From NCBI RefSeq assembly GCF_029229925.1, contig NZ_CP107254.1, positions 1,178,001 through 1,242,000 on the forward strand: a DNA stretch of 64,000 nucleotides. The letters are read 5' to 3'. The notes below the pieces were generated by a model. That model ran no database searches, was not told the DNA's origin, and worked only from the letters and a program-made list of their open reading frames with translations. The position numbers were made by a program, and so were the translations under genes. Below are positions 1 to 64,000 of the stretch, one piece after another. This DNA is from Halorhabdus sp. BNX81. GTDB taxonomy: Archaea > Halobacteriota > Halobacteria > Halobacteriales > Haloarculaceae. Positions within the stretch are counted from its first letter, which is position 1, and each line of letters starts with the position of its first letter.

Positions 1-56
1 ACCTTCGAAGAATCTGAGAATCGTAGCGCCGTTCAAGTGTTGCGGGGTCTGAGGAC

Positions 57-1559
57 ATGCTAATGCGAACGCTCGACGCCTGGCCCCAGGTCGATCCACT
101 GACTGCGCGCGCGAGTTCGACCCCCGATCGAACCGCAGTCATCGAGTCGGAAACGGGGGAACGTTGGACATACGAGGCGCTATTCGACGAAGCGGACTGG
201 CTGGCGGGCCGGATCGAAACTGCCTGTGAGGGACGGCCCAACCGGCTCGGAATCGCCATGGAGACGGGGATCGATTTCGTCCGGGCGACACACGCAGCCT
301 GGCGACTCGGGACGGCGATCGTGCCGCTTGACACCCGCGAGCCGACTGAGCAACTCGAGTTCCTCGCCGAGAAGGCAGCCGTCGACGCCATCGTCGCGAC
401 GGATCGAACTGCCGAGTCGATCGCTGATATCGACGGATGCCCTCGCTTCAGTGTCGATGAGACGGACACCTCCGGGGTCGAGACGCTCCCGTCTCACGAT
501 GGTGGAACAGCCCCACGGGCGCGATACCCGTCGGATACCCATCTCATCATGTTCACATCCGGGACGACCGGCGAGCCGGCGGGCGTGAAACTCACGCTGA
601 CAAATCTCTTTGCGAGCGCGATCGCATCGGCGTTCCGACTGGGCCTCACTCGCGAGGATCGATGGCTGGTTTCAGTCCCGATGGTGCACATGGGCGGACT
701 GGCACCGTTGATCAGGTCGACGTTGTACGGAACGAGTGTCGTCCTCCAGCGCGAGTTCGAACCGGCCGAGACCGCAGCAGCGATCGAGGATTTCGATGTG
801 ACCGGCGTCTCGTTCGTCCCGACGATGCTTTCCCGACTGCTCGAGGCGGGGTGGTCGCCGCCCGAATCACTCCGGTTCGTGTTGCTGGGTGGGGCCGCCG
901 CGCCCCGGGACCTCATCGAACGGAGCGAGAAAGCCGGGGTGCCGGCGTATCCCACCTACGGGATGACCGAGACAGCGTCCCAAGTGGCGACCGCCACGCC
1001 CACGCAAGCCTTCGAGAACCCGGGCACGGTCGGCCAGCCGCTCATGTTCACGAAGGTCGCGATCATCGACGACGGCGCGTCGTCCCCGCCGGGCGAGACC
1101 GGCGAGATCGTCATCGACGGGCCGACTGTGACGCCCGGCTATCTCGATGACGACGCGACACGCCGTGTCTTCGACGAGCGTGGCCTCCATACGGGCGATC
1201 TCGGCTATCGGGATAGCGACGGCCGGCTCTACGTCGTCGGGCGGATCGACGACCGGATCGTCACCGGTGGCGAGAACGTCGATCCAAACGAAGTGCAATC
1301 GGTCATCGAATCACACCCGGGTGTCGCCGAATCAACCGTCGTCGGCATCCCCGACGAGGAGTGGGGCGAACGTGTCGGCGCGCTCGTCGTCCCCGAGAAC
1401 GGGACCGAGCCGGCACCCGACGAGATCGAATCGATCTGTCGGGACGAACTCGCATCGTTTAAAGTGCCAAAGTCTATCGCCGTCAGCGAGACGATCCCCC
1501 GGACGGTCTCGGGGACGGTCGATCGCGAAACCGTCATCGAGCGGATTCGCCACGGCTGA
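57..1559 (+). CDS. menE: o-succinylbenzoate--CoA ligase (MenE-type acyl-CoA ligase)
   Basis: An ANL-superfamily adenylating enzyme of 500 residues. It likely activates o-succinylbenzoate with ATP and CoA during menaquinone synthesis in the cytoplasm. The AMP-binding P-loop FTSGTTGEPAGVK lies near residue 164, the YGMTETAS motif follows, and the HTGDLGYRD and GGENVDPNEV hinge motifs are in the C-terminal part. Length fits MenE. The C-terminal PRTVSGTVDRE has Thr where many family members have the catalytic Lys. A second ATG at 63 in the same frame is an alternative start. The first 60 bases may be the tail of an upstream gene, but no family is recognisable. Function is assigned from the family; another acyl-CoA substrate is possible. 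Confidence 0.82.
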   Translation: MLMRTLDAWPQVDPLTARASSTPDRTAVIESETGERWTYEALFDEADWLAGRIETACEGRPNRLGIAMETGIDFVRATHAAWRLGTAIVPLDTREPTEQLEFLAEKAAVDAIVATDRTAESIADIDGCPRFSVDETDTSGVETLPSHDGGTAPRARYPSDTHLIMFTSGTTGEPAGVKLTLTNLFASAIASAFRLGLTREDRWLVSVPMVHMGGLAPLIRSTLYGTSVVLQREFEPAETAAAIEDFDVTGVSFVPTMLSRLLEAGWSPPESLRFVLLGGAAAPRDLIERSEKAGVPAYPTYGMTETASQVATATPTQAFENPGTVGQPLMFTKVAIIDDGASSPPGETGEIVIDGPTVTPGYLDDDATRRVFDERGLHTGDLGYRDSDGRLYVVGRIDDRIVTGGENVDPNEVQSVIESHPGVAESTVVGIPDEEWGERVGALVVPENGTEPAPDEIESICRDELASFKVPKSIAVSETIPRTVSGTVDRETVIERIRHG

Positions 1560-1628
1560 TCGACCGCGACCGTGCGGGCTCTGTGTATTCTCGACGGACG
1601 CTGTCCCGACACCGATTGCCACCGGTGT

Positions 1629-2657
1629 CTATCGTCGTGTGGTCCGCTGGAGGCGCGCCATCGCGTCCCACGCCGGGTCACTCGCCGGTGGTTCGACCCG
1701 TTCACCGTCGAGGACGACCCCCGGTGATTCACTACCGGCGTCGCGCACCGACCCGATGATCGCCGCCGGCGTGCCGCGTGATTCGAGGGCGGCAACGACG
1801 TCTTCGGCCGCCGATGGTGGGGCCGTAATGAGAAGGCTTCCCGCGCTTGTCACGGTCCACGGATCCACGTCAATCCCATCACAGACAGCCTCAACTCCCG
1901 GTTGAACCGGCGCAGCCTCCCGTTCGACAGCAAACGTGACGTCGGCCCCTGTCGCCATCTCGGCGAGGCCGCCGACCACGCCACCTTCCGTCGCGTCGTG
2001 CATCGCCGTCAGGTCGCCTGCGGCCGCTGCCGTCGTCGCGTCGGCGACACCTCGTATGTCCGTCACGCGCTCCTGGGCGGTCGCGACCGTCTCTGCGGGG
2101 AGATCGAGCGCTTCGGGAAACAACGTCCCGAACAGGCCGGCCGTCTCCGCGCCCGGTCCGGTCGCGAGCACGATCGCGTCACCCGGATTTGCGCCGTCCG
2201 GTCGAACGATATCGTCCGGATCACCAACCCCGAGCGCCGTGGCCCCACCGACCCAGGAGTACTCGACACCTTCGTATCGGGCCGTGTGTCCCGAGACGAT
2301 GCTGACGCCCAGATTCTCCGCATGGTCGGCCATCCCTCGCCAGGTTTGCCCCAGTTCGTCGTTGCTCATCTCCGGTGGGAGAGATAGCGAGACAGTTACA
2401 TGAGTGGGTGCGATCCCGGAGACGGCGACGTCCGTCAGGACGATATCGAGGGCCAGTCGACCGGCCCGTTCGAAGCCGAGTGCGGGGAGAATCGAGATCG
2501 GATCGGTCGCTACCACGAGTGCGCTTTCGTCGATCGAGAGCACGCCGAAGTCGACGCCGTGCTGTGGGCCGAGTGTCACGTCGTCTCGCCTGGCCCCGAG
2601 GTGTGGCGCGATGACGGCGTCGAACGTGTCGGTGTCGATCTTGCCGCGGTCGGGCAT
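1629..2657 (-). CDS. AIR synthase-related protein, HypE/ThiL-like
   Basis: A 342-residue protein of the PurM/HypE/ThiL/SelD ATP-binding fold. The N-terminal part has GKIDTDTFDAV and VVATDPISILP, like the HypE-type metal/ATP loops. The central HDATEGGVVGGLAEMA is the diagnostic HypE-like signature, and SGHTARYEG lies between them. No hydrogenase genes are visible in this window, so HypE function is unlikely. It lies 66 nt after the thiamine ABC ATPase gene on the same strand, which suggests a role with the imported compound, perhaps as a ThiL-like kinase. That role is inference. The ATG at 2657 gives a family-typical N-terminus. Confidence 0.8.
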   Translation of the reverse strand: MPDRGKIDTDTFDAVIAPHLGARRDDVTLGPQHGVDFGVLSIDESALVVATDPISILPALGFERAGRLALDIVLTDVAVSGIAPTHVTVSLSLPPEMSNDELGQTWRGMADHAENLGVSIVSGHTARYEGVEYSWVGGATALGVGDPDDIVRPDGANPGDAIVLATGPGAETAGLFGTLFPEALDLPAETVATAQERVTDIRGVADATTAAAAGDLTAMHDATEGGVVGGLAEMATGADVTFAVEREAAPVQPGVEAVCDGIDVDPWTVTSAGSLLITAPPSAAEDVVAALESRGTPAAIIGSVRDAGSESPGVVLDGERVEPPASDPAWDAMARLQRTTRR

Positions 2658-2723
2658 ACGTGAGGTCGGCAGTCACCGGACAAGTGTGTCTTGCTTTTCG
2701 ACGAGGGGGCTGCTCGCGGACCG

Positions 2724-3779
2724 TCACGGTTCGCGGGTGCCGACCACGGTCACGTCAGCGGCGTCGATCCCGAGGGTGACGGTGTCGCCAGTCGGTTCGG
2801 ACCGGGTCTTCGCCAGCAGTGCCCGCCCGTTCCAGTCACAATGCACCCGGTAGGTGTCCCCGAGGAACTCGACGTGTTCGACGTTCGCGGCAAGGGTCAC
2901 GTCTCCATCGCCGAGTGTGACGTCCTCGGGACGGACACAGACGATCACCTGGGATCGCGTCGGGAGTGATCTCTCAAGCGTGAGCGTCGTTTCACCAAGT
3001 GACATTTGTGGTGGGTCACGGCCCGTCACTGTCGCGTCGAAGACGTTGTTCTCGCCCATGAACTCGGCGACGAACCGGGTCGACGGGGAGTCATAGACGG
3101 CCTGTGGCGTCCCGACCTGCTCGACGTGACCGTGGTTGACGACGGCGATCCGGTCGCTGATCGCCAGCGCCTCTTCCTGATCGTGGGTGACGTATACTGT
3201 CGTAATGTCGAGTTCGCGCTGGATCTCCCGGATACTGACCCGGAGTCGCTCGCGCAATCGCGCGTCCAGCGCCGATAGCGGTTCGTCGAGCAAGAGGACG
3301 TCCGGTCCGGGGGCAAGCGCACGCGCGAGGGCGATGCGCTGTTTCTGGCCGCCGGACAGCGACTCGGGGGTTCGATCACCCATGCCGGCCATGTCGACCA
3401 GTTCCAGCATCGCCGCCACTCGCTTATCCGGATCGGCGTCACCCGGTGGCGACCGATACCGGAGGCCGTAGGCGACGTTTTCCCGGACCGTCATGTGGGG
3501 AAACAGCGCGTAGTTCTGGAAGACGATCCCGATATCGCGGTCTTCGGGCGCACGGTCCGTGACGTCAACCCCGCCGATCCGGACCGTGCCCGCGGACGGC
3601 GTCTCGAAGCCGGCGAGCGTCCGGAGCGTCGTCGTCTTGCCACACCCGGAGGGACCGACGAGCGTGAAGAACTCGCCGTCCGCGACCGAGAGAGTCACGT
3701 CCGAGAGCGCGGTCACATCGCCGAAGGTGACCGAGACGCCGTCGAGTTCGACGCCCGCGGATACGGACCTCTCACCCAT
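2724..3779 (-). CDS. thiQ: ABC transporter ATP-binding protein, thiamine-type (ThiQ/PotA-like)
   Basis: A 351-residue cytoplasmic ATPase that energises import by the adjacent permease. Walker A is GPSGCGKTTT, the ABC signature is LSGGQKQRIALARAL, Walker B is LLLDEPLSALD, and the switch His is in VTHDQEEA. A C-terminal extension (VRPEDVTLGDGDVTL onward) is a TOBE domain, as in the CUT1/PotA/FbpC group. It overlaps the 3' end of the permease gene by 8 nt, so the two are translationally coupled. ATPases of this group serve thiamine, polyamine or iron transporters. Thiamine is favoured only because the binding protein is ThiB-like. Confidence 0.88.
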   Translation of the reverse strand: MGERSVSAGVELDGVSVTFGDVTALSDVTLSVADGEFFTLVGPSGCGKTTTLRTLAGFETPSAGTVRIGGVDVTDRAPEDRDIGIVFQNYALFPHMTVRENVAYGLRYRSPPGDADPDKRVAAMLELVDMAGMGDRTPESLSGGQKQRIALARALAPGPDVLLLDEPLSALDARLRERLRVSIREIQRELDITTVYVTHDQEEALAISDRIAVVNHGHVEQVGTPQAVYDSPSTRFVAEFMGENNVFDATVTGRDPPQMSLGETTLTLERSLPTRSQVIVCVRPEDVTLGDGDVTLAANVEHVEFLGDTYRVHCDWNGRALLAKTRSEPTGDTVTLGIDAADVTVVGTREP

Positions 3780-5565
3780 CGTATCGCCCTCCGACGCGGT
3801 CGATGACGACGAAACTGATGGCTGTCACCGTCAGCAGGACGGTTCCCATCGCTGTTGCTGCCCCGAGACTCGGCCCGAGCGATCGGTTGCCGACGTAGCG
3901 TTCGAGCGCGACCGGCATCGTGTAGCTGCCGCCACCCTCAGAGAGCAGCACGGTCGAGTCGAACTCGCCGATGCTGATCGCAAACGCGAACGCCGCGCCG
4001 GCAAGCAGTGCGGGGACGATCAACGGGACCGTCACGGTGACCAGCGCCCGAACTCGCGACGCCCCGAGTGATCGGGCGGCCTCGGCGAGCCGGTCGTCGA
4101 GACCCGCGAGCGCTGGGGTGACAGTGCGGGAGACGAACGGATAGGCGGCTACGGCGTGGGCCGCGACGACGGCGACCGGCCCCGTGACGGTGAGCCGGTG
4201 ACCGAACACGGGGACGCCGAAGACGAGCGTCTGTAACAACCCGAGGCCGACGACGATTCCGCTGACGGCGATCGGCGCGCTCAACACCGCCTCGGCCAGG
4301 CGACCGCCTCGCCCCTCACCTGTCGCGATTATCGACACGATGACGCCCATTGGTACGGCAAGCGCTAGCGTCCCGACGGCAAAAAGCAACGAATTCCCGA
4401 TCGCCGGCAACGGCTTGATCGTCCCGACCGCAGCCGAGGCCTGCTGGGCAAGGAGGAACTCGTAGTACGCGAGCGTAAACTCCCCGCCCGGTCCCGTGAT
4501 GCTCTCCAGGATGAGACTGACCACGGGGCCGAGAAAGACGACCGCCGCGACGATTCCGTAGGCGAACACAGCGAGGCGGTGGGGGTCAGTCAGCGTCCTC
4601 GCGCCCGCCACGAGCGGCCTGCGTGACTGGGTTGTGCCACCCGAACGGGTAACGACCTGTGCGGCCTCGTAGCGGAGATAGAGATACATCAACCCCAAGG
4701 AAATCAGCGTTTCCAGAACCGCCAGCGCCGCCGCCTCTTCCAGCGCCAGCGACTGGACTTTCGCGTACAGCCAGACCTCGACCGTCTGGAGTTCAAGCCC
4801 GCCCAGCGCCAGCACGATCGGGAAAGACATAAACGAGAAGATAAACGCCAGCAGGCCGGCGGTCAGCACTGACGGACGCAACTGCGGTGCGACGACGTCC
4901 CGAAACGCCCGGAGCGGCGACGCGCCCATGGCCCGGGCCGACTCGATCTGCTGGGCGTCGATCCCTTCCCAGGCTGCTGTCACTAGGCGCGTGACCAGCG
5001 GCGCGTTGTAGAAGGCGTGGGCGACGATCACGATCGGCAACGAAAACAGGAATTCGATCCGCTCGAATCCCATCGCGGCCAGAACGTCGTTCAACACGCC
5101 AGTCTGTCCGAACATCGCCTGGAACCCGACCGCCACGAGGATCGACGGCAAGACGAACGGAACGATCGTCAGTGACCTGAGTGTTTCTCGGCCCCGGAAC
5201 TCGTAGCGCGCGAGCACGTACGCGCCGGGCAGCCCCAGCGCGACACTGGCGAGCGCCGAGAGGCCGGCCTGGTAGGCCGTGAACCCGAACAGCCCGAACT
5301 CCACCGCCGAAAGCGGGACACCGTTGCGGATCCAGGCGAGAACTCCCGACGGAACGCCGAGCGGATCGGCGAAGGCGTGATGGCCAACACCAACATAAAA
5401 CGGATCGGCGAGAATCGTTCGGATCGGTCCGAAGAAGGCACCGCCCGGATCGATCGCAGCCAGAAGGACTCGGGAAACCGGATAGTAAAACACGACGCCG
5501 AGAACCGAGAGTGTCACCACCAGCCCGGCCGGCAGGGCGAGACGATCGGCCGAGGGCTGTCGCAT
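3772..5565 (-). CDS. thiP: ABC transporter permease, ThiP-like, two fused permease domains
   Basis: A 597-residue membrane protein with two BPD-type permease halves. Each half has an EAA loop: ESARAMGASPLRAFRDVVAP in the first and EAARSLGASRVRALVTVTVP in the second. About twelve hydrophobic segments are evident. The fused arrangement matches ThiP and FbpB. It starts 2 nt after the stop of the substrate-binding protein gene and overlaps the ATPase gene at its end, so the three form one operon. It forms the membrane channel of the importer. Substrate is inferred from the ThiB-like partner. Confidence 0.88.
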   Translation of the reverse strand: MRQPSADRLALPAGLVVTLSVLGVVFYYPVSRVLLAAIDPGGAFFGPIRTILADPFYVGVGHHAFADPLGVPSGVLAWIRNGVPLSAVEFGLFGFTAYQAGLSALASVALGLPGAYVLARYEFRGRETLRSLTIVPFVLPSILVAVGFQAMFGQTGVLNDVLAAMGFERIEFLFSLPIVIVAHAFYNAPLVTRLVTAAWEGIDAQQIESARAMGASPLRAFRDVVAPQLRPSVLTAGLLAFIFSFMSFPIVLALGGLELQTVEVWLYAKVQSLALEEAAALAVLETLISLGLMYLYLRYEAAQVVTRSGGTTQSRRPLVAGARTLTDPHRLAVFAYGIVAAVVFLGPVVSLILESITGPGGEFTLAYYEFLLAQQASAAVGTIKPLPAIGNSLLFAVGTLALAVPMGVIVSIIATGEGRGGRLAEAVLSAPIAVSGIVVGLGLLQTLVFGVPVFGHRLTVTGPVAVVAAHAVAAYPFVSRTVTPALAGLDDRLAEAARSLGASRVRALVTVTVPLIVPALLAGAAFAFAISIGEFDSTVLLSEGGGSYTMPVALERYVGNRSLGPSLGAATAMGTVLLTVTAISFVVIDRVGGRYDG

Positions 5566-5567
5566 CG

Positions 5568-6650
5568 TCAGTTTGCGATCTCGCGTCGCCAGTCCTCGAT
5601 CCAGCCTTCGACGTTGCCGGAGAGTTCGTCGTAGCTGAACGTGACTGGCTCGGACGGCTCGTAGGCGTACTGTGAGAACTCCGCGCCGGGATCGACGCCT
5701 TCGACGGCCGGGAACTGGACGTTCCGGACGGCGATCTCGGCCTGGGCCACCGGCGACAGCATGAAGTCCATGAACGTCCGGGCGAGGTCCGGCGCGTCCG
5801 CATCGGTGAACAGCGCCATCGCCTCGGGGTTGGCGTAGGCCTGATCGTTCAGGAAGCCGACCTGATGTTTCTGGATATCGACGCCCTCACCGTGGTAGTA
5901 CACCTGGTCGGTCGAATAGGAAACCACCATCGGGGCTTCGTCGTTCATGTACGCGTTGTAGGCGGGTTCCCAGTCCGAGAGGATCGTTACGTCGTTCTCG
6001 AGGAGATCCCGCCAGTAGTCGAGATAGCCATCGGGGCCCTTTTCGGCGATCGTCCAGAGGAGAAACGCCCGGCCTGGATCGGAGTTTCCGGCGTCCTGGA
6101 CGATGAGATCTCCCTGATACTCCTCGCTCGTCAGCGCGTCGAAGGTCGCCGGATTCTCGACTTCGTTGCCGTTGTAGACCAGCGAGATGTATCCCGTGTC
6201 GTACGGGATCGCCCGCCCGTCGGGATCGATCTGGAGGCCCGACTTGACGGTATCGGCGCGTGTAAGGTCCTCATCGACCGTCTCGAACAGTGACTCATCA
6301 AGTTCCTGGTCGGCTCTGACGAGTTCGGCTGTGTTGAGTCCGATATAGAGGTCGGCATCGATCTCGGCACCGTTCTGCTGACGGAGAATGTACTGGTTGA
6401 GGCCACTCTCGGGCGTGGTAAACTCGACAGTCACGCCCGGATGGGCCGCCTCGAAGCTGGATTTCAGCCAGTTCCCTGCGGTGTCTTTTCCAGTGAACGA
6501 CGAGTACGTCGCTATCTGGAGTGTACCGTTGAATCCGCCTGTCCCGGCCGATTCCGTGTCGGTCGCGTCGTTGCCAGCACAGCCCGCAAGTGCTGTTGCG
6601 CCCACGACACTGGCTCCGGCCGTTCGAAGAAACGTACGTCGTTTCACCAC
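5568..6650 (-). CDS. thiB: thiamine ABC transporter substrate-binding protein (ThiB-like lipoprotein)
   Basis: A 360-residue binding protein with a Tat signal and lipobox: KRRTFLRTAGASVVGATALA followed by GCAGN. It is exported folded and lipid-anchored outside the membrane. The mature part resembles ThiB/TbpA: ADLYIGLNTAEL, IPYDTGYISLVYN, GRAFLLWTIAEKG and VVSYSTDQVYY. I chose GTG at 6650 because the twin arginine then follows directly and a TATA-like box (TTTAATA, minus strand) lies 24 nt upstream, fitting a leaderless mRNA. A longer reading to 6707 adds an unlikely N-terminus. It is the first gene of the importer operon, divergent from a winged-helix gene. Confidence 0.85.
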   Translation of the reverse strand: MVKRRTFLRTAGASVVGATALAGCAGNDATDTESAGTGGFNGTLQIATYSSFTGKDTAGNWLKSSFEAAHPGVTVEFTTPESGLNQYILRQQNGAEIDADLYIGLNTAELVRADQELDESLFETVDEDLTRADTVKSGLQIDPDGRAIPYDTGYISLVYNGNEVENPATFDALTSEEYQGDLIVQDAGNSDPGRAFLLWTIAEKGPDGYLDYWRDLLENDVTILSDWEPAYNAYMNDEAPMVVSYSTDQVYYHGEGVDIQKHQVGFLNDQAYANPEAMALFTDADAPDLARTFMDFMLSPVAQAEIAVRNVQFPAVEGVDPGAEFSQYAYEPSEPVTFSYDELSGNVEGWIEDWRREIAN

Positions 6651-6670
6651 CTGGTGGTTTGACTGAGTGG

Positions 6671-6677
6671 TATTAAA
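6671..6677 (-). promoter_or_regulatory. TATA box of the thiamine transporter operon
   Basis: TTTAATA read on the minus strand, centred about 24 nt before GTG 6650. The spacing fits a leaderless archaeal transcript starting at the GTG. Confidence 0.6.
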
Positions 6678-6850
6678 CCTCTCGTGTTCGCCACAGCGAG
6701 CTGTCAATGGACCGGGAAAGAGCGATCTGCCTCGCTATCTTCGTGGGGCCGACTACGATTACTGAGCGTGGCGTGGGTGGGTAACTCCCAGTGATCTGAC
6801 CCAGCCGTTTCAGTATCAGGGAGGGCGGGACTCGCACATCGAAGGTCAGG

Positions 6851-6857
6851 TTTAAGC
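6851..6857 (+). promoter_or_regulatory. TATA box of the winged-helix gene
   Basis: TTTAAGC lies 27 nt (centre to start) before ATG 6881, fitting a leaderless transcript. It faces away from the thiamine operon promoter across about 180 bp that could hold shared operators. Confidence 0.55.
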
Positions 6858-6880
6858 GCCAACCTGCCCCAGGTAGTGAC

Positions 6881-7231
6881 ATGAGCACTGATTCGTCGGA
6901 GTCCGATCTGTCGGAGGACGAACGACGGGGCCTCGAACTCATCCGGGAAACTGGCGGTATCCACCAGAGCGACTTCTGGAAGGAACTCGACGTGAGTTCA
7001 CGCAAGGGCTCCCGGATCGTCGATTCGCTGGCCGAGCAGGATCTCATCGAACGGACCGAAACGGTCTACAATGGCCACAACACCTACCACCTGACGCCGA
7101 CAGCCAAGGATCTTGACTTCTCGTTGTTGATGGCCGGCGACATGCTCTCACCGTTCGTCGGCGACGACGAAGTCGACGCCCAGAGCGGGCAGTTCACCCA
7201 GTGGCTCATGAATCTCGCCTACGAGGAGTGA
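6881..7231 (+). CDS. winged helix-turn-helix transcriptional regulator
   Basis: A 116-residue DNA-binding protein. Residues about 12-72 form a winged helix: EDERRGLELIRETGG, then QSDFWKELDVSSRKGSRIVD with the recognition helix, then the wing LIERTETVYNGHNTYHLT. It resembles the Lrp/MarR-type HTH common in haloarchaea. The C-terminal 40 residues are acidic with no recognisable ligand domain. It is divergent from the thiamine importer operon, so it may control that operon; this is inferred from position only. It lacks the CBS domains known in the haloarchaeal regulator ThiR. Confidence 0.75.
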   Translation: MSTDSSESDLSEDERRGLELIRETGGIHQSDFWKELDVSSRKGSRIVDSLAEQDLIERTETVYNGHNTYHLTPTAKDLDFSLLMAGDMLSPFVGDDEVDAQSGQFTQWLMNLAYEE

Positions 7232-7329
7232 TCGCGTAATCGTGGGCTGATCGTCCATCTCGGAGCACGGTACCCTATCCATGGACCTGTCAAGAGCGAT
7301 CGAAATTTCCCATTCACCGGACCTCCAGC

Positions 7330-7776
7330 ATGGACATCGATCGATCCACCGTCCTGGTTGGCATCCTCCTTGCCACTGGCGTGGCTCTGGTAGCCCTCCC
7401 GATAGCTGTCCCGGCGGATGTCCCGGACAACCGCGTCGAATTTTACGTCGAGGCCAACTGGAGTGACTACTCCGGGCAAACGAACCTCGTGTACGCGACC
7501 CTCAATGAGTCCGCCCGTGGCGTCTTCGACGAGGCACGTCGAGCAACCCCCGAGACTATCAACCGGTCGATCGCGACCGCTCCCGAATCGGTGACGCCAC
7601 CGCCGGACAGTATCGAACTCTACAACGTCCAGTACGAGGGGGCGTTCTATCTCCTCCAGGGCAGACATCTCACTTCCGAGGCTGATTTCCTGACTCAACA
7701 GGCCCCGCGCTTTGGCTCGATGGCTGTTGGATTCCTGTTGGTCGTTGGGGCGGCCTACTGGCGCTTTGAAGTCTGA
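7330..7776 (+). CDS. hypothetical membrane protein with two terminal TM helices
   Basis: A 148-residue protein not assigned to a characterised family. A TM segment near residues 8-27 (VLVGILLATGVALVALPIAV) and another at residues 128-144 (GSMAVGFLLVVGAAYW) enclose an extracytoplasmic domain of about 100 residues. Within it, the ELYNVQYEGAFYLLQG stretch resembles small haloarchaeal DUF proteins built on the same plan. Codon use and acidity are typical of the window. It is 98 nt downstream of the winged-helix gene and may be monocistronic. Confidence 0.7.
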   Translation: MDIDRSTVLVGILLATGVALVALPIAVPADVPDNRVEFYVEANWSDYSGQTNLVYATLNESARGVFDEARRATPETINRSIATAPESVTPPPDSIELYNVQYEGAFYLLQGRHLTSEADFLTQQAPRFGSMAVGFLLVVGAAYWRFEV

Positions 7777-8212
7777 TCCCCGGCGATCTGTGGGTGGCCA
7801 CTCCCGGGTGGTGTTTCGCCATTTCGTCGGCTGTCCCTGTGATATGCCACCGGTACGCTCCGGCGGAACCGGTGAACCGAAGTACGATCTTCTGACTGTG
7901 AAAACACTCGTTCGATTTACATTACATACCGTCTTTTCTTCACATGGGTCGGTGCGCGCCCGACTGTCATCGACCCGGGCGATCACACCGTGGTCGCCGT
8001 CAAACCGACATGTCACCGCGACACTCCCCCCGCGGTGAACCGGACGACGACGCTCGTCCGATGCCATCAATTGCCAGCCCGCCGGGTTTCTCCCCCACCC
8101 GGCGTTTCGCTACCACACATCGGTTCCGACTCTCCCATTGTGTTCTGCGAAGCGTTGTGGTAACTCTCCTCTCGGAAGGGTTATCCCGTACTCGGTCTTA
8201 CAGTTGGTTGTA
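7777..8212. other. 436-bp intergenic region
   Basis: No convincing ORF: the readings on both strands have Arg/Pro-rich compositions typical of shadow frames. An A/T-richer patch around 7910-7935 stands out, and a TTATCC element at 8181-8186, about 29 nt before the cold-shock gene, probably is its TATA box. Confidence 0.5.
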
Positions 8213-8419
8213 ATGGCAAACGGTAAGGTTGATTTCTTCAACGACACAGGCGGCTACGGTTTCATTTCGACAGATGACGGCGACCTCGACGAAGACGAAG
8301 ACGTCTTCTTCCACATGGAGGATGTCGGCGGTGAGGATCTGACAGAAGGGACTGAGGTTGAGTTCGATATCGAGTCCTCCCCGAAAGGACCGCGCGCGGC
8401 GAATCTCGTTCGTCAGTAA
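8213..8419 (+). CDS. cspA: cold-shock protein (CspA family)
   Basis: A 68-residue single cold-shock domain. The RNP1-like motif GGYGFIST and the RNP2-like VFFHMEDV are present, and GKVDFFNDTGG begins the first strand. It binds single-stranded RNA or DNA and acts as an RNA chaperone in the cytoplasm. The acidic DDGDLDEDED insert is typical of haloarchaeal Csp proteins. I chose ATG 8213 because it gives the canonical N-terminus; a longer frame starting at 8138 adds unrelated residues. A TTATCC box about 29 nt upstream fits a leaderless transcript. Confidence 0.93.
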   Translation: MANGKVDFFNDTGGYGFISTDDGDLDEDEDVFFHMEDVGGEDLTEGTEVEFDIESSPKGPRAANLVRQ

Positions 8420-8494
8420 TTCTGCACTATTCGTCGCTCACCGCGACGAACCAACTACTTCGATCTTTGAGAGCTATCTGTCCGAGCCCCGGCT

Positions 8495-8824
8495 TCATTC
8501 CTGGCGCTCGCGAAGTCGGTCGAGAACCGCTTCGAGCGGCGGTTCAGCGTACAATACCGTTCTCCAGCGTGATTGGCTGCCATCGATGTCGTTGACGGTA
8601 GCCAAGTGTTCGTAGGCTTCGATCACTGCCTCGGATGACGTCTTCTCGACAGCATACTCAAAGGCAGCATATACCCGCTTTCGAAGTCCTCGCGAAGCCA
8701 CCCAGTACCCGACGACGAGAGCCCCACTGAAAAGCACGCCCAGCGGATCGTGGGCCTGGCTACTGGCAATCATAATCCCTGTGATCGGGACGAGAAACAC
8801 GGAGAACGCGATCAACCGAAGCAC
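8495..8824 (-). CDS. hypothetical membrane protein, N-terminus uncertain
   Basis: The downstream part is clearly protein-like: two hydrophobic segments (LIAFSVFLVPITGIMIAS and VLFSGALVVGYWVAS), then a basic-to-acidic cytoplasmic tail ending in LEAVLDRLRERQE. No family recognised. The open frame runs up to 9148 but enters repeated tRNA-derived DNA there, so that N-terminus cannot be native. GTG 8824 is preferred because a GATATC element about 28 nt upstream could be its TATA box. The gene may instead be the surviving 3' part of a longer gene broken by recombination at the tRNA site. Confidence 0.5.
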   Translation of the reverse strand: MLRLIAFSVFLVPITGIMIASSQAHDPLGVLFSGALVVGYWVASRGLRKRVYAAFEYAVEKTSSEAVIEAYEHLATVNDIDGSQSRWRTVLYAEPPLEAVLDRLRERQE

Positions 8825-8848
8825 TCGATAGCGCTGTCGAACGAGTCC

Positions 8849-8894
8849 GGATATCTCTCGCTCACGTCCGTTCGCGAGAAGATAGTCCCGGGCG
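8849..8894. repeat. 46-bp direct repeat, copy 1
   Basis: Starts GGATATCTCTCGCTCACGTC and ends with AGTCCCGGGCG. It matches 9006-9051 with one mismatch (position 8880 versus 9037), an offset of 157 bp. The last 11 bases equal the terminal bases of the tRNA-Gln gene. Confidence 0.9.
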
Positions 8895-9005
8895 TCCTCG
8901 TGAACGAAGTGAACGAGGGCTCGGAAGACGAGCAAAGCGAGTCTTCCGGCGGATTCGAACCGCGAGGACTCGCATCCGCTCGTCCTCTGGATACGAACCG
9001 CCTTG

Positions 9006-9051
9006 GGATATCTCTCGCTCACGTCCGTTCGCGAGACGATAGTCCCGGGCG
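9006..9051. repeat. 46-bp direct repeat, copy 2
   Basis: Second copy of the 8849-8894 sequence with one difference. Here the shared end runs on into a 30-bp duplicate of the tRNA-Gln 3' end (9039-9068), so the two repeat families are joined at AGTCCCGGGCG. Confidence 0.9.
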
Positions 9052-9068
9052 GATTCGAACCGCCGTCA
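9039..9068 (-). repeat. partial duplicate of the tRNA-Gln 3' end (att-like)
   Basis: Thirty bases identical to 9150-9179, which cover the acceptor 3' strand and the T arm of the tRNA gene. The copy stops at the variable region, so it is not a functional tRNA. A shorter related T-arm piece (GGCGGATTCGAACCGC) lies at 8948-8963. Integrases often leave such duplicates at tRNA 3' ends. Confidence 0.85.
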
Positions 9069-9118
9069 CTCCACTCGCTATCGCTCGTTTCGTTCCCAGC
9101 TTCGAATCCGCTGGACGT

Positions 9119-9150
9119 ATTTGCCGCTCGCGAACTTGCTCGCGGCAAAA
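9119..9150 (-). terminator. hairpin after tRNA-Gln
   Basis: Directly after the tRNA 3' end on the minus strand comes TTTT. An inverted repeat TTTGCCGC (9120-9127) and GCGGCAAA (9142-9149) then gives an 8-bp stem. The T run and stem could end transcription of the tRNA. Confidence 0.45.
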
Positions 9151-9223
9151 TAGTCCCGGGCGGATTCGAACCGCCGTCAGAGGCTCCAAAGGCCTCTATG
9201 ATTGGCCACTACACCACGGGACT
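9151..9223 (-). tRNA. tRNA-Gln (anticodon UUG)
   Basis: Seventy-three nt including an A discriminator; CCA is not encoded. The acceptor stem AGTCCCG/CGGGACT pairs fully. The anticodon stem GAGGC/GCCTC encloses the 7-nt loop CTTTGGA with anticodon TTG. The T arm has GGTTCGAATCC and the D arm GTGTAGTGGCCAATCAT. No intron is seen. The 3' half is duplicated just downstream, which marks this gene as a past integration target. Confidence 0.93.
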
Positions 9224-9301
9224 GCAACCGAACCTTAACGATGAGTCTTTAATAGCGTTATCCTTGCGACCAGCCAAGACAGATCCACCTTGCTGGAGCG
9301 C

Positions 9302-9733
9302 TCAGTCAGACGCTTCAACTTCGACATCGAGTCGACCACACACGTCCCCGTCGGCGTCGAAGCAGTCCGGACACTTCTCCGGTCGGTCGATGATTGTATC
9401 CAGTCGCTCGGCAACCGTCTCGTCGATGACACTTTCGAGTTGTTTCGCTTCGGTGCGGAACTCCGCCACGTCGAGAACTTCCACCAGGAAGCGCTCGATG
9501 ATGCAGTACGTCTGGAGCGCATCCCGCGCACGGGCGATCCCGTCGTCAGTGAGCGTCACGCCGGTATATTTCTCGTGTTCGAGCAGATCGCGCTCTTCGA
9601 GTTTACCGACCATCTCGTTAGCGCTGGCTGGACTCACGCCGAGGCGCTCGGCGATCTGACCGGTCGGTGCTGGGCCGTTTTCCTGCTGTTGGACCAGATA
9701 GATCGCCTTGAGATACTGTTCGGCTGTGTTCAT
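9302..9733 (-). CDS. DtxR/MntR-family metal-dependent transcriptional regulator
   Basis: A 143-residue regulator with an N-terminal winged helix (EQYLKAIYLVQQQENGPAPT, then GQIAERLGVSPASANEMVG) and a metal-binding dimerisation domain (CIIERFLVEVLDV). It normally represses iron or manganese uptake genes when metal is bound. The tail has CPDCFDADGDVCG, a Cys cluster that may help sense metal. It overlaps the ferritin-like gene by 4 nt, so the two are co-translated, which supports an iron role. Confidence 0.9.
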   Translation of the reverse strand: MNTAEQYLKAIYLVQQQENGPAPTGQIAERLGVSPASANEMVGKLEERDLLEHEKYTGVTLTDDGIARARDALQTYCIIERFLVEVLDVAEFRTEAKQLESVIDETVAERLDTIIDRPEKCPDCFDADGDVCGRLDVEVEASD

Positions 9734-10209
9734 CGCTGGGCCTCCATGAGATCAGTGACCGTCTCGACGCCACGCGCCTCTGCCTCCCGTAGCGTTTCCA
9801 GGACAGAAACGAGTTCCTCGTGATCCACTCCGTAGTCGGTGTCACTCGTTTCCAGCGCCCCGAGCAGATCGTCGAAGAATTTGTAGGCCGTCTCGGCGTT
9901 ACAGAGCTGATCGTAGAGGATATCGTCGAAGTTCTGATCGGCCTGGTACTGGGCCTCGACGAGTGGCTCGATGTCTTCGTAGTCGACGCTATCAGCGTCC
10001 AGATCGGCGATCAGCGTCTCCAGACGAGCCCGGTGCTGATTTGCCTGCGTCACGGCGGTTTCTAGCAGCGTTTCCAGCTCCGCACCGATCGCCTCACTCG
10101 ATTCGAGATGCTTGGTCGATCGCGCTTCGATAACCTCCTGAAGGACGACCCCTATCTGGAGGAGCCGGGCGAGTTGGTGATCCGAGCCGATCGGCTCTCG
10201 AAGACTCAC
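9730..10209 (-). CDS. ferritin-like helical protein linked to the DtxR regulator
   Basis: A helical protein of 159 residues. It begins SLREPIGSDHQLARLLQIG and contains Glu/His-bearing helices (EVIEARSTKHLESSEAIGAE, NQHRARLETL, EAQYQADQNFDDILYD), as in rubrerythrin/ferritin-like four-helix bundles. A diiron site or iron storage role is inferred, not proven. I chose GTG 10209 because homolog-like sequence starts there and a purine-rich GGGGGGAG precedes it. TTG 10233 is an alternative. It lies upstream of and overlaps the DtxR-family gene. Confidence 0.72.
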   Translation of the reverse strand: MSLREPIGSDHQLARLLQIGVVLQEVIEARSTKHLESSEAIGAELETLLETAVTQANQHRARLETLIADLDADSVDYEDIEPLVEAQYQADQNFDDILYDQLCNAETAYKFFDDLLGALETSDTDYGVDHEELVSVLETLREAEARGVETVTDLMEAQR

Positions 10210-10241
10210 CGTCTCTCCCCCCGTGGCGAACAACCGTTCAT
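10206..10241 (-). other. possible 11-codon upstream ORF coupled to the ferritin-like gene
   Basis: ATG at 10241 opens MNGCSPRGERR and its TGA overlaps the GTG start of the next gene. The box GGTTTAAGG (minus strand, 10265-10273) is centred 28 nt upstream, so a leaderless mRNA would begin at this ATG. Whether it is translated is unknown. Confidence 0.35.
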
Positions 10242-10273
10242 AGTGATTCTTCCGGGAGGCGTCCCCTTAAACC

Positions 10274-10539
10274 CGTTCCTGCGGGAAACGACCGACGTCC
10301 TCGAAAAGAGTCCGTGCCCACTCTCCCACAGTCCCAGGTAGCGTGGCCGGACAGAATCTATGCGTACCGAATTTTCATTGCAGTGATCGAGGCGTGACGA
10401 CTGGGGCTCGGACGGACTGAAGCGATCGCCTGATGGACTGTCTCAGAAAACTCGACTGCGGTTCGTTACGTATTCTCGAACCTGTTCGAGGGTGAGAGAC
10501 GGCCCGGTCGGCGCAGTACGACACGACCGGTGACTCCGT
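10274..10539. other. intergenic region between the iron pair and a chitinase gene
   Basis: About 270 bp with no supported gene, lying upstream of the ferritin-like gene and downstream of the chitinase stop. I see no RNA gene or repeat. Confidence 0.4.
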
Positions 10540-12138
10540 TCACTCGCTTTCGAACTGGTGGAAGATCGCCGAGAACTCGCCGTTCTCATCGTCGCCGAGC
10601 ACCCATGGGGCGATGCTGTACATCCCTTTCTCCTCGGCGTATTCGAGCAGGTTCCGGGCGTCCTGGATCGAGAGCTCGTTGATGTTCGGCGTGACACCGA
10701 CCATTGACCAGACCTCGTCTCTGGTCGTTCCGGGATAGACGTCCCCGCTCAGGAAGTCTACAGTCGATTCCAGCGCCGGCGGGATGTCCGCAAAGCTGCT
10801 GACGAAGTTCATCGTCATCGGCTGGACGTAATCGAGATCGACCCCTTTCTCGGCGGCGTCTTTGACCCAGGTCTTGCCGTGGGAGTGGCCGTGGCTGACG
10901 ATACCGTCCGCGGTACACGAGACGGTGAAGCCAACCGTGAGGTCCGGCCGCTCGTCGTTGAGCATCGCCAGGGCTTCGTTGCGCATCTCGTAGACCGTCC
11001 GATCGCGCTGGTCGGCGTTCTCGTCGTCGATGTCGAGATGGTTGATCCCGAACGTATCCAGGATGGTCGCGTAGGCCTCCTTGAGTTCGGTGGCGTCGCT
11101 CGCGTCGCGTGCGACGACCGGGCTGTGCCAGCCGCCGATCGAGATCCCGACTTCGATGCCCTCGTCTTGCAGTGTCCGGATCGCATCGGCCTGTGCCGAG
11201 AGGGGACTCTCGTCACAGGACCCGGCGTTACAGCCCGACAGCCAGCCGGGATCGATCTCGCCGTCGCGCGTGGCGTCACCCACGAACGAGAGAATGACGC
11301 GGTCGGTATCCGTTTCCAGTGTGTCCTCGACGACATCGTACCACGTGCCCTGGTAGGGTGAGTAGATCCCGCCGTCGATCGGGGACGACATTGTTCCGAC
11401 CGAGATCGTTTTCGTCGTCGAGTCGGTGTTCCCATCCGCGTCCGTGACTGTCAGGGCGACGCTGTATCGCCCCGCCTCGGAGACGGTGTGCTCGGGCGTC
11501 TCCCCCCAGTCCATCGGCTCCCCGTCCAGGGTCCACTCGTAGGTGTCCCAGTTCTCCGATGCGGTCATGTCCATCCGGACGGTCTCGCCCGGATCGAGCC
11601 TCCTCGAGGAAACGCGAAAGCTGGCGTCCGGCATCGGCGTACAGGAACCGACTGCCTCCCACGGCCCCCACTCCGAACTCCCCGGTTCGTCACCCCGGGT
11701 CCACCACTCGGCTTCCCAGAGCGATCCCTCGTAGACGGTCCGATCGCCATCCGTGTAGGTTGCCTCGGCGTCCCATTCGACGACGCCGCGACAGTCGGCC
11801 CCCTTTCCGGCGTCGCTATCGTCGACGTCATCCTCCTCGTCACCGTTGTTTCCACCGCCATCGTCATCCCCAGTATCGCCACCGTCATCGCCGCTGCAGA
11901 CACCGACTTCCGCCCAGGGCCCCCACTCGTCGGCCCCGGGTTCGTCACCCCGAGTCCACCACTCGGCCTCCCAGAGTGATCCGTCGTCGACGACCTGATC
12001 GCCGCTCGTGTAGGTTCCATTTGATTTCCACTCGGCGACACCGTCGCAGTCCGCCGCCGCTGAAACGCCGCTCGCGCCGATGACCGCTGCTCCCAGTGCC
12101 GATGCTTTCCGCAGTACGTCACGTCGTGTGTGTTTCAT
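10540..12138 (-). CDS. secreted GH18 chitinase with two chitin-binding modules and a PKD domain
   Basis: A 532-residue exported enzyme. A Tat signal (KHTRRDVLRKASALGAAVIG) is followed by a chitin-binding CBM5/12 module near residues 33-75, an Asp/Gly-rich linker, a second CBM5/12, a PKD domain and a GH18 barrel of about 270 residues. Barrel motifs are GISIGGWHSP and NHLDIDDENA, the latter carrying the catalytic Glu. The first Asp of the usual DxxDxDxE is replaced, as in the DFDIE-type GH18 subgroup. The ATG at 12138 puts the twin arginines at the N-terminus; an upstream frame to 12318 is rejected. It follows another chitinase gene by 110 nt. Confidence 0.88.
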   Translation of the reverse strand: MKHTRRDVLRKASALGAAVIGASGVSAAADCDGVAEWKSNGTYTSGDQVVDDGSLWEAEWWTRGDEPGADEWGPWAEVGVCSGDDGGDTGDDDGGGNNGDEEDDVDDSDAGKGADCRGVVEWDAEATYTDGDRTVYEGSLWEAEWWTRGDEPGSSEWGPWEAVGSCTPMPDASFRVSSRRLDPGETVRMDMTASENWDTYEWTLDGEPMDWGETPEHTVSEAGRYSVALTVTDADGNTDSTTKTISVGTMSSPIDGGIYSPYQGTWYDVVEDTLETDTDRVILSFVGDATRDGEIDPGWLSGCNAGSCDESPLSAQADAIRTLQDEGIEVGISIGGWHSPVVARDASDATELKEAYATILDTFGINHLDIDDENADQRDRTVYEMRNEALAMLNDERPDLTVGFTVSCTADGIVSHGHSHGKTWVKDAAEKGVDLDYVQPMTMNFVSSFADIPPALESTVDFLSGDVYPGTTRDEVWSMVGVTPNINELSIQDARNLLEYAEEKGMYSIAPWVLGDDENGEFSAIFHQFESE

Positions 12139-12248
12139 TGCTGTGTTCGTATCCGTCGTTCGTCGGGTGATACCCCCACGTCCCGTCGAGAGTCGAGTTC
12201 CATCGCAGTCGCCGGCATGTCCCGGTCGATCGCGGAGCGACAGCCGGA

Positions 12249-14213
12249 CTAGCCGTTGAGGGTATCCCAGAGCGTGGTGATGAGCGTCCCCTCTTTCGTG
12301 TCGCCGCCGATCGCCCACAGCATCGTTCCGCCGTAGGGCGAGCTAGCCAGCCACTGCATCTTTGCCTCGATCGAGCGCTCGGTCGGATGGGAGATCATCA
12401 TGCCTTCGCTCGGATTGTAGCTGTACGAACAGACGGCTTGGTCGTCGAAGTACGTCTCCCAGGCGGCGCTGTCGAGATCGATCGGATTCGACCCGATGCG
12501 ACCGTCGCTGGTCTCACGACCGTCGCCCCCGAGGTCGAAGTACTCCCAGACGCCACTCACGTCGGTCCCCCGCGGATACGACCCGTCGCCGCTCGCGTCG
12601 GCCCCGTCGCCCAGATACTGCTGGAACAACCCGTCGTCGACGCCGTTCCCGAAGTCACCCTCTGGCGGCTGGACGTCGGTCCAGCTACGGCCGTAGAACG
12701 GGACGGCCATGTTGAGTTGTGCCGGTTCCCAGCCCTGTTGTTCGTAGAACGACAGTGCGTAGGAGGCGTTCCACTCCGGGCCCGTCTCCAGTGGGTCGTT
12801 GGGGTTCGCCTTCAACGGGGCGTGGTGGCCGGTCGTCTCGCTGAAGATCCCCCGGTAGTCGAAGGTCATCACGTTGACGAAGTCCAGAAGATCACTGAGG
12901 CGACCGTGTTCGAGACCCCGAACCGTCTCGGGCGCGGGACTCATCGCCGCCGTCAATTCGTACGGTTCCGAGCGGTCCGGATTCGCTTCCGCGGCGGCGT
13001 CGAGCTGATCGCGAACCTCCTCCATGAGGAGTGTGAATCGTTCCTGGTCGCCCGCACGAACCGTGTTCCCCTCCTCGCCGCCACCGCCGGGGAACTCCCA
13101 GTCGACGTCGACGCCGTCAATGTCGTTGTTCTCGACGAGGTCGACGCAATCGCTGGCGAACTGTTCGCGACTTCCCTGGTCGAGTGCGGCGTCAGAGAAG
13201 TGTTCGGAATCTCCCCACCCCCCGATGGAGAGGACGAACGAGACGTCGTCCCGTTCGGCAGCGTAGCCGGCGAATGACTTGCCGCGATCGGGCTGTTGCC
13301 AGTCTTTCTCGGCCGAGAAGACGTTCCGGGCGTAACTGTCCCCCACGAGCGTGACTGACCCGTCCGATTCCGGCCGGGCGAACGCGTACTGGAGATGCGT
13401 GACGCGATCGAAGTCGATGTCGGCCGGGAGGTAGTTCCGGTCGAACTGCGCCCACTGGCGGTAGTATGCGACGACGCGTTGCTCGTCTGTACTGGGACGA
13501 CCCGCGGTGATCGTGATCGAATCCGTGTCGGCGTTTCCAGCGCCGTCGCTCACTGTCAACGTGACCTCGTGTTGCCCCTGGGAAAACGACAGCGTGTGTT
13601 CGACGCCGGAGGCCGTCCCGACTCCCTCGATTTCCCACTCGGAGGAATCGACGTTCCCCGTCGATTCGGACCCGTCGAGTGTCACTTCCTCCCCGACGTC
13701 CGGGAACTGGGTCGAAACGTCGACGACGGCCTCGAGTTCGCTCGATCCGCCGTCCTCGCCGTCACCCGCTTGCACGGCCCGGATTTCCGTCCACGGCCCC
13801 CACTCGTCGGCCCCTGGTTCGTCACCCCGAGTCCACCACTCGGCTTCCCAGACGTATCCCGCGTGGGTAACTCGATCGCCGCTCGTATACGTCCTACTCG
13901 CCTCCCAGGAGGGGTACTCGGAATCCCCCTCTCCAGTGTCTCCGCTGTCGTCGGCACCGTCCCCGTCGTCGCCGGTTCCGTCACTCCCATCGACTGACTC
14001 GATCCGCTCCCAGACGGCAGCGTTTTCGGCCGGTTCACGGCCGCGCGTCCACCACTGGGCTTCCCAGATGTTACCGTTATGGACGACCCGGTCACCCCCC
14101 GAATAGGTGGTTTCCGGTTCCCACTCTGACGGATTCCCTTCTGCCGATGCGACCGAAACGCCGGCGAGGCCGGCCAGTGCCGAAAGCGATCGTAAGTAGT
14201 CACGTCGTTTCAT
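12249..14213 (-). CDS. secreted GH18 chitinase with two chitin-binding modules and a PKD domain
   Basis: A 654-residue exported endochitinase. Order: Tat signal (KRRDYLRSLSALAGLAGVSV), CBM5/12 near residues 27-75, acidic Gly/Asp linker, second CBM5/12, PKD (VGEEVTLDGSESTG, HEVTLTVSDGAGN), and a GH18 barrel of about 390 residues. The barrel has VLSIGGWG and the complete catalytic DGVDVDWEFPG. Later MTFDYRG and the closing GGTMLWAIGGD fit family 18. Surface Trp pairs in WEAEWWTRGDEP bind chitin. ATG 14213 is chosen for the signal peptide. It probably works together with the downstream chitinase, which belongs to a different GH18 subgroup. Confidence 0.92.
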   Translation of the reverse strand: MKRRDYLRSLSALAGLAGVSVASAEGNPSEWEPETTYSGGDRVVHNGNIWEAQWWTRGREPAENAAVWERIESVDGSDGTGDDGDGADDSGDTGEGDSEYPSWEASRTYTSGDRVTHAGYVWEAEWWTRGDEPGADEWGPWTEIRAVQAGDGEDGGSSELEAVVDVSTQFPDVGEEVTLDGSESTGNVDSSEWEIEGVGTASGVEHTLSFSQGQHEVTLTVSDGAGNADTDSITITAGRPSTDEQRVVAYYRQWAQFDRNYLPADIDFDRVTHLQYAFARPESDGSVTLVGDSYARNVFSAEKDWQQPDRGKSFAGYAAERDDVSFVLSIGGWGDSEHFSDAALDQGSREQFASDCVDLVENNDIDGVDVDWEFPGGGGEEGNTVRAGDQERFTLLMEEVRDQLDAAAEANPDRSEPYELTAAMSPAPETVRGLEHGRLSDLLDFVNVMTFDYRGIFSETTGHHAPLKANPNDPLETGPEWNASYALSFYEQQGWEPAQLNMAVPFYGRSWTDVQPPEGDFGNGVDDGLFQQYLGDGADASGDGSYPRGTDVSGVWEYFDLGGDGRETSDGRIGSNPIDLDSAAWETYFDDQAVCSYSYNPSEGMMISHPTERSIEAKMQWLASSPYGGTMLWAIGGDTKEGTLITTLWDTLNG

Positions 14214-14500
14214 GGTTGCCAGCGGTGAGAAGTAACGACTGTACCCGGTCACCGGTAGCGACAATGTATCGGATAGTAGCCCCCCATCCCGCGCTGGCCC
14301 CCGGCGTCGTTCTCCCCGCCGCTATGACAATTGAAAATCCATATTCACTAAACTTTATCGGAATGGTATACGACCTCGGGGTGTGCTAGTTGATAGACGT
14401 CACGCGGCGTCACGATTACAGCACGTGGCTAATAGACAAACCAATGGCCGAATACGACAGGACGGGAGTTCGGTCGGGAATCGTGCGTGGGGCGAAAGAC
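14214..14500. other. intergenic region upstream of the chitinase genes
   Basis: 287 bp without a supported gene. A/T-rich patches at 14330-14370 (including CTAAACTTTATC) may hold promoter or operator sites for the minus-strand chitinases. No clear TATA is found at the usual distance from 14213. Confidence 0.4.
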
Positions 14501-15712
14501 TCAGGAACTGAGCCGGTCGAGGACCAGTTCGTCGAGATCCTCTCGCAACTCGTCGACGGCGACTTCTTCAAGCACCGGGACGAAAAAGCCCTCGACGAGC
14601 ATGTTCGTCGCCGACTCCTCGTCGACGCCGCGGGAGGTCATGTAGAACAGGTCCTCTTGATCGACCTGGCCGACGGTCGCGGAGTGGCTGGCCTCGGTGT
14701 CGTGGTTGTTGATGATGAGCTTCGGGCTGGCGTCGGCCTCGCTGTCGTCACTCAGCATCAGCGTGTTCTCGCGCTGGTAGGAGTTGGTGTCCCACGCGTC
14801 CGTGCCGACGTCTTGGACACCCTCGTAGACCGAGCGTGCCTCATCGTCCAGCACGCCGCGGGTCACGAGGTCGGCCGTCGTGTGCTCGGCCTCGTGCCAG
14901 ACCCGCGAGGCGATGTCGAGGTGCTGGTCCTCGTGACCGAAGAACGCACCCACGATCTGGGACTCGGAGCCGTCGCCGAGCAAGCGCGTCTCGACGTTCG
15001 TCTTGGTCAGTCGCGACCCGATGTTGCCCTCGATCCAGTCGACCGTGGCGTACGTACCGGCGTGGCCACGCTTGACCGAATAGTTGTAGGTCGCCTCGCT
15101 CAGGTTCTGGAGGGAACCGTACTGGACGTGACTGTTCTCGCCGGCGACGACCTCGACGACGCCCGAGTAGTACTGCTCGCCGGGGAGCTCCTCGCCCGTT
15201 TCCTGGCGCTCTAAGATCGTCACGGAGGCCGACTCCTCGGTGATGACGAGCGTGTAATTGAACAGCGATCGGGAGTTCATCCGGGTCCGGATCTTGACGT
15301 CCTCGGCGGCGACGCCCTCGGGGACGTAGACCACCGTCCCGGCACTGAACAGCGCGGTCGACAGCGCAGTCAGGTAGTCCCGCTGGGGATCGACGACGCT
15401 GCCAAAGTGTTCCTCGATCAGGTCGCCGTGCTCTTCGAGGGCCTCGGCCCATGGGAGGACGTCGACGCCCTCGGCCTCGATCCGGTCTTTCTCTTCCTCG
15501 AAGGCGAGCGGGTCGACGAGACTCTCGTAATCGAGCGCATCGAGGTTCGTCCAGTCCCGACCGGGCGTCCGGATGACCGACGGCATGTCGAGGTCCGCAA
15601 GGGCCTCGAAGGCCTCGAGTCGCGTCTCGGTCAGCCACTCGGGTTCGCCCAGCTCGGCGGAGATCTGTTCGACCTGGTCGGCGGTGACAGTGGCGCGTAC
15701 CTGCGTGCTCAT
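14501..15712 (-). CDS. sufD: Fe-S cluster assembly scaffold subunit SufD
   Basis: A 403-residue SufB/SufD-family protein. The beta-helix core is represented by GTVVYVPEGVAAEDVKIRT and SRVWHEAEHTTADLVTRGVL, with the family tail EDLFYMTSRGVDEESATNML and FFVPVLEEV. It assembles with SufB and SufC to build iron-sulfur clusters in the cytoplasm. Its start overlaps the sufB stop by 4 nt. It is the last gene of sufC-sufB-sufD. Confidence 0.93.
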   Translation of the reverse strand: MSTQVRATVTADQVEQISAELGEPEWLTETRLEAFEALADLDMPSVIRTPGRDWTNLDALDYESLVDPLAFEEEKDRIEAEGVDVLPWAEALEEHGDLIEEHFGSVVDPQRDYLTALSTALFSAGTVVYVPEGVAAEDVKIRTRMNSRSLFNYTLVITEESASVTILERQETGEELPGEQYYSGVVEVVAGENSHVQYGSLQNLSEATYNYSVKRGHAGTYATVDWIEGNIGSRLTKTNVETRLLGDGSESQIVGAFFGHEDQHLDIASRVWHEAEHTTADLVTRGVLDDEARSVYEGVQDVGTDAWDTNSYQRENTLMLSDDSEADASPKLIINNHDTEASHSATVGQVDQEDLFYMTSRGVDEESATNMLVEGFFVPVLEEVAVDELREDLDELVLDRLSS

Positions 15713-17136
15713 CCCAGACTCCCCTCCATCTCGAGTTCGATGAGACGGTTGAGTTCGACCGCGTACTCGATGGGCAGTTCCTCCGTGATCGGCTCGATGA
15801 ACCCGGCGACGATCATCTGCTTTGCGTCGTCGTCGTCCAGCCCCCGTGATTGGAGGTAGAAGACGTCCTCGTCGCCGATCTTGCCGACCGTCGCCTCGTG
15901 GGCGACGTCGACCTTGCTCTCCTGGATCTCCATGTACGGCATCGTGTCCGACGTGGACTCGTTGTCGAACATCAGCGCGTCACACTCGACGTTCGTCGAG
16001 GAGTTTTCCGCGCCGTCGGAGATGTGGACGAGGCCGCGGTAGTTAGTGCGGCCGCCGTCCTTGGAGATCGACTTCGACTCGATGGTCGATTTGGTGTCCG
16101 GCGCGTTGTGATAGACTTTCGCCCCGGTGTCGATGTTCTGACCCTCGCCGGCGAAGGCGATCGTGATGTGATTGTCAGTCGCGCCCGGGCCCTTGAGGAT
16201 CGTGGCGGGATACAGCATGGTCGCCTTCGATCCCATCGACCCCGAGATCCACTCCATCGTCCCGTCGGCCTCGACGATGGCGCGTTTGGTGTTGAGGTTG
16301 TAGGTGTTCTTCGACCAGTTCTGGACCGTCGAGTACTGGACGTGGGCACCCTCCTTGACGAATACCTCGACGCCGCCACTGTGGAGGTTGTGACGGGCGT
16401 ACTGGGGTGCAGAACAGCCCTCGATGTAGTGGACTTCCGAGTCTTCCTCGGCGATGATGAGCGTGTGCTCGAACTGGCCCATGCCTTCCGAATTCATCCG
16501 GAAGTACGCCTGGATGGGCATCTGGACGGTGACGCCCTCGGGGATGTAGACGAAGCTGCCGCCCGACCAGACTGCGCCGTGGAGCGCGGCGAACTTGTTG
16601 TCGCTCGGCGGGACGGACTTCGTCATGAAGTATTCCCGGACGAGCTCGGGGTGTTCCTGGACGGCCTTGTCCATGTCCATGAACACGACGCCCTTCTCCT
16701 CCCACTGCTCCTGCATGTTCTGGTAGACGATCTCCGATTCGTACTGGGCACCGACACCCGAGAGGGCCTGTTGCTCGGCCTCCGGGATGCCCAGCTTGTC
16801 GAAGGTGTCCTGGATCTCGTCGGGGAGATCGTCCCACTCATCCGCGCCACCGCGGGTCTCGATGTCCGGGCGGATGTACGGGACGATCTCGTCGACGTTG
16901 ACTTCCGAGAGGTCCGGCTGGCCGGGCCAGTCGGTCGGCATCGGCATCTGCTTGTAGTGCTCTAAGGCACGGAGCCGGCGGTCGAGCATCCACTCGGGCT
17001 CGTCTTTGTCTTCGCTGATCTTTCGGACTGTTTCCTCTGTGAGGCCCACCTCCGCTTCGTAGGCCGACTTCTGCTCTTTCTTGAATTCGAATCGAGCCTC
17101 CGTGTCGGTCGATTCGAGGTCGTTGTCTGAACTCAT
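15709..17136 (-). CDS. sufB: Fe-S cluster assembly scaffold subunit SufB
   Basis: A 475-residue SufB. Recognised by GGSFVYIPEGVTVQMPIQAY, YIEGCSAPQYARHNLHSGGV, KGPGATDNHITIAFAGEGQ, and the tail EDVFYLQSRGLDDDDAKQM. GCSAP carries a conserved Cys. It is the scaffold on which Fe-S clusters form, with SufC ATPase and SufD. No intein is inserted, although suf and polB genes are intein sites in some archaea. It lies 12 nt after sufC and overlaps sufD. Confidence 0.95.
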   Translation of the reverse strand: MSSDNDLESTDTEARFEFKKEQKSAYEAEVGLTEETVRKISEDKDEPEWMLDRRLRALEHYKQMPMPTDWPGQPDLSEVNVDEIVPYIRPDIETRGGADEWDDLPDEIQDTFDKLGIPEAEQQALSGVGAQYESEIVYQNMQEQWEEKGVVFMDMDKAVQEHPELVREYFMTKSVPPSDNKFAALHGAVWSGGSFVYIPEGVTVQMPIQAYFRMNSEGMGQFEHTLIIAEEDSEVHYIEGCSAPQYARHNLHSGGVEVFVKEGAHVQYSTVQNWSKNTYNLNTKRAIVEADGTMEWISGSMGSKATMLYPATILKGPGATDNHITIAFAGEGQNIDTGAKVYHNAPDTKSTIESKSISKDGGRTNYRGLVHISDGAENSSTNVECDALMFDNESTSDTMPYMEIQESKVDVAHEATVGKIGDEDVFYLQSRGLDDDDAKQMIVAGFIEPITEELPIEYAVELNRLIELEMEGSLG

Positions 17137-17148
17137 ACGTTAGTCACC

Positions 17149-18063
17149 TCAGGCCGCCTCGTAGACCTGCTCGCGAACCCAGTCGTAGCCCTCGTCCTCG
17201 AGTTGCTCGGCCAGTTCCGGCCCGCCGCTCTCGACGACTTTCCCGTCGAGCATCACGTGGACGTGATCCGGCTCGACGTAATCGAGGATGCGCTGGTAGT
17301 GGGTGATCTGGAGGACACCCGTGCCCTGGTCGTCCCGGAGGGAGTTGATCCCGTTGGCGACGTCCTGCAGACGGTCAATGTCGAGCCCGGAGTCGATCTC
17401 GTCGAGCACCGCGATGTCGGGTTCGAGAATCGCCGCCTGTAGAACCTCGTTTTGCTTTTTCTCGCCGCCGGAGAAGCCGGCGTTGAGATATCGCTCCGCG
17501 AAGGACTCGTCCATGTCGAGTTGTTCCATCTTCTCTTTGAGGAGTTGCTGGAACTCGGCGACGCTGACCTCACCCTCGTCAGCGGGGCCCTCCATCGGCG
17601 AGGTGTCGTAGCCGGCGTCCTCGTCTGCGTCTTCGTCTGCTTCGGCTTCCTCGTCGTCCTCGAAGAGTTCCTCGCGTTCTTCGAGTTTGGCGTTCAAGGC
17701 CGTCCGAAGGAAGTTTACCATCGTCACGCCCTCGATCTCCGCCGGATACTGGAACCCGAGGAAGATGCCGAGTGCGGCACGCTCGTTGGGTTCGAGTTCG
17801 AGCAGGTTCCAGGTCTGTTTGTCTTCCGGGATCTCCTGATCGAACTCGTCACCGTCGAGGTGGATGAGCACTTCCCCTTCGGTCACTTCGTAGGCGGGAT
17901 GGCCGGCGATGACCTTCGCCGTCGTGGATTTCCCACTGCCGTTCGGTCCCATCAGCGCATGAATCTCACCGGCCTCGACGGTCAGGTCGACGCCCTCGAG
18001 AATTCCTTCGCCTCCGTCCTCAGCGACTTTCGCGTGAAGATTGTTGATTTCGAGTGTTGCCAT
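17149..18063 (-). CDS. sufC: Fe-S cluster assembly ATPase SufC
   Basis: A 304-residue ABC-type ATPase of the SufBCD complex. Walker A is GPNGSGKSTT, the signature is FSGGEKKQNEVLQAA, and Walker B is IAVLDEIDSGLDID. HYQRILDYVEPDHVHVM near the end is typical of SufC. An acidic insert of about 40 residues (after KLEEREELF) makes it longer than bacterial SufC at about 250; similar inserts occur in haloarchaea. It is the first gene of the operon. A possible TATA element (GCATTATGGG, minus strand, near 18100) lies 37 nt before the ATG. Confidence 0.95.
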   Translation of the reverse strand: MATLEINNLHAKVAEDGGEGILEGVDLTVEAGEIHALMGPNGSGKSTTAKVIAGHPAYEVTEGEVLIHLDGDEFDQEIPEDKQTWNLLELEPNERAALGIFLGFQYPAEIEGVTMVNFLRTALNAKLEEREELFEDDEEAEADEDADEDAGYDTSPMEGPADEGEVSVAEFQQLLKEKMEQLDMDESFAERYLNAGFSGGEKKQNEVLQAAILEPDIAVLDEIDSGLDIDRLQDVANGINSLRDDQGTGVLQITHYQRILDYVEPDHVHVMLDGKVVESGGPELAEQLEDEGYDWVREQVYEAA

Positions 18064-18237
18064 GTTCTAGGTCAACCGAAAATGGGGCTGTCGTACCCAT
18101 AATGCTTTCGCATGACTACATACTTGCTTTGAGAATCTCCAAAGGAATTTTAACGAAAAACCAAGAACGTGGGCGAAATCCCGCACATGTACGGGACAGA
18201 ATCCGGGCCAATACTGTCTCGGCTTGACCCCAGTGAC

Positions 18238-20952
18238 TCACATATACTGTCCGAGTCCCGTCTGTTCCTGGCCGCTCTTTACTTCCTGCCAGGAAACGCC
18301 CAGCGCCTCGATAACGCGGGCGATCGGGCCTTTGAGTGTTTTCTCCAGCATTTTCTCCCAGTCGACCTCGAACTCCTCGGGGATTTGTTCGGCGACGTCG
18401 AAGCAGATCACGTCCGGGTCACGCTTGAACTCGCCGTAGATGAGATCCCGGGAGGGATCGAGACCACGTTCGTCCTCGATCCGGCGGAAGTACTCGGGAT
18501 GGACCTTCTTGAGGTAGAGCCGTTTCGGCTTGCTGCCCCGCTGGAAGTTCGTCCCCAGGAGCTCGTTGGCGTACTTCGCCCCCCGAACGTGGGCCGTGTC
18601 GGTGTCGTAATTGTTCAGGCGCTTGCCGATCCCGCCGGGGATACCGACGTCCTCGATGTCGACGTTGCCCGCCTGAAAGTCCGCAATCACGTCGTGGAGG
18701 TACTCCGTGACGGCCTCGACGTCGCCCTCGGTGACGATCAGATCCAGAACTTCCTTCTGGACGCGCTTGGTGATCGGTGCGATGTCAGAGCGCTGGTATT
18801 CGAAGCCTGTGATGTCGATGTCGTCGACGTCCTTGCCCTCCTTCCAGACGATGTGGCCCGCATAGCGCTTTTTCTTGCCCGCCTGGAAAAAGCGCCGGTA
18901 GAGCTTCTCGAACTCGATCTGGAACCGATGCTCCTCAGCATTGAGCGTCTCGCTGGCGAACTCGTCGTAGGAGGCGTTGATCGCCTCCTCGATCTCGAAC
19001 GAACGGTCGATGGCGTCCTCGACGGACATGTCCGTCCCCATACTTATCATAACGCTATCAGTATCGCCGTATGTCACGTCGTAGCCGAGATCGTTGACGG
19101 CCGACTCCGTGTACTCGATGACCGCTCGCCCCGTCGCGGTCACGGCCGCCGCGTTGTCCTTGTCGTACAGGCGAAATCGGTCCCACCCCGAAACGCCATA
19201 CAAACTATTCATAATGACCTTGACAGCACCTTGCTGGCGGTCATAGAGCTCATAGTCCTCGGTTCCGGGCTCGTGATCGTTTCGAAGGGCTTTCTTTTCT
19301 TCGCGTTCTGACAACAATTCCTCGACCATTTCACGGACGATCCCGTCGGGTTCCTTCCGGAAGTGCTGGCCGCTAGGGTCCGGTGCACGGAACGTCTCCC
19401 CGTCGAAGGTTTCGGGGTCGACCTTCGTCTCCGGGGATGCGTTAATCGTTACCATGCACATCGGGTAGAGGCTCTTCAGGTCGTGGACACTTACCATCTC
19501 CTTGATGCCGCTGATCGGCTCGAAGACGGCCCCGCCCTCGAACTCCTCGCCGGACTCGACAGTGCCCTTCGAGGGCAGGACAAAGTTCCCGAATGCCTTG
19601 TGCAACACGTACATGTCGACGGCATCGCCCGGCGTCGGGGCGTCCTCGAGTTTGCACCCGACGAAGGTGGCTACCTCCTCGAAAAAGGCGATGATGTCCT
19701 GTTTGCGGTCGAGTTCGACACACAACTCGACGTCACGGAGGTTGTACTCGAGGAGTCGCTCGGGATCCTCTTCCCACAGCGTCCCGATGTCACCCGTATA
19801 CGTCTCCTTCCCCGCGCCGAGTTCCTCCTGGCCGACGTCCTCTAAGCGGTAGGAATCGAGTTCGGTGAACTGCGTCCGCTTGTACGCCCGTAGCAGGTCG
19901 AAGACGACCCGGCCCTTGATGTCCGGGCCTTGCCAGTCGCTCTCCCAGACCTCGTTGACCCGGGAGAGCCGGTTCATGTCGAGGTTTCGGTCGGTCCCCG
20001 GGTCGAGTTCTTGCAAGCGGTCGATGAAATACGGCGCGTCGAAGTCGCCGAAGTTCCAGCCCGTCAGGATGTCCGGATCGGTCTCGTCGATGTATTCGAG
20101 GAACGCTTCGAGCATCCGCTCCTCTTCCTCGAAGACGCGGACATCCGCCTCGAAGTCGTCCTCCAGCGGTTCGTACTGTTCGAGGGCCTCCGGCGGGTCG
20201 ATCCCGACCGGCGAGTCGTACAGCCAGACGACGTACTCGTCGCGATAGGAGTCGTGGCTCGTGAGACAGATGATGGGTTCCTCCCCGTCCTCGGGGAAAC
20301 CCGACCGGTCGTCGACCTCGATGTCGAAGGTGTTGACTCTCGCGTCGGCGTCGTAGTCGATGGCTTCGATCTCATCGTGTGGGATCCGGATCGTTCCGTT
20401 CTCCGTGCGACGATCGGGAACCCGGACGCCGCTGGTGATGTCCTTGTCGATGAGGAGGCGATTCGGGAAGAGAATATCCGCCTCGTAGTGATCGAAGTCG
20501 TCACGGATCTGCCCGACGTCCCGCGGCGTCTGGCCGAAGATCCTGACGAGTTCCTCGCCACGAATGGACTCGTACGGCTCGCCGTTGTCGTCGGTGCGTT
20601 CCCAGCCGGTGACGCTGTCGTAACTCGCGAGTCGGTCCTCGTCGACGTTGTCGGCCGGCGCATAGAAGTAGGGTCGAAACTCATAGACTTGCACGTGGAG
20701 GAGTTCCCGATCCGCGGTGCGTCCGAAAACGTGGACGACGGGATACTCGTCGCTCCCACTCCCCTCGATCGTGTAGTCGACCTGCGTCACCGCGAGTTCG
20801 ACGGTACCGTCGGCCTCGGGGTATCGCCATTCGTCGGCGTCGACGACACTCGCCTCGTGGCCGCCGTTGCCCGCGACTGCACGTGCCTCGGCAGCCGGTC
20901 TGTCGTCGTCGGCGAACGCGCCAAGCCCGCGCTGCTCCCCGGAATCGGTCAT
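18238..20952 (-). CDS. polB: family B DNA-directed DNA polymerase
   Basis: A 904-residue replicative polymerase. The exonuclease Exo I motif is NTFDIEVDD, and NFGDFDAPYF is near Exo II. Polymerase motifs are LKSLYPMCM (A), VIMNSLYGVSG (B) and YGDTDSVMI (C), and KKKRYAG follows. No intein interrupts motifs A, B or C. The C-terminus QTGLGQYM resembles a PCNA-interacting PIP box. ATG 20952 is preferred; the longer frame to 21030 adds unrelated residues. A GGTTTTAGG box (minus strand, about 20979-20987) lies about 30 nt upstream. Confidence 0.95.
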   Translation of the reverse strand: MTDSGEQRGLGAFADDDRPAAEARAVAGNGGHEASVVDADEWRYPEADGTVELAVTQVDYTIEGSGSDEYPVVHVFGRTADRELLHVQVYEFRPYFYAPADNVDEDRLASYDSVTGWERTDDNGEPYESIRGEELVRIFGQTPRDVGQIRDDFDHYEADILFPNRLLIDKDITSGVRVPDRRTENGTIRIPHDEIEAIDYDADARVNTFDIEVDDRSGFPEDGEEPIICLTSHDSYRDEYVVWLYDSPVGIDPPEALEQYEPLEDDFEADVRVFEEEERMLEAFLEYIDETDPDILTGWNFGDFDAPYFIDRLQELDPGTDRNLDMNRLSRVNEVWESDWQGPDIKGRVVFDLLRAYKRTQFTELDSYRLEDVGQEELGAGKETYTGDIGTLWEEDPERLLEYNLRDVELCVELDRKQDIIAFFEEVATFVGCKLEDAPTPGDAVDMYVLHKAFGNFVLPSKGTVESGEEFEGGAVFEPISGIKEMVSVHDLKSLYPMCMVTINASPETKVDPETFDGETFRAPDPSGQHFRKEPDGIVREMVEELLSEREEKKALRNDHEPGTEDYELYDRQQGAVKVIMNSLYGVSGWDRFRLYDKDNAAAVTATGRAVIEYTESAVNDLGYDVTYGDTDSVMISMGTDMSVEDAIDRSFEIEEAINASYDEFASETLNAEEHRFQIEFEKLYRRFFQAGKKKRYAGHIVWKEGKDVDDIDITGFEYQRSDIAPITKRVQKEVLDLIVTEGDVEAVTEYLHDVIADFQAGNVDIEDVGIPGGIGKRLNNYDTDTAHVRGAKYANELLGTNFQRGSKPKRLYLKKVHPEYFRRIEDERGLDPSRDLIYGEFKRDPDVICFDVAEQIPEEFEVDWEKMLEKTLKGPIARVIEALGVSWQEVKSGQEQTGLGQYM

Positions 20953-21047
20953 TGATGGGTTGGTTGCCGGCTGCCTCCCTAAAACCCCCCGGTCGGCCGC
21001 CGCCAGAAGGCTTATGCCACGACATACCATACCAGTTTCCGGTAGCT

Positions 21048-21233
21048 ATGTCGAACCCCGCCAACGGTAGTCGGAACGAGCGTGCGACGACCGACCGGAC
21101 GCCGTCGTTGCCGGCGACGGCAGACACGATTGAGCGATACGAAACCGACGACGGGACGGTAATTTACGATGCAGCAAATCCGATGGCGTGGATCTACAGC
21201 GACGACGCCGAGGCTCTCTCGGACTGCCGGTAG
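21048..21233 (+). CDS. small haloarchaeal protein of unknown function
   Basis: A 61-residue acidic protein. The second half, DTIERYETDDGTVIYDAANPMAWIYSD, has the look of a conserved small haloarchaeal family (DUF7331-like; recalled, not checked). No catalytic motif. It is divergent from polB and 44 nt before a small membrane-protein gene. ATG 21048 fits; the frame open to 20883 crosses the polB start and is not credible. Confidence 0.65.
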   Translation: MSNPANGSRNERATTDRTPSLPATADTIERYETDDGTVIYDAANPMAWIYSDDAEALSDCR

Positions 21234-21277
21234 TCCGGATCGAAGTCGCTTTTAGCGACGCGGTCCCGACGTTGCAT

Positions 21278-21580
21278 GTGGCCGATCGAGATCAGCCTGC
21301 GGCACAAATCGGTGAGAGCGACGGGCGCGCCGAGTCGCCGGCTCCAGGCGTCGACAGTTCCGAGGACGTAGAGGACATCACCGAAGTCGATCCCGAAGTC
21401 CGAAGCCTCTTCTGGCGGCTCGTGGTCGTCCTCAAGGTTGCGATTCCCGTCGTCTCGGTGGGCATCCTCGTCGTCACCTTCACCGACTGGATCCTGATCG
21501 GACTGGTGATCATTGCCGGCGGTTGCATGGTGGGTGCGTATGGACTCGTTCGTTATCGCCGCTATCACCGGACGGAGTGA
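21278..21580 (+). CDS. small membrane protein of unknown function
   Basis: A 100-residue protein with an acidic N-terminal half (DSSEDVEDITEVDPEVRS) and two TM helices (VVVLKVAIPVVSVGILVV, WILIGLVIIAGGCMVGAYG) ending in a basic tail. Function unknown; the arrangement resembles a haloarchaeal DUF7322-type family, from memory. GTG 21278 is chosen because a CTTTTAGCG box lies 26 nt upstream, fitting a leaderless transcript. Longer readings to 21188 overlap the previous gene. Confidence 0.65.
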   Translation: MADRDQPAAQIGESDGRAESPAPGVDSSEDVEDITEVDPEVRSLFWRLVVVLKVAIPVVSVGILVVTFTDWILIGLVIIAGGCMVGAYGLVRYRRYHRTE

Positions 21581-21632
21581 CCGCTGCTGCCGGGAACGGC
21601 AATCACATGTATTCGCAGTCGATACGTCCAGT

Positions 21633-22079
21633 GTGCGCACTGTCGAGGACGAATCGGGATCACGCTACGTTCTTTTGAAGCAATCCACTGATGGATGGCT
21701 CGTCCGGGACCCGGAGACGGGAAACGAAACGTACCGGTCACCGGACTCACTGACTATCGTCGAGGGCCAGTCACCGCTTGCGGTTGCAGCCACGGCCGTT
21801 CCTGAATCGGTCCGGGTGGTGCTGTCCGTGGTCCACGCCGAGCGCGACCTGGGCCTGCTTCTCGAACTCGCTCGCGACGGACCACTGTCTGTCCGGACGC
21901 TTTTAGACCGCTATGAGTACTGTGAGAGCGATCTCCACGGCCGGCTGGCGGAGTTTCGCGTCGCGGGACTGATCGTGGAGGAACGGGTCGCCGGCGAGCG
22001 CGGGTACGCGACGACCCCGGATGCCGAGGAGGCGACCGAACTGCTGACGGGCGAGCAGTTCGTGGCCGACAGCAACTAA
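21633..22079 (+). CDS. predicted HTH protein adjacent to rad50
   Basis: A 148-residue protein. An N-terminal beta-rich part (SRYVLLKQSTDGWLVRDP) precedes a probable winged helix (VRVVLSVVHAERDLGLLLEL, PLSVRTLLDRYEYCESDLHG, LAEFRVAGLIVEERV). Probably DNA-binding; the target is unknown. GTG 21633 is the likely start because the preceding codons are Cys/Arg-rich, unlike a haloarchaeal protein. Its TAA overlaps the rad50 stop tail to tail by 4 bp. Confidence 0.65.
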   Translation: MRTVEDESGSRYVLLKQSTDGWLVRDPETGNETYRSPDSLTIVEGQSPLAVAATAVPESVRVVLSVVHAERDLGLLLELARDGPLSVRTLLDRYEYCESDLHGRLAEFRVAGLIVEERVAGERGYATTPDAEEATELLTGEQFVADSN

Positions 22080-24748
22080 TCAGCCGGCAACTCCGGGCTG
22101 TTGCGACGCTCGACGCGCGAGCGGTTGGTGGTTGCGTCCTTCGCGACGTACACCAGGTCGTCGGCGGCGTCCACCAACTCGTCGTCGTGGCTGACGACCA
22201 CGATCTGCTCGACGCCGATCTCCTCGCGCATGTACTCGATCAACTCCAGCAACTGCGAGACGTGACCGGAATCGAGGAAGACCGTCGGTTCGTCGAGGAT
22301 CAGCGGCGGGGTGGGCGCAGCCCCTTCGATCCCCTCGGCCAGCAGCCGATAAATCGCCGCCCGCAGGCTGAGGTTGAACAGCGCGCGTTCGCCGCCCGAA
22401 AGCTGGTCGGGATCGAGTGCCTCGCCGTCCTTCTGGTAGATCGTGAGGTGGTAGTCCGTCGCAAGTTCGATCCGGTCGTAGGCGTCGTTGTGGTAGACGA
22501 GATCGAACGTGTCGTTGAGCATCCACTCCAAGGTCTCGACGTTGCGCTGGCGCAGTTCCGCCCGGAGTTGTCCGTACATCTCCTGTAACTGCTCGGCCTC
22601 CTCGTAGAGGGACTCCAAATGCTCGACCGTCTCGGCGAGCCCCTCCCGCCGTTCGCGGAGCGATTCGAGTTCCTCGATCTCGTTTTCGATGGCCCCGATG
22701 CGTGCCTGGAGTTCGTCCCGCTGCTCTTCGCGATCGTCGATTTCTTCGACGACTTCTTCGAGATAGGTCTCGGCACGTTTCTTGTCGTCTCGGGCCTCGG
22801 CCAGTCGGTCCTCGTCGATGGCGTCGGCTAGCTCCGAGCGGCGTTCCCGAAGGGTCCCGAGGCGGTCGCGGCGCTCGTCGTTCATTTCGTCGAGTTGCTC
22901 GCGACGCTCCTGACGGGTCTCAATCTCGTCGGTGAGGGCGTCCAGCCGCTCAAAGTCCGCGACGATATCTTCGAGCCCGTCGATCCGATCGGCGAGTTCG
23001 CCACGCCGCTCGTTGCATTCGGCGATGGCCTCCCGGCACTCCTCGGCTTCGTTCTCGGATTCCTCGGCGGACTCGCGGTGCTGTTCGGCCTGGGAATCCA
23101 GTTCGTCGGCTTCAGCCCGAAGTGTTTCGATGCGTTCCTCGGTTTCTTCGATCGAATTCTCGCGTTCCGCGATCAACTCCGCGAGCGTCTCGCGTTTCTC
23201 CAGGAGCCGATCCCGTTCGCTTTCCTGCTCGACCAGTGTCTCGGCACGGTCCAGCCGCGCCTCGACTGACTCGCGGGTCTCCTCTAACTCCTCGCGCTCG
23301 GCCCGAAGGTCGGCCAGCCGTTCGCGATCGTCTTCGAGCGTCTCAACGCGCGGTGCCTCCTCGACGTCCTGGCCACACTCGGGACACTTTCCGGCGTCGA
23401 GTAAGTCCTGGGCCTCCTCGATGTCGCCTTCGAGGGACTCGATCGTCGTTTCGAGCGAGGTCAGATCGCTCTTGACGGCGTCCAGTTCGTCGGCGATTTC
23501 TTCGTGGAACGACTCCGCGTTGCCGAGTTCGACAGGTGCGTCCGTGAACGTCTCCTCGATCGATTCGATCTCGCTGTCCAGTTCTGCGAGCCTCTCTCGG
23601 CGGTCCTCGAGATCAGTGCGTGTTTCTTCGAGGCCCGATTCGAGTTCCTCAGCCTGCTCGCGATTTTCGGCGGCACGCTCCTCGGCGTCAGTGGCGTCTT
23701 CGCGTTCACTCTCGGCGTTCTCACGGTGACGCTGGAGATCGAGACGGTGTTGCTCGATCTCGTCGCGAATCTCGTCGTCGCGTTCTTCGAGGGTATCAAT
23801 CAGGGCATCGACGGCGTCCCGATCCGTGTCACTCGATAACTCGGTCGCGTCGAGCCCGGATTCGATCCGGTCGCTGATTTCCTCGCGGCGGTCCCGGCGA
23901 TCGGATATTTCGTCGCCGAGTGCCTCCCGCTTGCGCTCGGTCGATTCGATCGTTTCAGTCAGCTCTTCGATCTCGCTTTCGATCTCGTCGAGTTCCTCGC
24001 GGCGCTGTTCGTACTCCTCGAGGATCGATTTCGCGTCGTCGAGCGTCTCGCGGGCGGTCTCGCGCTGGTCGTCGTAGCGGTCGAGCTCCTCCCGGATCGT
24101 CGCGAGTGCGCTCTCGGCGGCGTTGAGCTGCTCGTGAAGCTCTTTTTCCTCCTTGGCCTTGATTTGAGATTCCAGCTGAGAGAGGGACTCACGTTTGCCT
24201 TCCAGCACCCGCCCGACGCCGACCCGGGCGTCGCTGGCACGCTTTCGGTAGTCTTCGAGGCGGCCGAGCTGGAGGAGGTCGTCGATCATATCCTGGCGTT
24301 CGCTCGGCGTCGCGTTGATGAGCTTGTTGACCTCGCCCTGGCGGACGTACGCACAGTTGATGAAGGCCTCGTGGTCCATCCTGAGCAGCGACGCGACGCG
24401 CTCGCGAACGTCTCTGGCCCCCTCCACCACGCCGTCAGATTCGTCCAAGACGCATTCGACGGTCGTCGCTCGATCGTCTCGAACGCGGACCCGGCGTTTG
24501 ATGTGGTAGGACTCGCCACCGTGAGCGAACCAGAGTTCGACCGTCGCCTCCTCGGCCCCGATCGTGACGAGTTCGTCCAGGGTTCGATCGAGCGCGCGAG
24601 CGCCATACAGCGCAAAGAAGCAGGCTTCGAGCAGCGATGACTTTCCGCTGCCGTTGACGCCGTGGAAGACCGTCACGCCGCGTTCCAGCCGCAAATCGGC
24701 GTCCGCGTAGCACTTGAAGTGCTCCAACCGGACGCGCTCGAACCTCAC
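22076..24748 (-). CDS. rad50: DNA double-strand break repair ATPase Rad50
   Basis: An 890-residue SMC-like ATPase. Walker A GVNGSGKSSLLEA is near residue 30, two long coiled coils flank the zinc hook CPECGQDVE near residue 450, and the C-terminal lobe has signature LSGGERALFNLSLR, Walker B PLILDEPTVFLD and SHDDELVDAAD. It works with Mre11 in break processing. It overlaps mre11 by 4 nt, so the pair is one operon. It is very rich in Glu and Arg, so most opposite-strand frames are open but spurious. Confidence 0.96.
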   Translation of the reverse strand: MRFERVRLEHFKCYADADLRLERGVTVFHGVNGSGKSSLLEACFFALYGARALDRTLDELVTIGAEEATVELWFAHGGESYHIKRRVRVRDDRATTVECVLDESDGVVEGARDVRERVASLLRMDHEAFINCAYVRQGEVNKLINATPSERQDMIDDLLQLGRLEDYRKRASDARVGVGRVLEGKRESLSQLESQIKAKEEKELHEQLNAAESALATIREELDRYDDQRETARETLDDAKSILEEYEQRREELDEIESEIEELTETIESTERKREALGDEISDRRDRREEISDRIESGLDATELSSDTDRDAVDALIDTLEERDDEIRDEIEQHRLDLQRHRENAESEREDATDAEERAAENREQAEELESGLEETRTDLEDRRERLAELDSEIESIEETFTDAPVELGNAESFHEEIADELDAVKSDLTSLETTIESLEGDIEEAQDLLDAGKCPECGQDVEEAPRVETLEDDRERLADLRAEREELEETRESVEARLDRAETLVEQESERDRLLEKRETLAELIAERENSIEETEERIETLRAEADELDSQAEQHRESAEESENEAEECREAIAECNERRGELADRIDGLEDIVADFERLDALTDEIETRQERREQLDEMNDERRDRLGTLRERRSELADAIDEDRLAEARDDKKRAETYLEEVVEEIDDREEQRDELQARIGAIENEIEELESLRERREGLAETVEHLESLYEEAEQLQEMYGQLRAELRQRNVETLEWMLNDTFDLVYHNDAYDRIELATDYHLTIYQKDGEALDPDQLSGGERALFNLSLRAAIYRLLAEGIEGAAPTPPLILDEPTVFLDSGHVSQLLELIEYMREEIGVEQIVVVSHDDELVDAADDLVYVAKDATTNRSRVERRNSPELPAD

Positions 24749-26154
24749 AGGTACTCACCCATGGTTGCCTGCCCCTCACCGTCGTCTGTTTGCTCGTCGT
24801 TCGGCTGGTTTCCGTCTTTCTCGGTCTGCCCGTCGTTCGGCTGGTCTGGGCCATCTGTCCTCTCGCCGTTGGCTTGCGTATCGTTCGCTTCCGAGCCCTC
24901 CGACTCAGTCCCGTCTTCAGCCGGTGCGTCCGCGATACTGTCGCCAGCCGGCTCGTCGTCGCTGTCGCTGCCCTCTGTGTCGTCGCTGTCGCCGGCTTCC
25001 ATGTTATCCCCGTCGTCGGTTTCCCTGTCGCCTTCGGCCGGCGCGGGTTCGAACTGTTCGGCGTCTCCCTCATCGACCAGTTCACGGACCCTGGATTCGA
25101 CCGAATCGTCGACGTTGGAATCCGCAACTTTGCTGGCCCGAACGACCTCGTCGAGTTCCGACGCGGCGGGACTGAGCCCAAGCTGGTCGATACGGTCGCG
25201 GACGGCGTCGTCGGGGTCTGCGAAACTCACGTCGTAGGCAGCTTCCTCCTCTATTTCGCGGCGGTCGTTGACCCGGGCGACCAGCGCGCCCCGCTCGCGG
25301 GCGAACTCCTCGATCGTGGCCGGCGGGACGCGTTCACCTTCGCCCTCGATGGTGACGATCACCACGGCGTCTTCGAGGTCGTGCTGCCCGACCCGGGTCC
25401 GGACGCGCTCGGTCCCCTCGCCTGCGGCGAGTTCGAGGTCGACGAAAACGAACGGTCGCGTTTCGATTGATCGCCGACGGATGTCGACACCGTCGTCGAA
25501 CGTCACGAGATTGTACCCGCGCGCTTCGCGTTCGCTCGCACTCGCCCGCTCGGTCGACCCACAGTACGTGAGCCAGGTCCCGCCGACTTCGCGTCTGGCT
25601 GGCGTGTGATCGTCGCCGAGTAACATCGCGTCGAAGTCGACCGAGGATCCTTCGAGGATCTCGGTTGCGTCCCAGTCACCGTGAGAGAACGGCTGGAACA
25701 GGCCGTGAGAGACCAGTGCGGCGTGGGACGCGTCGTGCGGTTCGAAGTCGTATTCCAGGTCGTCGCGGGCGGCCCGGGCGACGAAGTCCAGTCCGTAGAA
25801 AGCGGTATCGCCGATGACGGTCGGGTTTTCGTCGAGTCGGATCGCCAACTCCAGCGATTCGAAGAGGTCGAGCCACTGGGCGTCGCGCTTGCCCTCGTGG
25901 TTACCCACGATCGCCAAGAACGGGATATCGGCTGCGTCGAGGTCTCGCAGCGTTCCCAGCGCACCCAAAATGTCCTGCAGCCGGGGGCGTCGATCGTGAA
26001 AGAGGTCGCCAGCGTGGACGACGGCGTCGACATCCGCCTCGATCGCGTCGTCGATCACCTGCTGAAAGGCGGACAGAAAGTCCCCCTGGCGCTCCGGCGA
26101 GTGATACTGCCGGTAGCCAAGATGCGTGTCGCCCGTATGGAGCACCTGCGTCAT
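24745..26154 (-). CDS. mre11: DNA repair exonuclease Mre11
   Basis: A 469-residue nuclease. Phosphoesterase motifs are GDTHLGYRQYHS, HAGDLFHDRRP, GNHEGKRD, ALVSHGLFQPF and LLGDDHTPAR. The GNHD and GHxH forms common elsewhere read GNHE and GDDH here. A middle DNA-capping domain follows. The last 110 residues or so are a low-complexity acidic tail rich in Asp, Glu, Gly and Asn. A CCCTTTAGG box (minus strand, 26178-26186) 28 nt upstream fits a leaderless start. It leads the mre11-rad50 operon. Confidence 0.94.
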   Translation of the reverse strand: MTQVLHTGDTHLGYRQYHSPERQGDFLSAFQQVIDDAIEADVDAVVHAGDLFHDRRPRLQDILGALGTLRDLDAADIPFLAIVGNHEGKRDAQWLDLFESLELAIRLDENPTVIGDTAFYGLDFVARAARDDLEYDFEPHDASHAALVSHGLFQPFSHGDWDATEILEGSSVDFDAMLLGDDHTPARREVGGTWLTYCGSTERASASEREARGYNLVTFDDGVDIRRRSIETRPFVFVDLELAAGEGTERVRTRVGQHDLEDAVVIVTIEGEGERVPPATIEEFARERGALVARVNDRREIEEEAAYDVSFADPDDAVRDRIDQLGLSPAASELDEVVRASKVADSNVDDSVESRVRELVDEGDAEQFEPAPAEGDRETDDGDNMEAGDSDDTEGSDSDDEPAGDSIADAPAEDGTESEGSEANDTQANGERTDGPDQPNDGQTEKDGNQPNDEQTDDGEGQATMGEYL

Positions 26155-26237
26155 TGTGACGTGGTACTCCGCGGGGTCCTAAAGGGATTGCGCGACCGGC
26201 GTGACAGTGAAATGAGGTAAGCAGTGACCGTCGATCG

Positions 26238-26504
26238 TCACTCGATCGCGAGCGAGTAGACGCGCTTGCGAGCGTCCGAAAACGAGAACCGTGACTCGAC
26301 GACGCCGACGTCTTCGAGTCGACTGAGTGCGTACCGGACCGTTCTAGACGGCAGCAGCGTCTCCTCGGAGAGTTGACTCTGTGTCAAACTGCCCTGGTAT
26401 TCGAGGGACTTCGCGACGAGTTTGGCGCTCGGCGGGAGGTCCGACACTGCGTCCCAACCGGGATTCTGTGCTGTCTCGCCCTGTGACGGTTCCGTGATGC
26501 TCAT
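26238..26504 (-). CDS. small MarR/ArsR-like helix-turn-helix protein
   Basis: An 88-residue protein that is nearly all one winged helix: LPPSAKLVAKSLEYQG, LTQSQLSEETLLPSRTVRYA with the recognition helix, and LEDVGVVESRFSFSDARK as wing. Such small HTH proteins are common in haloarchaea. The target is unknown. ATG 26504 is favoured over 26600 because ATTATTACC (minus strand, 26529-26537) sits 29 nt upstream. It lies 84 nt after the mre11 start and could read from its own promoter. Confidence 0.75.
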   Translation of the reverse strand: MSITEPSQGETAQNPGWDAVSDLPPSAKLVAKSLEYQGSLTQSQLSEETLLPSRTVRYALSRLEDVGVVESRFSFSDARKRVYSLAIE

Positions 26505-26741
26505 CGTAACACCTGCTTCTGGATACAGGGTAATAATATTTGTTATTCCTAAATATGCATAGTGAGCATTATCCGGTCGGTCACTCGCCCCTTCTGACAT
26601 CCACCGCTACGGAATCGCAGGTCCGACTGGATCCGTCGAGGGGTGGCGATTTCCTCCGTCAGGCCGTAAATATGCCGTCCCCACCACCCACGTTTGTGCC
26701 GACCCGAAGTCTCTTACCGACCCATCCGCTAGGAGTGAGCA

Positions 26742-27953
26742 ATGACAGATACGGTGGACGACGTCGACCAGCCGTACGACGACGACGTGTCCAAACAGGA
26801 GAAAATCGAGGCGTTAGAGGAACAGCTCGACGTTTTGGAGTCCCAAAACGAGGAGATGCGTGACGAGTTGCTCGACGCCAACGCCGAGAACAACAAGTAC
26901 AAGCAGAAACTCGAGCGGCTGACCCACGAGAACAAGAAACTCAAGCAGTCGCCGCTGTTCGTGGCCACGGTCCAGGAACTCACTGAGGACGGCGTCGTGA
27001 TCAAGCAGCACGGCAACAATCAGGAGGCCCTGACAGAGGTCACCGAGGAGATGCGCGAGGACATCGAACCCGACGACCGCGTCGCCGTCAACAACTCGCT
27101 GTCGATCGTCAAGACGCTGGAGGACGAGACTGACGTTCGGGCCCGCGTGATGCAGGTCGACCAGAGCCCGGACGTCAATTACACGGATATCGGCGGACTC
27201 GACGATCAGGTTTCGGAAGTGCGTGAAACCGTCGAGATGCCGCTGAAAAGCCCCGAGATGTTCGACGAGGTCGGGATCGACCCGCCGAGCGGCGTCCTGC
27301 TGCACGGTCCGCCGGGGACGGGCAAGACGATGCTCGCCAAAGCCGTCGCCAACCAGACCGACGCCACCTTCATCAAGATGGCCGGCTCCGAGCTGGTCCA
27401 CAAGTTCATCGGCGAGGGCGCGAAGCTCGTTCGTGATCTGTTCGAACTCGCCCGCCAGCACGAACCATCGGTGCTGTTCATCGACGAAATCGACGCGATC
27501 GCCGCCAAGCGGACGGACTCAAAGACCAGCGGGGACGCCGAGGTCCAGCGGACGATGATGCAACTTCTTTCGGAGATGGACGGCTTCGACGAGCGTGGCG
27601 ACATCCGGATCATCGCCGCGACCAACCGCTTTGACATGCTCGACCGGGCGATCCTCCGGCCCGGCCGCTTCGACCGCCTCATCGAAGTGCCCAAACCCGA
27701 CGAGACCGGCCGCGAACAGATCTTCAAGATCCACACGCGTGGCATGAACCTCGCCGAGACTGTCGACTTCGCGGCGATTGCGGCCGAAGCGACCGACGCC
27801 AGCGGGGCCGAGATCAAGGCCATCTGTACCGAGGCCGGGATGTTCGCGATCCGCGACGACCGGACCGAAGTCACCGAGGCCGACTTCCGGGACGCCTGGG
27901 AGAAGATCCAGGCCGAGGAGAACGACGAGGAAGTGTCGAAGACCTTCGCCTGA
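26742..27953 (+). CDS. pan: proteasome-activating nucleotidase PAN
   Basis: A 403-residue AAA+ ATPase that unfolds substrates for the 20S proteasome. The N-terminal coiled coil (IEALEEQLDVLESQNEEM onward) is followed by an OB domain and an AAA domain with Walker A GPPGTGKTMLAKA, Walker B VLFIDEIDAIA and RPGRFDRLIE. The C-terminus is SKTFA, so the terminal tripeptide is TFA rather than the hydrophobic-Tyr-X form used for gate opening. CTCTTACC at 26711-26718 lies about 27 nt upstream. It is divergent from the small HTH gene. Confidence 0.95.
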   Translation: MTDTVDDVDQPYDDDVSKQEKIEALEEQLDVLESQNEEMRDELLDANAENNKYKQKLERLTHENKKLKQSPLFVATVQELTEDGVVIKQHGNNQEALTEVTEEMREDIEPDDRVAVNNSLSIVKTLEDETDVRARVMQVDQSPDVNYTDIGGLDDQVSEVRETVEMPLKSPEMFDEVGIDPPSGVLLHGPPGTGKTMLAKAVANQTDATFIKMAGSELVHKFIGEGAKLVRDLFELARQHEPSVLFIDEIDAIAAKRTDSKTSGDAEVQRTMMQLLSEMDGFDERGDIRIIAATNRFDMLDRAILRPGRFDRLIEVPKPDETGREQIFKIHTRGMNLAETVDFAAIAAEATDASGAEIKAICTEAGMFAIRDDRTEVTEADFRDAWEKIQAEENDEEVSKTFA

Positions 27954-28028
27954 GGCGTTCGTTTCTCGCCAGTCCCTCACGCACCCGATGTATGCAGGCT
28001 TAAGACCGCCCGCCTGCTTGCCACCGGT

Positions 28029-29096
28029 ATGGACACACGGGACCTGTCGTCGCATACGATCTATCGAGCGGGGCGGGGGATCGAAGAGACGGCCCGCGAA
28101 CTCGGCGTCGATCCCGAGGCGCTGATCAAACTCTCCTCGAACGAGAACGCCCTGGGGCCGAGCCCGAAGGCCGTCGCGGCGATCCGGGAGCACGCCGAAG
28201 CGCTTCACTCCTATCCCAAAGCCTCCCACGCCGATCTGGGCGAGGCACTTGCCGAGCGCTGGGACGTCACGCCTGCCCAGATCTGGCTCGCCAACGGCGG
28301 CGACGGCGCGATGGACTGCCTCGCCCGGGCCATGATCGATCCCGGACAGGCCGCGCTCGTCCCGGATCCGGACTTCACCTATCACTCGATGAGCGTCCGG
28401 TATCACCACGGCGAGGTCCACACCTACCCGCTCGTCGAGGACGACGGGTTCGCCCAGTCGCCGGATCGGATTCTGGACGCCTACGACGGCGAGCGGATGC
28501 TCTACCTCACGAGCCCGCACAACCCGACCGGCTCGATGGTTTCCCTCGACGAGATCGAGGAGATCGCCGACCGGACCGACGAGGAGACGCTGATTGTCGT
28601 CGACGAAGCTTACGGCGAGTTCGCCGACCGCCCGAGCGCCGTCGAGCTGGTCGAGAAGCGCGAGGACGTGGCCGTGGTACGGACGTTCTCGAAGGTCTAT
28701 GGCCTCGCCGGGCTCCGGCTGGGCTACGCCATCACACCCGCGGAGTGGGCCGACGCCTACGAACGGATCAACACGCCCTTCTCGGCCAGCGAGATCGCTT
28801 GCCGGGCCGGCCTCGCCGCGCTTGAAGACGATGACCACGTGGACGCAATCACGGATATCGTCGAGTGGGCACGGGAATACTACGACGACGAACTCGACGC
28901 GAAGACCTACGAGAGCGGCGGGAATTTCGTCCTCGTGGAGGTCGGCGACGCCAGCCGGGTCGCACAGGCGACGAAGGAACGCGGCGTGATCGTCCGGGAC
29001 TGTTCGAGCTTCGGCCTCCCCGAGCACATCCGTGTCTCCTGTGGGACACGCGAGGAAACGAAGACGGCCGTCGAGACGATCAACGAGGTGCTTTAG
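28029..29096 (+). CDS. hisC: histidinol-phosphate aminotransferase
   Basis: A 355-residue PLP enzyme of fold type I that transaminates imidazole acetol phosphate in histidine synthesis. Motifs are LSSNENALGPSPKA, NGGDGAMDCLARA, SPHNPTGSMV, VVDEAYGEFAD, and the PLP Lys in RTFSKVYGLAGLRLGY near residue 221. GCTTAAG at 27998-28004 lies 28 nt before the ATG. The next two genes follow with 1-nt and overlapping junctions, so the three form an operon. Confidence 0.94.
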   Translation: MDTRDLSSHTIYRAGRGIEETARELGVDPEALIKLSSNENALGPSPKAVAAIREHAEALHSYPKASHADLGEALAERWDVTPAQIWLANGGDGAMDCLARAMIDPGQAALVPDPDFTYHSMSVRYHHGEVHTYPLVEDDGFAQSPDRILDAYDGERMLYLTSPHNPTGSMVSLDEIEEIADRTDEETLIVVDEAYGEFADRPSAVELVEKREDVAVVRTFSKVYGLAGLRLGYAITPAEWADAYERINTPFSASEIACRAGLAALEDDDHVDAITDIVEWAREYYDDELDAKTYESGGNFVLVEVGDASRVAQATKERGVIVRDCSSFGLPEHIRVSCGTREETKTAVETINEVL

Positions 29097-29097
29097 C

Positions 29098-29601
29098 GTG
29101 CGCGTTGCCGTGACCGGAACCCCGGGGACGGGCAAGACGACCGCGACCGAGCAGGTCGACGCACTCGACGTGATCCACCTCAACCAGGTGATCGACCGCG
29201 AGGGGTTCATCCAGGGCGTCGACGACGAGCGCGGCTCGAGTATTGCCGATCTCGATGCCATCGAGTCGTGGCTCGATGGTCGCGACGACATCCTGATCGA
29301 GAGTCACCTCGCCCACCACGTCCCCGTGGACCGGGTGATCGTCCTGCGGTGTCACCCCGAGACGATCGAGCAGCGACTCCGGGAGCGTGGCGAATCGCCC
29401 GAGAGCGCCCAAGAGAACGCCGAGAGCGAAGCCCTGGACGTGGTCCTCACCGAGGCCGTCGATGCCCACGGACCCAACAGCGTCTACGAGATCGAGACGA
29501 CCGAGCGTTTACCCGAGACCGTCGCCGACGAGATCGAGGCAGTCATCGCGGGGGATCGTGAACCGAATCCAGGTGTCGTTTCCTACATCGAGTACCTATG
29601 A
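29098..29601 (+). CDS. adenylate kinase family protein (AK6/Fap7-like)
   Basis: A 167-residue P-loop kinase beginning VRVAVTGTPGTGKTTATEQV, with ESHLAHHVPVDRVIVLRC and an Arg-rich LID-like stretch QRLRERGESPE. It resembles archaeal homologs of Fap7/hCINAP, which act in NMP phosphorylation and small-subunit rRNA maturation. GTG 29098 is one base after the hisC stop and gives the canonical P-loop N-terminus. It overlaps the next gene at ATGA. Confidence 0.88.
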   Translation: MRVAVTGTPGTGKTTATEQVDALDVIHLNQVIDREGFIQGVDDERGSSIADLDAIESWLDGRDDILIESHLAHHVPVDRVIVLRCHPETIEQRLRERGESPESAQENAESEALDVVLTEAVDAHGPNSVYEIETTERLPETVADEIEAVIAGDREPNPGVVSYIEYL

Positions 29602-30239
29602 CACTGGATCAACTGCGCCCCCTCTCCGATCGGCTGCTCGAACCGTTTGTCGCCGTCAGCGTCCGGCTCGGGTTGACGCCGAACCTCGTCAGCGTGCTCG
29701 CCCTTCTCGTGGCGGGCGGGGCGGCCGGGGCGTTCTATCTCGGCGGGGCCGAGCCAGTCTGGTACGTCGTGGCTGCCGGGCTGGTGTTCGCCAACGGCTG
29801 GCTGGACCTCCTCGACGGCGGGATCGCACGGGAACTCGGTACCGACTCGTCGGCCGGCGACCTGCTCGATCACGTCTTCGACCGCTACGCCGATCTGCTG
29901 TTGTTGATCGGCCTGGCTGCCGGGATCGACCGCTGGGACCTCGGCGTGGCCGCGATCACCGGCGTACTGATGACTTCTTACCTCGGGACGCAGGCCCAGG
30001 CTGTGGGCCTCGATCGTGTCTACGGCGGCCTGCTCGGTCGTGCCGATCGCCTCGCTCTCATGGGGTTTGGAGCCCTCCTTGCTGCTGTCGTGACCGAACC
30101 GGTCTCCGGGCTGTCGGTAATCGGCTGGTTGCTGGTCGTTTTCGCCGTCGTCGGTCATCTTACCGCACTCCAACGGTTCTACTACGCCATGGGCGACCTC
30201 GCCGGGAACGGCTCGGACCCTGACGGGGACACCGAATAG
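29598..30239 (+). CDS. CDP-alcohol phosphatidyltransferase family protein
   Basis: A 213-residue membrane enzyme. The family motif DG(x2)AR(x8)G(x3)D(x3)D is present as LDGGIARELGTDSSAGDLLD followed by HVFD. Six hydrophobic segments are visible. It transfers a phosphoalcohol to a CDP-linked lipid, so it works in polar lipid synthesis at the membrane. The exact alcohol is not predictable from the motif. It overlaps the kinase gene by 4 nt. Confidence 0.88.
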   Translation: MTLDQLRPLSDRLLEPFVAVSVRLGLTPNLVSVLALLVAGGAAGAFYLGGAEPVWYVVAAGLVFANGWLDLLDGGIARELGTDSSAGDLLDHVFDRYADLLLLIGLAAGIDRWDLGVAAITGVLMTSYLGTQAQAVGLDRVYGGLLGRADRLALMGFGALLAAVVTEPVSGLSVIGWLLVVFAVVGHLTALQRFYYAMGDLAGNGSDPDGDTE

Positions 30240-30419
30240 CTCGATAGGGGCCGTTTCAGACGCATCGGACTACAATCCAGGAGGGGAGCCACCCGAGAAA
30301 CCACGACGAGTGACGGAGATAGATCGGTCGTCTACTCACATCGTACTGGGGTGGAGTCCACTCCCGCGCTCGGAAGAGGGATGGGTTTGCCCCTTCAGTC
30401 CTCCGGAATACCGAGCCGA

Positions 30420-30614
30420 TCAAACGTTGCGGACGCCCCCGAGCCAGCCGATCACGGCGAGCATCACAGCTATTTCCAACGAGAATATCGAGAAGGGCGA
30501 CACGATCCCGCTCGCCATCAGCGCCACCAGTGTCGCCGAGCCCACACTCACGATCACGCCGGCTACTACCGGCCCTCGATCGGCCGTGGCGTTCTCGTCA
30601 GCTCCCATGGACAC
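30420..30614 (-). CDS. small membrane protein, two TM helices
   Basis: A 64-residue reading with an acidic N-terminus (MSMGADENATADRG) and two hydrophobic helices (VVAGVIVSVGSATLVALMAS and FSLEIAVMLAVIGWLGG). No family recognised. GTG 30614 has a GATAATCC box 28 nt upstream (minus strand, 30638-30645), supporting a leaderless start. It could be spurious, but opposite-strand frames lack protein-like composition. Confidence 0.55.
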   Translation of the reverse strand: MSMGADENATADRGPVVAGVIVSVGSATLVALMASGIVSPFSIFSLEIAVMLAVIGWLGGVRNV

Positions 30615-31001
30615 GAGTTCGGATATCTTTCCGATGGATTATCAATGTATTGACGGACTCTCTACGTGTGGCAAATGCGAGCCGAGTCCGGTCAAGACCG
30701 TCGAGAGCGGTCTCGGACATCCATTTTGCCGAGACCGTCCGGGAGCACAGGGTAATATGGCTCTCGGATATCGGGACGACCGGCCGTTGGCCCTCGCCAT
30801 TGCGGCGATTACAGCGTTCAGAATCCCGTTCAGGCAATCGTGTTGTCACGGAATTGTCGCCCCGGAGTCCACCGCAACGACGCCGTTGGTGAATACGTGT
30901 TTCCGTGGATACCCGAATCCGGGTAACTGACTGCCTGACGACTGATTATCTTGCCGATAAGATCATATTTTTACAATTTCGACTGTCAGTTCCGTCGACG
31001 T
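30615..31001. other. intergenic region
   Basis: About 390 bp between divergent genes. It holds the two promoter elements: GGATTATC at 30638-30645 for the minus gene, and an A/T run at 30964-30981 for the plus gene. No RNA gene, repeat or plausible ORF is seen between. Confidence 0.45.
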
Positions 31002-31490
31002 ATGGAACGTCGCAATTTCCTCCGATCGATCGGGAGTACAGCTGCCCTGGTGACTGGCGTCTCCGGTGTCGCTGCCGCGGAGTCCGACCGCGACGGTCGG
31101 CGCCATCACGGCCCGGCCGACAAGCCCCAGTGGCCGTACCGGACTGATTTCGACGTCATCGGTCGCTCGGCTACCGATCACGAAGACGACGTGGAACTAG
31201 TCGACGCGTCAGCGGCAAAGGCCGTGTTCCAGGGATCGATCGCCGGGCGGAACAGTTGCGTCGGTGCCGAGTTGGTGGGCGTCGAGCGTCTGGACTCCGA
31301 CACCGTCGCGTTCACGGTGCGGGAAACGTATCGAGACGGCATCTGTGCACAGGTACTGACGAGCGTCGACTACGAACTGTCGACCTCGCCGCTGGCCGGG
31401 GACTTCGACACCGCGGTGGTCGTCCACGAGGACGCGACCGGCACCGTGACGCTTCGGGAGTCGTTCTCGCTGCCGGTCATATCCTGGTGA
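31002..31490 (+). CDS. Tat-exported protein of unknown function
   Basis: A 162-residue protein with a clear Tat signal (ERRNFLRSIGSTAALVTG, then AAA cleavage region). The mature part is small and beta-rich, with two Cys (RNSCVGAEL and DGICAQVL) that could form a disulfide. No family recognised. ATG 31002 puts the twin arginine at residues 3-4, and an A/T-rich promoter lies about 27 nt upstream. The 5-T run near 31508 may end transcription. Confidence 0.75.
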   Translation: MERRNFLRSIGSTAALVTGVSGVAAAESDRDGRRHHGPADKPQWPYRTDFDVIGRSATDHEDDVELVDASAAKAVFQGSIAGRNSCVGAELVGVERLDSDTVAFTVRETYRDGICAQVLTSVDYELSTSPLAGDFDTAVVVHEDATGTVTLRESFSLPVISW

Positions 31491-31631
31491 ACGCTTCTCC
31501 GTCCGTCGTTTTTCTGTCGGCCCGACCGATACGACCGATAGTACCGAATGCCGCCGAGTTCTGGCGGGACGCTCCTGTCGATCTACAGAGAACGTGGCCC
31601 ACACCGCGGCCAGCGCCAGCGCTGGGTCTGT

Positions 31632-33824
31632 TCACTCCGCGGGTGCGATCAACTCGATCGGATGTGTGACCTTCCGTTCGAGTAGATCCGTCAACTGATC
31701 GTGACAGGAGGTCCCGCTGGCGACGACCGTTCGGTCCTCGGTCTCGGGCGTCGTGAACTGCTCACGGAGGTCGTCACCGACGGCCATACTCACGTCGTAG
31801 TACTGTTGTTTGAAACCGAAGGAGCCGGCCATGCCACAGCACTCGACCTGGGAGGTAGCGAGGTCGAAGCCCAGCCGATCGAGGATCGCTTCGGTGTGCG
31901 CATCGAGCCCGAGTGTCCGTTGCTGACAGTGGCTATGATACGCGATTTCCTCGCCGTGGCCGTCCGCGAGCGCGCCCACGTCGGCCCCGTTCTCGACGAG
32001 GCCGTACACGTACTCCAACACCTCGTAGCTGTTCGTGGCGATCCGATCGAACGTCTCTGTGTCGAGCAGCCGCTCGTAATCGTTCCGGAGCATCGCGAGG
32101 TCGCTGGGCTCGACCATGACGACATCCCGTCCGGCATCCAGGTGTGGTTCCAGCGAGTCGGCGACCGCTTCGGCCTGTTCGCGCGCCGTGGCGATCATCC
32201 CCTGAGAGAGTGCGGCCCGACCGCTCTCGGAGACGTCGGCGATGTGGACCTTGGTGCCGAGTGCTTCCAGCGCCCGGATCGTCGCCTTCCCACGCTCGAC
32301 GTGCATGTAGTTCGTGTAGGTGTCCGCCAGCAGGACGACCTCGCGGTCGGGGTCCGCTGGTGGCTCTCGCCCTTTGGCCCACTTGCGAAGCGTCCCACGG
32401 GTGAACTTCGGCATCTCGCGGCGGCGATCCACTCCCAGCAGCTTCTCGGCGATCCAGCGGGAGGGCGGGGCTTCGGCGGCCCAGTTCGAAACGGGGGCAA
32501 ACGCACTCCCGAGCTTGGCGACGGTCGCGAAGTTTCCGAAGAAGCGTTTCTGGAGGTCGAGTCCGGCGGGTTCCGGGTCCGGTGTCAGTCCAGAGACGAG
32601 GTGGTCGAAGGCACTTGGGTCATCACCGCGATTGAGGCGGTCGCGAACGACGGTGTTGATCCAGGGGATGTCGATGCCGACCGGACAGGCTTCGGTACAC
32701 CGGCTACAGCCGGTACAGAGGTCGTTGAATTCCTTGGCACTCTCCTCGCCGCCAACGGCGGCCTCCCAGCCGGTAGCGATCCCGCCGGTGTAGGTCTCGC
32801 CGCCGAAGGCGTGGCCGCCGACCTGCTGGAAGTTGGCACACGAGTTGGCACACGCCGAACACCGGATGCAATACAGCGTCTCTTCGAGGTCCTCGTCCTC
32901 GCGCATGGCCATTCGGCCGTTGTCGACAAGCACGAGATGGAACTCCCGATCGTCGGGGTCCCCGAATGCATCGTCCTCGAACGTTGGGGCGTCGATCGGC
33001 GGCGTCAACAGCGAGATGTAGGAGGTGATGTCGTGACCCGTTCCCGATCGGCCGATCAGTTCGACGAACGGCTGGAGGTCCTCGACGCTCGGAATGATCT
33101 TCTCGACGCCCGCGACCGCGACGTGTGTGTCAGCACTGGCGACGGTCTTGCGGGCGTTGCCCTCGCTGGTTACGAGCGCCATCGTTCCCGAGTCGGCCGT
33201 CAGGAAGTTCGCGCCGGTCATCCCGACGTCAGCGGCGGCGATGTCGTCGGCGAGTTGCTCCCGGGCGAAGTTCGTCAGGTCTTCGGCCGTCTCGAGGGGC
33301 ACGTCGGGATCGAACCGTTCCTCGAAGAGTCGAGCGATCTCGTCGCGGGACTTGTGAATCGCCGGCGCAACCAGGTGTGACGGGGCCTCCTCGGCGACCT
33401 GGAGCACCCACTCACCGAGGTCTGTCTCGACGACGTCGACGCCCGCGGCTTCGAGGTGCTCGTTGACCTCGAGTTCCTCGGTCGTCATCGACTTGCTCTT
33501 GGCGACCAGGTCGGCGTCCGCGTCGGCGACGACCGATTCGATGTACTCGTTGGCTTCGGCTTCGTCATCGGCGAGGTAGACTGTGCCGCCGTTTTCCTCG
33601 ACACTCTCCCGGAGCTCCTCGATCAATTCCGGCAGCCGATCGATCGCGTCCTCCTTGATCGCGCGGGCCTCGTCTTTGAGCCCCTGGTAGTCCTCGAGGC
33701 GGGCGACCGACTCGTAGCGGCCGTCGTTGAACCCCTGGGTGTTCGTTTCGATGGCCGCGCCTTCCTGATCCATGATCTCACGGATCTTCGCTGCCTTGGC
33801 GCGTTTGGAGGTTTTGCCGCTCAT
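31632..33824 (-). CDS. LutB-LutA-type fusion: LUD domain, [4Fe-4S] ferredoxin and CCG domain protein
   Basis: A 730-residue cytoplasmic protein related to L-lactate oxidation complexes. Residues about 60-310 are a LUD domain. Near residues 320-395 are two cluster motifs, CIRCSACANSCANF and CTGCSRCTEACPVG. The last third resembles the Cys-rich LutA/GlpC half, ending with CQQRTLG and VECCGMAGSFGF. The first CCG motif expected near SESGRAALSQGM lacks Cys. The start overlaps the LutC-like gene by 4 nt. It probably passes electrons from lactate to the respiratory chain; the substrate is inferred from the family. Confidence 0.85.
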   Translation of the reverse strand: MSGKTSKRAKAAKIREIMDQEGAAIETNTQGFNDGRYESVARLEDYQGLKDEARAIKEDAIDRLPELIEELRESVEENGGTVYLADDEAEANEYIESVVADADADLVAKSKSMTTEELEVNEHLEAAGVDVVETDLGEWVLQVAEEAPSHLVAPAIHKSRDEIARLFEERFDPDVPLETAEDLTNFAREQLADDIAAADVGMTGANFLTADSGTMALVTSEGNARKTVASADTHVAVAGVEKIIPSVEDLQPFVELIGRSGTGHDITSYISLLTPPIDAPTFEDDAFGDPDDREFHLVLVDNGRMAMREDEDLEETLYCIRCSACANSCANFQQVGGHAFGGETYTGGIATGWEAAVGGEESAKEFNDLCTGCSRCTEACPVGIDIPWINTVVRDRLNRGDDPSAFDHLVSGLTPDPEPAGLDLQKRFFGNFATVAKLGSAFAPVSNWAAEAPPSRWIAEKLLGVDRRREMPKFTRGTLRKWAKGREPPADPDREVVLLADTYTNYMHVERGKATIRALEALGTKVHIADVSESGRAALSQGMIATAREQAEAVADSLEPHLDAGRDVVMVEPSDLAMLRNDYERLLDTETFDRIATNSYEVLEYVYGLVENGADVGALADGHGEEIAYHSHCQQRTLGLDAHTEAILDRLGFDLATSQVECCGMAGSFGFKQQYYDVSMAVGDDLREQFTTPETEDRTVVASGTSCHDQLTDLLERKVTHPIELIAPAE

Positions 33825-34336
33825 TGTTCGATGATGACGACGTGGACGTCTGTCGGTCCGTGGACGCCGCGGACGATCTCGCCCATATCCGAGGTCGCGC
33901 TCGGCCCCGTGGCGACGATCACCTCTCCCCGGTCCTCGCGCAGTTTCGGACCGAGTTCCGCGAAGGCATCCGCCATCGTCCCGACGATGTCGCGCTCGCT
34001 GACGACCGCGATATGGGTCTCCGGGAAGAGACTCATCAGGCCCGATCCGCGGTCATCCGATTCGAGCAGGACGCTCCCGTAGTCGGCGATCCCGATCGTC
34101 GCGGGCGTCACGCCGGTGGCGGCTGCCCGAACTGTTTCCGGGTCGGGGTCGGTCTCGACAGCCGAGGGCAGCGAAACCCCGTCGATCGGGATCGGAACGC
34201 CGACAGCCGGTTCGTCGAGCAATTCAGCCACGGTCGATTCGAACCCGTCTGTATCCGTCCGGGTCCATGTCACGTCGATCCCATCGAGGGATGCCATAAA
34301 CCGTTCGACGGGCGACCCGGTCTGCGTTGATGCCAT
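33821..34336 (-). CDS. lutC: LutC-like LUD domain protein
   Basis: A 171-residue LUD-domain protein of lactate utilisation. TPATIGIADYGSVLLES, IAVVSERDIVGTMADAF and the terminal TDVHVVIIEQ are characteristic. It lies upstream of the LutB-LutA fusion and overlaps it by 4 nt. Together the two replace the three-gene lutABC operon. A CTCATACC box (minus strand, 34361-34367) 28 nt upstream supports ATG 34336. Confidence 0.85.
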   Translation of the reverse strand: MASTQTGSPVERFMASLDGIDVTWTRTDTDGFESTVAELLDEPAVGVPIPIDGVSLPSAVETDPDPETVRAAATGVTPATIGIADYGSVLLESDDRGSGLMSLFPETHIAVVSERDIVGTMADAFAELGPKLREDRGEVIVATGPSATSDMGEIVRGVHGPTDVHVVIIEQ

Positions 34337-34443
34337 TGTTTCGAGTGAGCTTCTGACTGGTATGAGGGTGGGGAAACCGGCAGCATCCGCATACTGTACT
34401 GCGGGGCGTACGATTTATGCCCCGGGGCAAGTAATCCACTCAC

Positions 34444-34989
34444 ATGGTTCAATGTGAGATGTGCGGGGCCGAGACGAGCGCTCCGAACACCGTCAAGGTG
34501 GAGGGTGCAGAGTTGGATGTCTGTGATGAGTGTGCCGACTTCGGCACGGAAGTGCGGACCCCCGACCAGTCGAGTCCGTCGACGAAGTACTCGACGGATT
34601 CCGGCAGTTCTTCGAGTTCCAGTAGTTCGGGCTCGGCCAGCAGCGGCAGTGGCTCCGGCGGGTCTTCCGGGGGCGGGAGCCGTCGAGACATGTTCGACGA
34701 GATGGACGAACTCGTCCAGGACTTCGATCAGCGGATCCGCTCGGCCCGCGAACAGACCGACATGAGTCAGGAAGATCTCGCCGACCAACTCAACGAGAAG
34801 GCCAGCCTTATCCGGAAACTCGAGCGCGGCGATCACCTCCCCAGTGACGAGGTTCAGACGAAACTCGAACGGGAACTCGACATCGAACTCACCGAAAGTG
34901 GCGGTACGGAGGAAGACGCTGATTGGGACAGCGGTTCGGCGGTCGGCGAGTACACGCTCGGGGACGTCGTCGAACGGAAAGATTCCTGA
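34444..34989 (+). CDS. mbf1: archaeal multiprotein bridging factor MBF1
   Basis: A 181-residue protein with an N-terminal zinc ribbon (CEMCGAE and CDECADFG), a Ser/Gly linker of about 40 residues, and a C-terminal Cro/C1-type HTH (DMSQEDLADQLNEKASLIRK, LERGDHLPSDEV). It is a transcription co-factor or ribosome-associated factor. The long Ser/Gly linker is longer than in most archaeal MBF1. TTTATGC at 34414-34420 is about 27 nt upstream. It is divergent from the lut genes. Confidence 0.93.
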   Translation: MVQCEMCGAETSAPNTVKVEGAELDVCDECADFGTEVRTPDQSSPSTKYSTDSGSSSSSSSSGSASSGSGSGGSSGGGSRRDMFDEMDELVQDFDQRIRSAREQTDMSQEDLADQLNEKASLIRKLERGDHLPSDEVQTKLERELDIELTESGGTEEDADWDSGSAVGEYTLGDVVERKDS

Positions 34990-35012
34990 TTGCCCGTCGG
35001 TCAAACCGTCGA

Positions 35013-35564
35013 TTATCGATCGATCGTCGATTGCGTTATTTCCGTTTCGAGGGCCTGGACCTGGGCCTGGAGTTCTTCGATCTCCGCTTCGAGCGCGCTG
35101 AATCGCTCGCTGGCTTCTAGTTCCGGCCGGGCCTTCTCGACTTCGAGGACGTTTCGTTTGAGTTTCTTTGCCGTGAGCCGCTTCTGTCGGTCGTTGTACT
35201 CGGCGACGGTTTCGAGGCGTTCGACGACATCCACGAGCGTGTCTTTGCTGACGGGTTTGACGACGTAATCGTCGACGCCGAGGTCGATGATGTCAAAGTC
35301 GGGATCGACGGCCGTCACCATCGCGACGCGGATGTCGATCCCCCGCTCTTCGATGGACGCCAGGACTTCGTTGCCGGACATGACCGGCATTCGTCGGTCA
35401 AGCAATACGATGTCAACTGTTTCGTCGAGGACTTTGAGTCCATCAGCGCCGTTGTAGGCCGTCCGGACATCGTAGTGCTCGGGGAGATATTCGGCGTAGA
35501 GGTCGGCGAGATGCTGTTCGTCTTCGACGATGAGTACCGTCGTCGGCTCAGTTCCATCGGTCAC
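35013..35564 (-). CDS. response regulator with HalX domain
   Basis: A 183-residue protein with an N-terminal receiver domain ([14 protein letters not shown], phosphoacceptor Asp in [14 protein letters not shown] near residue 55, [13 protein letters not shown]) and a C-terminal HalX domain with coiled coil ([16 protein letters not shown]). HalX is found in haloarchaeal response regulators. No kinase gene is adjacent. GTG 35564 is the start. It converges on mbf1 with 23 nt between stops. Confidence 0.9.
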
Positions 35565-35683
35565 GGTGGTCGGATACTCCTTCGGGAAGCGGTCTCTTAA
35601 TGCCCACTGTTTTCGGGCCGACCCGGAACGGCCGGCTGTGCTTCGAAACCTATTTTCCTGCGGTCAGAGAATCCGTAGCTGCA

Positions 35684-36331
35684 ATGTTCGTTCTCGTCAA
35701 TCTCAAGACGTACCCGTGTGATCCCGTCGAAGTCGCCGAGGCCGCCAAGGATGTCAGCGATGCGTCGGGCGTTCGCATCGGCGTCGCCGCACAGGACGCC
35801 GATATCGCGCGCGTCGCCGACACCGGCGTCGAGACGTGGGCCCAGCACGTCGACCCGATCGAGTACGGCTCGAACACCGGCCACACGCTCGCCGAAACCG
35901 TCACCGACGCCGGCGCGGAGGGGACGCTGATCAATCACTCCGAGAACCGGCTCAAACTCGCTGACATCGACGGCTCCGTCGAGGCCGCCGAACGCGCCGG
36001 CCTCGAAACCTGTGTGTGTGCGAACAACCCTGCCCAGATCGGTGCCGTGACCGCGCTCGGGCCGGATTCGGTCGCCGTCGAACCGCCGGAACTCATCGGC
36101 GGTGACGTCTCCGTCGCGACGGGCGACCCCGACATCGTGACCGACGCCGTCGAGGCGGCCGAAGCCGTCGACGAAGATGTCGAAGTGTACTGTGGGGCCG
36201 GCATCTCGACCGGCGACGACGTCGAGTCCGCGGGCGAACTCGGCGCGACGGGCGTCCTCCTCGCGAGCGGCGTCGCCAAGGCCGACAATCCGCGAGCCGC
36301 CCTCGAAGACCTCGTCGAACCGCTCGCGTAG
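35684..36331 (+). CDS. tpiA: triosephosphate isomerase
   Basis: A 215-residue archaeal-size TIM-barrel enzyme that interconverts dihydroxyacetone phosphate and glyceraldehyde 3-phosphate. Catalytic features are NLKTYP (Lys), INHSENR (His), VEPPELIG (Glu) and [12 protein letters not shown] (phosphate loop). ATG 35684 starts directly at the first strand; the frame open to 35600 adds foreign residues. A TATTTTCC element lies about 30 nt upstream. Confidence 0.95.
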
Positions 36332-36340
36332 CGACGATCG

Positions 36341-36363
36341 TTTTCCCGTCGAGTCGGTTTTTT
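36341..36363 (+). terminator. oligo-T terminator after tpiA
   Basis: A TTTT run at 36341-36344 and a TTTTTT run at 36358-36363 follow the tpiA stop. Oligo-T in the sense strand is the usual archaeal termination signal. Confidence 0.45.
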
Positions 36364-36439
36364 GGATTCGGCGGCACAGCCGTTGCTATCCTGAAGCGTG
36401 GAACGGAAAACGGGTCGCCGTCTCGTCCTCGATCGTCGA

Positions 36440-36997
36440 TTATTCCGCGTCGGCGGGCACGTCGAAGTCGTGATAATGTTCGCCCTTCTCTTTGCTGAGG
36501 ATGTTCAGCGCCGCTGCTGCGCCGTCTCCGGCGGCGATGACCGCCTGCCACTCCTCGGCGCGAACCATCGCGCCCGTCGCGTAGGCGTCCTCGACGCTGG
36601 TCTCCATGTTGACCGAGACGTCGACGATGCCCTCTTCGGTGGTCGCACAGCCGAGTTCCTCGGCAAGTGATCGGTCGGCACCGGTTGCCAGGACGACGTA
36701 GTCGGCGTTGTATTCGCCCACGTCGGTCGTGACGGTGAACCCGTCCCCGGCGTCCTCGACAGCGGTGACTTCCTCGCCCTGGTTGCGTTGCACGCCGAAG
36801 CTTTCGACCTGCTCGCGAGAGACATCCATGAACTCGCTGCCGTCCATCGAGTCGATGCCGAGGTAGTTGAACAGGTGGGCCTTGTGCATCCAGGTCTCGT
36901 CGGTGTCGAAGACGATCGTTTCGAGGTCGTTTTTCGCGGTGAACAGTGCGGCGCTCAGGCCGGCGGGACCGCCGCCGACGACAAGTACATCTGCCAT
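36440..36997 (-). CDS. short FAD-dependent oxidoreductase, thioredoxin-reductase-like
   Basis: A 185-residue protein holding an FAD-binding domain: VLVVGGGPAGLSAALFTAK, ADYVVLATGADRS, and TSVEDAYATGAMVRAEEWQA with IAAGDGAAAALNI. It lacks the NADPH-binding insertion and the CxxC redox pair of thioredoxin reductase, so it is about half that enzyme's length. Similar short proteins are common in haloarchaea. Its partner is unknown. Confidence 0.82.
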   Translation of the reverse strand: MADVLVVGGGPAGLSAALFTAKNDLETIVFDTDETWMHKAHLFNYLGIDSMDGSEFMDVSREQVESFGVQRNQGEEVTAVEDAGDGFTVTTDVGEYNADYVVLATGADRSLAEELGCATTEEGIVDVSVNMETSVEDAYATGAMVRAEEWQAVIAAGDGAAAALNILSKEKGEHYHDFDVPADAE

Positions 36998-37224
36998 ACT
37001 ATACCAGTTGAATGCCTACCCAATAAACATTGGTTTGGTGGCACCGGCCGCTCGTCTGTTCGCAGATTCCTTTCCGGACTGTGGGAGTACCCGACGGTAC
37101 CGCGCTCCGTGCATAGCCGCTTCACTGTCGGCTCCCCGTACAGAACTACAACGGTGTCACCATCGCCTGCCAGATCTCTATTCTGGGTTGCCCGGTTTGC
37201 CGGCGGGTGTCAGCGGGACCAGCC

Positions 37225-37245
37225 CGCAACAGACACTTTTATATA
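37225..37245 (+). promoter_or_regulatory. A/T-rich promoter of the pectate lyase gene
   Basis: Overlapping TATA-like elements (TTTTATATAG and TTTTATAAG) lie about 30-48 nt before ATG 37278, so a short leader is likely. The region is much more A/T-rich than its surroundings. Confidence 0.55.
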
Positions 37246-37277
37246 GTTTTATAAGACAATTTGAACTGGATTGCTGA

Positions 37278-40200
37278 ATGATAGAGCACAGCCGACGCAC
37301 GTTCCTGCGTGCATTTGGGGCAGGGGGCATCGGGGCACTGGGGGAAACACATGCGGTCAATCCTGGGCGGGCAGCGACCGCCATCACGATCGAGGGCGGT
37401 GGCGAAGATATCTGGGACGCGGCCGACGCCTTTCAGTACTACTATACCGAACTGGAGGGGGATTTCGACGTCACCGTGAAGGTCGAATCACAGGAAGCGA
37501 CGGATGAATGGGCGAAAGCTGGGTTGATGGTCCGCCAGACGTTGACCGCGGACGCCGAGACGGCGATGATTCGAAAGACGCCCGGCCACGAAACCTCGTT
37601 CCAGTGGCGGTCAGACGATGGCGACCAGATGGTCAGTACGACGTCCGAGGGCGGGAGCGACGAGGGCGAGGTCGCCGGTGGCACAATGCCTGCGACCTGG
37701 CAACGCCTCGTGCGCGACGGCGATACCATCGAAGCCTACGGGTCGCCCGACGGCGCGAACTGGACGCGGATCGCAGCCATCTCGCCGAGCGATATCGATT
37801 TCGCCGAGTCGGCGTACGTCGGGCTAGCAGTCTGTAGCGGCGAGGAAGGCACGCGCTGTAGGGCAGCGTTTTCGAATCTCTCGGGTCTCTCGCCGACGAG
37901 CAACACCGACATCGGCGACGTCACCGTCCCGGGGAGCGTCTCGGAACGCACCGACAAGGACACGAGCGTCGTCGTCTCGACGGGGTCGGCTTCGGGGGTC
38001 ACAGCCAGTGGCGCGACGATCACGGGGTCACTTGACGACCTCGGTGGCGCGTCCTCGGCGACCGTCTCCTTCGAGTATCGGGAGCGCACGGGGGGATCTT
38101 GGCAGAGTGTGGGGACCCAGACCCTGTCCAGGACCAGGTCCTACAGCGAACCCATTACTGGACTCGAACCGGGCACCGCTTACGAGTTCCGGGCGGTTTC
38201 GACGGCCAGCGACGGCGATACCGATACCGGTTCCGCCAACACGTTCAGGACCGCAGCCAGGCGCGATGGACCCGACGTGATCACTGTCGAGGGAGCTGGT
38301 GGAGACATTTGGAACGAGGCGGATGAGGGGCATTACTACTACACGCCGGTTGAGGGTGACTTCGACGTGACCGTCCGCATCGACAGTCTCGACGACACCG
38401 ACGAGTGGGCCAAGACCGGGTTGATGGTCCGTGAGTCGCTGTCCGCCGACGCGGTGAACGCGATGGTCAGGAAGACCCCTGGCCACGAAACGTCGATTCA
38501 GTGGCGTGAGGGTGCGGGGGCGGAAACCACGAGCACGACCGCCGACGCCGGCGAGGGGGAGAGTGAACTATCGGGAAGCACGATGCCCGCACGGTATCAG
38601 CGATTGGTCCGGACCGGCGACGTCATCGAGGCATACGCGTCCACCGATGGGAGCGACTGGACGCTGATCGCCGCTCTGGATGACTCGCGGGTATCCGTCT
38701 CCGAGACCGCGTACGTCGGGCTGGCGGTCACCAGCCACAACACGGGCACCCTGTGTACGGCCGAATTTTCGGAACTGTCGGGACTCGCGCCGACGGACAA
38801 CCGGGACATCGGCGATCCGGACATCTCGGGGAGCGTCACCCACGAACGCGACTCCGGCGATGCTGATCCAGTGGTTTCGACGGGTTCGGTCTCGAACGTC
38901 GGAACACATTCGGCGACGCTGTCAGGTTCACTCACGGACCTCGGTGGGGCCACGTCAGTCGAGGTCGCCTTCGAATACCGTGCGCGCGACAGTGCCTCGT
39001 GGTCCTCGACCGCGGCGCAGACGCTGTCCTCGACGGGATCGTTTAGCGAGACACTTTCCGGACTCGATCCGGATACCGACTACGAGTTCCGGGCGATTGG
39101 GGACGCGAGCGACGGTGATCCGGTCACTGGCTCGGCGACGATGTTCAGTACATCGACCAGCACTGACACCGCCGGCGGATCATACTTCGACCCGTCGGAC
39201 GGGTTCGCCGATCCGGCACCGTGGCTGGATGACAGTACGCAAGTCATTCGGATCCAGAACGCCACCCGCAGCGAGGTCGAACGTGCGTTCAGCACTTCTG
39301 GCCCGCGCGTGATCGTCTTCGAGACCAGCGGGACCATCGACCTCGGCGGTGAGGAACTGGCGATTACCGAGGACAAGTGCTGGGTAGCGGGCCAGACCGC
39401 GCCCTCGCCCGGGATTACGTTCATCAAAGGCCAGCTCCAGATCGACGCAAACGACTGTGTCGTCCAGCACATTCGGTCCCGTCACGGACCGGGGTCCGAG
39501 GGCAGCATCCAGAGCAACGACGCGTTCAACACGCAGGACGACACCACCAACAACGTCGTCGATCACGTCTCGGCCTCGTGGGGTACTGACGAGTGCATGT
39601 CCGTCGGGTACGACACCGACCGGACGACCTACACGAACTGTCTCATCTACGAGGGGCTGTACGATCCCTACGGCGACGGCGCCGATCACAACTACGGGAC
39701 GCTCATCGGTGACGGCGCTGAGAACGTCGCGCTGCTGGGTAACGTCTGGGCGAAGGTCCGTGGCCGGGTCCCACGGCTCAAAAGTGGGACTCGATCCGCC
39801 CTCGCCAACAACGTGATGTACTTCTTCAACGAGGCGACGAACATGGACGGCGACACGGAAGCGTCCATCGTCGGGAACGTCTACGCCCCCCAGGACCTCG
39901 AGGACACGGCGATCGAAGACGGGACTGCCTATCTGGCGGACAACGTCACCGATCCCACGTCGACGCCGCTGACCGGCGACACGTCCGAGCTGTCGTCTCG
40001 GCCGCTGTGGCCCGATGGGCTCTCCGCGATGGACTCGAGCGAGGTCGAGAACCACAACCTGAATTACGCTGGCGCACGCCCGGCCGATCGCACTGAGGAC
40101 GACTCGCGGATCATCTCCGAGATCGAAACCCGCGCTGGCGATCCATACACCGAGTCGCCGTACGACTACTGGATTCCCGACCACGAAGCAGTCGGCGGGT

Positions 40201-40313
40201 ATCCCACCCTCCCGGAGAACACCCACTCGCTGACGGTCCCTGACTCGGGCCTTCGTGAGTGGCTCGAACAGTGGGCGCTCGCCGTCGAGGAGAGCGGCGC
40301 GAGCCCGCCCTGA
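37278..40313 (+). CDS. secreted pectate lyase with duplicated accessory modules
   Basis: A 1011-residue exported protein. Order: Tat signal (HSRRTFLRAFGAGGIGALG); module A near residues 35-330; module B near residues 334-630; then a right-handed beta-helix lyase domain to about residue 950. Each module has a lectin-like beta-sandwich (EGDFDVTV, DEWAK.GLMVR, KTPGHETS.QWR) followed by a fibronectin-III-like part (GLEPGTAYEFRA). The lyase domain has GVTF-like repeats and VVDHVSASWGTDECMS, as in pectate lyases of family PL1. It should cleave extracellular pectin. The closing region is Trp-rich and unassigned. Confidence 0.85.
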   Translation: MIEHSRRTFLRAFGAGGIGALGETHAVNPGRAATAITIEGGGEDIWDAADAFQYYYTELEGDFDVTVKVESQEATDEWAKAGLMVRQTLTADAETAMIRKTPGHETSFQWRSDDGDQMVSTTSEGGSDEGEVAGGTMPATWQRLVRDGDTIEAYGSPDGANWTRIAAISPSDIDFAESAYVGLAVCSGEEGTRCRAAFSNLSGLSPTSNTDIGDVTVPGSVSERTDKDTSVVVSTGSASGVTASGATITGSLDDLGGASSATVSFEYRERTGGSWQSVGTQTLSRTRSYSEPITGLEPGTAYEFRAVSTASDGDTDTGSANTFRTAARRDGPDVITVEGAGGDIWNEADEGHYYYTPVEGDFDVTVRIDSLDDTDEWAKTGLMVRESLSADAVNAMVRKTPGHETSIQWREGAGAETTSTTADAGEGESELSGSTMPARYQRLVRTGDVIEAYASTDGSDWTLIAALDDSRVSVSETAYVGLAVTSHNTGTLCTAEFSELSGLAPTDNRDIGDPDISGSVTHERDSGDADPVVSTGSVSNVGTHSATLSGSLTDLGGATSVEVAFEYRARDSASWSSTAAQTLSSTGSFSETLSGLDPDTDYEFRAIGDASDGDPVTGSATMFSTSTSTDTAGGSYFDPSDGFADPAPWLDDSTQVIRIQNATRSEVERAFSTSGPRVIVFETSGTIDLGGEELAITEDKCWVAGQTAPSPGITFIKGQLQIDANDCVVQHIRSRHGPGSEGSIQSNDAFNTQDDTTNNVVDHVSASWGTDECMSVGYDTDRTTYTNCLIYEGLYDPYGDGADHNYGTLIGDGAENVALLGNVWAKVRGRVPRLKSGTRSALANNVMYFFNEATNMDGDTEASIVGNVYAPQDLEDTAIEDGTAYLADNVTDPTSTPLTGDTSELSSRPLWPDGLSAMDSSEVENHNLNYAGARPADRTEDDSRIISEIETRAGDPYTESPYDYWIPDHEAVGGYPTLPENTHSLTVPDSGLREWLEQWALAVEESGASPP
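37380..38264 (+). repeat. internal protein-module repeat A of the pectate lyase
   Basis: Codes a beta-sandwich plus fibronectin-III-like unit of about 295 residues. It aligns with 38277-39162 along its length; KTPGHETS, GLMVR and YEFRA are shared. Confidence 0.8.
38277..39162 (+). repeat. internal protein-module repeat B of the pectate lyase
   Basis: Second copy of the module pair, ending just before the lyase domain. Amino-acid identity looks to be above half by eye; nucleotide drift shows the duplication is not recent. Confidence 0.8.
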
Positions 40314-40335
40314 GACGAGCGCGACCGACGGGGCG

Positions 40336-41346
40336 TCAGGCGAGCTGCCGACGGAACGCCCGTGCGGCGTCCTCGCCATCTCCGTAGAGATCCGCAACGA
40401 ACGACGGCCGCCGGTCGAGCCGCGACCGGCCGGCCCGCTCTCGCGGGAGGTCGATGTGCCGGATCGTCGTCTCTGTCAGCGACGGGTCGGCGAGTCGGCC
40501 GTCGGCGATCCACTCGTTGACGGTCTCGACGAACCGCCGTTCCTGGCGGAGCGACAGCGTCTCGACGAGTTGCCGGACGCGCCCGTCGATGGCTTCGGCG
40601 GTCGTCGGCATCTCCTCGACCGTCTCCGGTGTCAGGCGGACGATCCACAGTTCGTCCGGCGCCGGGATCGTCCCATCGGTCACGAACTCGCGGATCGGCG
40701 GATTCTGGGAGAGGAAGCCGTCCCAGTACTGCTCGCCGTCGATATCGACAGGTTCGAAAACTCGTGGGATCGCCGATGAGGCGACGACGGTCGCCGGCGT
40801 GATCTCGTCGTCACGAAAGAGTTGGGGGGACCCGGTCCGGACGTTCACCGCACTGACCAGCAACGCGGGCGCTCGTCGCAGATCGACGAGCTCCCCGAAG
40901 GACGTAAAGTCGACGTGCTCCTGAAGCGTCCGCTCGAGGTGGGCCCGCCCAAGGTCGCTGCCCGGATTGAGATACGGGTTCTCGGCCGGTTCGACGGACG
41001 CCGGTACCGTCGCCCCGAGGACCGCCATGCCGTTCACCCACCGGTCCCAGGGCGTGTTCGCAGCGATGTCGTCCCACACTGCCTCGAGGACACTACCCGA
41101 GGTTTCCCCGGCCGCGAGCAACCCGTACCACGCCGCGACGGCCGAGACGGCCCCACCGGAAGCGCCGCTGAGACCGACCAACCGGTGAGACGACGGGAAC
41201 TCCCCGAGCAGTTCGTCGAGGACGCCTGCGGTGAACGCCGCGTGGCTGCCACCGCCCTGGCAGGCGATCGCGACCGTTCTCTCGGTCGATCCGGACCCGG
41301 ACCGACGCCGATCCAGGAGTTCGAGCAACCGATTCAGGCGAGTCAC
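40336..41346 (-). CDS. patatin-like phospholipase
   Basis: A 336-residue hydrolase. The oxyanion region is CQGGGSHAAFTAGV, the nucleophile elbow is GLSGASGGAV (Ser), and the dyad Asp is in EQYWDGFLSQ. The Arg/Lys found after the GGG loop in many patatins is replaced by His here. It probably hydrolyses lipid esters, though archaeal ether lipids make the natural substrate unclear. GTG 41346 starts the frame. An ACATAAAAG element 37 nt upstream may be its TATA box. Confidence 0.85.
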   Translation of the reverse strand: MTRLNRLLELLDRRRSGSGSTERTVAIACQGGGSHAAFTAGVLDELLGEFPSSHRLVGLSGASGGAVSAVAAWYGLLAAGETSGSVLEAVWDDIAANTPWDRWVNGMAVLGATVPASVEPAENPYLNPGSDLGRAHLERTLQEHVDFTSFGELVDLRRAPALLVSAVNVRTGSPQLFRDDEITPATVVASSAIPRVFEPVDIDGEQYWDGFLSQNPPIREFVTDGTIPAPDELWIVRLTPETVEEMPTTAEAIDGRVRQLVETLSLRQERRFVETVNEWIADGRLADPSLTETTIRHIDLPRERAGRSRLDRRPSFVADLYGDGEDAARAFRRQLA

Positions 41347-41686
41347 GTCCCACGCGAACGCTTTGAGAGGGAAGTACGCTTTTATGTGTCATCTTCTATG
41401 CTGGATCCATCGCTTCCCGAGCGACGTCCCCACCTGTCGTCCTGGCGCGGCAGTCCCAGGCGTTCCACGCGGCGACTCGGGGCCGGATCGCGTCAGCCCG
41501 GTCCCACCCGGAAGGAGGAGCCGAAGGCGCTCGGCAGGACGTCGGCGGACTGTTCGGCGATGTCACCCGGCCCGCTGCACTCCATGGCTGGTTTGACCTT
41601 CGACCGCCCAGAGAACCCCACCTGTGGACTTTGGGTCCCGCAGCCGGGCAGCACCATTAAGCCGCTGCCAGTCAGACGTGTTTGTC
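41347..41686. other. intergenic region between divergent genes
   Basis: 340 bp. A TATA-like CTTTTATG lies near 41380 for the patatin gene and CATTAAG at 41655-41661 for the plus gene (29 nt before its ATG). No gene or RNA is apparent between. Confidence 0.45.
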
Positions 41687-42298
41687 ATGACTGTGGACGG
41701 CGGGCCGCCAGGGGATCACGAATCCGAACCGGCCGACCGAACTGGAGAGCGCAACCCGAGGGAGGAGTCGGAGACGGGCACCGAATCGACGGAGCCCGAG
41801 GACGAGTCCGTCGACCGTGAAGCGCTACAGACGGCGGTCAGGTCGCTCGACTCACGCGTCCGCTGGCAGTGGTGTCTCAGGGCGACGATCGTGGCCGCGG
41901 TAGTTGGCACGATCATCGGGGCGATCAGCGTCTTCGGACTCGAATGGGGACCGCTCCCGGGCGTCGGAGCCTTCCTTTTGGCACTCCTCATCGGGGTCAG
42001 CCACGCGCTCGCGCTGTATCGCACCTGGGAGTACCGGGTTCGCGAGGACGCGTTGTACCTCCAGCGGGGCGTGATCACGCACGTCAAGACTGTCGTCCCG
42101 TTCGTCCGCGTCCAACACATCGACACGAGCCGCGGCCCGATCGACAGACTGCTCGGCCTCTCGTCGCTGGTGGTCTACACAGCCGGATCACGAGGGGCCG
42201 ACGTGACGGTCCCCGGCCTCACGCAAAGTGACGCTGCGGACCTCCAGGAACGATTGAAAGTACTCGCGAAGGATTCCAACGGGGACGACGCTGTCTGA
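41687..42298 (+). CDS. bacterial PH domain membrane protein (YdbS-like)
   Basis: A 203-residue protein with an acidic N-terminus of about 65 residues, two TM helices (IVAAVVGTIIGAISVFGLEW, VGAFLLALLIGVSHALAL), and a bPH2 domain (YRVREDALYLQRGVITHVKT, VPFVRVQHIDTSRGPIDRL, LVVYTAGSRG). Such pairs act at the membrane; the biochemical role is not established. It precedes the larger PH protein by 2 nt. Confidence 0.85.
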   Translation: MTVDGGPPGDHESEPADRTGERNPREESETGTESTEPEDESVDREALQTAVRSLDSRVRWQWCLRATIVAAVVGTIIGAISVFGLEWGPLPGVGAFLLALLIGVSHALALYRTWEYRVREDALYLQRGVITHVKTVVPFVRVQHIDTSRGPIDRLLGLSSLVVYTAGSRGADVTVPGLTQSDAADLQERLKVLAKDSNGDDAV

Positions 42299-42300
42299 CC

Positions 42301-43761
42301 ATGCGACTTGATCCGCTTTCGATCCCCTATCGGATCGCCGAGAACAGCACCCAGATCGCGGGCGGTGTCGTCGTTGCCGGGATCGCGGGTTCCAGTGGCT
42401 CCGGCGGAAATCTCCTGCAAGGCGCGACGATCTTCTTCGGCATCGCGGCGGTCGGCGTCGCTCTCGTCGCCGGCTGGAACGTCGCTTATTATCGGCGGTT
42501 CCGCTATGAGCTGACTGGGGACACGTTCGATATCGAGTCCGGTGTCCTGTCACGTCGCGATCGCGAGATCCCTTACCGACGCATCCAGAACGTCGACATC
42601 AGACAGAACGTCGTCCAGCGACTCCTCGGCATCGCCGAGGTGCGCCTGGAGACCGCCGGCGGCGGCCAGACTGAGGCTCAACTCAAGTACGTCAACCGCG
42701 AGGAGGCGGGCCGACTCCAGGAGGAAGTCGGCCGCCGAAAGCGTGGGCAGGAGCCGAGTGTCGACGAGAGCGAAGCCGAACAGCAAACCGAGACGCTATA
42801 TTCGATAACCCCCCGTGAGTTAGGGATTCTCGGACTCGTCTCGATGGATCTCCGGCTGGTTCCGTTCCTGTTGGTGGCGCTGTCAGTGTTTGGCCCGGCG
42901 GCGATCACCAGCATGCTACCGGACGTCGATCAGTGGTTTCTGATCGGTCCGCTCGTCGGCCTCACTACCCTCGTCGGGCTGGCGATCCTCAGTGGGATCA
43001 TCTCGATGCTACAGTATTACGATTTCCAGTTGCGATCGCATGGGGACGAGTATCGCTACGAACGCGGACTCCTCCAGCGCTACAGCGGTTCGATCCCCGT
43101 CGAGAAGGTTCAGACGCTGTCGATCCGGGAGAACGTCCTCGCCCGCTGGCTGGGCTACGCCAGCCTGACGATCGAGACGGCGGGCTACGCGCCCGGCCAG
43201 GGATCGGGCGCACGCTCACAGTCGGCCATCCCGATTGCCGAACGCGACCGGGTAGTTGAACTCGCCCGCTCGATCGAGCCGTTCGACGAAGTGACCTTCG
43301 AACGCCCCCCCAAACGAGCGAGAGAGCGCTACGCCGTCAGGTACCTGCTGGTCGCGCTCCTCGTGATCGCCGGCACCTATGCAGTGACGCTCGTCCCGGA
43401 TATCTCCGGCCCTTGGTTCCTCTCGGCGTTGGTTCTTCCCGTGGTGCCGATCGCGGCTCATGTAAAATGGCGACATCGCGGGTATTACATGGGTGAGGAG
43501 TACGCGATCACGCGCAACGGGTTCTGGTCGCGCCGGATCACGATCGTTCCGACCTACCGCGTCCAGACCGTCCTCTCCTCGCGGACGATCTTCCAGCGTC
43601 GCCGTCGGCTGGCCTCGGTTATCGTCGATACAGCGGGCTCGAGCAGTCTCATGGGCACGGACGCGGTCGCGGCGGACATCGACGCCGAGCAGGCTGATCG
43701 ACTCAGAGAAACTGTCGCCGATCGGCTGCAGGTGGCGATCGGGCAGCGAGACAGTTCCTGA
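42301..43761 (+). CDS. bacterial PH domain membrane protein (YdbT-like), three PH domains
   Basis: A 486-residue protein with repeated bPH2 units. Each unit has a characteristic RxxxxxxYRRIQxVxxxxxxxQRLLGxxx pattern: IPYRRIQNVDIRQNVVQRLL, IPVEKVQTLSIRENVLARWL, and IVPTYRVQTVLSSRTIFQRR. Six TM helices in pairs separate them. It likely forms a complex with the preceding small PH protein, as YdbS-YdbT homologs are always adjacent. Role unclear. Confidence 0.87.
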   Translation: MRLDPLSIPYRIAENSTQIAGGVVVAGIAGSSGSGGNLLQGATIFFGIAAVGVALVAGWNVAYYRRFRYELTGDTFDIESGVLSRRDREIPYRRIQNVDIRQNVVQRLLGIAEVRLETAGGGQTEAQLKYVNREEAGRLQEEVGRRKRGQEPSVDESEAEQQTETLYSITPRELGILGLVSMDLRLVPFLLVALSVFGPAAITSMLPDVDQWFLIGPLVGLTTLVGLAILSGIISMLQYYDFQLRSHGDEYRYERGLLQRYSGSIPVEKVQTLSIRENVLARWLGYASLTIETAGYAPGQGSGARSQSAIPIAERDRVVELARSIEPFDEVTFERPPKRARERYAVRYLLVALLVIAGTYAVTLVPDISGPWFLSALVLPVVPIAAHVKWRHRGYYMGEEYAITRNGFWSRRITIVPTYRVQTVLSSRTIFQRRRRLASVIVDTAGSSSLMGTDAVAADIDAEQADRLRETVADRLQVAIGQRDSS

Positions 43762-43791
43762 ACTGATGGGCCGTCGAGGCCGAACTGGCGG

Positions 43792-45420
43792 TCACTCGAC
43801 TAATGCAGTGAACGCACTGACACGGTCGTCCGGCCCAGTGACGATTATCTCGTCGTCGTCTTCGAACGTGAACGTCGGATCGAAGTCAGTAATCAACTCG
43901 CCGTTTCGCTGGATCGCGATGACGGTACACCCGGTCTCGGCCCTGATGTCGGCTGATGCGATCGATTGGCCGGCAAGCGTGCCAACCGGGAGGCGGACGA
44001 CTTCGACGCCCTGATCGAAGGTGATGACGTCCTCGCCGAAGATGGTCGAGGCGAGCATTCGACCGCTGACGGTTGCCAGCGCCAGCACGTAATCGGCCCC
44101 GGCGCGATAGAGTTTCTGGACGTTGGCTGTCTCGTTGGCCCTGACGACCACTTCGACGTCGGGTTCGAGCTGTCGGACGACGAGCGAGGCGAACACCGCC
44201 GACGTGTCATCCGGCAGCGCCAGCACGACCGAACTTGCCTCGTCGATATCAGCTGTCTCTAACGTGTCGGGATCAGTCGCATCCCCGACGACATCGACAC
44301 CAGGCTTCTCGTCGAGATCGATGACGGTCACCGGCAATCCTGCCCTGACAACCCGCTGTTTGACTGTCGATCCCACTTCGCCGTAGCCACAGATGAGGAC
44401 GGGACCGCGACGTTGCTGACGTGCCTCTGCCCGGGCGAGTTTCTGAAAGGCCTGGAGTTGGGGTTCACGCCCGGCGACCAAAAGGACTGTCCGGGCGTTG
44501 ATCCGATCCGCAGGCGATGGCGAACTCACAAACTGGCCACGGAACCACGCACCGATGACGTTCGCGCCGGTTCGCTCGCGGATGCGACTCTCGCCGATGG
44601 TGGTCCCGACGAGGTCGCTCCCCGCCTCGATCGGAATCTCGACGATCTCTAACTCATCGCCGATCTCGACCGCGTCGGAGACCTCGTCGGTGACGGCCGT
44701 CGTGGCTTTCTGGGCCAAGCTTTCGCCGATCAGATGTCGTGGTGTGAAGACCTGATCGGCCCCCGCGTAGCGATGGTAATCCGCGAGCGTCGCGTCCTCG
44801 ACGAACGTGATCGTCCGGGTCTCGGGGGCGAGTTGATCGACGGCGAGTGCGATCGAGGCGTTGACTTCGTCGTTGACATCGGCGACAAGCGCACGTGCAT
44901 CTTCGATGCCCGCAGCGGTCAGAGAATCGATCGACTCCGGATCGCCATACATGACGGCGATACCGTCGTCGTAATAGTCGGTCGCGGTGTCTCGGTCCGG
45001 TTCGATGACGACGTACGATTCCTCGAGCATCCGCAACTCGTCGATCAGCATCTCCGTTCGCGGGGTGTATCCGCAGATGACGACGTGATCGTCGGCGTCC
45101 TCGATTGAATCGGGGACAGTCGTCGTCAGTCGCTGTTCGATCCAGGGTGCGACAAACAGCGGCAGCGCCATGAATACGAAGAAGACACCGGTCGCTTGCA
45201 TCGCGATCGCGAGCAATCGCATCTGGGGTGTGGTCCAGGCGGCGGCGTCCTCGCCGTAGCCGGTCGTGGTAAAGGACTGGACGACGACCAAAAGCGACTC
45301 GGTCAACGTTCGGGAGGCGTCCTCGAATATCGCCATGCCGGCCCCGTAGGCGATCGTATAGAGGATCGTCACGGCGGCGAAGGCACCGAGATAATAGTAC
45401 GCGCGCCGTCGCCGACTCAT
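43792..45420 (-). CDS. potassium channel fused to two RCK (TrkA-N/TrkA-C) units
   Basis: A 542-residue ion-channel protein. Two TM helices flank the pore loop QSFTTTGYGED, a TVGYGD-like selectivity filter. Then come two RCK units: HVVICGYTPRTEMLIDEL and PVLICGYGEVGSTVKQRV (NAD-binding TrkA-N), each followed by a TrkA-C domain. It is a gated K+ channel, which suits a cell that accumulates KCl. The start at 45420 gives SRRRRAYYYLG just before the first TM helix; 45471 is an alternative. Confidence 0.85.
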   Translation of the reverse strand: MSRRRRAYYYLGAFAAVTILYTIAYGAGMAIFEDASRTLTESLLVVVQSFTTTGYGEDAAAWTTPQMRLLAIAMQATGVFFVFMALPLFVAPWIEQRLTTTVPDSIEDADDHVVICGYTPRTEMLIDELRMLEESYVVIEPDRDTATDYYDDGIAVMYGDPESIDSLTAAGIEDARALVADVNDEVNASIALAVDQLAPETRTITFVEDATLADYHRYAGADQVFTPRHLIGESLAQKATTAVTDEVSDAVEIGDELEIVEIPIEAGSDLVGTTIGESRIRERTGANVIGAWFRGQFVSSPSPADRINARTVLLVAGREPQLQAFQKLARAEARQQRRGPVLICGYGEVGSTVKQRVVRAGLPVTVIDLDEKPGVDVVGDATDPDTLETADIDEASSVVLALPDDTSAVFASLVVRQLEPDVEVVVRANETANVQKLYRAGADYVLALATVSGRMLASTIFGEDVITFDQGVEVVRLPVGTLAGQSIASADIRAETGCTVIAIQRNGELITDFDPTFTFEDDDEIIVTGPDDRVSAFTALVE

Positions 45421-45504
45421 ACCCACATCTGGAGGCGGGGGAGAGAAAACGGTTCGGATCCCGTCGGCCAAACAGCTAAGGGCGTTGGCCCTCCCACGAT
45501 CGAT

Positions 45505-45582
45505 ATGGGTACGATTGACGCGGAACCGTGGGTCGCTGTCTCGAATTCTTCGATGGTGTCCACCTCACGGGGGGCGGCCTAA
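45505..45582 (+). other. possible 25-codon upstream ORF before the ABC ATPase
   Basis: ATG 45505 opens MGTIDAEPWVAVSNSS and ends at TAA 45580-45582, two bases before the GTG start of the ABC gene. The box CTAAGGG at 45476-45482 is centred 26 nt upstream, so leaderless initiation would occur here. It may be a leader peptide or chance. Confidence 0.35.
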
Positions 45583-45584
45583 CC

Positions 45585-46361
45585 GTGCCGGCGGTCGAAA
45601 CCGACGGACTCACCAAACAGTATGGCGATCTCACTGCACTCGCTGACCTCTCACTCACTGTCGAGTCGGGGGCGCTTTTTGGGTTGCTCGGGCCGAACGG
45701 CTCGGGCAAGACCACGACGATCGAGATCCTGACCGGCCAGCGAAAACCTGACGCCGGGACTGCCAGCGTGCTGGGTATCGATCCCGTCGCCAACCCGCGC
45801 GAGGTACGCGAGGTCGTGGGCATTCTCCCCGAGCGCGAGGATCCGCCGAGTTTCCTCACGCCGCGGGAGTACCTCCGGTTTATCGGCGACGTGCGCGAAC
45901 TCGACGACATCGACGATCGCATCGAGCGGTGGGCCGATCGTCTCGAGTTCACCGAAACACTGGATACCGTTGCCGCTGACCTTTCCGAGGGCCAACGCCA
46001 GCGCGTCATGCTCGGGGGGACGTTCGTTCACGATCCCGAGCTAGTGTTCATCGACGAACCGCTGGTCAATCTCGATCCGATCCTCCAGGAGCGAGTCAAA
46101 CGCGAGTTGCGCGCCTACTGTAACAACGGCAACACGCTGTTTCTGTCGACACACTTCGTCGATGTGGCCGCCGACCTCTGCGATCGGGTCGGTATCCTCG
46201 ACGGCGGACACCTAAAGGGGACACAGGAGACGGCCGAGTTCGACGACGATGACCTCCTGTCGTACTTCATGGAAACTGTCGAGGGCGGCGACATGGCGAT
46301 GGCAGCCGGCCGATCCGGTGGTGTGGCGGCGGAACCGAACGAGGGGGGTCCGGATTCGTGA
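45585..46361 (+). CDS. ABC transporter ATP-binding protein
   Basis: A 258-residue ATPase with Walker A GPNGSGKTTT, signature LSEGQRQRVMLGG, Walker B LVFIDEPLVNLD and the switch His in LSTHFVDVA. GTG 45585 gives the usual short N-terminus (VETDGLTKQYGDLTAL); the reading from 45528 adds residues without family support. It overlaps the permease gene by 4 nt. Substrate unknown. Pairs of this type are often exporters. Confidence 0.9.
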   Translation: MPAVETDGLTKQYGDLTALADLSLTVESGALFGLLGPNGSGKTTTIEILTGQRKPDAGTASVLGIDPVANPREVREVVGILPEREDPPSFLTPREYLRFIGDVRELDDIDDRIERWADRLEFTETLDTVAADLSEGQRQRVMLGGTFVHDPELVFIDEPLVNLDPILQERVKRELRAYCNNGNTLFLSTHFVDVAADLCDRVGILDGGHLKGTQETAEFDDDDLLSYFMETVEGGDMAMAAGRSGGVAAEPNEGGPDS

Positions 46362-47731
46362 GTCTGCTTTCGGCGATGCTCGTCGAGGAGTGGCGACTCC
46401 ACGCTCAGTTGTTCGGCGGGCGGCGCTTCGCCGCTTTTCCGGCAGTCATGTTCGTGCTCGGGGCTGCCGGACTGACGTTGCTCGGCGAACTGGGCGTCGC
46501 GCGCGGGGCTGTCGTCGGCGGATTGCACGCGGTGGTCGCCTTCCTGGGTTTGCAGGTCGGGACGATCGGGCTTGTCGGCCGGGACGCCATGCGAAACGTA
46601 CTCGGTGACGTATCGTTGCTGGTCGGTAGTTCCCGGACCCTGCCGATCTCCTGGCGACGGGTCCTTGCAACCTTCCTGCTCAAGGACCTGCTGTACTACG
46701 CTGGGCTCATTCTCGGTCCGCTGGCGCTGGCCGACGCTGCCCGCGCACTGGTTCAGGGAACGAGTCCCATCGAGGTTGGCTTGCTCTGGATGACGCTCGT
46801 GTTCGCGTTCGCGTTGGGGGTGACCGTCAGTCTGGCGATGATCGCGGTGGCGACCCGGTCCGTGATCGCGTTGTTGGCCAGTGTGACCGGCTTCGTCGCC
46901 GTTGTCGTCCTCGGAAACGTCGATCCGATCACGTTCACGCCGGCGGGATTCTACGGCACACCGTCCGTCGCGAGTGGCCTGCGGGTGACCGGGCTGATCG
47001 TTGTGAGTGCGACGATCGCGCTGGCCCTTTTCGAACCGATCGAGACCAGCGAGCGGGCGTCCCGAACGCCACCGCTCCCGGTCGGGTTCGGTATCGCGGG
47101 ACGGACGCTCCGTGAAGTCGCCCGGTCGAGCGGATCCGTCTGGAAAGTCCTGTTTTCGCTGTCGCTGTTCGGCGGGGTCACGGGCTGGCTGCTAGTCGCG
47201 GTCGCCGACGCTGGCGGGCTCGAAATCGCGCCCGGACTCGCCTTCGGGACGCTGCTCGGGCTCGGGACGTTCACGACCTACGCCTGGGTGACGCAGTTCG
47301 ACGATCCCGGTGAGTTCGATCGCTATCCCCTGGCCCCGCGAACGCTGTTCCGTGGAAAGTTACTCGCCTTTCTCACACTCGCGATCCCCGCCGGGCTGGT
47401 TGTCCTCGCCGTCGCAGCCGTCTGGTTCCCGCCGGCCGAACTGGCGATCGGCGTCGCCATACTGCCGGCCGTCGCGATCTACGTCTACGGTGTCTCGGCG
47501 ACGGTTGCCGGCCTCTCGCCGACGGCGCTTTTGTTCGACGTCGCTCGCTTTGCCGTCTTCGGGGCGGCGATCGCCCTGGTCGCAGTCCCGCTCGTGGTGA
47601 CTGCCTTGATCGGGAGTCGGTATCCGACGCTTGCGCCAGTCCTTGGGCTGGCTATTGCGGTACTCGCAGGAACGATCGGCCTCGTACTTGCGGAGATCGC
47701 TGGCCAACGGTGGGACCGACGACGGCGGTGA
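46358..47731 (+). CDS. ABC transporter membrane protein
   Basis: A 457-residue membrane protein with about twelve hydrophobic segments, for example ALGVTVSLAMIAVATRSVI and VLGLAIAVLAGTIGLVLAEI. No enzyme motif. Its 4-nt overlap with the ATPase gene marks it as the permease of that transporter. The family is not identified further. The upstream ATG overlaps the ATPase stop, so the start is firm. Confidence 0.8.
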   Translation: MSLLSAMLVEEWRLHAQLFGGRRFAAFPAVMFVLGAAGLTLLGELGVARGAVVGGLHAVVAFLGLQVGTIGLVGRDAMRNVLGDVSLLVGSSRTLPISWRRVLATFLLKDLLYYAGLILGPLALADAARALVQGTSPIEVGLLWMTLVFAFALGVTVSLAMIAVATRSVIALLASVTGFVAVVVLGNVDPITFTPAGFYGTPSVASGLRVTGLIVVSATIALALFEPIETSERASRTPPLPVGFGIAGRTLREVARSSGSVWKVLFSLSLFGGVTGWLLVAVADAGGLEIAPGLAFGTLLGLGTFTTYAWVTQFDDPGEFDRYPLAPRTLFRGKLLAFLTLAIPAGLVVLAVAAVWFPPAELAIGVAILPAVAIYVYGVSATVAGLSPTALLFDVARFAVFGAAIALVAVPLVVTALIGSRYPTLAPVLGLAIAVLAGTIGLVLAEIAGQRWDRRRR

Positions 47732-47811
47732 GGAATTTCGCTGCTGGTGAGAAGTCCGTAACGCTTTGTCCCGGCAGCGATGGTCGTCGAATCGACTCAT
47801 CTTCCACCATG

Positions 47812-47828
47812 TTTTATATAATATTTAT
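47812..47828 (+). promoter_or_regulatory. TATA-rich promoter of the lipoprotein gene
   Basis: TTTATATAATATTTATT, the most A/T-rich box in the window, lies 15-31 nt before ATG 47843. Confidence 0.6.
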
Positions 47829-47842
47829 TCGTAGCCGTCCTT

Positions 47843-48283
47843 ATGCGAGTGGAAACCAGTCAGACTCGGCGGACGGTTGTGAGCGCAATAGCCACCGGTG
47901 CCCTTGCCACTGTCAGCGGGTGTGGACTGCTTGGCCGTGAGACACTCTCGACGCGATACGTCGTCGAGGAGGTGGACTCCCCCGGTTCCATGCTCGATGA
48001 GGAAGCCGATATCGAGGGTGGAAGTCATCTCGCCGACCAATTCGAGATCGAGGAAGCGACAGAGATACGGTACACGGCAGCAGTGCTCGATGGGCCGAAT
48101 CTCAACGCGTTCTTGCTCGACAATGAGAACGCAACAGCACTCCAAGCCGGTGAGGACGTCACTGCGATCGAAGGGTCGATTGCGCTCGACACGGAAATCG
48201 CACGGATCAACGGTGTCGAGCTCGAAGCGGGCACGTACACACTCGTTGTCGACAACGGCGACGTACAGCCCGAGAACGCCTGA
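47843..48283 (+). CDS. putative Tat lipoprotein of unknown function
   Basis: A 146-residue protein. RRTVVSAIATGALATVSGCG contains a twin-arginine pair and a lipobox with Cys, so it should be exported and lipid-anchored. The mature part is acidic (AVLDGPNLNAFLLDNENATA) and beta-rich, ending GTYTLVVDNGDVQ, which resembles a small beta-sandwich domain. No family recognised. Transcription is probably driven by the A/T-rich promoter just upstream. Confidence 0.75.
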   Translation: MRVETSQTRRTVVSAIATGALATVSGCGLLGRETLSTRYVVEEVDSPGSMLDEEADIEGGSHLADQFEIEEATEIRYTAAVLDGPNLNAFLLDNENATALQAGEDVTAIEGSIALDTEIARINGVELEAGTYTLVVDNGDVQPENA

Positions 48284-48424
48284 CTGGAAGCCGCTCATGA
48301 CTCGGTCCTGTGACTTTTTGGGACCCATCAACGTTCCGTTTGTGAGTGTTGGTCCGCTGTTCACGCAGAACGTTTATTTAACTAACATTCATTATAGAAT
48401 CTGCGCACTAGCGCATGACATACA

Positions 48425-48985
48425 ATGGCAACCAAACGACTCCTGATGATCGTTGGCGACTTCGGCGAAGACTACGAGATCATGGTCCCGTTCCAGGCCC
48501 TACAGGCAGTCGGCCACGAGGTCGACGCCGTCTGCCCGGAAAAAGAGGCGGGTGAGACGATCAAGACGGCGATCCACGACTTCCGTGGCGACCAGACGTA
48601 TCTCGAAGAACGCGGCCACGATTTCGAGTTGACGGCGACGATGAGCGAGATCGATCCGGCCGACTATGACGGCCTTGTCGTTCCCGGTGGACGGGCACCC
48701 GAATATCTCCGTGGATACGACGTGGTCATCGAGACCGTACAGCACTTCTTCGAGGCAGGGAAACCAGTCGCCTCGATCTGTCATGGCCCCCAGATCCTCG
48801 CCGCAGCGGGCGTCCTCGATGGCTACGAAATGACGGCCTATCCGGCAGTCCGCCCGGAGGTCGAAGCCGCCGGTTGTTCGTGGGTCGACGGCGTCGTGCG
48901 GGACGACAATCTGGTGACTGGCCAGGCGTGGCCGGATCATCCCGCATGGATCGCGACGTTCCTCGAACTCCTCGAAGAACGGTAG
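48425..48985 (+). CDS. DJ-1/PfpI family protein
   Basis: A 186-residue protein of the class I glutamine amidotransferase-like fold. The nucleophile Cys is in [16 protein letters not shown] near residue 119, with [19 protein letters not shown] before it and [18 protein letters not shown] at the end. Members are proteases, deglycases or chaperones; the activity here is not decided. Upstream is an A/T-rich promoter (TTTATTTAACTAA and ATTATAG, about 48370-48398). Confidence 0.88.
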
Positions 48986-49079
48986 GGGGTCGTGTGACCC
49001 GCAGAGTCACATTTCCTCGGAACGGACTGTTCTGCTCGCTGATCAACGTGTACGTTTCGGGATGGGGACTCGCTCGGTC

Positions 49080-49445
49080 TCAATCGGCTTTGGCTTCGCA
49101 GTCGTCCCCCCATGGCGACAGCCATGCGGTCGCGACGTCCCGGTAACTTTCCCAGAAGTTTTTCCAGAGCGCTGACCCGGTATCGGTAGCCGGGAACTCG
49201 AAGGCAGTTCGCTGGCCCGTTGGCGACAGTGGGGACGGGAACCGGGAGTTGTCAAGCGAGTCGATCGGCCGGGTCGAGACTGAATGCCCACACTCGGGGC
49301 ACTGGTACCAGATCGACTGTGACCCATGGCGCTCGTGTAAGACCCAGTCCCCGTTGACGAGACTGTCGTGCCCGCAATTGGCACAGTGTAGGACCGACTT
49401 GCGCCCCCCGGCGTCGTCTCCGGTAGCCACGTGCTCTGAGGTCAT
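49080..49445 (-). CDS. zinc-ribbon protein of unknown function
   Basis: A 121-residue protein with two CxxC pairs, HCANCGHDSL and YQCPECGHSVS, forming a zinc ribbon. The rest is Trp-rich and acidic (FWESYRDVATAWLSPWGDD). No family recognised. ATG 49445 is preferred because TTTTTATCC (minus strand, 49470-49478) is 29 nt upstream; the longer frame to 49526 runs through that promoter. Confidence 0.7.
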   Translation of the reverse strand: MTSEHVATGDDAGGRKSVLHCANCGHDSLVNGDWVLHERHGSQSIWYQCPECGHSVSTRPIDSLDNSRFPSPLSPTGQRTAFEFPATDTGSALWKNFWESYRDVATAWLSPWGDDCEAKAD

Positions 49446-49558
49446 CGTATCCACTATTAGGCGAGTCTCGGATAAAAACGTTCGTGTATAATAATTGGGG
49501 TCACGGCAAGAGACGGTCAATAGCATGAACTGTCGGGCGCAGTCGAGAATCGTGGCCG

Positions 49559-50536
49559 CTACGATAGTGACACCGGTTCGCCACGGTCGGCACTCTCGTA
49601 GAGTGCGTCGATGACGGCCATGTTCCGGATCGACTCCTCCCTGTCGATTCGCGGTCCCGACCCGGAGTCAACAGCGTCGGCGAAGTGCGCGACTTCACGC
49701 TGGTACGGGTCGACGGGATCGAATTCTTCGACGGCGTGTCTGCCATCGACCGAATATTCCAGGGACACCGTCTGGTCGTGGTCGGCTCCAAAGACGTTCT
49801 CGGCTTCCAGCCAGCCGTTCTCGGCCTCGACGCGATAGGACTCGACGAAGGGAGTGTCGAATCCGGAGTGGATTCTGGCCGTCGCGCCCGAATCGAACTC
49901 CAAGATGCCGGTCAGCTGACTGTCGACGCCGGCGTTACGTGTGTCCGCGCTCGTCGCGTACGCTCGCTCGGGTTCACCCAGGAACAGCCGCATCGCACTC
50001 ACGGTGTAACAGCCCAGGTCCATCAGCGATCCGCCGGCGAGGTCCGGATCGAGTCGGATATCGTCGGGATTTCCGCGAAGCGAGAAGGTGAACGTCGCGG
50101 ACCCGGATCGAACGTTCGCCAGGTCCTCGCTGACGATCTCGGCCGCTCGTTCGGTCCGGGGATGGAATCGATACATGAACGCCTCCATCAGCGTTACGTC
50201 TTGGGCCTCGCAGTAGTCGTGCATCTCCCGGGCTTGTTGCGTGTCGACGCCGATCGGTTTCTCACACAGGACATCGTGACCGGCGTCGGCTGCGCGCATC
50301 GTCCACTCGGCGTGAAGCGCATTGGGAAGCGGGTTGTAGACGGCGTCGATCGGCGCGTCCGCGAGCATCGTGTCGTAGTTCCCGTAGGCGTTCGGAATCC
50401 CCAGTTCCGAGGCGACGGTCTCCGCCCGATCCACGTTACGTGAGGCGATGGCCGTCACCTCGTGTTCGCTTCGCTCGCTCGCCGGAATCAGGGCCGTCCG
50501 GGCAATACCTGCCGTACTCAAGATGCCGAATCGCAT
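49559..50536 (-). CDS. Gfo/Idh/MocA family oxidoreductase
   Basis: A 325-residue NAD(P)-dependent dehydrogenase. The Rossmann N-terminus is MRFGILSTAGIARTALIPAS, the catalytic-lysine motif is CEKPIGVDTQQA, and GGSLMDLGCYTVSAMRLF follows. Substrates in this family are usually sugars or inositols; in haloarchaea some are xylose or aldose dehydrogenases. The exact substrate cannot be read from sequence. ATG 50536 fits the Rossmann start. Confidence 0.85.
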   Translation of the reverse strand: MRFGILSTAGIARTALIPASERSEHEVTAIASRNVDRAETVASELGIPNAYGNYDTMLADAPIDAVYNPLPNALHAEWTMRAADAGHDVLCEKPIGVDTQQAREMHDYCEAQDVTLMEAFMYRFHPRTERAAEIVSEDLANVRSGSATFTFSLRGNPDDIRLDPDLAGGSLMDLGCYTVSAMRLFLGEPERAYATSADTRNAGVDSQLTGILEFDSGATARIHSGFDTPFVESYRVEAENGWLEAENVFGADHDQTVSLEYSVDGRHAVEEFDPVDPYQREVAHFADAVDSGSGPRIDREESIRNMAVIDALYESADRGEPVSLS

Positions 50537-50662
50537 AGTGGATACTGTGGCTGGCACGGTCTTGAAGCACGGGGTCGGCCGACAGGATAGCCCGTCACAC
50601 AGTTGTTTACTCAGCAAATCGTCTCCTATGTTTATGCTACTGCGGGTCGAATCCCGACTGAA

Positions 50663-51709
50663 ATGGCAGCCGAACGATCTTTGTTCAAATCCAACGTCCG
50701 GACCATCACCGCCGTTGTCGTGGTGGTCCTCCTGTTGGCCTCGATCCCCGGCACTGCGCTGGCGGAAACCAGGACGGGTGGTTCAGTCGTCGTGGGAGCA
50801 GACGAAACCGTCGACGGTGACCTCACCGTGTTCGCTGGCTCGGTCGTCATCGACGGCACGGTCGAGGGAAACGTCCAGGCAGTCGGGGGAAGCGTCAGGA
50901 TCGGCGGAACCGTCACCGGTGACGTGTCCGTGACAGCCGGTTCGGTCGTCATCGGTCCCAACGCGACGATCGAGGGCTCACTCCAGGGGGCTGGCGGTGA
51001 CGTGGTTATCGCAGGCACCATCACCGACGACGTGCAGGTCGGCGCCGAGACGATCACCGTGACCGAGACAGCGGTCATCAACGGCGAGTTCACATACGAC
51101 GGGAGCCTCGATCGTGCCTCGGGTGCGTCGATCGCGGGGACTGTTTCGGCGGACGCCGATCTCGGATTCGACTCGCCGCTCGATGTCTCGATCCCGGGGT
51201 GGATCATCAGTGCGTACGCCTTTATGGTCGGACTGCTGGGGGCAGTGGTTCTCCTGGGCCTGTTCCCGGAATTTTCGAGGTCGGTCGCATCGGCCGCGAC
51301 GGACGATCCGCTTCGGACCGGTGGGGCCGGCGTGCTGGCGGTGGTCGGGATCCCCGTCGGACTGCTCGTTCTCGTTCTCACGCTGGTGGGCATCCCGCTG
51401 GCGCTGATCGGGTTGTTCGTCTACCTGATCGGGCTCTGGGTCGGGTCACTCTACGGCCGGTATGCGATCGGGACGTTCGTGCTGGCGCAATTCGAGACCG
51501 ATAATCGCTGGCTTGCACTGCTTGCGGGCTTTATTCTCATAGCATTGCTCGTCCGCATCCCGCTCGTCGGCGGATTGATCCAGCTTGTCGTTGCGGTGCT
51601 TGGACTCGGCGGAGTGGCAGTGATGATGGTTCGGCGCTATCGGGCCCACCGTGGCGAGGAGAACAACGACGCATACTCATCGGACCAATCAGAGCGCGTC
51701 GTGCCCTGA
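50663..51709 (+). CDS. membrane protein with bactofilin-like (polymer-forming) repeats
   Basis: A 348-residue protein. A signal or TM segment (TITAVVVVVLLLASIPGTAL) precedes about 110 residues of right-handed beta-helix repeats (DGDLTVFAGSVVIDGTVEGN, VRIGGTVTGDVSVTAGSVVI). Four or more TM helices follow. Such repeats resemble bactofilins and DUF583 proteins. It may form an extracellular scaffold linked to the membrane. TGTTTATGC near 50632 is about 30 nt upstream. Confidence 0.8.
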   Translation: MAAERSLFKSNVRTITAVVVVVLLLASIPGTALAETRTGGSVVVGADETVDGDLTVFAGSVVIDGTVEGNVQAVGGSVRIGGTVTGDVSVTAGSVVIGPNATIEGSLQGAGGDVVIAGTITDDVQVGAETITVTETAVINGEFTYDGSLDRASGASIAGTVSADADLGFDSPLDVSIPGWIISAYAFMVGLLGAVVLLGLFPEFSRSVASAATDDPLRTGGAGVLAVVGIPVGLLVLVLTLVGIPLALIGLFVYLIGLWVGSLYGRYAIGTFVLAQFETDNRWLALLAGFILIALLVRIPLVGGLIQLVVAVLGLGGVAVMMVRRYRAHRGEENNDAYSSDQSERVVP

Positions 51710-51710
51710 A

Positions 51711-52466
51711 TTACAGGTAGGCCGCGTCCCATCGGGTCGGCTTGCGCCGGTTCCCACAGGAGTTACACTCGATGCGCCCCATCGCATCCATCGCATTCGC
51801 GAGTTCGCCACAGTTGTCACAGTAGTAGCCAAAGCGGTGCTGGCGATCGTCGTCGGCGTAGACGATGTGAAACGGCGCAGTCGAACCCCGTTCGGACTCG
51901 TCGTGATCGACGTAGACTGTTTCCCCGCCGGATTCCAGCGGTTCGAGACCGGTCTGCTCGGCGATGTAGCGGTATTCGATCTGATTCCGACCGCCGATTT
52001 CGATCTCGGTGCGGCCCACTCGTTCGAACCCCTTGGATTCGAAAAAGCCCGTTCCGTCCTGGTTGTTCGCCAGCACGCGGCCCTGGATCGCCATCGCACC
52101 CTCGGTTCGAAGGCGATCGATCGTGTCGTCAAAGAGGGTGCTCGCGATCCCCTCGCCGCGGTAATCCGGATCGACGTGGAGCCACAGCAACATCGCGTCC
52201 CGTCCATGGTCACTTTCGTCGACCACCCAGGGGCGACCGGCCGTCAGCGTACTCTCGGAAAACGCCACGACCTGATCGTCACGCTCTGCCACCAGCAAAA
52301 TTCGGTCTCCCGATTCGAGGCTCTCTTCGAGCTGTGATTCACTGTACCATTCCTCGATCCCGGTGGTGATCGTCTGTGGGCTGAGTGTGTATGACGCCTG
52401 GAGCGATCGCCTGGCGACGTCACGGATCGCTGGCGTATCCGCTTTGGTGGCAGTCCGAATGTTCAT
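51711..52466 (-). CDS. GNAT acetyltransferase with C-terminal zinc ribbon
   Basis: A 251-residue protein. The GNAT domain (IRTATKADTPAIRDVARRSL; acetyl-CoA loop DYRGEGIASTLFD; NNQDGTGFFESKGFERVG) is followed by a short beta domain and a zinc ribbon YYCDNCGE and IECNSCGN. It acetylates an unknown amine, perhaps on RNA or protein. ATG 52466 is favoured by a GCTTAAGTTG box 28 nt upstream; ATG 52472 is the alternative. It converges on the bactofilin-like gene. Confidence 0.85.
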   Translation of the reverse strand: MNIRTATKADTPAIRDVARRSLQASYTLSPQTITTGIEEWYSESQLEESLESGDRILLVAERDDQVVAFSESTLTAGRPWVVDESDHGRDAMLLWLHVDPDYRGEGIASTLFDDTIDRLRTEGAMAIQGRVLANNQDGTGFFESKGFERVGRTEIEIGGRNQIEYRYIAEQTGLEPLESGGETVYVDHDESERGSTAPFHIVYADDDRQHRFGYYCDNCGELANAMDAMGRIECNSCGNRRKPTRWDAAYL

Positions 52467-52730
52467 GCACATGATTGTGGTGCGTGTCAACTTAAGCCAA
52501 CCGGCGACTGCAACCTTTGGGGCTGGTGTCGGCCGCCCGGGGAGCAACACAATACCGAAACGTGACTGGTTCCGGACGCGGACGGGCGACCGAGAACGCA
52601 CTGATGCCCGTCGCAGATTGTCGTCCCGGTGGCCGGTCAATCAGTCCTGTCGGTGTCGTAACGCTAAAGAGTTAAAGCCGCTTCTTTTTAGGCAAGATGA
52701 CCGAAACACGTATTATCCGGAGGTGGTTCT

Positions 52731-53420
52731 GTGGGTGTTGAAATCCGGGAGTCGCCAGTCTCCGAGGGGGAATTCGAGGAGATGAAGCAGTTCGTCCATG
52801 ACTATCTCGAAGCCAGCGTCGAGAACGAACAGGCGGGCGGCCGGATGCGGTGGTACCCCTGGCACTCAGCGGAGTACCGGTTCAACCACATTCTCAATGT
52901 GGTTGACCTGGCCACGGACATTGCCCGCGAGGAAGGTGCTGACGTGCAGGTCACGCGAGTGGCCGCCCTGTTTCACGACGTGGCCAAACTCGAAGCGGAA
53001 CAGGACGAACACGCTGCGGCCGGCGCACGCATCGCCAAGGAGTTCCTGAACACGCACAGCGACTATCCCCAGTCGTTCGTCGACCAGGTCGTCGCTGCTA
53101 TCCAGGATCACTCCTATCAGGGCGACCTCACGGACCTACCGCTGGAGACCCGGTGTCTTATCGAGGCCGATGTCCTGGACAAGGTCGGTGCCAACGGGAC
53201 GGCGCTTTTGTTGTTACGCATGGGCTATGAATCCCGATCGCACGTCGACGCCCCCGAGATGGTCGAACGCGTCACTGAGCGAGGCAAGGACGCCCGCGAG
53301 CGCATCGAAAGCGATACCGCCGAGAGTTACCTCCACCGCCGGCTCAAGCGGGTCCGGTGGTTCAAAGAGTGGCTCGAAGAGGAGATCGCCGCTGTCGACG
53401 CCGGGGCGGACGAGGCCTGA
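52731..53420 (+). CDS. HD domain phosphohydrolase
   Basis: A 229-residue metal-dependent hydrolase. HD motifs are HILNVVDLA, ALFHDVAKLE, the AAIQDHSYQGD stretch, and IEADVLDKVGANG. It probably cleaves a nucleotide or phosphate ester. GTG 52731 has GGAGGTG at 52719-52725, one of the few clear Shine-Dalgarno sequences here, so this gene has a leadered mRNA. A TTTTTAGG element lies about 30 nt further up. Confidence 0.88.
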   Translation: MGVEIRESPVSEGEFEEMKQFVHDYLEASVENEQAGGRMRWYPWHSAEYRFNHILNVVDLATDIAREEGADVQVTRVAALFHDVAKLEAEQDEHAAAGARIAKEFLNTHSDYPQSFVDQVVAAIQDHSYQGDLTDLPLETRCLIEADVLDKVGANGTALLLLRMGYESRSHVDAPEMVERVTERGKDARERIESDTAESYLHRRLKRVRWFKEWLEEEIAAVDAGADEA

Positions 53421-53463
53421 CAGACTCCGGTGAGGTGAGCGACAGTCGGATCACTGCACAGCG

Positions 53464-54183
53464 TCAGCCGAGGACGCCAAACGTCGATAGCGCGTCGAAC
53501 AGGAAGAACACGCCGAAGCCGGCCAGGAAAACAGCGCTGAGGCCCGCCACCGCCGGCGCGAAGCGGTCGATCCGTTTCCCGGCACTGACGAGTGTCGCCG
53601 GGAAGCCGACGATCCAGACGGCGATCCCAGCAAAGAGGCCGACCAGCAGCGTCGGCTCGCCGGTTCGGACCACGAGCAGGCCCGTAAGCTGTCCGCCGAC
53701 GTAGGGCGTCTGGGCGAGGACATCGACCGTTCCGGGCGTGAGGAGGCCAACGCCGACGGTCAACCAGAAGATGATCTGATAGGGATTCGTGAGTGCAAGC
53801 ACGAACGCTCGACGAAAGCCACGTGCGTTCGATCGATTGTCGCTGTCGCTTCCCGCTTCAGACTCGCCTTTCTCGAACGTGGTAAACGTTTGATCGAGCT
53901 CACCCGCGGCGTCGAACGCGAAGTACAACATCAACACGCCCCCGACCCCGACCATGGTCCCCTGAATGAGTGTCGCTTCGCGGACAATCGTGACGACACC
54001 CAGCAATGAGAGCGCCAAGAACGTCGCGTCGGCGAGCAAGGCACCCAGTCCGGCGGTAACCCCGGCACGGAAGCCCGAGACGACGCTTTCCTCGGCGATG
54101 ACGGCGTTCATCGGCCCCGGCGGCGCAGCCAGCGCCAGTCCGAATATCGATCCGGCGAGTCCGGTTACCAGTACGTCTATCAC
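53464..54183 (-). CDS. LysE family amino-acid exporter
   Basis: A 239-residue transporter with five or six TM helices. The family signature GLALAAPPGPMNAVIAEES is near the N-terminus, TNPYQIIFWLTVG lies in the middle, and an acidic cytosolic loop (GESEAGSDSDNRSN) separates the two halves. It exports amino acids or related solutes. GTG 54183 gives a short N-terminus before the signature; the frame to 54390 adds an Arg-rich tail and is rejected. Confidence 0.85.
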   Translation of the reverse strand: MIDVLVTGLAGSIFGLALAAPPGPMNAVIAEESVVSGFRAGVTAGLGALLADATFLALSLLGVVTIVREATLIQGTMVGVGGVLMLYFAFDAAGELDQTFTTFEKGESEAGSDSDNRSNARGFRRAFVLALTNPYQIIFWLTVGVGLLTPGTVDVLAQTPYVGGQLTGLLVVRTGEPTLLVGLFAGIAVWIVGFPATLVSAGKRIDRFAPAVAGLSAVFLAGFGVFFLFDALSTFGVLG

Positions 54184-54259
54184 GGCGCTAGTGAGTGGGT
54201 CGGGTGTTTCGGCGAAAAGCGCTTCGAGACTGCTCGGGCGGGGACGCCCCTCGAAAGGC

Positions 54260-54997
54260 CTACTGGTACATGCCGACCGGTTCGGCCTTCGAACTCGCTT
54301 CCTGGGACTGTTGCATCCGCTGGGCGAGTTGCTGGCGTGTCGCCCGGATCTCCTCGGCGCGTTCGAGCAGCGATTCCGTCTCGACGGCAAGGTCGGTGAT
54401 GGGTGCGATCGCCGTTTCGATCAGCGCGGTTGCCGCGGCGGGATCAGGGAACCCGGCTGACGCCTCGACGATCAACCCGAGGGCATCGATATCCTGTCGG
54501 TGGGCCTCATAGAGCAACGCACCGGTCGGGCCGCTAATCGCACCCCGTTCGTCGGGCGGGTCGATGTCGTGGTCCGACAGCATCGTCTTTGCCGCCCCCG
54601 TCGCGACGCCGTAGGTCGCCCGTTCGTCGTCTGGGTCCGTGGGCCGCCCGCTGAGGTAGATCGGAAGCGCGTCCACCTCACCAATCCAGCCGGTGAGACA
54701 CCCCGCGAACGCCTCGGCGGCCGTCGGCGAAACCGGGACGTCGCTCTGAAGCACGAGCAGATCGTGCCCCGGATCGGCGTACAGCCGGACCGGTCCCGTA
54801 AGTGCCGTCTCATTTTCGTGGTAGATAGCGACCTCCGGCAGCCCCTCACAATGGCAGGTCGCGTAATGCATCATGTCAAACGTCTCGATCAAATGGTCGG
54901 CGGCGATCTTCCCGACCAGTCCGACGCCCGGCAGTCCTTCGACGAGCGTCGGTTCCGACAGGGCAACCTCCGGCTGGTGAACCGAAATCTGTGCCAT
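54260..54997 (-). CDS. PAC2 family protein (proteasome assembly chaperone-like)
   Basis: A 245-residue protein with LVEGLPGVGLVGKIAADHL, VLQSDVPVSPTAAEAF, RGAISGPTGALLYEAH and ASAGFPDPAAATALIE, the recurring motifs of archaeal PAC2 homologs. The C-terminus is a short coiled coil. Eukaryotic PAC2 helps 20S assembly; the archaeal function is not proven. GTTTTTTGG (minus strand, near 55024) is 27 nt upstream of ATG 54997. Confidence 0.85.
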   Translation of the reverse strand: MAQISVHQPEVALSEPTLVEGLPGVGLVGKIAADHLIETFDMMHYATCHCEGLPEVAIYHENETALTGPVRLYADPGHDLLVLQSDVPVSPTAAEAFAGCLTGWIGEVDALPIYLSGRPTDPDDERATYGVATGAAKTMLSDHDIDPPDERGAISGPTGALLYEAHRQDIDALGLIVEASAGFPDPAAATALIETAIAPITDLAVETESLLERAEEIRATRQQLAQRMQQSQEASSKAEPVGMYQ

Positions 54998-55106
54998 GAG
55001 AACTCTTCACACTTGTGTCCAAAAAACGTGCCGGCAGCCAGTAGTACGACCGAGGCGTGCACCTGTCGGTCGAAACCGACAAACGAGCGCCCGCTCAATC
55101 CTGTCT

Positions 55107-56015
55107 ATGGACGTGTTGCAGCGCTACGAGTCGCTCGTCGAGGACTGGTCCGCGTTCCGTGCTGCCTGTCGCCGCCCGCTCCCGTCGGTCGTCCGCGTGA
55201 ATACGCTCAAGACGACCGTCGAACGGGCGAAAGAAGCTCTCCAGGCCGAGGGGATTGCCTACGAGGAGGTCAAGTGGCACGACGGGATCCTCCAGTTGCC
55301 CGACGCCAGTCCCGGATCGAACTGGCCGTATGTCCAGGGGTGGCTCCACGGTCAGGAGGAAGTCTCGGCACTGCCGCCGGTCGTGCTCGAACCCGACCCG
55401 GGTGATCGCGTCTGGGACGCCACGGCCGCGCCGGGCAGCAAGACGACCCAACTCGCTGCGCTGATGGACGACGAGGGTCAAATCGTGGCGACCGACAACA
55501 ATCTCGGCCGACTCTCGGCACTCCGCTCGAACGCCGAACGCCTCGGGGTCACCAACCTCGCGGTCACCAACGAGGACGCCCGTAACCACTCGCTGAAACC
55601 GTTCGACGGCGAGCACTACGACCACGCACTCGTCGACGCACCCTGTTCGTGCGAGGGGACGATCCGGAAGAATCCGGACACTCTCGAGGAGTGGTCGCTC
55701 GATCACGTCACCGGCATCGCCGGCGCTCAAAAGGGGATCCTCCGGCGCGCTATCGAGGTAACTCGGCCCGGCGGGACCGTCGTCTACTCGACGTGTACGT
55801 TCGCCCCCGAAGAGAACGAGGCTGTCCTCGATTTCGCCCTCGAAGAGACGTCAGCCCGGCTCGTCTCGGTCGACCTCCCGCTGGACAGTCGCCCTGGCGT
55901 GACCGACTGGGACGGCGAAACCTTCGATACGAGCGTCGAGAAGGCTCACCGGGTCTATCCCCATCTCAACGACACGGGTGGCTTTTTCGTCGCGAAACTG
56001 GAGGTGCCCGCATGA
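55107..56015 (+). CDS. RsmB/NOP family RNA m5C methyltransferase
   Basis: A 302-residue SAM-dependent enzyme. WDATAAPGSKTTQLAALM binds SAM, VDAPCSCEGTIRKNP holds one catalytic Cys (PCS motif), and VVYSTCTFAPEENEAVL holds the other (TC motif). It methylates cytosine C5 in tRNA or rRNA. Position 55107 gives the family N-terminus; a longer frame to 54996 crosses the promoter of the divergent gene. It overlaps the following gene by 4 nt. Confidence 0.93.
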   Translation: MDVLQRYESLVEDWSAFRAACRRPLPSVVRVNTLKTTVERAKEALQAEGIAYEEVKWHDGILQLPDASPGSNWPYVQGWLHGQEEVSALPPVVLEPDPGDRVWDATAAPGSKTTQLAALMDDEGQIVATDNNLGRLSALRSNAERLGVTNLAVTNEDARNHSLKPFDGEHYDHALVDAPCSCEGTIRKNPDTLEEWSLDHVTGIAGAQKGILRRAIEVTRPGGTVVYSTCTFAPEENEAVLDFALEETSARLVSVDLPLDSRPGVTDWDGETFDTSVEKAHRVYPHLNDTGGFFVAKLEVPA

Positions 56016-56548
56016 CCGACGGGAGCGAATCGAGCGACGTCGAACACGGTGAGAACGACGGTGATCGATTCGACCGGTTGCCGGCGACGGAAGCCGAGCG
56101 GGAAGTCCGAGGGCGACCGACCCGCAGTGACGTTCTCGACTACTGGCAGGATCGCTTCGGCGTCCCGACCGAGACATTCGACGAGCATACGTTCTGGGAG
56201 CGCGGGTCGGGCAAGATCTGGGTCTTCGCCGGCGATCTCCCGTCACCGGTCCACATCGAAGCGCTGGGCATGACGTTTCTCCGGACACGCCAGGAACACT
56301 GGAAGCCGACGCTCGAAGCCGTTCAGCGCTTTGGACATCACGCCGAGACCTGCGTCATTCACCTCTCACGCGAGCAGGCCCGGACGTTCCTTGCGGGCGA
56401 TGATCAGGAGATCGAATGGGACGGCGACTGGGGCTACCTGATCGTGACCCACGACCTTGCCGGCGAGCGCGAACCGCTCGGCGTCGGGCTATATGTCCAC
56501 GGCGAACTCCGGTCGCAGGTTCCCAAGGGCCGGCGACGCGAGTTGTAG
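56012..56548 (+). CDS. PUA-like partner of the m5C methyltransferase
   Basis: A 178-residue protein with an acidic N-terminus (about 35 residues) and a compact C-terminal domain (DYWQDRFGVPTETFDEHTFW, IWVFAGDLPSP, HIEALGMTFLRT, GRRREL). It resembles the C-terminal RNA-binding part often fused to NSUN/RsmF methyltransferases, so the two genes may encode a split enzyme. The overlap with the methyltransferase gene supports this. The family assignment is from memory (DUF7122-like). Confidence 0.7.
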   Translation: MTDGSESSDVEHGENDGDRFDRLPATEAEREVRGRPTRSDVLDYWQDRFGVPTETFDEHTFWERGSGKIWVFAGDLPSPVHIEALGMTFLRTRQEHWKPTLEAVQRFGHHAETCVIHLSREQARTFLAGDDQEIEWDGDWGYLIVTHDLAGEREPLGVGLYVHGELRSQVPKGRRREL

Positions 56549-56551
56549 CTG

Positions 56552-58063
56552 TCACTCGGATTGCCGCTTGCGGATCACGCCGCCACCCAACCCCTCCCAT
56601 TCGACGCGATAGCCTAGCCGGGAGAGCGCGGCGCTGGCGTCGTCGATTCCGTACTCGTCGAGGACTTCCTCGGCCTCGGCAAGCGTCATCCCGGGTTCGA
56701 TCCGCTGAGCCAGATCAGCAAGAACCGATGGCCGGACCAGCGTCCGGCCGACCCGCTCGTGGGCGGGAAAGTCGACCGTCTCGACGGCGTCCTCGCTTAC
56801 CCCGTGAGTCTCGGCCAGTTCTGCGAGCGTGAGCACGTCGGCCTCGGGTTCGAGTTCCGCCGGCAGGTCGGCCGCATTTGCGGCGACGAGGTCGGCCTCG
56901 TAGCGCCGGAGTGCGTCCCGGATGTCCTTCACCCGGACCGAACCTGTGTAAGAGATCGCCCGGTGATCACGCGCCTCGATCGCCTCGCCGACGCCGAGAC
57001 TCTCGTCGTAGGCGACGAGCAATTCGACGCCCTCGATCGCGTCGAACTGAGCAAGCTTCTTCTCGACGTATTCCGGCGTCCAAAAGCCCATGATCTCGAA
57101 GAACACCCGAAAGTCGCCGTGGCGGTACTCGAACGCGAAGTCCGGGATGGCGACGCTCGCGCCGGCTTCGAGGGGTTCGGGTTCGCGGACCAGTTCCCAC
57201 GGCAGATCGAGCGACGCGAAGCGGGTCGCGAAGTCGGCCTCGACGTCGCTGTCGTAGGTCGGCTCGACGACCGGCTCGACGTCGGGGACCGAGACGTCGG
57301 CGTCGGTGAGCGTCATCGTTCGCTCGCGACCGTCGTCGTCGATCGTCGCCTCGAGTCGCCACTCCGCAGTTTTGGCCACGCTCCGCAGGAGTCGGGCGAA
57401 CTGAGTGCCGTACCGTCGTGTCGACTCGAACAAGGCGTCGGGCCCTGTCACGTGGAGCTCTCGCGTCCCGTCGCCCGTCCGTTCGACCTCGTAGAGAAGT
57501 CCGAAGCGTTTGACAGCGCTGACAAGCGCCGTCGGATCCGACGAGCGGATCCGGACTGCCGTCGCGTCGAACAGCGCCGTCCCCGCCAGCGAGAGATTGT
57601 ACTGTTCGAGCAGCGCTGTCGGCGTCCATCCCCGGTCGATTGCTGCGAGAATCTGCCGCGCCTCGAGATCGGCGTACAGCGACGACGCGACGGCGTCGCG
57701 GTCGCTTCCGAGTCGATCGGCGGCCTGCCTGAGTGCCTGCTCGCGTTCGTCCTCGGTGACCACACCGACCGATTCGGCCGCCTCGAAGGTCGCCCGGCGT
57801 GCCCGCGCTGGCGGGAGGGGTGCTCGCGTCTCGAAGGTGGCGTCGCGCTCGAGGAGTTTGGCGAACCCGCGGACGAGTTTGAAGTCGTCGCTATCACGCT
57901 CTAGGTCGGTCAACGCCGCGGTGAGTGCCTCGCGGCGCTCGCCGACGTGGCCCTGAAAGACGCCGATCACCCGCGCTGCGAGGTCCCGGTGCTCTTCGTC
58001 GACAAACTGTGGCTGGTAGCCGCCGCCAGCCCGGGAGACGCGCAGCAGGTCCTTGCTCAGCAC
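56552..58063 (-). CDS. Bax1-like DUF790 nuclease, XPB partner
   Basis: A 503-residue protein of the DUF790 family. Features are LSKDLLRVSRAGGGYQPQFV at the start, VPDVEPVVEPTYDSDVEADF, and a nuclease-like core VAIPDFAFEYRHGDFRVFFE with PEYVEKKLAQFD. In archaea, Bax1 binds XPB and cuts repair bubbles. GTG 58063 is preferred; the frame to 58111 adds unmatched residues. It sits 57 nt after the XPB gene on the same strand. Confidence 0.87.
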   Translation of the reverse strand: MLSKDLLRVSRAGGGYQPQFVDEEHRDLAARVIGVFQGHVGERREALTAALTDLERDSDDFKLVRGFAKLLERDATFETRAPLPPARARRATFEAAESVGVVTEDEREQALRQAADRLGSDRDAVASSLYADLEARQILAAIDRGWTPTALLEQYNLSLAGTALFDATAVRIRSSDPTALVSAVKRFGLLYEVERTGDGTRELHVTGPDALFESTRRYGTQFARLLRSVAKTAEWRLEATIDDDGRERTMTLTDADVSVPDVEPVVEPTYDSDVEADFATRFASLDLPWELVREPEPLEAGASVAIPDFAFEYRHGDFRVFFEIMGFWTPEYVEKKLAQFDAIEGVELLVAYDESLGVGEAIEARDHRAISYTGSVRVKDIRDALRRYEADLVAANAADLPAELEPEADVLTLAELAETHGVSEDAVETVDFPAHERVGRTLVRPSVLADLAQRIEPGMTLAEAEEVLDEYGIDDASAALSRLGYRVEWEGLGGGVIRKRQSE

Positions 58064-58120
58064 AGGGATAACTCGGTCGGTGGGAGACGAAAAGCCACCG
58101 GTGGATCGCACTGACTGCGC

Positions 58121-59470
58121 CTATCGTCGCCGACTCGCGACGCGCTCCTCGGTGGTGTCGGCACAGACAACCTCGTACAGGAGCGCGCGGCCGCCGTCCT
58201 CGCTCGGCCGAAGAATTCGGCCCAGCCGCTGGGTGAACTCCCGCTGGCTGCCGCTGCCAGCAAGCAGAATCGCCACGTTCGCGTCGGGAACGTCGATCCC
58301 CTCGTCGAGGACGTTCGCCGTGATCACCGTCGAGTAGACCCCAGTCCGGAAGCCTCGCAGGATTTCCGTGCGTTCGTCGGTCGCCGTCTCGTGGGTGATC
58401 GCCGGCCGGAGGAACCGCTCGGAGAGGCGATAGACGAAGTCCGTCGAGGCGGTGAACACGAGCACCCGGTCGTCTGCGTGGCGCTCGAGCAGTTCCGCGA
58501 GGACGTCGACCTTGCGCTCGGCCGTCCGGACGATCGAGCGGGCCCGCTCCTTGGCGAGCAGGGCTTCCCGGGCCGCCGGGTCCGTCCCCGACCGGATGAC
58601 GAGTTGCTGGTAGTCCGCGCCGCTGTGCATGTCGATGTTCGAGCGGGCGAGGTAGTCAGTGAAGGTTTCCTGATCGCGTTCGTAGGCGGCCCGCTCGTCC
58701 TCGGTGAGCGGGACTTCGAGGCGTTTGATATCGTACGGTGCGAGGTGCTCGCCGGCCAGCTCATCAGGATCGAGGCGATAGACGACATTGCCGATCAACT
58801 CGGCGACGGCCTCGTGGGCACCGTCCGGGCGCTCGAAGGTCGCCGTCAGTCCCATTCGTGCGGGCGCAGCGAGCAGTCTGGCAATATCGCGGTATCCCTG
58901 GCCACCGAGGTGATGCACCTCGTCGAAGATGACGAGGCCGAAGCGATCGCCGATTTCGTCGGCCCGGAGATACGCCGAGTCGTAGGTGGCGACGGTCAGG
59001 GGTTCGAGTCGCTGCTCACCACCGCCGAGTTGTCCGATCGGGACGTCGAACTCCCGCTGTAGCTCCCCGCGCCATTGCTCCAGCAGGTCGATCGTCGGGA
59101 CGACTACGAGCGTGGGCGTCCCCAGCGCTTCGATCGCGGCGATGCCGATGACGGTCTTCCCGCTTCCGGTTGGGAGTTCGAGGACACCACGGCCGTCGGC
59201 CTCGCGCCAGGCCGCGAGGGCTTCCCGCTGGTAAGACCTGAGCTCGTAGGTCGAATCGAGGTCGAGCGTGGGGCGGTCGAGGACCTCGTCGTCGACTGTC
59301 GCGCCCGTCGCCTCGATGGCGTCACGGACCGCCGAATATCGATAGCCGGGTGCTCGCCAGGTCTTCGAGCGCTCGTCGGACTCGACGTCTGGAAGGGATT
59401 TGGCTGCCTCCGCATCCAGTCCCTCGATACGGATGGTCCCGTCTTCGTACGCCAGGGTGACCTGAGCCAC
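58121..59470 (-). CDS. XPB/Rad25-type DNA helicase
   Basis: A 449-residue superfamily 2 helicase. Walker A LPTGSGKTVIGIAA, DEVH box VIFDEVHHLGG, motif III GLTATFERPDG, motif V VITANVLDEGIDVPDA and motif VI QRLGRILRP are present. Archaeal XPB acts in nucleotide excision repair with Bax1, encoded next door. GTG 59470 is 28 nt downstream of CCTTTAGG (minus strand, 59494-59501), fitting leaderless transcription. Confidence 0.93.
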   Translation of the reverse strand: MAQVTLAYEDGTIRIEGLDAEAAKSLPDVESDERSKTWRAPGYRYSAVRDAIEATGATVDDEVLDRPTLDLDSTYELRSYQREALAAWREADGRGVLELPTGSGKTVIGIAAIEALGTPTLVVVPTIDLLEQWRGELQREFDVPIGQLGGGEQRLEPLTVATYDSAYLRADEIGDRFGLVIFDEVHHLGGQGYRDIARLLAAPARMGLTATFERPDGAHEAVAELIGNVVYRLDPDELAGEHLAPYDIKRLEVPLTEDERAAYERDQETFTDYLARSNIDMHSGADYQQLVIRSGTDPAAREALLAKERARSIVRTAERKVDVLAELLERHADDRVLVFTASTDFVYRLSERFLRPAITHETATDERTEILRGFRTGVYSTVITANVLDEGIDVPDANVAILLAGSGSQREFTQRLGRILRPSEDGGRALLYEVVCADTTEERVASRRR

Positions 59471-59550
59471 GACTCGTGGTCAGCCCGCGCTGGCCTAAAG
59501 GGTATGCCTGGAGTGAGGAGTTCCGACCCCGTCTCTCGGCTTTCTCAACC

Positions 59551-59558
59551 CTTTTATC
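59551..59558 (+). promoter_or_regulatory. TATA box of grpE
   Basis: CTTTTATC lies 27 nt before ATG 59581 and fits a leaderless transcript. Confidence 0.6.
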
Positions 59559-59580
59559 CACGAACCAGCATCTATGAGAT

Positions 59581-60273
59581 ATGACTGAGACCGAGCAGGA
59601 CGGCGATTCAGCCGTGACGGCGGACGGTTCGGAGGGCAAGGAAGCGACCGACGAGCAGATCGCCGCTCTCCGCGAGGAGCAACTCGAAACGGTCCGGGAG
59701 ACCGACGCCGAGGAACTCGCCGACGAACTCGCAGCGCAGCGACTCGAAATCGAACAACTCGAGGCAGCACTCGCCGATCTCGAAGCGACGGTCGAGCAAA
59801 AAGACGAGGAGATAGAGGACCTGACGAGCCGACTCAAGCGCAAGCAGGCTGACTTCCAGAACTACAAGAAACGGATGAAAGAGAAGCGCGAGGACGAGAA
59901 ACAACGGGCCACCGAGGATCTCGTCGAGCGACTGCTCGATGTCCGAGACAATCTGCAGCGAGCGCTCGATCAGGACGACGTCGCTGATCTCCGGGACGGC
60001 GTGGAGTCGACGCTCCGACAGTTCGAGACCGAACTCGATCGCGAGAACGTCGAGCCGATCGAACCCGAGCCCGGCGACGAGGTCGATCCCGAGCGCCACG
60101 AGGTACTGGTGCGGATGGACAGTTCACAGCCGGAGGGGACGATCGCCGAGGTTCACCGCGCAGGCTACGAGATGGCAGGGAAAGTGATCCGGACGGCACA
60201 GGTTGCTGTCAGTGACGGGGCATCCGCTGTCGCGGACGCCATGACGGATGAGACCGAATCGAACGGGAACTGA
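59581..60273 (+). CDS. grpE: nucleotide exchange factor GrpE
   Basis: A 230-residue co-chaperone. A long coiled coil (LEIEQLEAALADLEATVEQK) precedes the conserved GrpE core: YKKRMKEKREDEKQRATEDL, LLDVRDNLQRALDQD, and GTIAEVHRAGYEMAGKVIRT. It drives ADP release from DnaK, whose gene follows 159 nt downstream. No heat-shock operator is recognisable. Confidence 0.93.
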   Translation: MTETEQDGDSAVTADGSEGKEATDEQIAALREEQLETVRETDAEELADELAAQRLEIEQLEAALADLEATVEQKDEEIEDLTSRLKRKQADFQNYKKRMKEKREDEKQRATEDLVERLLDVRDNLQRALDQDDVADLRDGVESTLRQFETELDRENVEPIEPEPGDEVDPERHEVLVRMDSSQPEGTIAEVHRAGYEMAGKVIRTAQVAVSDGASAVADAMTDETESNGN

Positions 60274-60399
60274 CTGCCGCCGGAGACCTGTTGATCACTA
60301 CTTCAATATAAAGCCCTCGACTGCGTCCATTATCCGACAGCAAAACCGCAGGACGTAACGCGATCCGTCTGAGCCGTTCGTTCGCGCTATCTAGTAATG

Positions 60400-60406
60400 T
60401 TTAACC
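60400..60406 (+). promoter_or_regulatory. TATA box of dnaK
   Basis: TTTAACC lies about 30 nt before ATG 60433, so dnaK can be transcribed separately from grpE. Confidence 0.55.
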
Positions 60407-60432
60407 GGGACAAGCCGGTACGTAGACACAAC

Positions 60433-62367
60433 ATGGCGAGCAACAAGATTCTCGGTATCGACCTTGGAACGACCAACTCGGCGTTCGCGGTCATGGAGGG
60501 TGGCGACCCGGAGATCATCGTCAACAGCGAGGGCGAACGAACCACGCCCTCGGTCGTGGCGTTCGACGACGGCGAGCAACTCGTCGGCAAGCCGGCGAAA
60601 AACCAGGCCGTCAAGAACCCTGACGAGACGATTCAGTCGATCAAACGCCACATGGGCGAGGAGGACTACACCGTTTCCCTCGACGGCGAGGAGTACACGC
60701 CCGAGCAGGTCTCGGCGATGATCCTCCAGAAGATCAAACGCGACGCCGAGGAGTATCTGGGCGACGAGATCGAAAAGGCCGTCATCACGGTGCCGGCGTA
60801 CTTCAACGACCGCCAGCGCCAGGCCACGAAGGACGCCGGCGAGATCGCCGGCTTCGAAGTCGAGCGCATCGTCAACGAGCCGACGGCGGCCTCGATGGCC
60901 TACGGCCTCGACGACGAGTCAGACCAGACGGTCCTCGTCTACGACCTCGGTGGCGGGACGTTCGACGTCTCGATTCTCGACCTCGGTGGCGGCGTCTACG
61001 AAGTCGTCGCAACCAACGGTGACAACGATCTCGGTGGCGACGACTGGGACCGGGCGATCATCGACTGGCTCGCCGAGGACTTCGAAGACGAGCATGGCAT
61101 CGACCTGCGAGAGGATCGCCAGGCGCTCCAGCGGCTGAAAGACGCGGCCGAGGAAGCCAAGGTCGAACTCTCCTCCCGGAAGGAGACCGAGATCAACCTG
61201 CCATTTATCACCTCTACTGACGACGGTCCGGTCCACCTGGAGACGGACATCACCCGCGCGAAGTTCGAGAGCCTGACGAGTGACCTGATCGAGCGCACCG
61301 TCGAGCCGACCGAGCAGGCCCTTGAGGACGCCGACTACTCGAAGTCCGACATCGACGAGGTGCTGCTCGTGGGCGGGTCGACCCGCATGCCCCAGGTTCA
61401 GGAGAAGGTCGAGGAACTCACCGGCCAGGAACCGAAGAAGAACGTCAATCCCGACGAGGCCGTCGCGCTGGGCGCGGCCATCCAGGGTGGCGTCCTCTCG
61501 GGCGACGTCGACGACATCGTCCTGCTCGACGTGACGCCCCTCAGCCTCGGTGTCGAGGTCAAGGGCGGCCTCTTCGAGCGACTCATCGAGAAAAACACGA
61601 CGATCCCGACCGAGGAATCGAAGATCTTCACGACCGCCGCGGCCAATCAGACGTCGGTCCAGATCCGCGTCTTCCAGGGCGAACGCGAGATCGCCGAGGA
61701 GAACGAACTGCTGGGAGCCTTCATGCTCCAGGGCATCCCGCCGGCTCCGGCCGGGACGCCCCAGATCGAGGTCACCTTCTCGATCGACGAGAACGGCATC
61801 GTCAACGTCAGCGCCGAGGACCAGGGCTCGGGTAACTCCGAGGAGATCACCATCGAGGGTGGCGTCGGCCTGAGCGACGAGGAGATCGAGGAGATGCAGC
61901 AGGAAGCCGAGGAACACGCCGAAGAGGACCAGCAGCGCCGCGAGCGTATCGAGGCGCGCAACGAAGCCGAGAGTGCCATCCAACGCGCTGAAACGCTGCT
62001 GGAGGAAAACGAGGATGCCGTCGACGACGACCTCCGTGAGGACATCGAGTCCGAGATCGAGGCCATAGAGGAAGTCCTCGAGGACGACGACGCCACCACG
62101 GAAGACTACGAAGAAGCGACCGAGAGCCTGACCGAAGCCCTCCAGGAGATCGGCAAACAAATGTACGACCAGGCTGGCGCTGAAGGTGCTGCAGGCGCTG
62201 GTGCGGCCGGTGCAGGTGCCGGCGGCATGGGCGGCATGGGCGGTGCCGGTCCCGCAGGCGGTGCCGGTCCCGCCGGTGGGCCGGGCGGCGCTGGCGACGA
62301 AGCCGGCGAGGAGTACGTCGACGCCGACTTCGAAGAGGTCCAAGACGAAGACGACGACGAGGAGTAA
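60433..62367 (+). CDS. dnaK: molecular chaperone DnaK (Hsp70)
   Basis: A 644-residue Hsp70. ATPase motifs are [36 protein letters not shown] and [12 protein letters not shown]. The substrate-binding domain has [17 protein letters not shown]. The C-terminal lid ends in Gly/Ala-rich repeats ([20 protein letters not shown]) and an acidic tail. ATG 60433 is preferred over the earlier in-frame ATG 60397. No dnaJ gene follows within the window. The stop codon lies inside a 16-bp-stem inverted repeat. Confidence 0.96.
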
Positions 62368-62393
62368 CACGAGTCGGGTCGTCTTCGTCTTGG
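62340..62393 (+). repeat. inverted repeat around the dnaK stop codon
   Basis: CCAAGACGAAGACGAC (62340-62355) is the exact reverse complement of GTCGTCTTCGTCTTGG (62378-62393). This gives a 16-bp stem with a 22-nt loop that contains the TAA at 62365-62367. It may end or stabilise the mRNA. Confidence 0.8.
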
Positions 62394-62475
62394 GCTCGCG
62401 AATCTCCGATTCGCGGTGTCTCGAAGTCCAAGCGTAGCGAGGACTTCGATAGACGACGAGGAGTAACACGCGTCG
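62353..62475. repeat. 24-bp direct repeat pair with hairpins between
   Basis: Copy 1 is 62353-62376 and copy 2 is 62452-62475; both read GACGACGAGGAGTAACACG then A/C and GTCG, one mismatch in 24. Between them lie two more palindromes: CGCGAAT/ATTCGCG (62397-62415) and TCGAAGTCC/GGACTTCGA (62421-62449). Confidence 0.8.
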
Positions 62476-62572
62476 ATCTGCCGAGACGGCAGTTCGCCAC
62501 GGCTGTGACTTGTGACGTGATTTCTCACCCCAAACAGTAACCCCCATACGTCCCGGTCGCGAAGGGATTTTC

Positions 62573-63373
62573 ATGACGGATCTACCCGATATCGGACTCG
62601 GAACCTGGCAGAACGAGGATCCCGAGCAGTGTGCCGACAGTGTCGCGACAGCCCTCGAAATGGGGTATCGGCATATCGACACGGCAGAGATATACGGCAA
62701 CGAGGAGGCTGTCGGCGAGGGGCTGGCACGAGCGGACGTCGACCGCGAGGAGGTTTTCCTTGCGACGAAGGTCCACGGTGAGTCGACCAGTCTCAGCTAC
62801 GACGGCGTGATCGAGACGGCCCACAACAGCCTCGACCGACTCGGCGTCGAGGCCGTCGATCTACTGTACGTTCACTGGCCGACTGGCGATTACGATCCCG
62901 AGGAGACCCTGTCGGCGTTCGAGGAACTCCATGAGGAGGGTGTCACCGAGCGTATCGGCGTCTCCAACTTCGAGCCTTCGACCGTCGAGCGTGCACTCGA
63001 CATCCTCGATGCGCCGCTGTTCGCGAATCAGGTCGAGATGCATCCCCTCCTCCAACAGGAGGAACTGCTCGCTCATGCTGAGGAACACGACTATCACCTC
63101 GTCGCGTACTCACCACTTTCCCGGGGCGATGTCTTCGACGTCCCCGAGATCACGGAGATCGCCGAGAAACACGACGTGAGCGAGGCCCAGGTCAGCCTGG
63201 CCTGGGTGCGCGAGAAGGGGGCCTATCCGATCCCGAAGGCTACCAGCGAGACACACATCCGGGACAACTTCGAGAGCCTTGCCCTCGAACTCGACGACGA
63301 AGACGTCGCGGCCATCGACGACATCGATCGCGAAACGCGCCACATCGACTACCAGGCCGCTCCCTGGCATTAG
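62573..63373 (+). CDS. aldo/keto reductase
   Basis: A 266-residue NADPH-dependent TIM-barrel reductase. Motifs are GYRHIDTAEIYGNEEAVGEG (Asp and Tyr of the tetrad), FLATKVHGES (Lys), LYVHWPTGDYDPE (His), IGVSNFEPSTVERAL, and PIPKATSETHIRDNF near the C-terminus, where NADPH is held. It reduces aldehydes or ketones; the substrate is unknown. No strong TATA is seen at the usual distance. Confidence 0.9.
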   Translation: MTDLPDIGLGTWQNEDPEQCADSVATALEMGYRHIDTAEIYGNEEAVGEGLARADVDREEVFLATKVHGESTSLSYDGVIETAHNSLDRLGVEAVDLLYVHWPTGDYDPEETLSAFEELHEEGVTERIGVSNFEPSTVERALDILDAPLFANQVEMHPLLQQEELLAHAEEHDYHLVAYSPLSRGDVFDVPEITEIAEKHDVSEAQVSLAWVREKGAYPIPKATSETHIRDNFESLALELDDEDVAAIDDIDRETRHIDYQAAPWH

Positions 63374-63408
63374 TCTTGGTCGGTGGTTCTCCCCTGGAAT
63401 ATTCATAA

Positions 63409-63416
63409 ACTTAAGG
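63409..63416 (+). promoter_or_regulatory. TATA box of the PhoU-type gene
   Basis: ACTTAAGG is centred 27 nt before ATG 63440 and fits leaderless initiation. Confidence 0.6.
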
Positions 63417-63439
63417 TAGCGAGCCATCCTAGGACACAT

Positions 63440-64000
63440 ATGGATACGAGAAAGGTCCAGCAACTCGGACCCTCGACGCTCGCGATGACGCTGCCGGCGG
63501 AGTGGACGACGGAGACAGATGTCGAGAAGGGTGACGAGATTTCCATCCGGATCGGTGACAAAGGGACGTTGACTGTACTCCCCGAGTCCGTCCAGTCCGG
63601 GGACACCGAAGCGACGATCTACGTTTCCGAACTTGACGCCGACGCCGTCGAACGGGCGATCGTCGCCCAGTACGTCCTCGGTCGACAGGTGATCCATGTC
63701 GAAGCCGAAGGGTCGGACACACTCGATAGCTCCCACATCAACGCGGTCTACAACGCCGAGACCCAACTGATGGGGCTGGGCGTGATCGAGGAGACGCCCG
63801 AACGCATCACCGTCCGGTGTTCGGTCGATCCCGGCGACTTCACTCTCAACAATTTGCTCGAACGTCTCGAGAGCACCGGCAGTACGATGCGAAACGAGGC
63901 GATCCGGGCACTCGCACACGGGAATCCGGACCTGGCCCAGCGGGCCTTGAACCGGGAGCGACAGGCCAACAAGATCTTCGTGTTGCTCCTCAGACTCATC
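63440..64000 (+). CDS. AbrB/PhoU-type phosphate regulator (partial)
   Basis: The first 187 codons of a gene cut by the window end. An N-terminal SpoVT/AbrB-like domain (KVQQLGPSTLAMTLPAEWT, VEKGDEISIRIG) precedes a PhoU-like helical region (NNLLERLESTGSTMRNEAIR and RALNRERQANKIF). Haloarchaeal proteins with this order are annotated as phosphate uptake regulators. No pst genes are visible here; they could lie beyond the window. Confidence 0.85.
   Translation, partial: MDTRKVQQLGPSTLAMTLPAEWTTETDVEKGDEISIRIGDKGTLTVLPESVQSGDTEATIYVSELDADAVERAIVAQYVLGRQVIHVEAEGSDTLDSSHINAVYNAETQLMGLGVIEETPERITVRCSVDPGDFTLNNLLERLESTGSTMRNEAIRALAHGNPDLAQRALNRERQANKIFVLLLRLI

Follow-up and report, generated by a model that had tools for sequence, protein, structure and literature searches.

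What do the copies of a tRNA 3' end that lie behind the tRNA-Gln(TTG) gene of a haloarchaeal genome record? An earlier note on the window, by which we mean the whole 64,000-nucleotide stretch of DNA analysed, took them for the marks of a single integrative element that had entered at the tRNA and since departed. On balance, we take the region to be a short array of hairpin cassettes, non-coding and probably inserted in a polar manner at tRNA 3' ends by a site-specific recombinase, and the Gln 'scar' to be a single instance of a system that is widespread and, it appears, not yet described.

The array behind tRNA-Gln

The 30 bases at 9150-9179 recur identically at 9039-9068, and the 16-nt T-arm piece at 8948-8963 is an exact copy, as the earlier note had observed. 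Within the 800-nt Gln region, exact direct repeats reach 31 nt, as against at most 13 nt in 300 shuffles. The note's 46-nt repeat (8849-8894 and 9006-9051) is present, with 45 of 46 bases identical and one A/C difference, and it does meet the copy of the tRNA tail; however, it is not the separate repeat described there, but consists of the first hairpins of units 2 and 3 together with the last bases of the tail copy before each. Two parts had been missed: an inverted copy of the T-loop at 9100-9109, and the resumption of the tail copy of 8948-8963 at 8883-8890, past a 57-nt cluster.

These parts make up cassettes, or units, of about 100-190 nt with the order H1-x'-S-x. H1, which starts at the tRNA 3' end, is an imperfect palindrome. 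The closing part, x, repeats the host tRNA directly, beginning in the T-stem/T-loop and running through the final base. Pairing of x with its inverted partner x' turns x'Sx into a single long hairpin around a core, S, of which there are several types. Read on the tRNA strand, the Gln array comprises the tRNA, H1, x', S and x, then a damaged second unit and a third H1 (Table 1). Unit 1 is about 110 nt long, its 30-nt identity with the tRNA reaches upstream of the T-loop, and its predicted fold lies 5 sd below shuffles. The S type of unit 2 also occurs behind the tRNA-Gln of other haloarchaea. In an Rfam search of the locus, the tRNA was the sole model to pass, and a tmRNA match scored 19 bits against a cut-off of 47.

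Table 1 Parts of the tRNA-Gln(TTG) locus, in window coordinates
Feature	Position	Strand	Basis or remark
tRNA-Gln(TTG), insertion site	9151..9223	-	ARAGORN; Rfam RF00005, 61 bits
Unit 1, hairpin H1 (TTTTGCCGCGAGCAAGTTCGCGAGCGGCAAATACGTCCAGC), directly 3' of tRNA-Gln	9110..9150	-	Stem in the predicted fold, with tandem G.A mismatches
Unit 1, x', inverted copy of T-loop/T-stem 3' strand (GGATTCGAAG)	9100..9109	-	Predicted to base-pair with x
Unit 1, hairpin core S, type GGGAACG...TGACGGCG	9061..9099	-	R1 match 9051-9109, E=0.0011 within the window
Unit 1, x, tRNA tail repeated directly over 21 nt, from GTTC to the 3' end	9040..9060	-	Sequence comparison
Unit 2, hairpin H1, part of the 46-nt repeat	9005..9039	-	Sequence comparison
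Unit 2, degenerate x' (8991-9000) and core S (CCAGAGGACGAG..GAGTCCTCGCG)	8961..9000	-	S at 8990-8961
Unit 2, tail copy, first part (GTTCGAATCCGCC)	8948..8960	-	Sequence comparison
Nested cluster of two hairpins interrupting the unit 2 tail copy (57 nt)	8891..8947	-	
Unit 2, tail copy, remainder (CGGGACTA)	8883..8890	-	Sequence comparison
Third H1 hairpin, end of array, adjoining the downstream ORF	8849..8882	-	Sequence comparison

The nested cluster at 8891-8947 belongs to a second class of hairpins (GGAAGA..TCTTCC, GCCCTCGTTCAC..GTTCACGAGGAC) with the opposite strand bias, which was also seen at loci L183, L036 and L299. The cluster likewise splits tail copies at the tRNA-Gln of congener G006 and near tRNA-Val(TAC) and tRNA-Val(GAC). 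It sits within tail copies at the T-stem and was never seen inside a real tRNA. Elsewhere in the window, two adjacent minus-strand genes for family-18 (chitinase-like) glycosyl hydrolases with carbohydrate-binding and PKD domains (10540-12318 and 12249-14264) adjoin a DtxR-like regulator.

Structure and distribution of the units

We parsed 85 units, 73 of them from three congeners. Similarity between tail copy and tRNA rises above chance from about position 50, stands at 91-100% identity between position 53 and the final bases of the tRNA, and is near chance beyond; the duplicated tail is 21-24 nt long, running from about positions 50-53 to the 3' end. The inverted arm also follows the local tRNA: its T-loop 8-mer matches the host tRNA exactly in 48 of the 85 units (permutation mean 24, maximum 35), and its pairing extends into the T-stem by a mean of 1.47 nt (permutation maximum 0.73).

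To look for compensatory change we aligned 24 hairpins sharing an S type; 95.6% of cells pair, a value that falls to 54% or less when the partner is slid by one column. Both sides have changed at 8 of 17 pairs, in 37 cells as against 10.8 in shuffles (0/500). A tandem-GA hairpin motif occurs on the sense strand of 72 of 85 units and on the antisense strand of 4, and x':x pairs include 40 of G.T versus 9 of A.C. The hairpin structure belongs to the tRNA-sense strand; such strand-specific structure fits RNA and single-stranded DNA alike.

The same layout recurs across the source genome (G000), a 2.83-Mb single haloarchaeal contig in which 41 tRNA genes were scanned. For more than half of these, the gene's own 3' end recurs 70-200 nt further down the same strand. 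With at least 18 of 22 bases matching at no more than 300 nt from the tRNA gene, such copies lie downstream of 23 of 41 tRNA genes here and of 15 of 42 and 18 of 38 in two congeners, and the same criterion found none upstream of tRNA genes in the three congeners. At 23 loci in the source genome the tRNA's own tail outscores the tails of all other tRNAs. That so many tRNA genes share this arrangement, each with its own tail, is at odds with the idea of one element that came and went.

For a wider survey we used R1, a covariance model of one S type built from the three congeners and applied with strict filters, which misses other S types. R1 has matches in 189 of 194 Halobacteria genomes (97%) and in 62 of 65 genera; in other classes of the phylum it matched 0 of 119 genomes, a zero that is valid for the R1 model only. 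In the source genome, 33 of the 37 matches share the strand of a listed tRNA and lie at most 600 nt behind it, and a 34th adjoins tRNA-Pro(CGG), which was missing from the first tRNA list. The remaining three are an antisense duplicate, an overlap with a tRNA end and a weak match in a displaced array. The class and phylum searches supplied 35 loci for inspection: at 33 a tRNA is predicted immediately before the match, one match lies behind a putative intron-bearing tRNA-Trp read by eye, and one behind a tRNA-Gly tail that an 8-kb insert has moved away. The cassettes occur only at tRNA 3' ends, and our sampling places them in no class other than the Halobacteria. Another repeat, a CCTTTTTACTTCG..GGG hairpin CCCTCCTTGCAAAAAGCTGGACCAAAAAC, was seen at the ends of several tRNA arrays (L017, L040, L051, L019 and L225).

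Gain, loss and possible mechanism

The number of units varies between relatives, which carry 0, 1, 2 or more, and the absence of such length variation is what the earlier note had said would favour a simple local duplication. At the syntenic tRNA-Gln beside a DtxR-family gene there are no units in Halorientalis, Halococcus and Halosimplex, one in Halomicrobium katesii, Haloarcula salina and Haloferax denitrificans, and two in a Natronomonas metagenome-assembled genome. Two further Gln loci show arrays of other kinds: in G019 (L145) a tandem array with a 69-nt period and no H1, partly masked by N, and in Natronomonas sp. LN261 (L118) exact tandem units whose tail no longer equals the tRNA tail.

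Among the three congeners, exact filled and empty patterns were found in 27 ortholog pairs covering 18 tRNA species. Sequence that directly follows the tRNA in one genome is found behind a tail copy in the other: the additional unit starts right after the tRNA, and the former flank picks up again 0-3 nt, usually 0-1 nt, from the end of the copy. Resumed flanks are closely alike, for example over 742 nt at Asn-GTT (91%), 121 nt at Pro-TGG (99%), 151 nt at Arg-CCG (98.7%), 150 nt at Thr-GGT (97%) and 60 of 60 nt at Ile-GAT. At Ser-TGA, Met, Gly-GCC and Val-TAC the extra unit is proximal to the tRNA and older units are shifted downstream. Units restricted to a single congener occur both in G004 (Arg-TCT, Leu-TAA and Val-TAC) and in G006 (Thr-GGT, Gly-GCC and Ser-TGA), so that, by parsimony, at least some units are gains whichever congener serves as outgroup. 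Other presence/absence differences may be losses by recombination between tails; precise loss of this kind yields filled/empty pairs identical to those of gain, and some of the differences are probably losses.

H1 and S are not the same in adjacent units, nor in units behind orthologous tRNAs, and S types are common to different tRNAs and genera. For 45 of 73 units the nearest S core lies behind a different tRNA, although the tails match the local tRNA; in some cases that core is in the same genome and about 90-92% similar, as with Lys-TTT and Arg-CCG. Taken together, polar gain, a host-matched tail, a shared core and a co-varying single-strand hairpin suggest a recombinase that acts at the T-arm. 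We propose that a site-specific strand-exchange enzyme would recognize two things, the T-arm of the tRNA gene where it is intact and the x'Sx strand of a cassette in its folded form, and would insert the cassette at the tRNA 3' end, leaving the tRNA whole. Repeated insertion would build the array, and recombination between tails would remove cassettes. The polarity, by which only the tRNA end takes new units, could arise because the x copies lack the 5' strand of the T-stem. Host-matched tails might come from target duplication during insertion, or from capture only from the same tRNA species elsewhere, other captures being lethal. The host specificity of x' requires an extra step under the insertion model, and arm-to-arm correction or selection may keep x' matched to the local x.

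The main rival, which does not exclude cassette insertion, is that the units are functional RNA. H1 and x'Sx would be a structured trailer co-transcribed with the tRNA, acting in 3' processing, termination or folding control; for x', both x and the T-arm of the tRNA itself are possible pairing partners. No mobility enzyme would be needed, since arrays would change through tandem duplication, deletion and gene conversion. Strand-specific, compensated and class-wide structure also fits such a role: units are always on the tRNA strand, their tandem-GA hairpins and G.T bias follow that strand, and the stability of the unit 1 fold points the same way. Yet about half of tRNA genes have no units, the set varies between congeners and the Gln loci of many haloarchaea are unit-free, so units are not required for tRNA maturation; rapid turnover argues against an essential role, cores move between tRNAs and no Rfam family matches. 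We therefore consider the trailer rather unlikely as an alternative to insertion, and the cassettes, if transcribed, may also serve the tRNA.

Purely local duplication, in which replication slipped or switched templates at hairpins and so copied the tRNA tail, with concerted evolution thereafter, seems to us improbable. Hairpins do promote slippage, the units of Natronomonas LN261 are exact tandem copies and matching of arms is typical of palindrome correction, but tandem duplication would repeat the whole unit, including the H1 and S that differ between neighbours, and it leaves aside both the sharing of S types across tRNAs and genera and the defined tRNA positions at which the copy starts and stops. 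Least probable, in our judgement, is the scar of a large integrative element at tRNA-Gln, whose attL/attR would have remained after loss of its cargo. What the earlier note saw of it holds in part: an insertion that enters at the tRNA 3' end and duplicates its tail is borne out by the filled/empty pairs at 18 tRNA species, and genuine elements exist at tRNA-Val here (with a 21-nt att and an integrase) and at tRNA-Gly in G014. The inserted piece at those 18 species is, however, itself a hairpin unit of about 100-190 nt, found in 97% of sampled haloarchaeal genomes, and a single scar leaves the genome-wide pattern unexplained. The real elements lack H1 and x'S at their ends and sit between tRNA and array, and haloarchaeal SNJ2-type att sites measure 13-14 nt (PMC8371274).

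Known systems and candidate enzymes

We compared the units with known mobile systems. Proviruses and other elements that integrate into tRNA genes through a tyrosine integrase, such as SNJ2-type pleolipoviruses, resemble them in inserting at the tRNA 3' end, restoring the tRNA and leaving a tail copy downstream, and tandem integrations are known, as in the unit arrays. Such elements span kilobases and encode an integrase, whereas the units are 100-190 nt long and gene-free, carry an inverted T-loop copy and occupy many tRNA species per genome. Against the provirus/ICE class, the units have the tRNA 3'-end duplicate; they have no integrase gene, and their copy is 21-24 nt rather than the 13-14 nt of SNJ2-type att sites (PMC8371274, PMC7911831).

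REPINs, IS200/605-derived PATEs and SMRs are, like the units, short, non-coding, palindromic and present in many copies per genome; PATEs and SMRs have been described in Haloquadratum, without target duplication (PMC3119063). The units differ from PATEs and REPINs in being confined to tRNA 3' ends with a host-specific copy and a 21-24-nt duplication; they do not occupy dispersed sites free of target duplication, and the source genome has no Y1 transposase. CRISPR arrays and casposons also make additions beside a leader-like site with a fixed repeat that is duplicated. The casposase of A. boonei targets a tRNA 3' end and recognizes TCAAATC (PMC6614799), which matches the T-loop motif; casposons have a 14-15-bp duplication, terminal inverted repeats and a cas1 gene, whereas the units have a 21-24-nt duplication and lack such ends, and some unit-rich genomes have no Cas1.

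Integron arrays come close in organization. Each integron cassette ends in an attC, an imperfect palindrome with co-varying arms that folds as a single strand. With attI/attC arrays the units share polar insertion beside a fixed site, tandem cassettes and palindromic ends, including an attC-like folded site with co-varying arms. Polar addition is seen in 27 exact pairs, in which the older flank or array resumes past the tRNA-proximal unit or units, and some of which may be losses. The units seem to lack ORFs, and none of the PF00589 proteins is linked to them as an integron integrase would be; they differ from integrons in their fixed site, which is the tRNA T-arm, and in arms that are those of the local tRNA. 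By analogy, the cassette array appears to work like integron cassette or CRISPR spacer capture, polar and beside a fixed site, but without genes. Tentatively, we extend this to a general system of the Halobacteria that would capture non-coding structured cassettes in a polar manner, anchored at the tRNA T-arm, with attC-like single-strand recognition and free of genes and spacers, by means of an unrecognized recombinase.

We found no description of these units in an open-access library from which most subscription papers are missing, and a prior description is possible. If the cassette reading is correct, DNA just 3' of many tRNA genes in haloarchaea is subject to turnover by an uncharacterized insertion process that leaves essential genes intact, and a kind of short, gene-free, polar array is added to those known. 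It would also point to an unrecognized recombinase common to a whole archaeal class, explain 'tRNA tail' repeats otherwise taken for att scars and counsel caution in calling haloarchaeal integration sites from tRNA tail copies.

Several candidate enzymes and carriers were considered and set aside. Cas1 is missing from 39 of 59 sampled Halobacteria, including the unit-rich G038, G042, G049, G052 and G070. An IS200/605 Y1 transposase is absent from the source genome, with its about 35 unit matches, and present in the unit-free G030, G036 and G066. Tyrosine recombinases are found everywhere, and their counts fail to separate unit-free from unit-rich genomes; PF00589 proteins are present, none of them linked to units, which are too short for typical genes. 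The attP sites of known haloviruses do not fit, as att sizes differ and attP lies within coding sequence (PMC8371274, PMC7911831). Two IMG/VR scans, a weak test, gave no exact-pattern match to a viral carrier and no circular carrier was found; in plasmid and phage searches essentially the tRNA alone matched.

The earlier note was right that no integrase lies nearby: the window contains no tyrosine recombinase, and the genome has only two, at 1455041 and 2628749. The latter, which is the one we examined, is the tyrosine integrase near the right end of an integrative element of ~9.3 kb in tRNA-Val(GAC), at about 2620306-2629586 of contig C1 (ends read). At its right end this element carries a 21-nt tail copy, from G53 to the 3' end, beside a displaced unit array; it has no H1 or x'S at its ends and sits between the tRNA and that array. 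We therefore rejected the 2628749 recombinase as part of an autonomous element carrying units, since it belongs to the element that displaced the array. A tyrosine integrase that uses the same tRNA stretch thus exists in the genome, and a link between it and the units is speculation. In G014 (L300 7638-15860), an 8-kb insert occupies tRNA-Gly(TCC); its right-hand tRNA fragment begins near the anticodon region, and hairpin units lie outside the insert.
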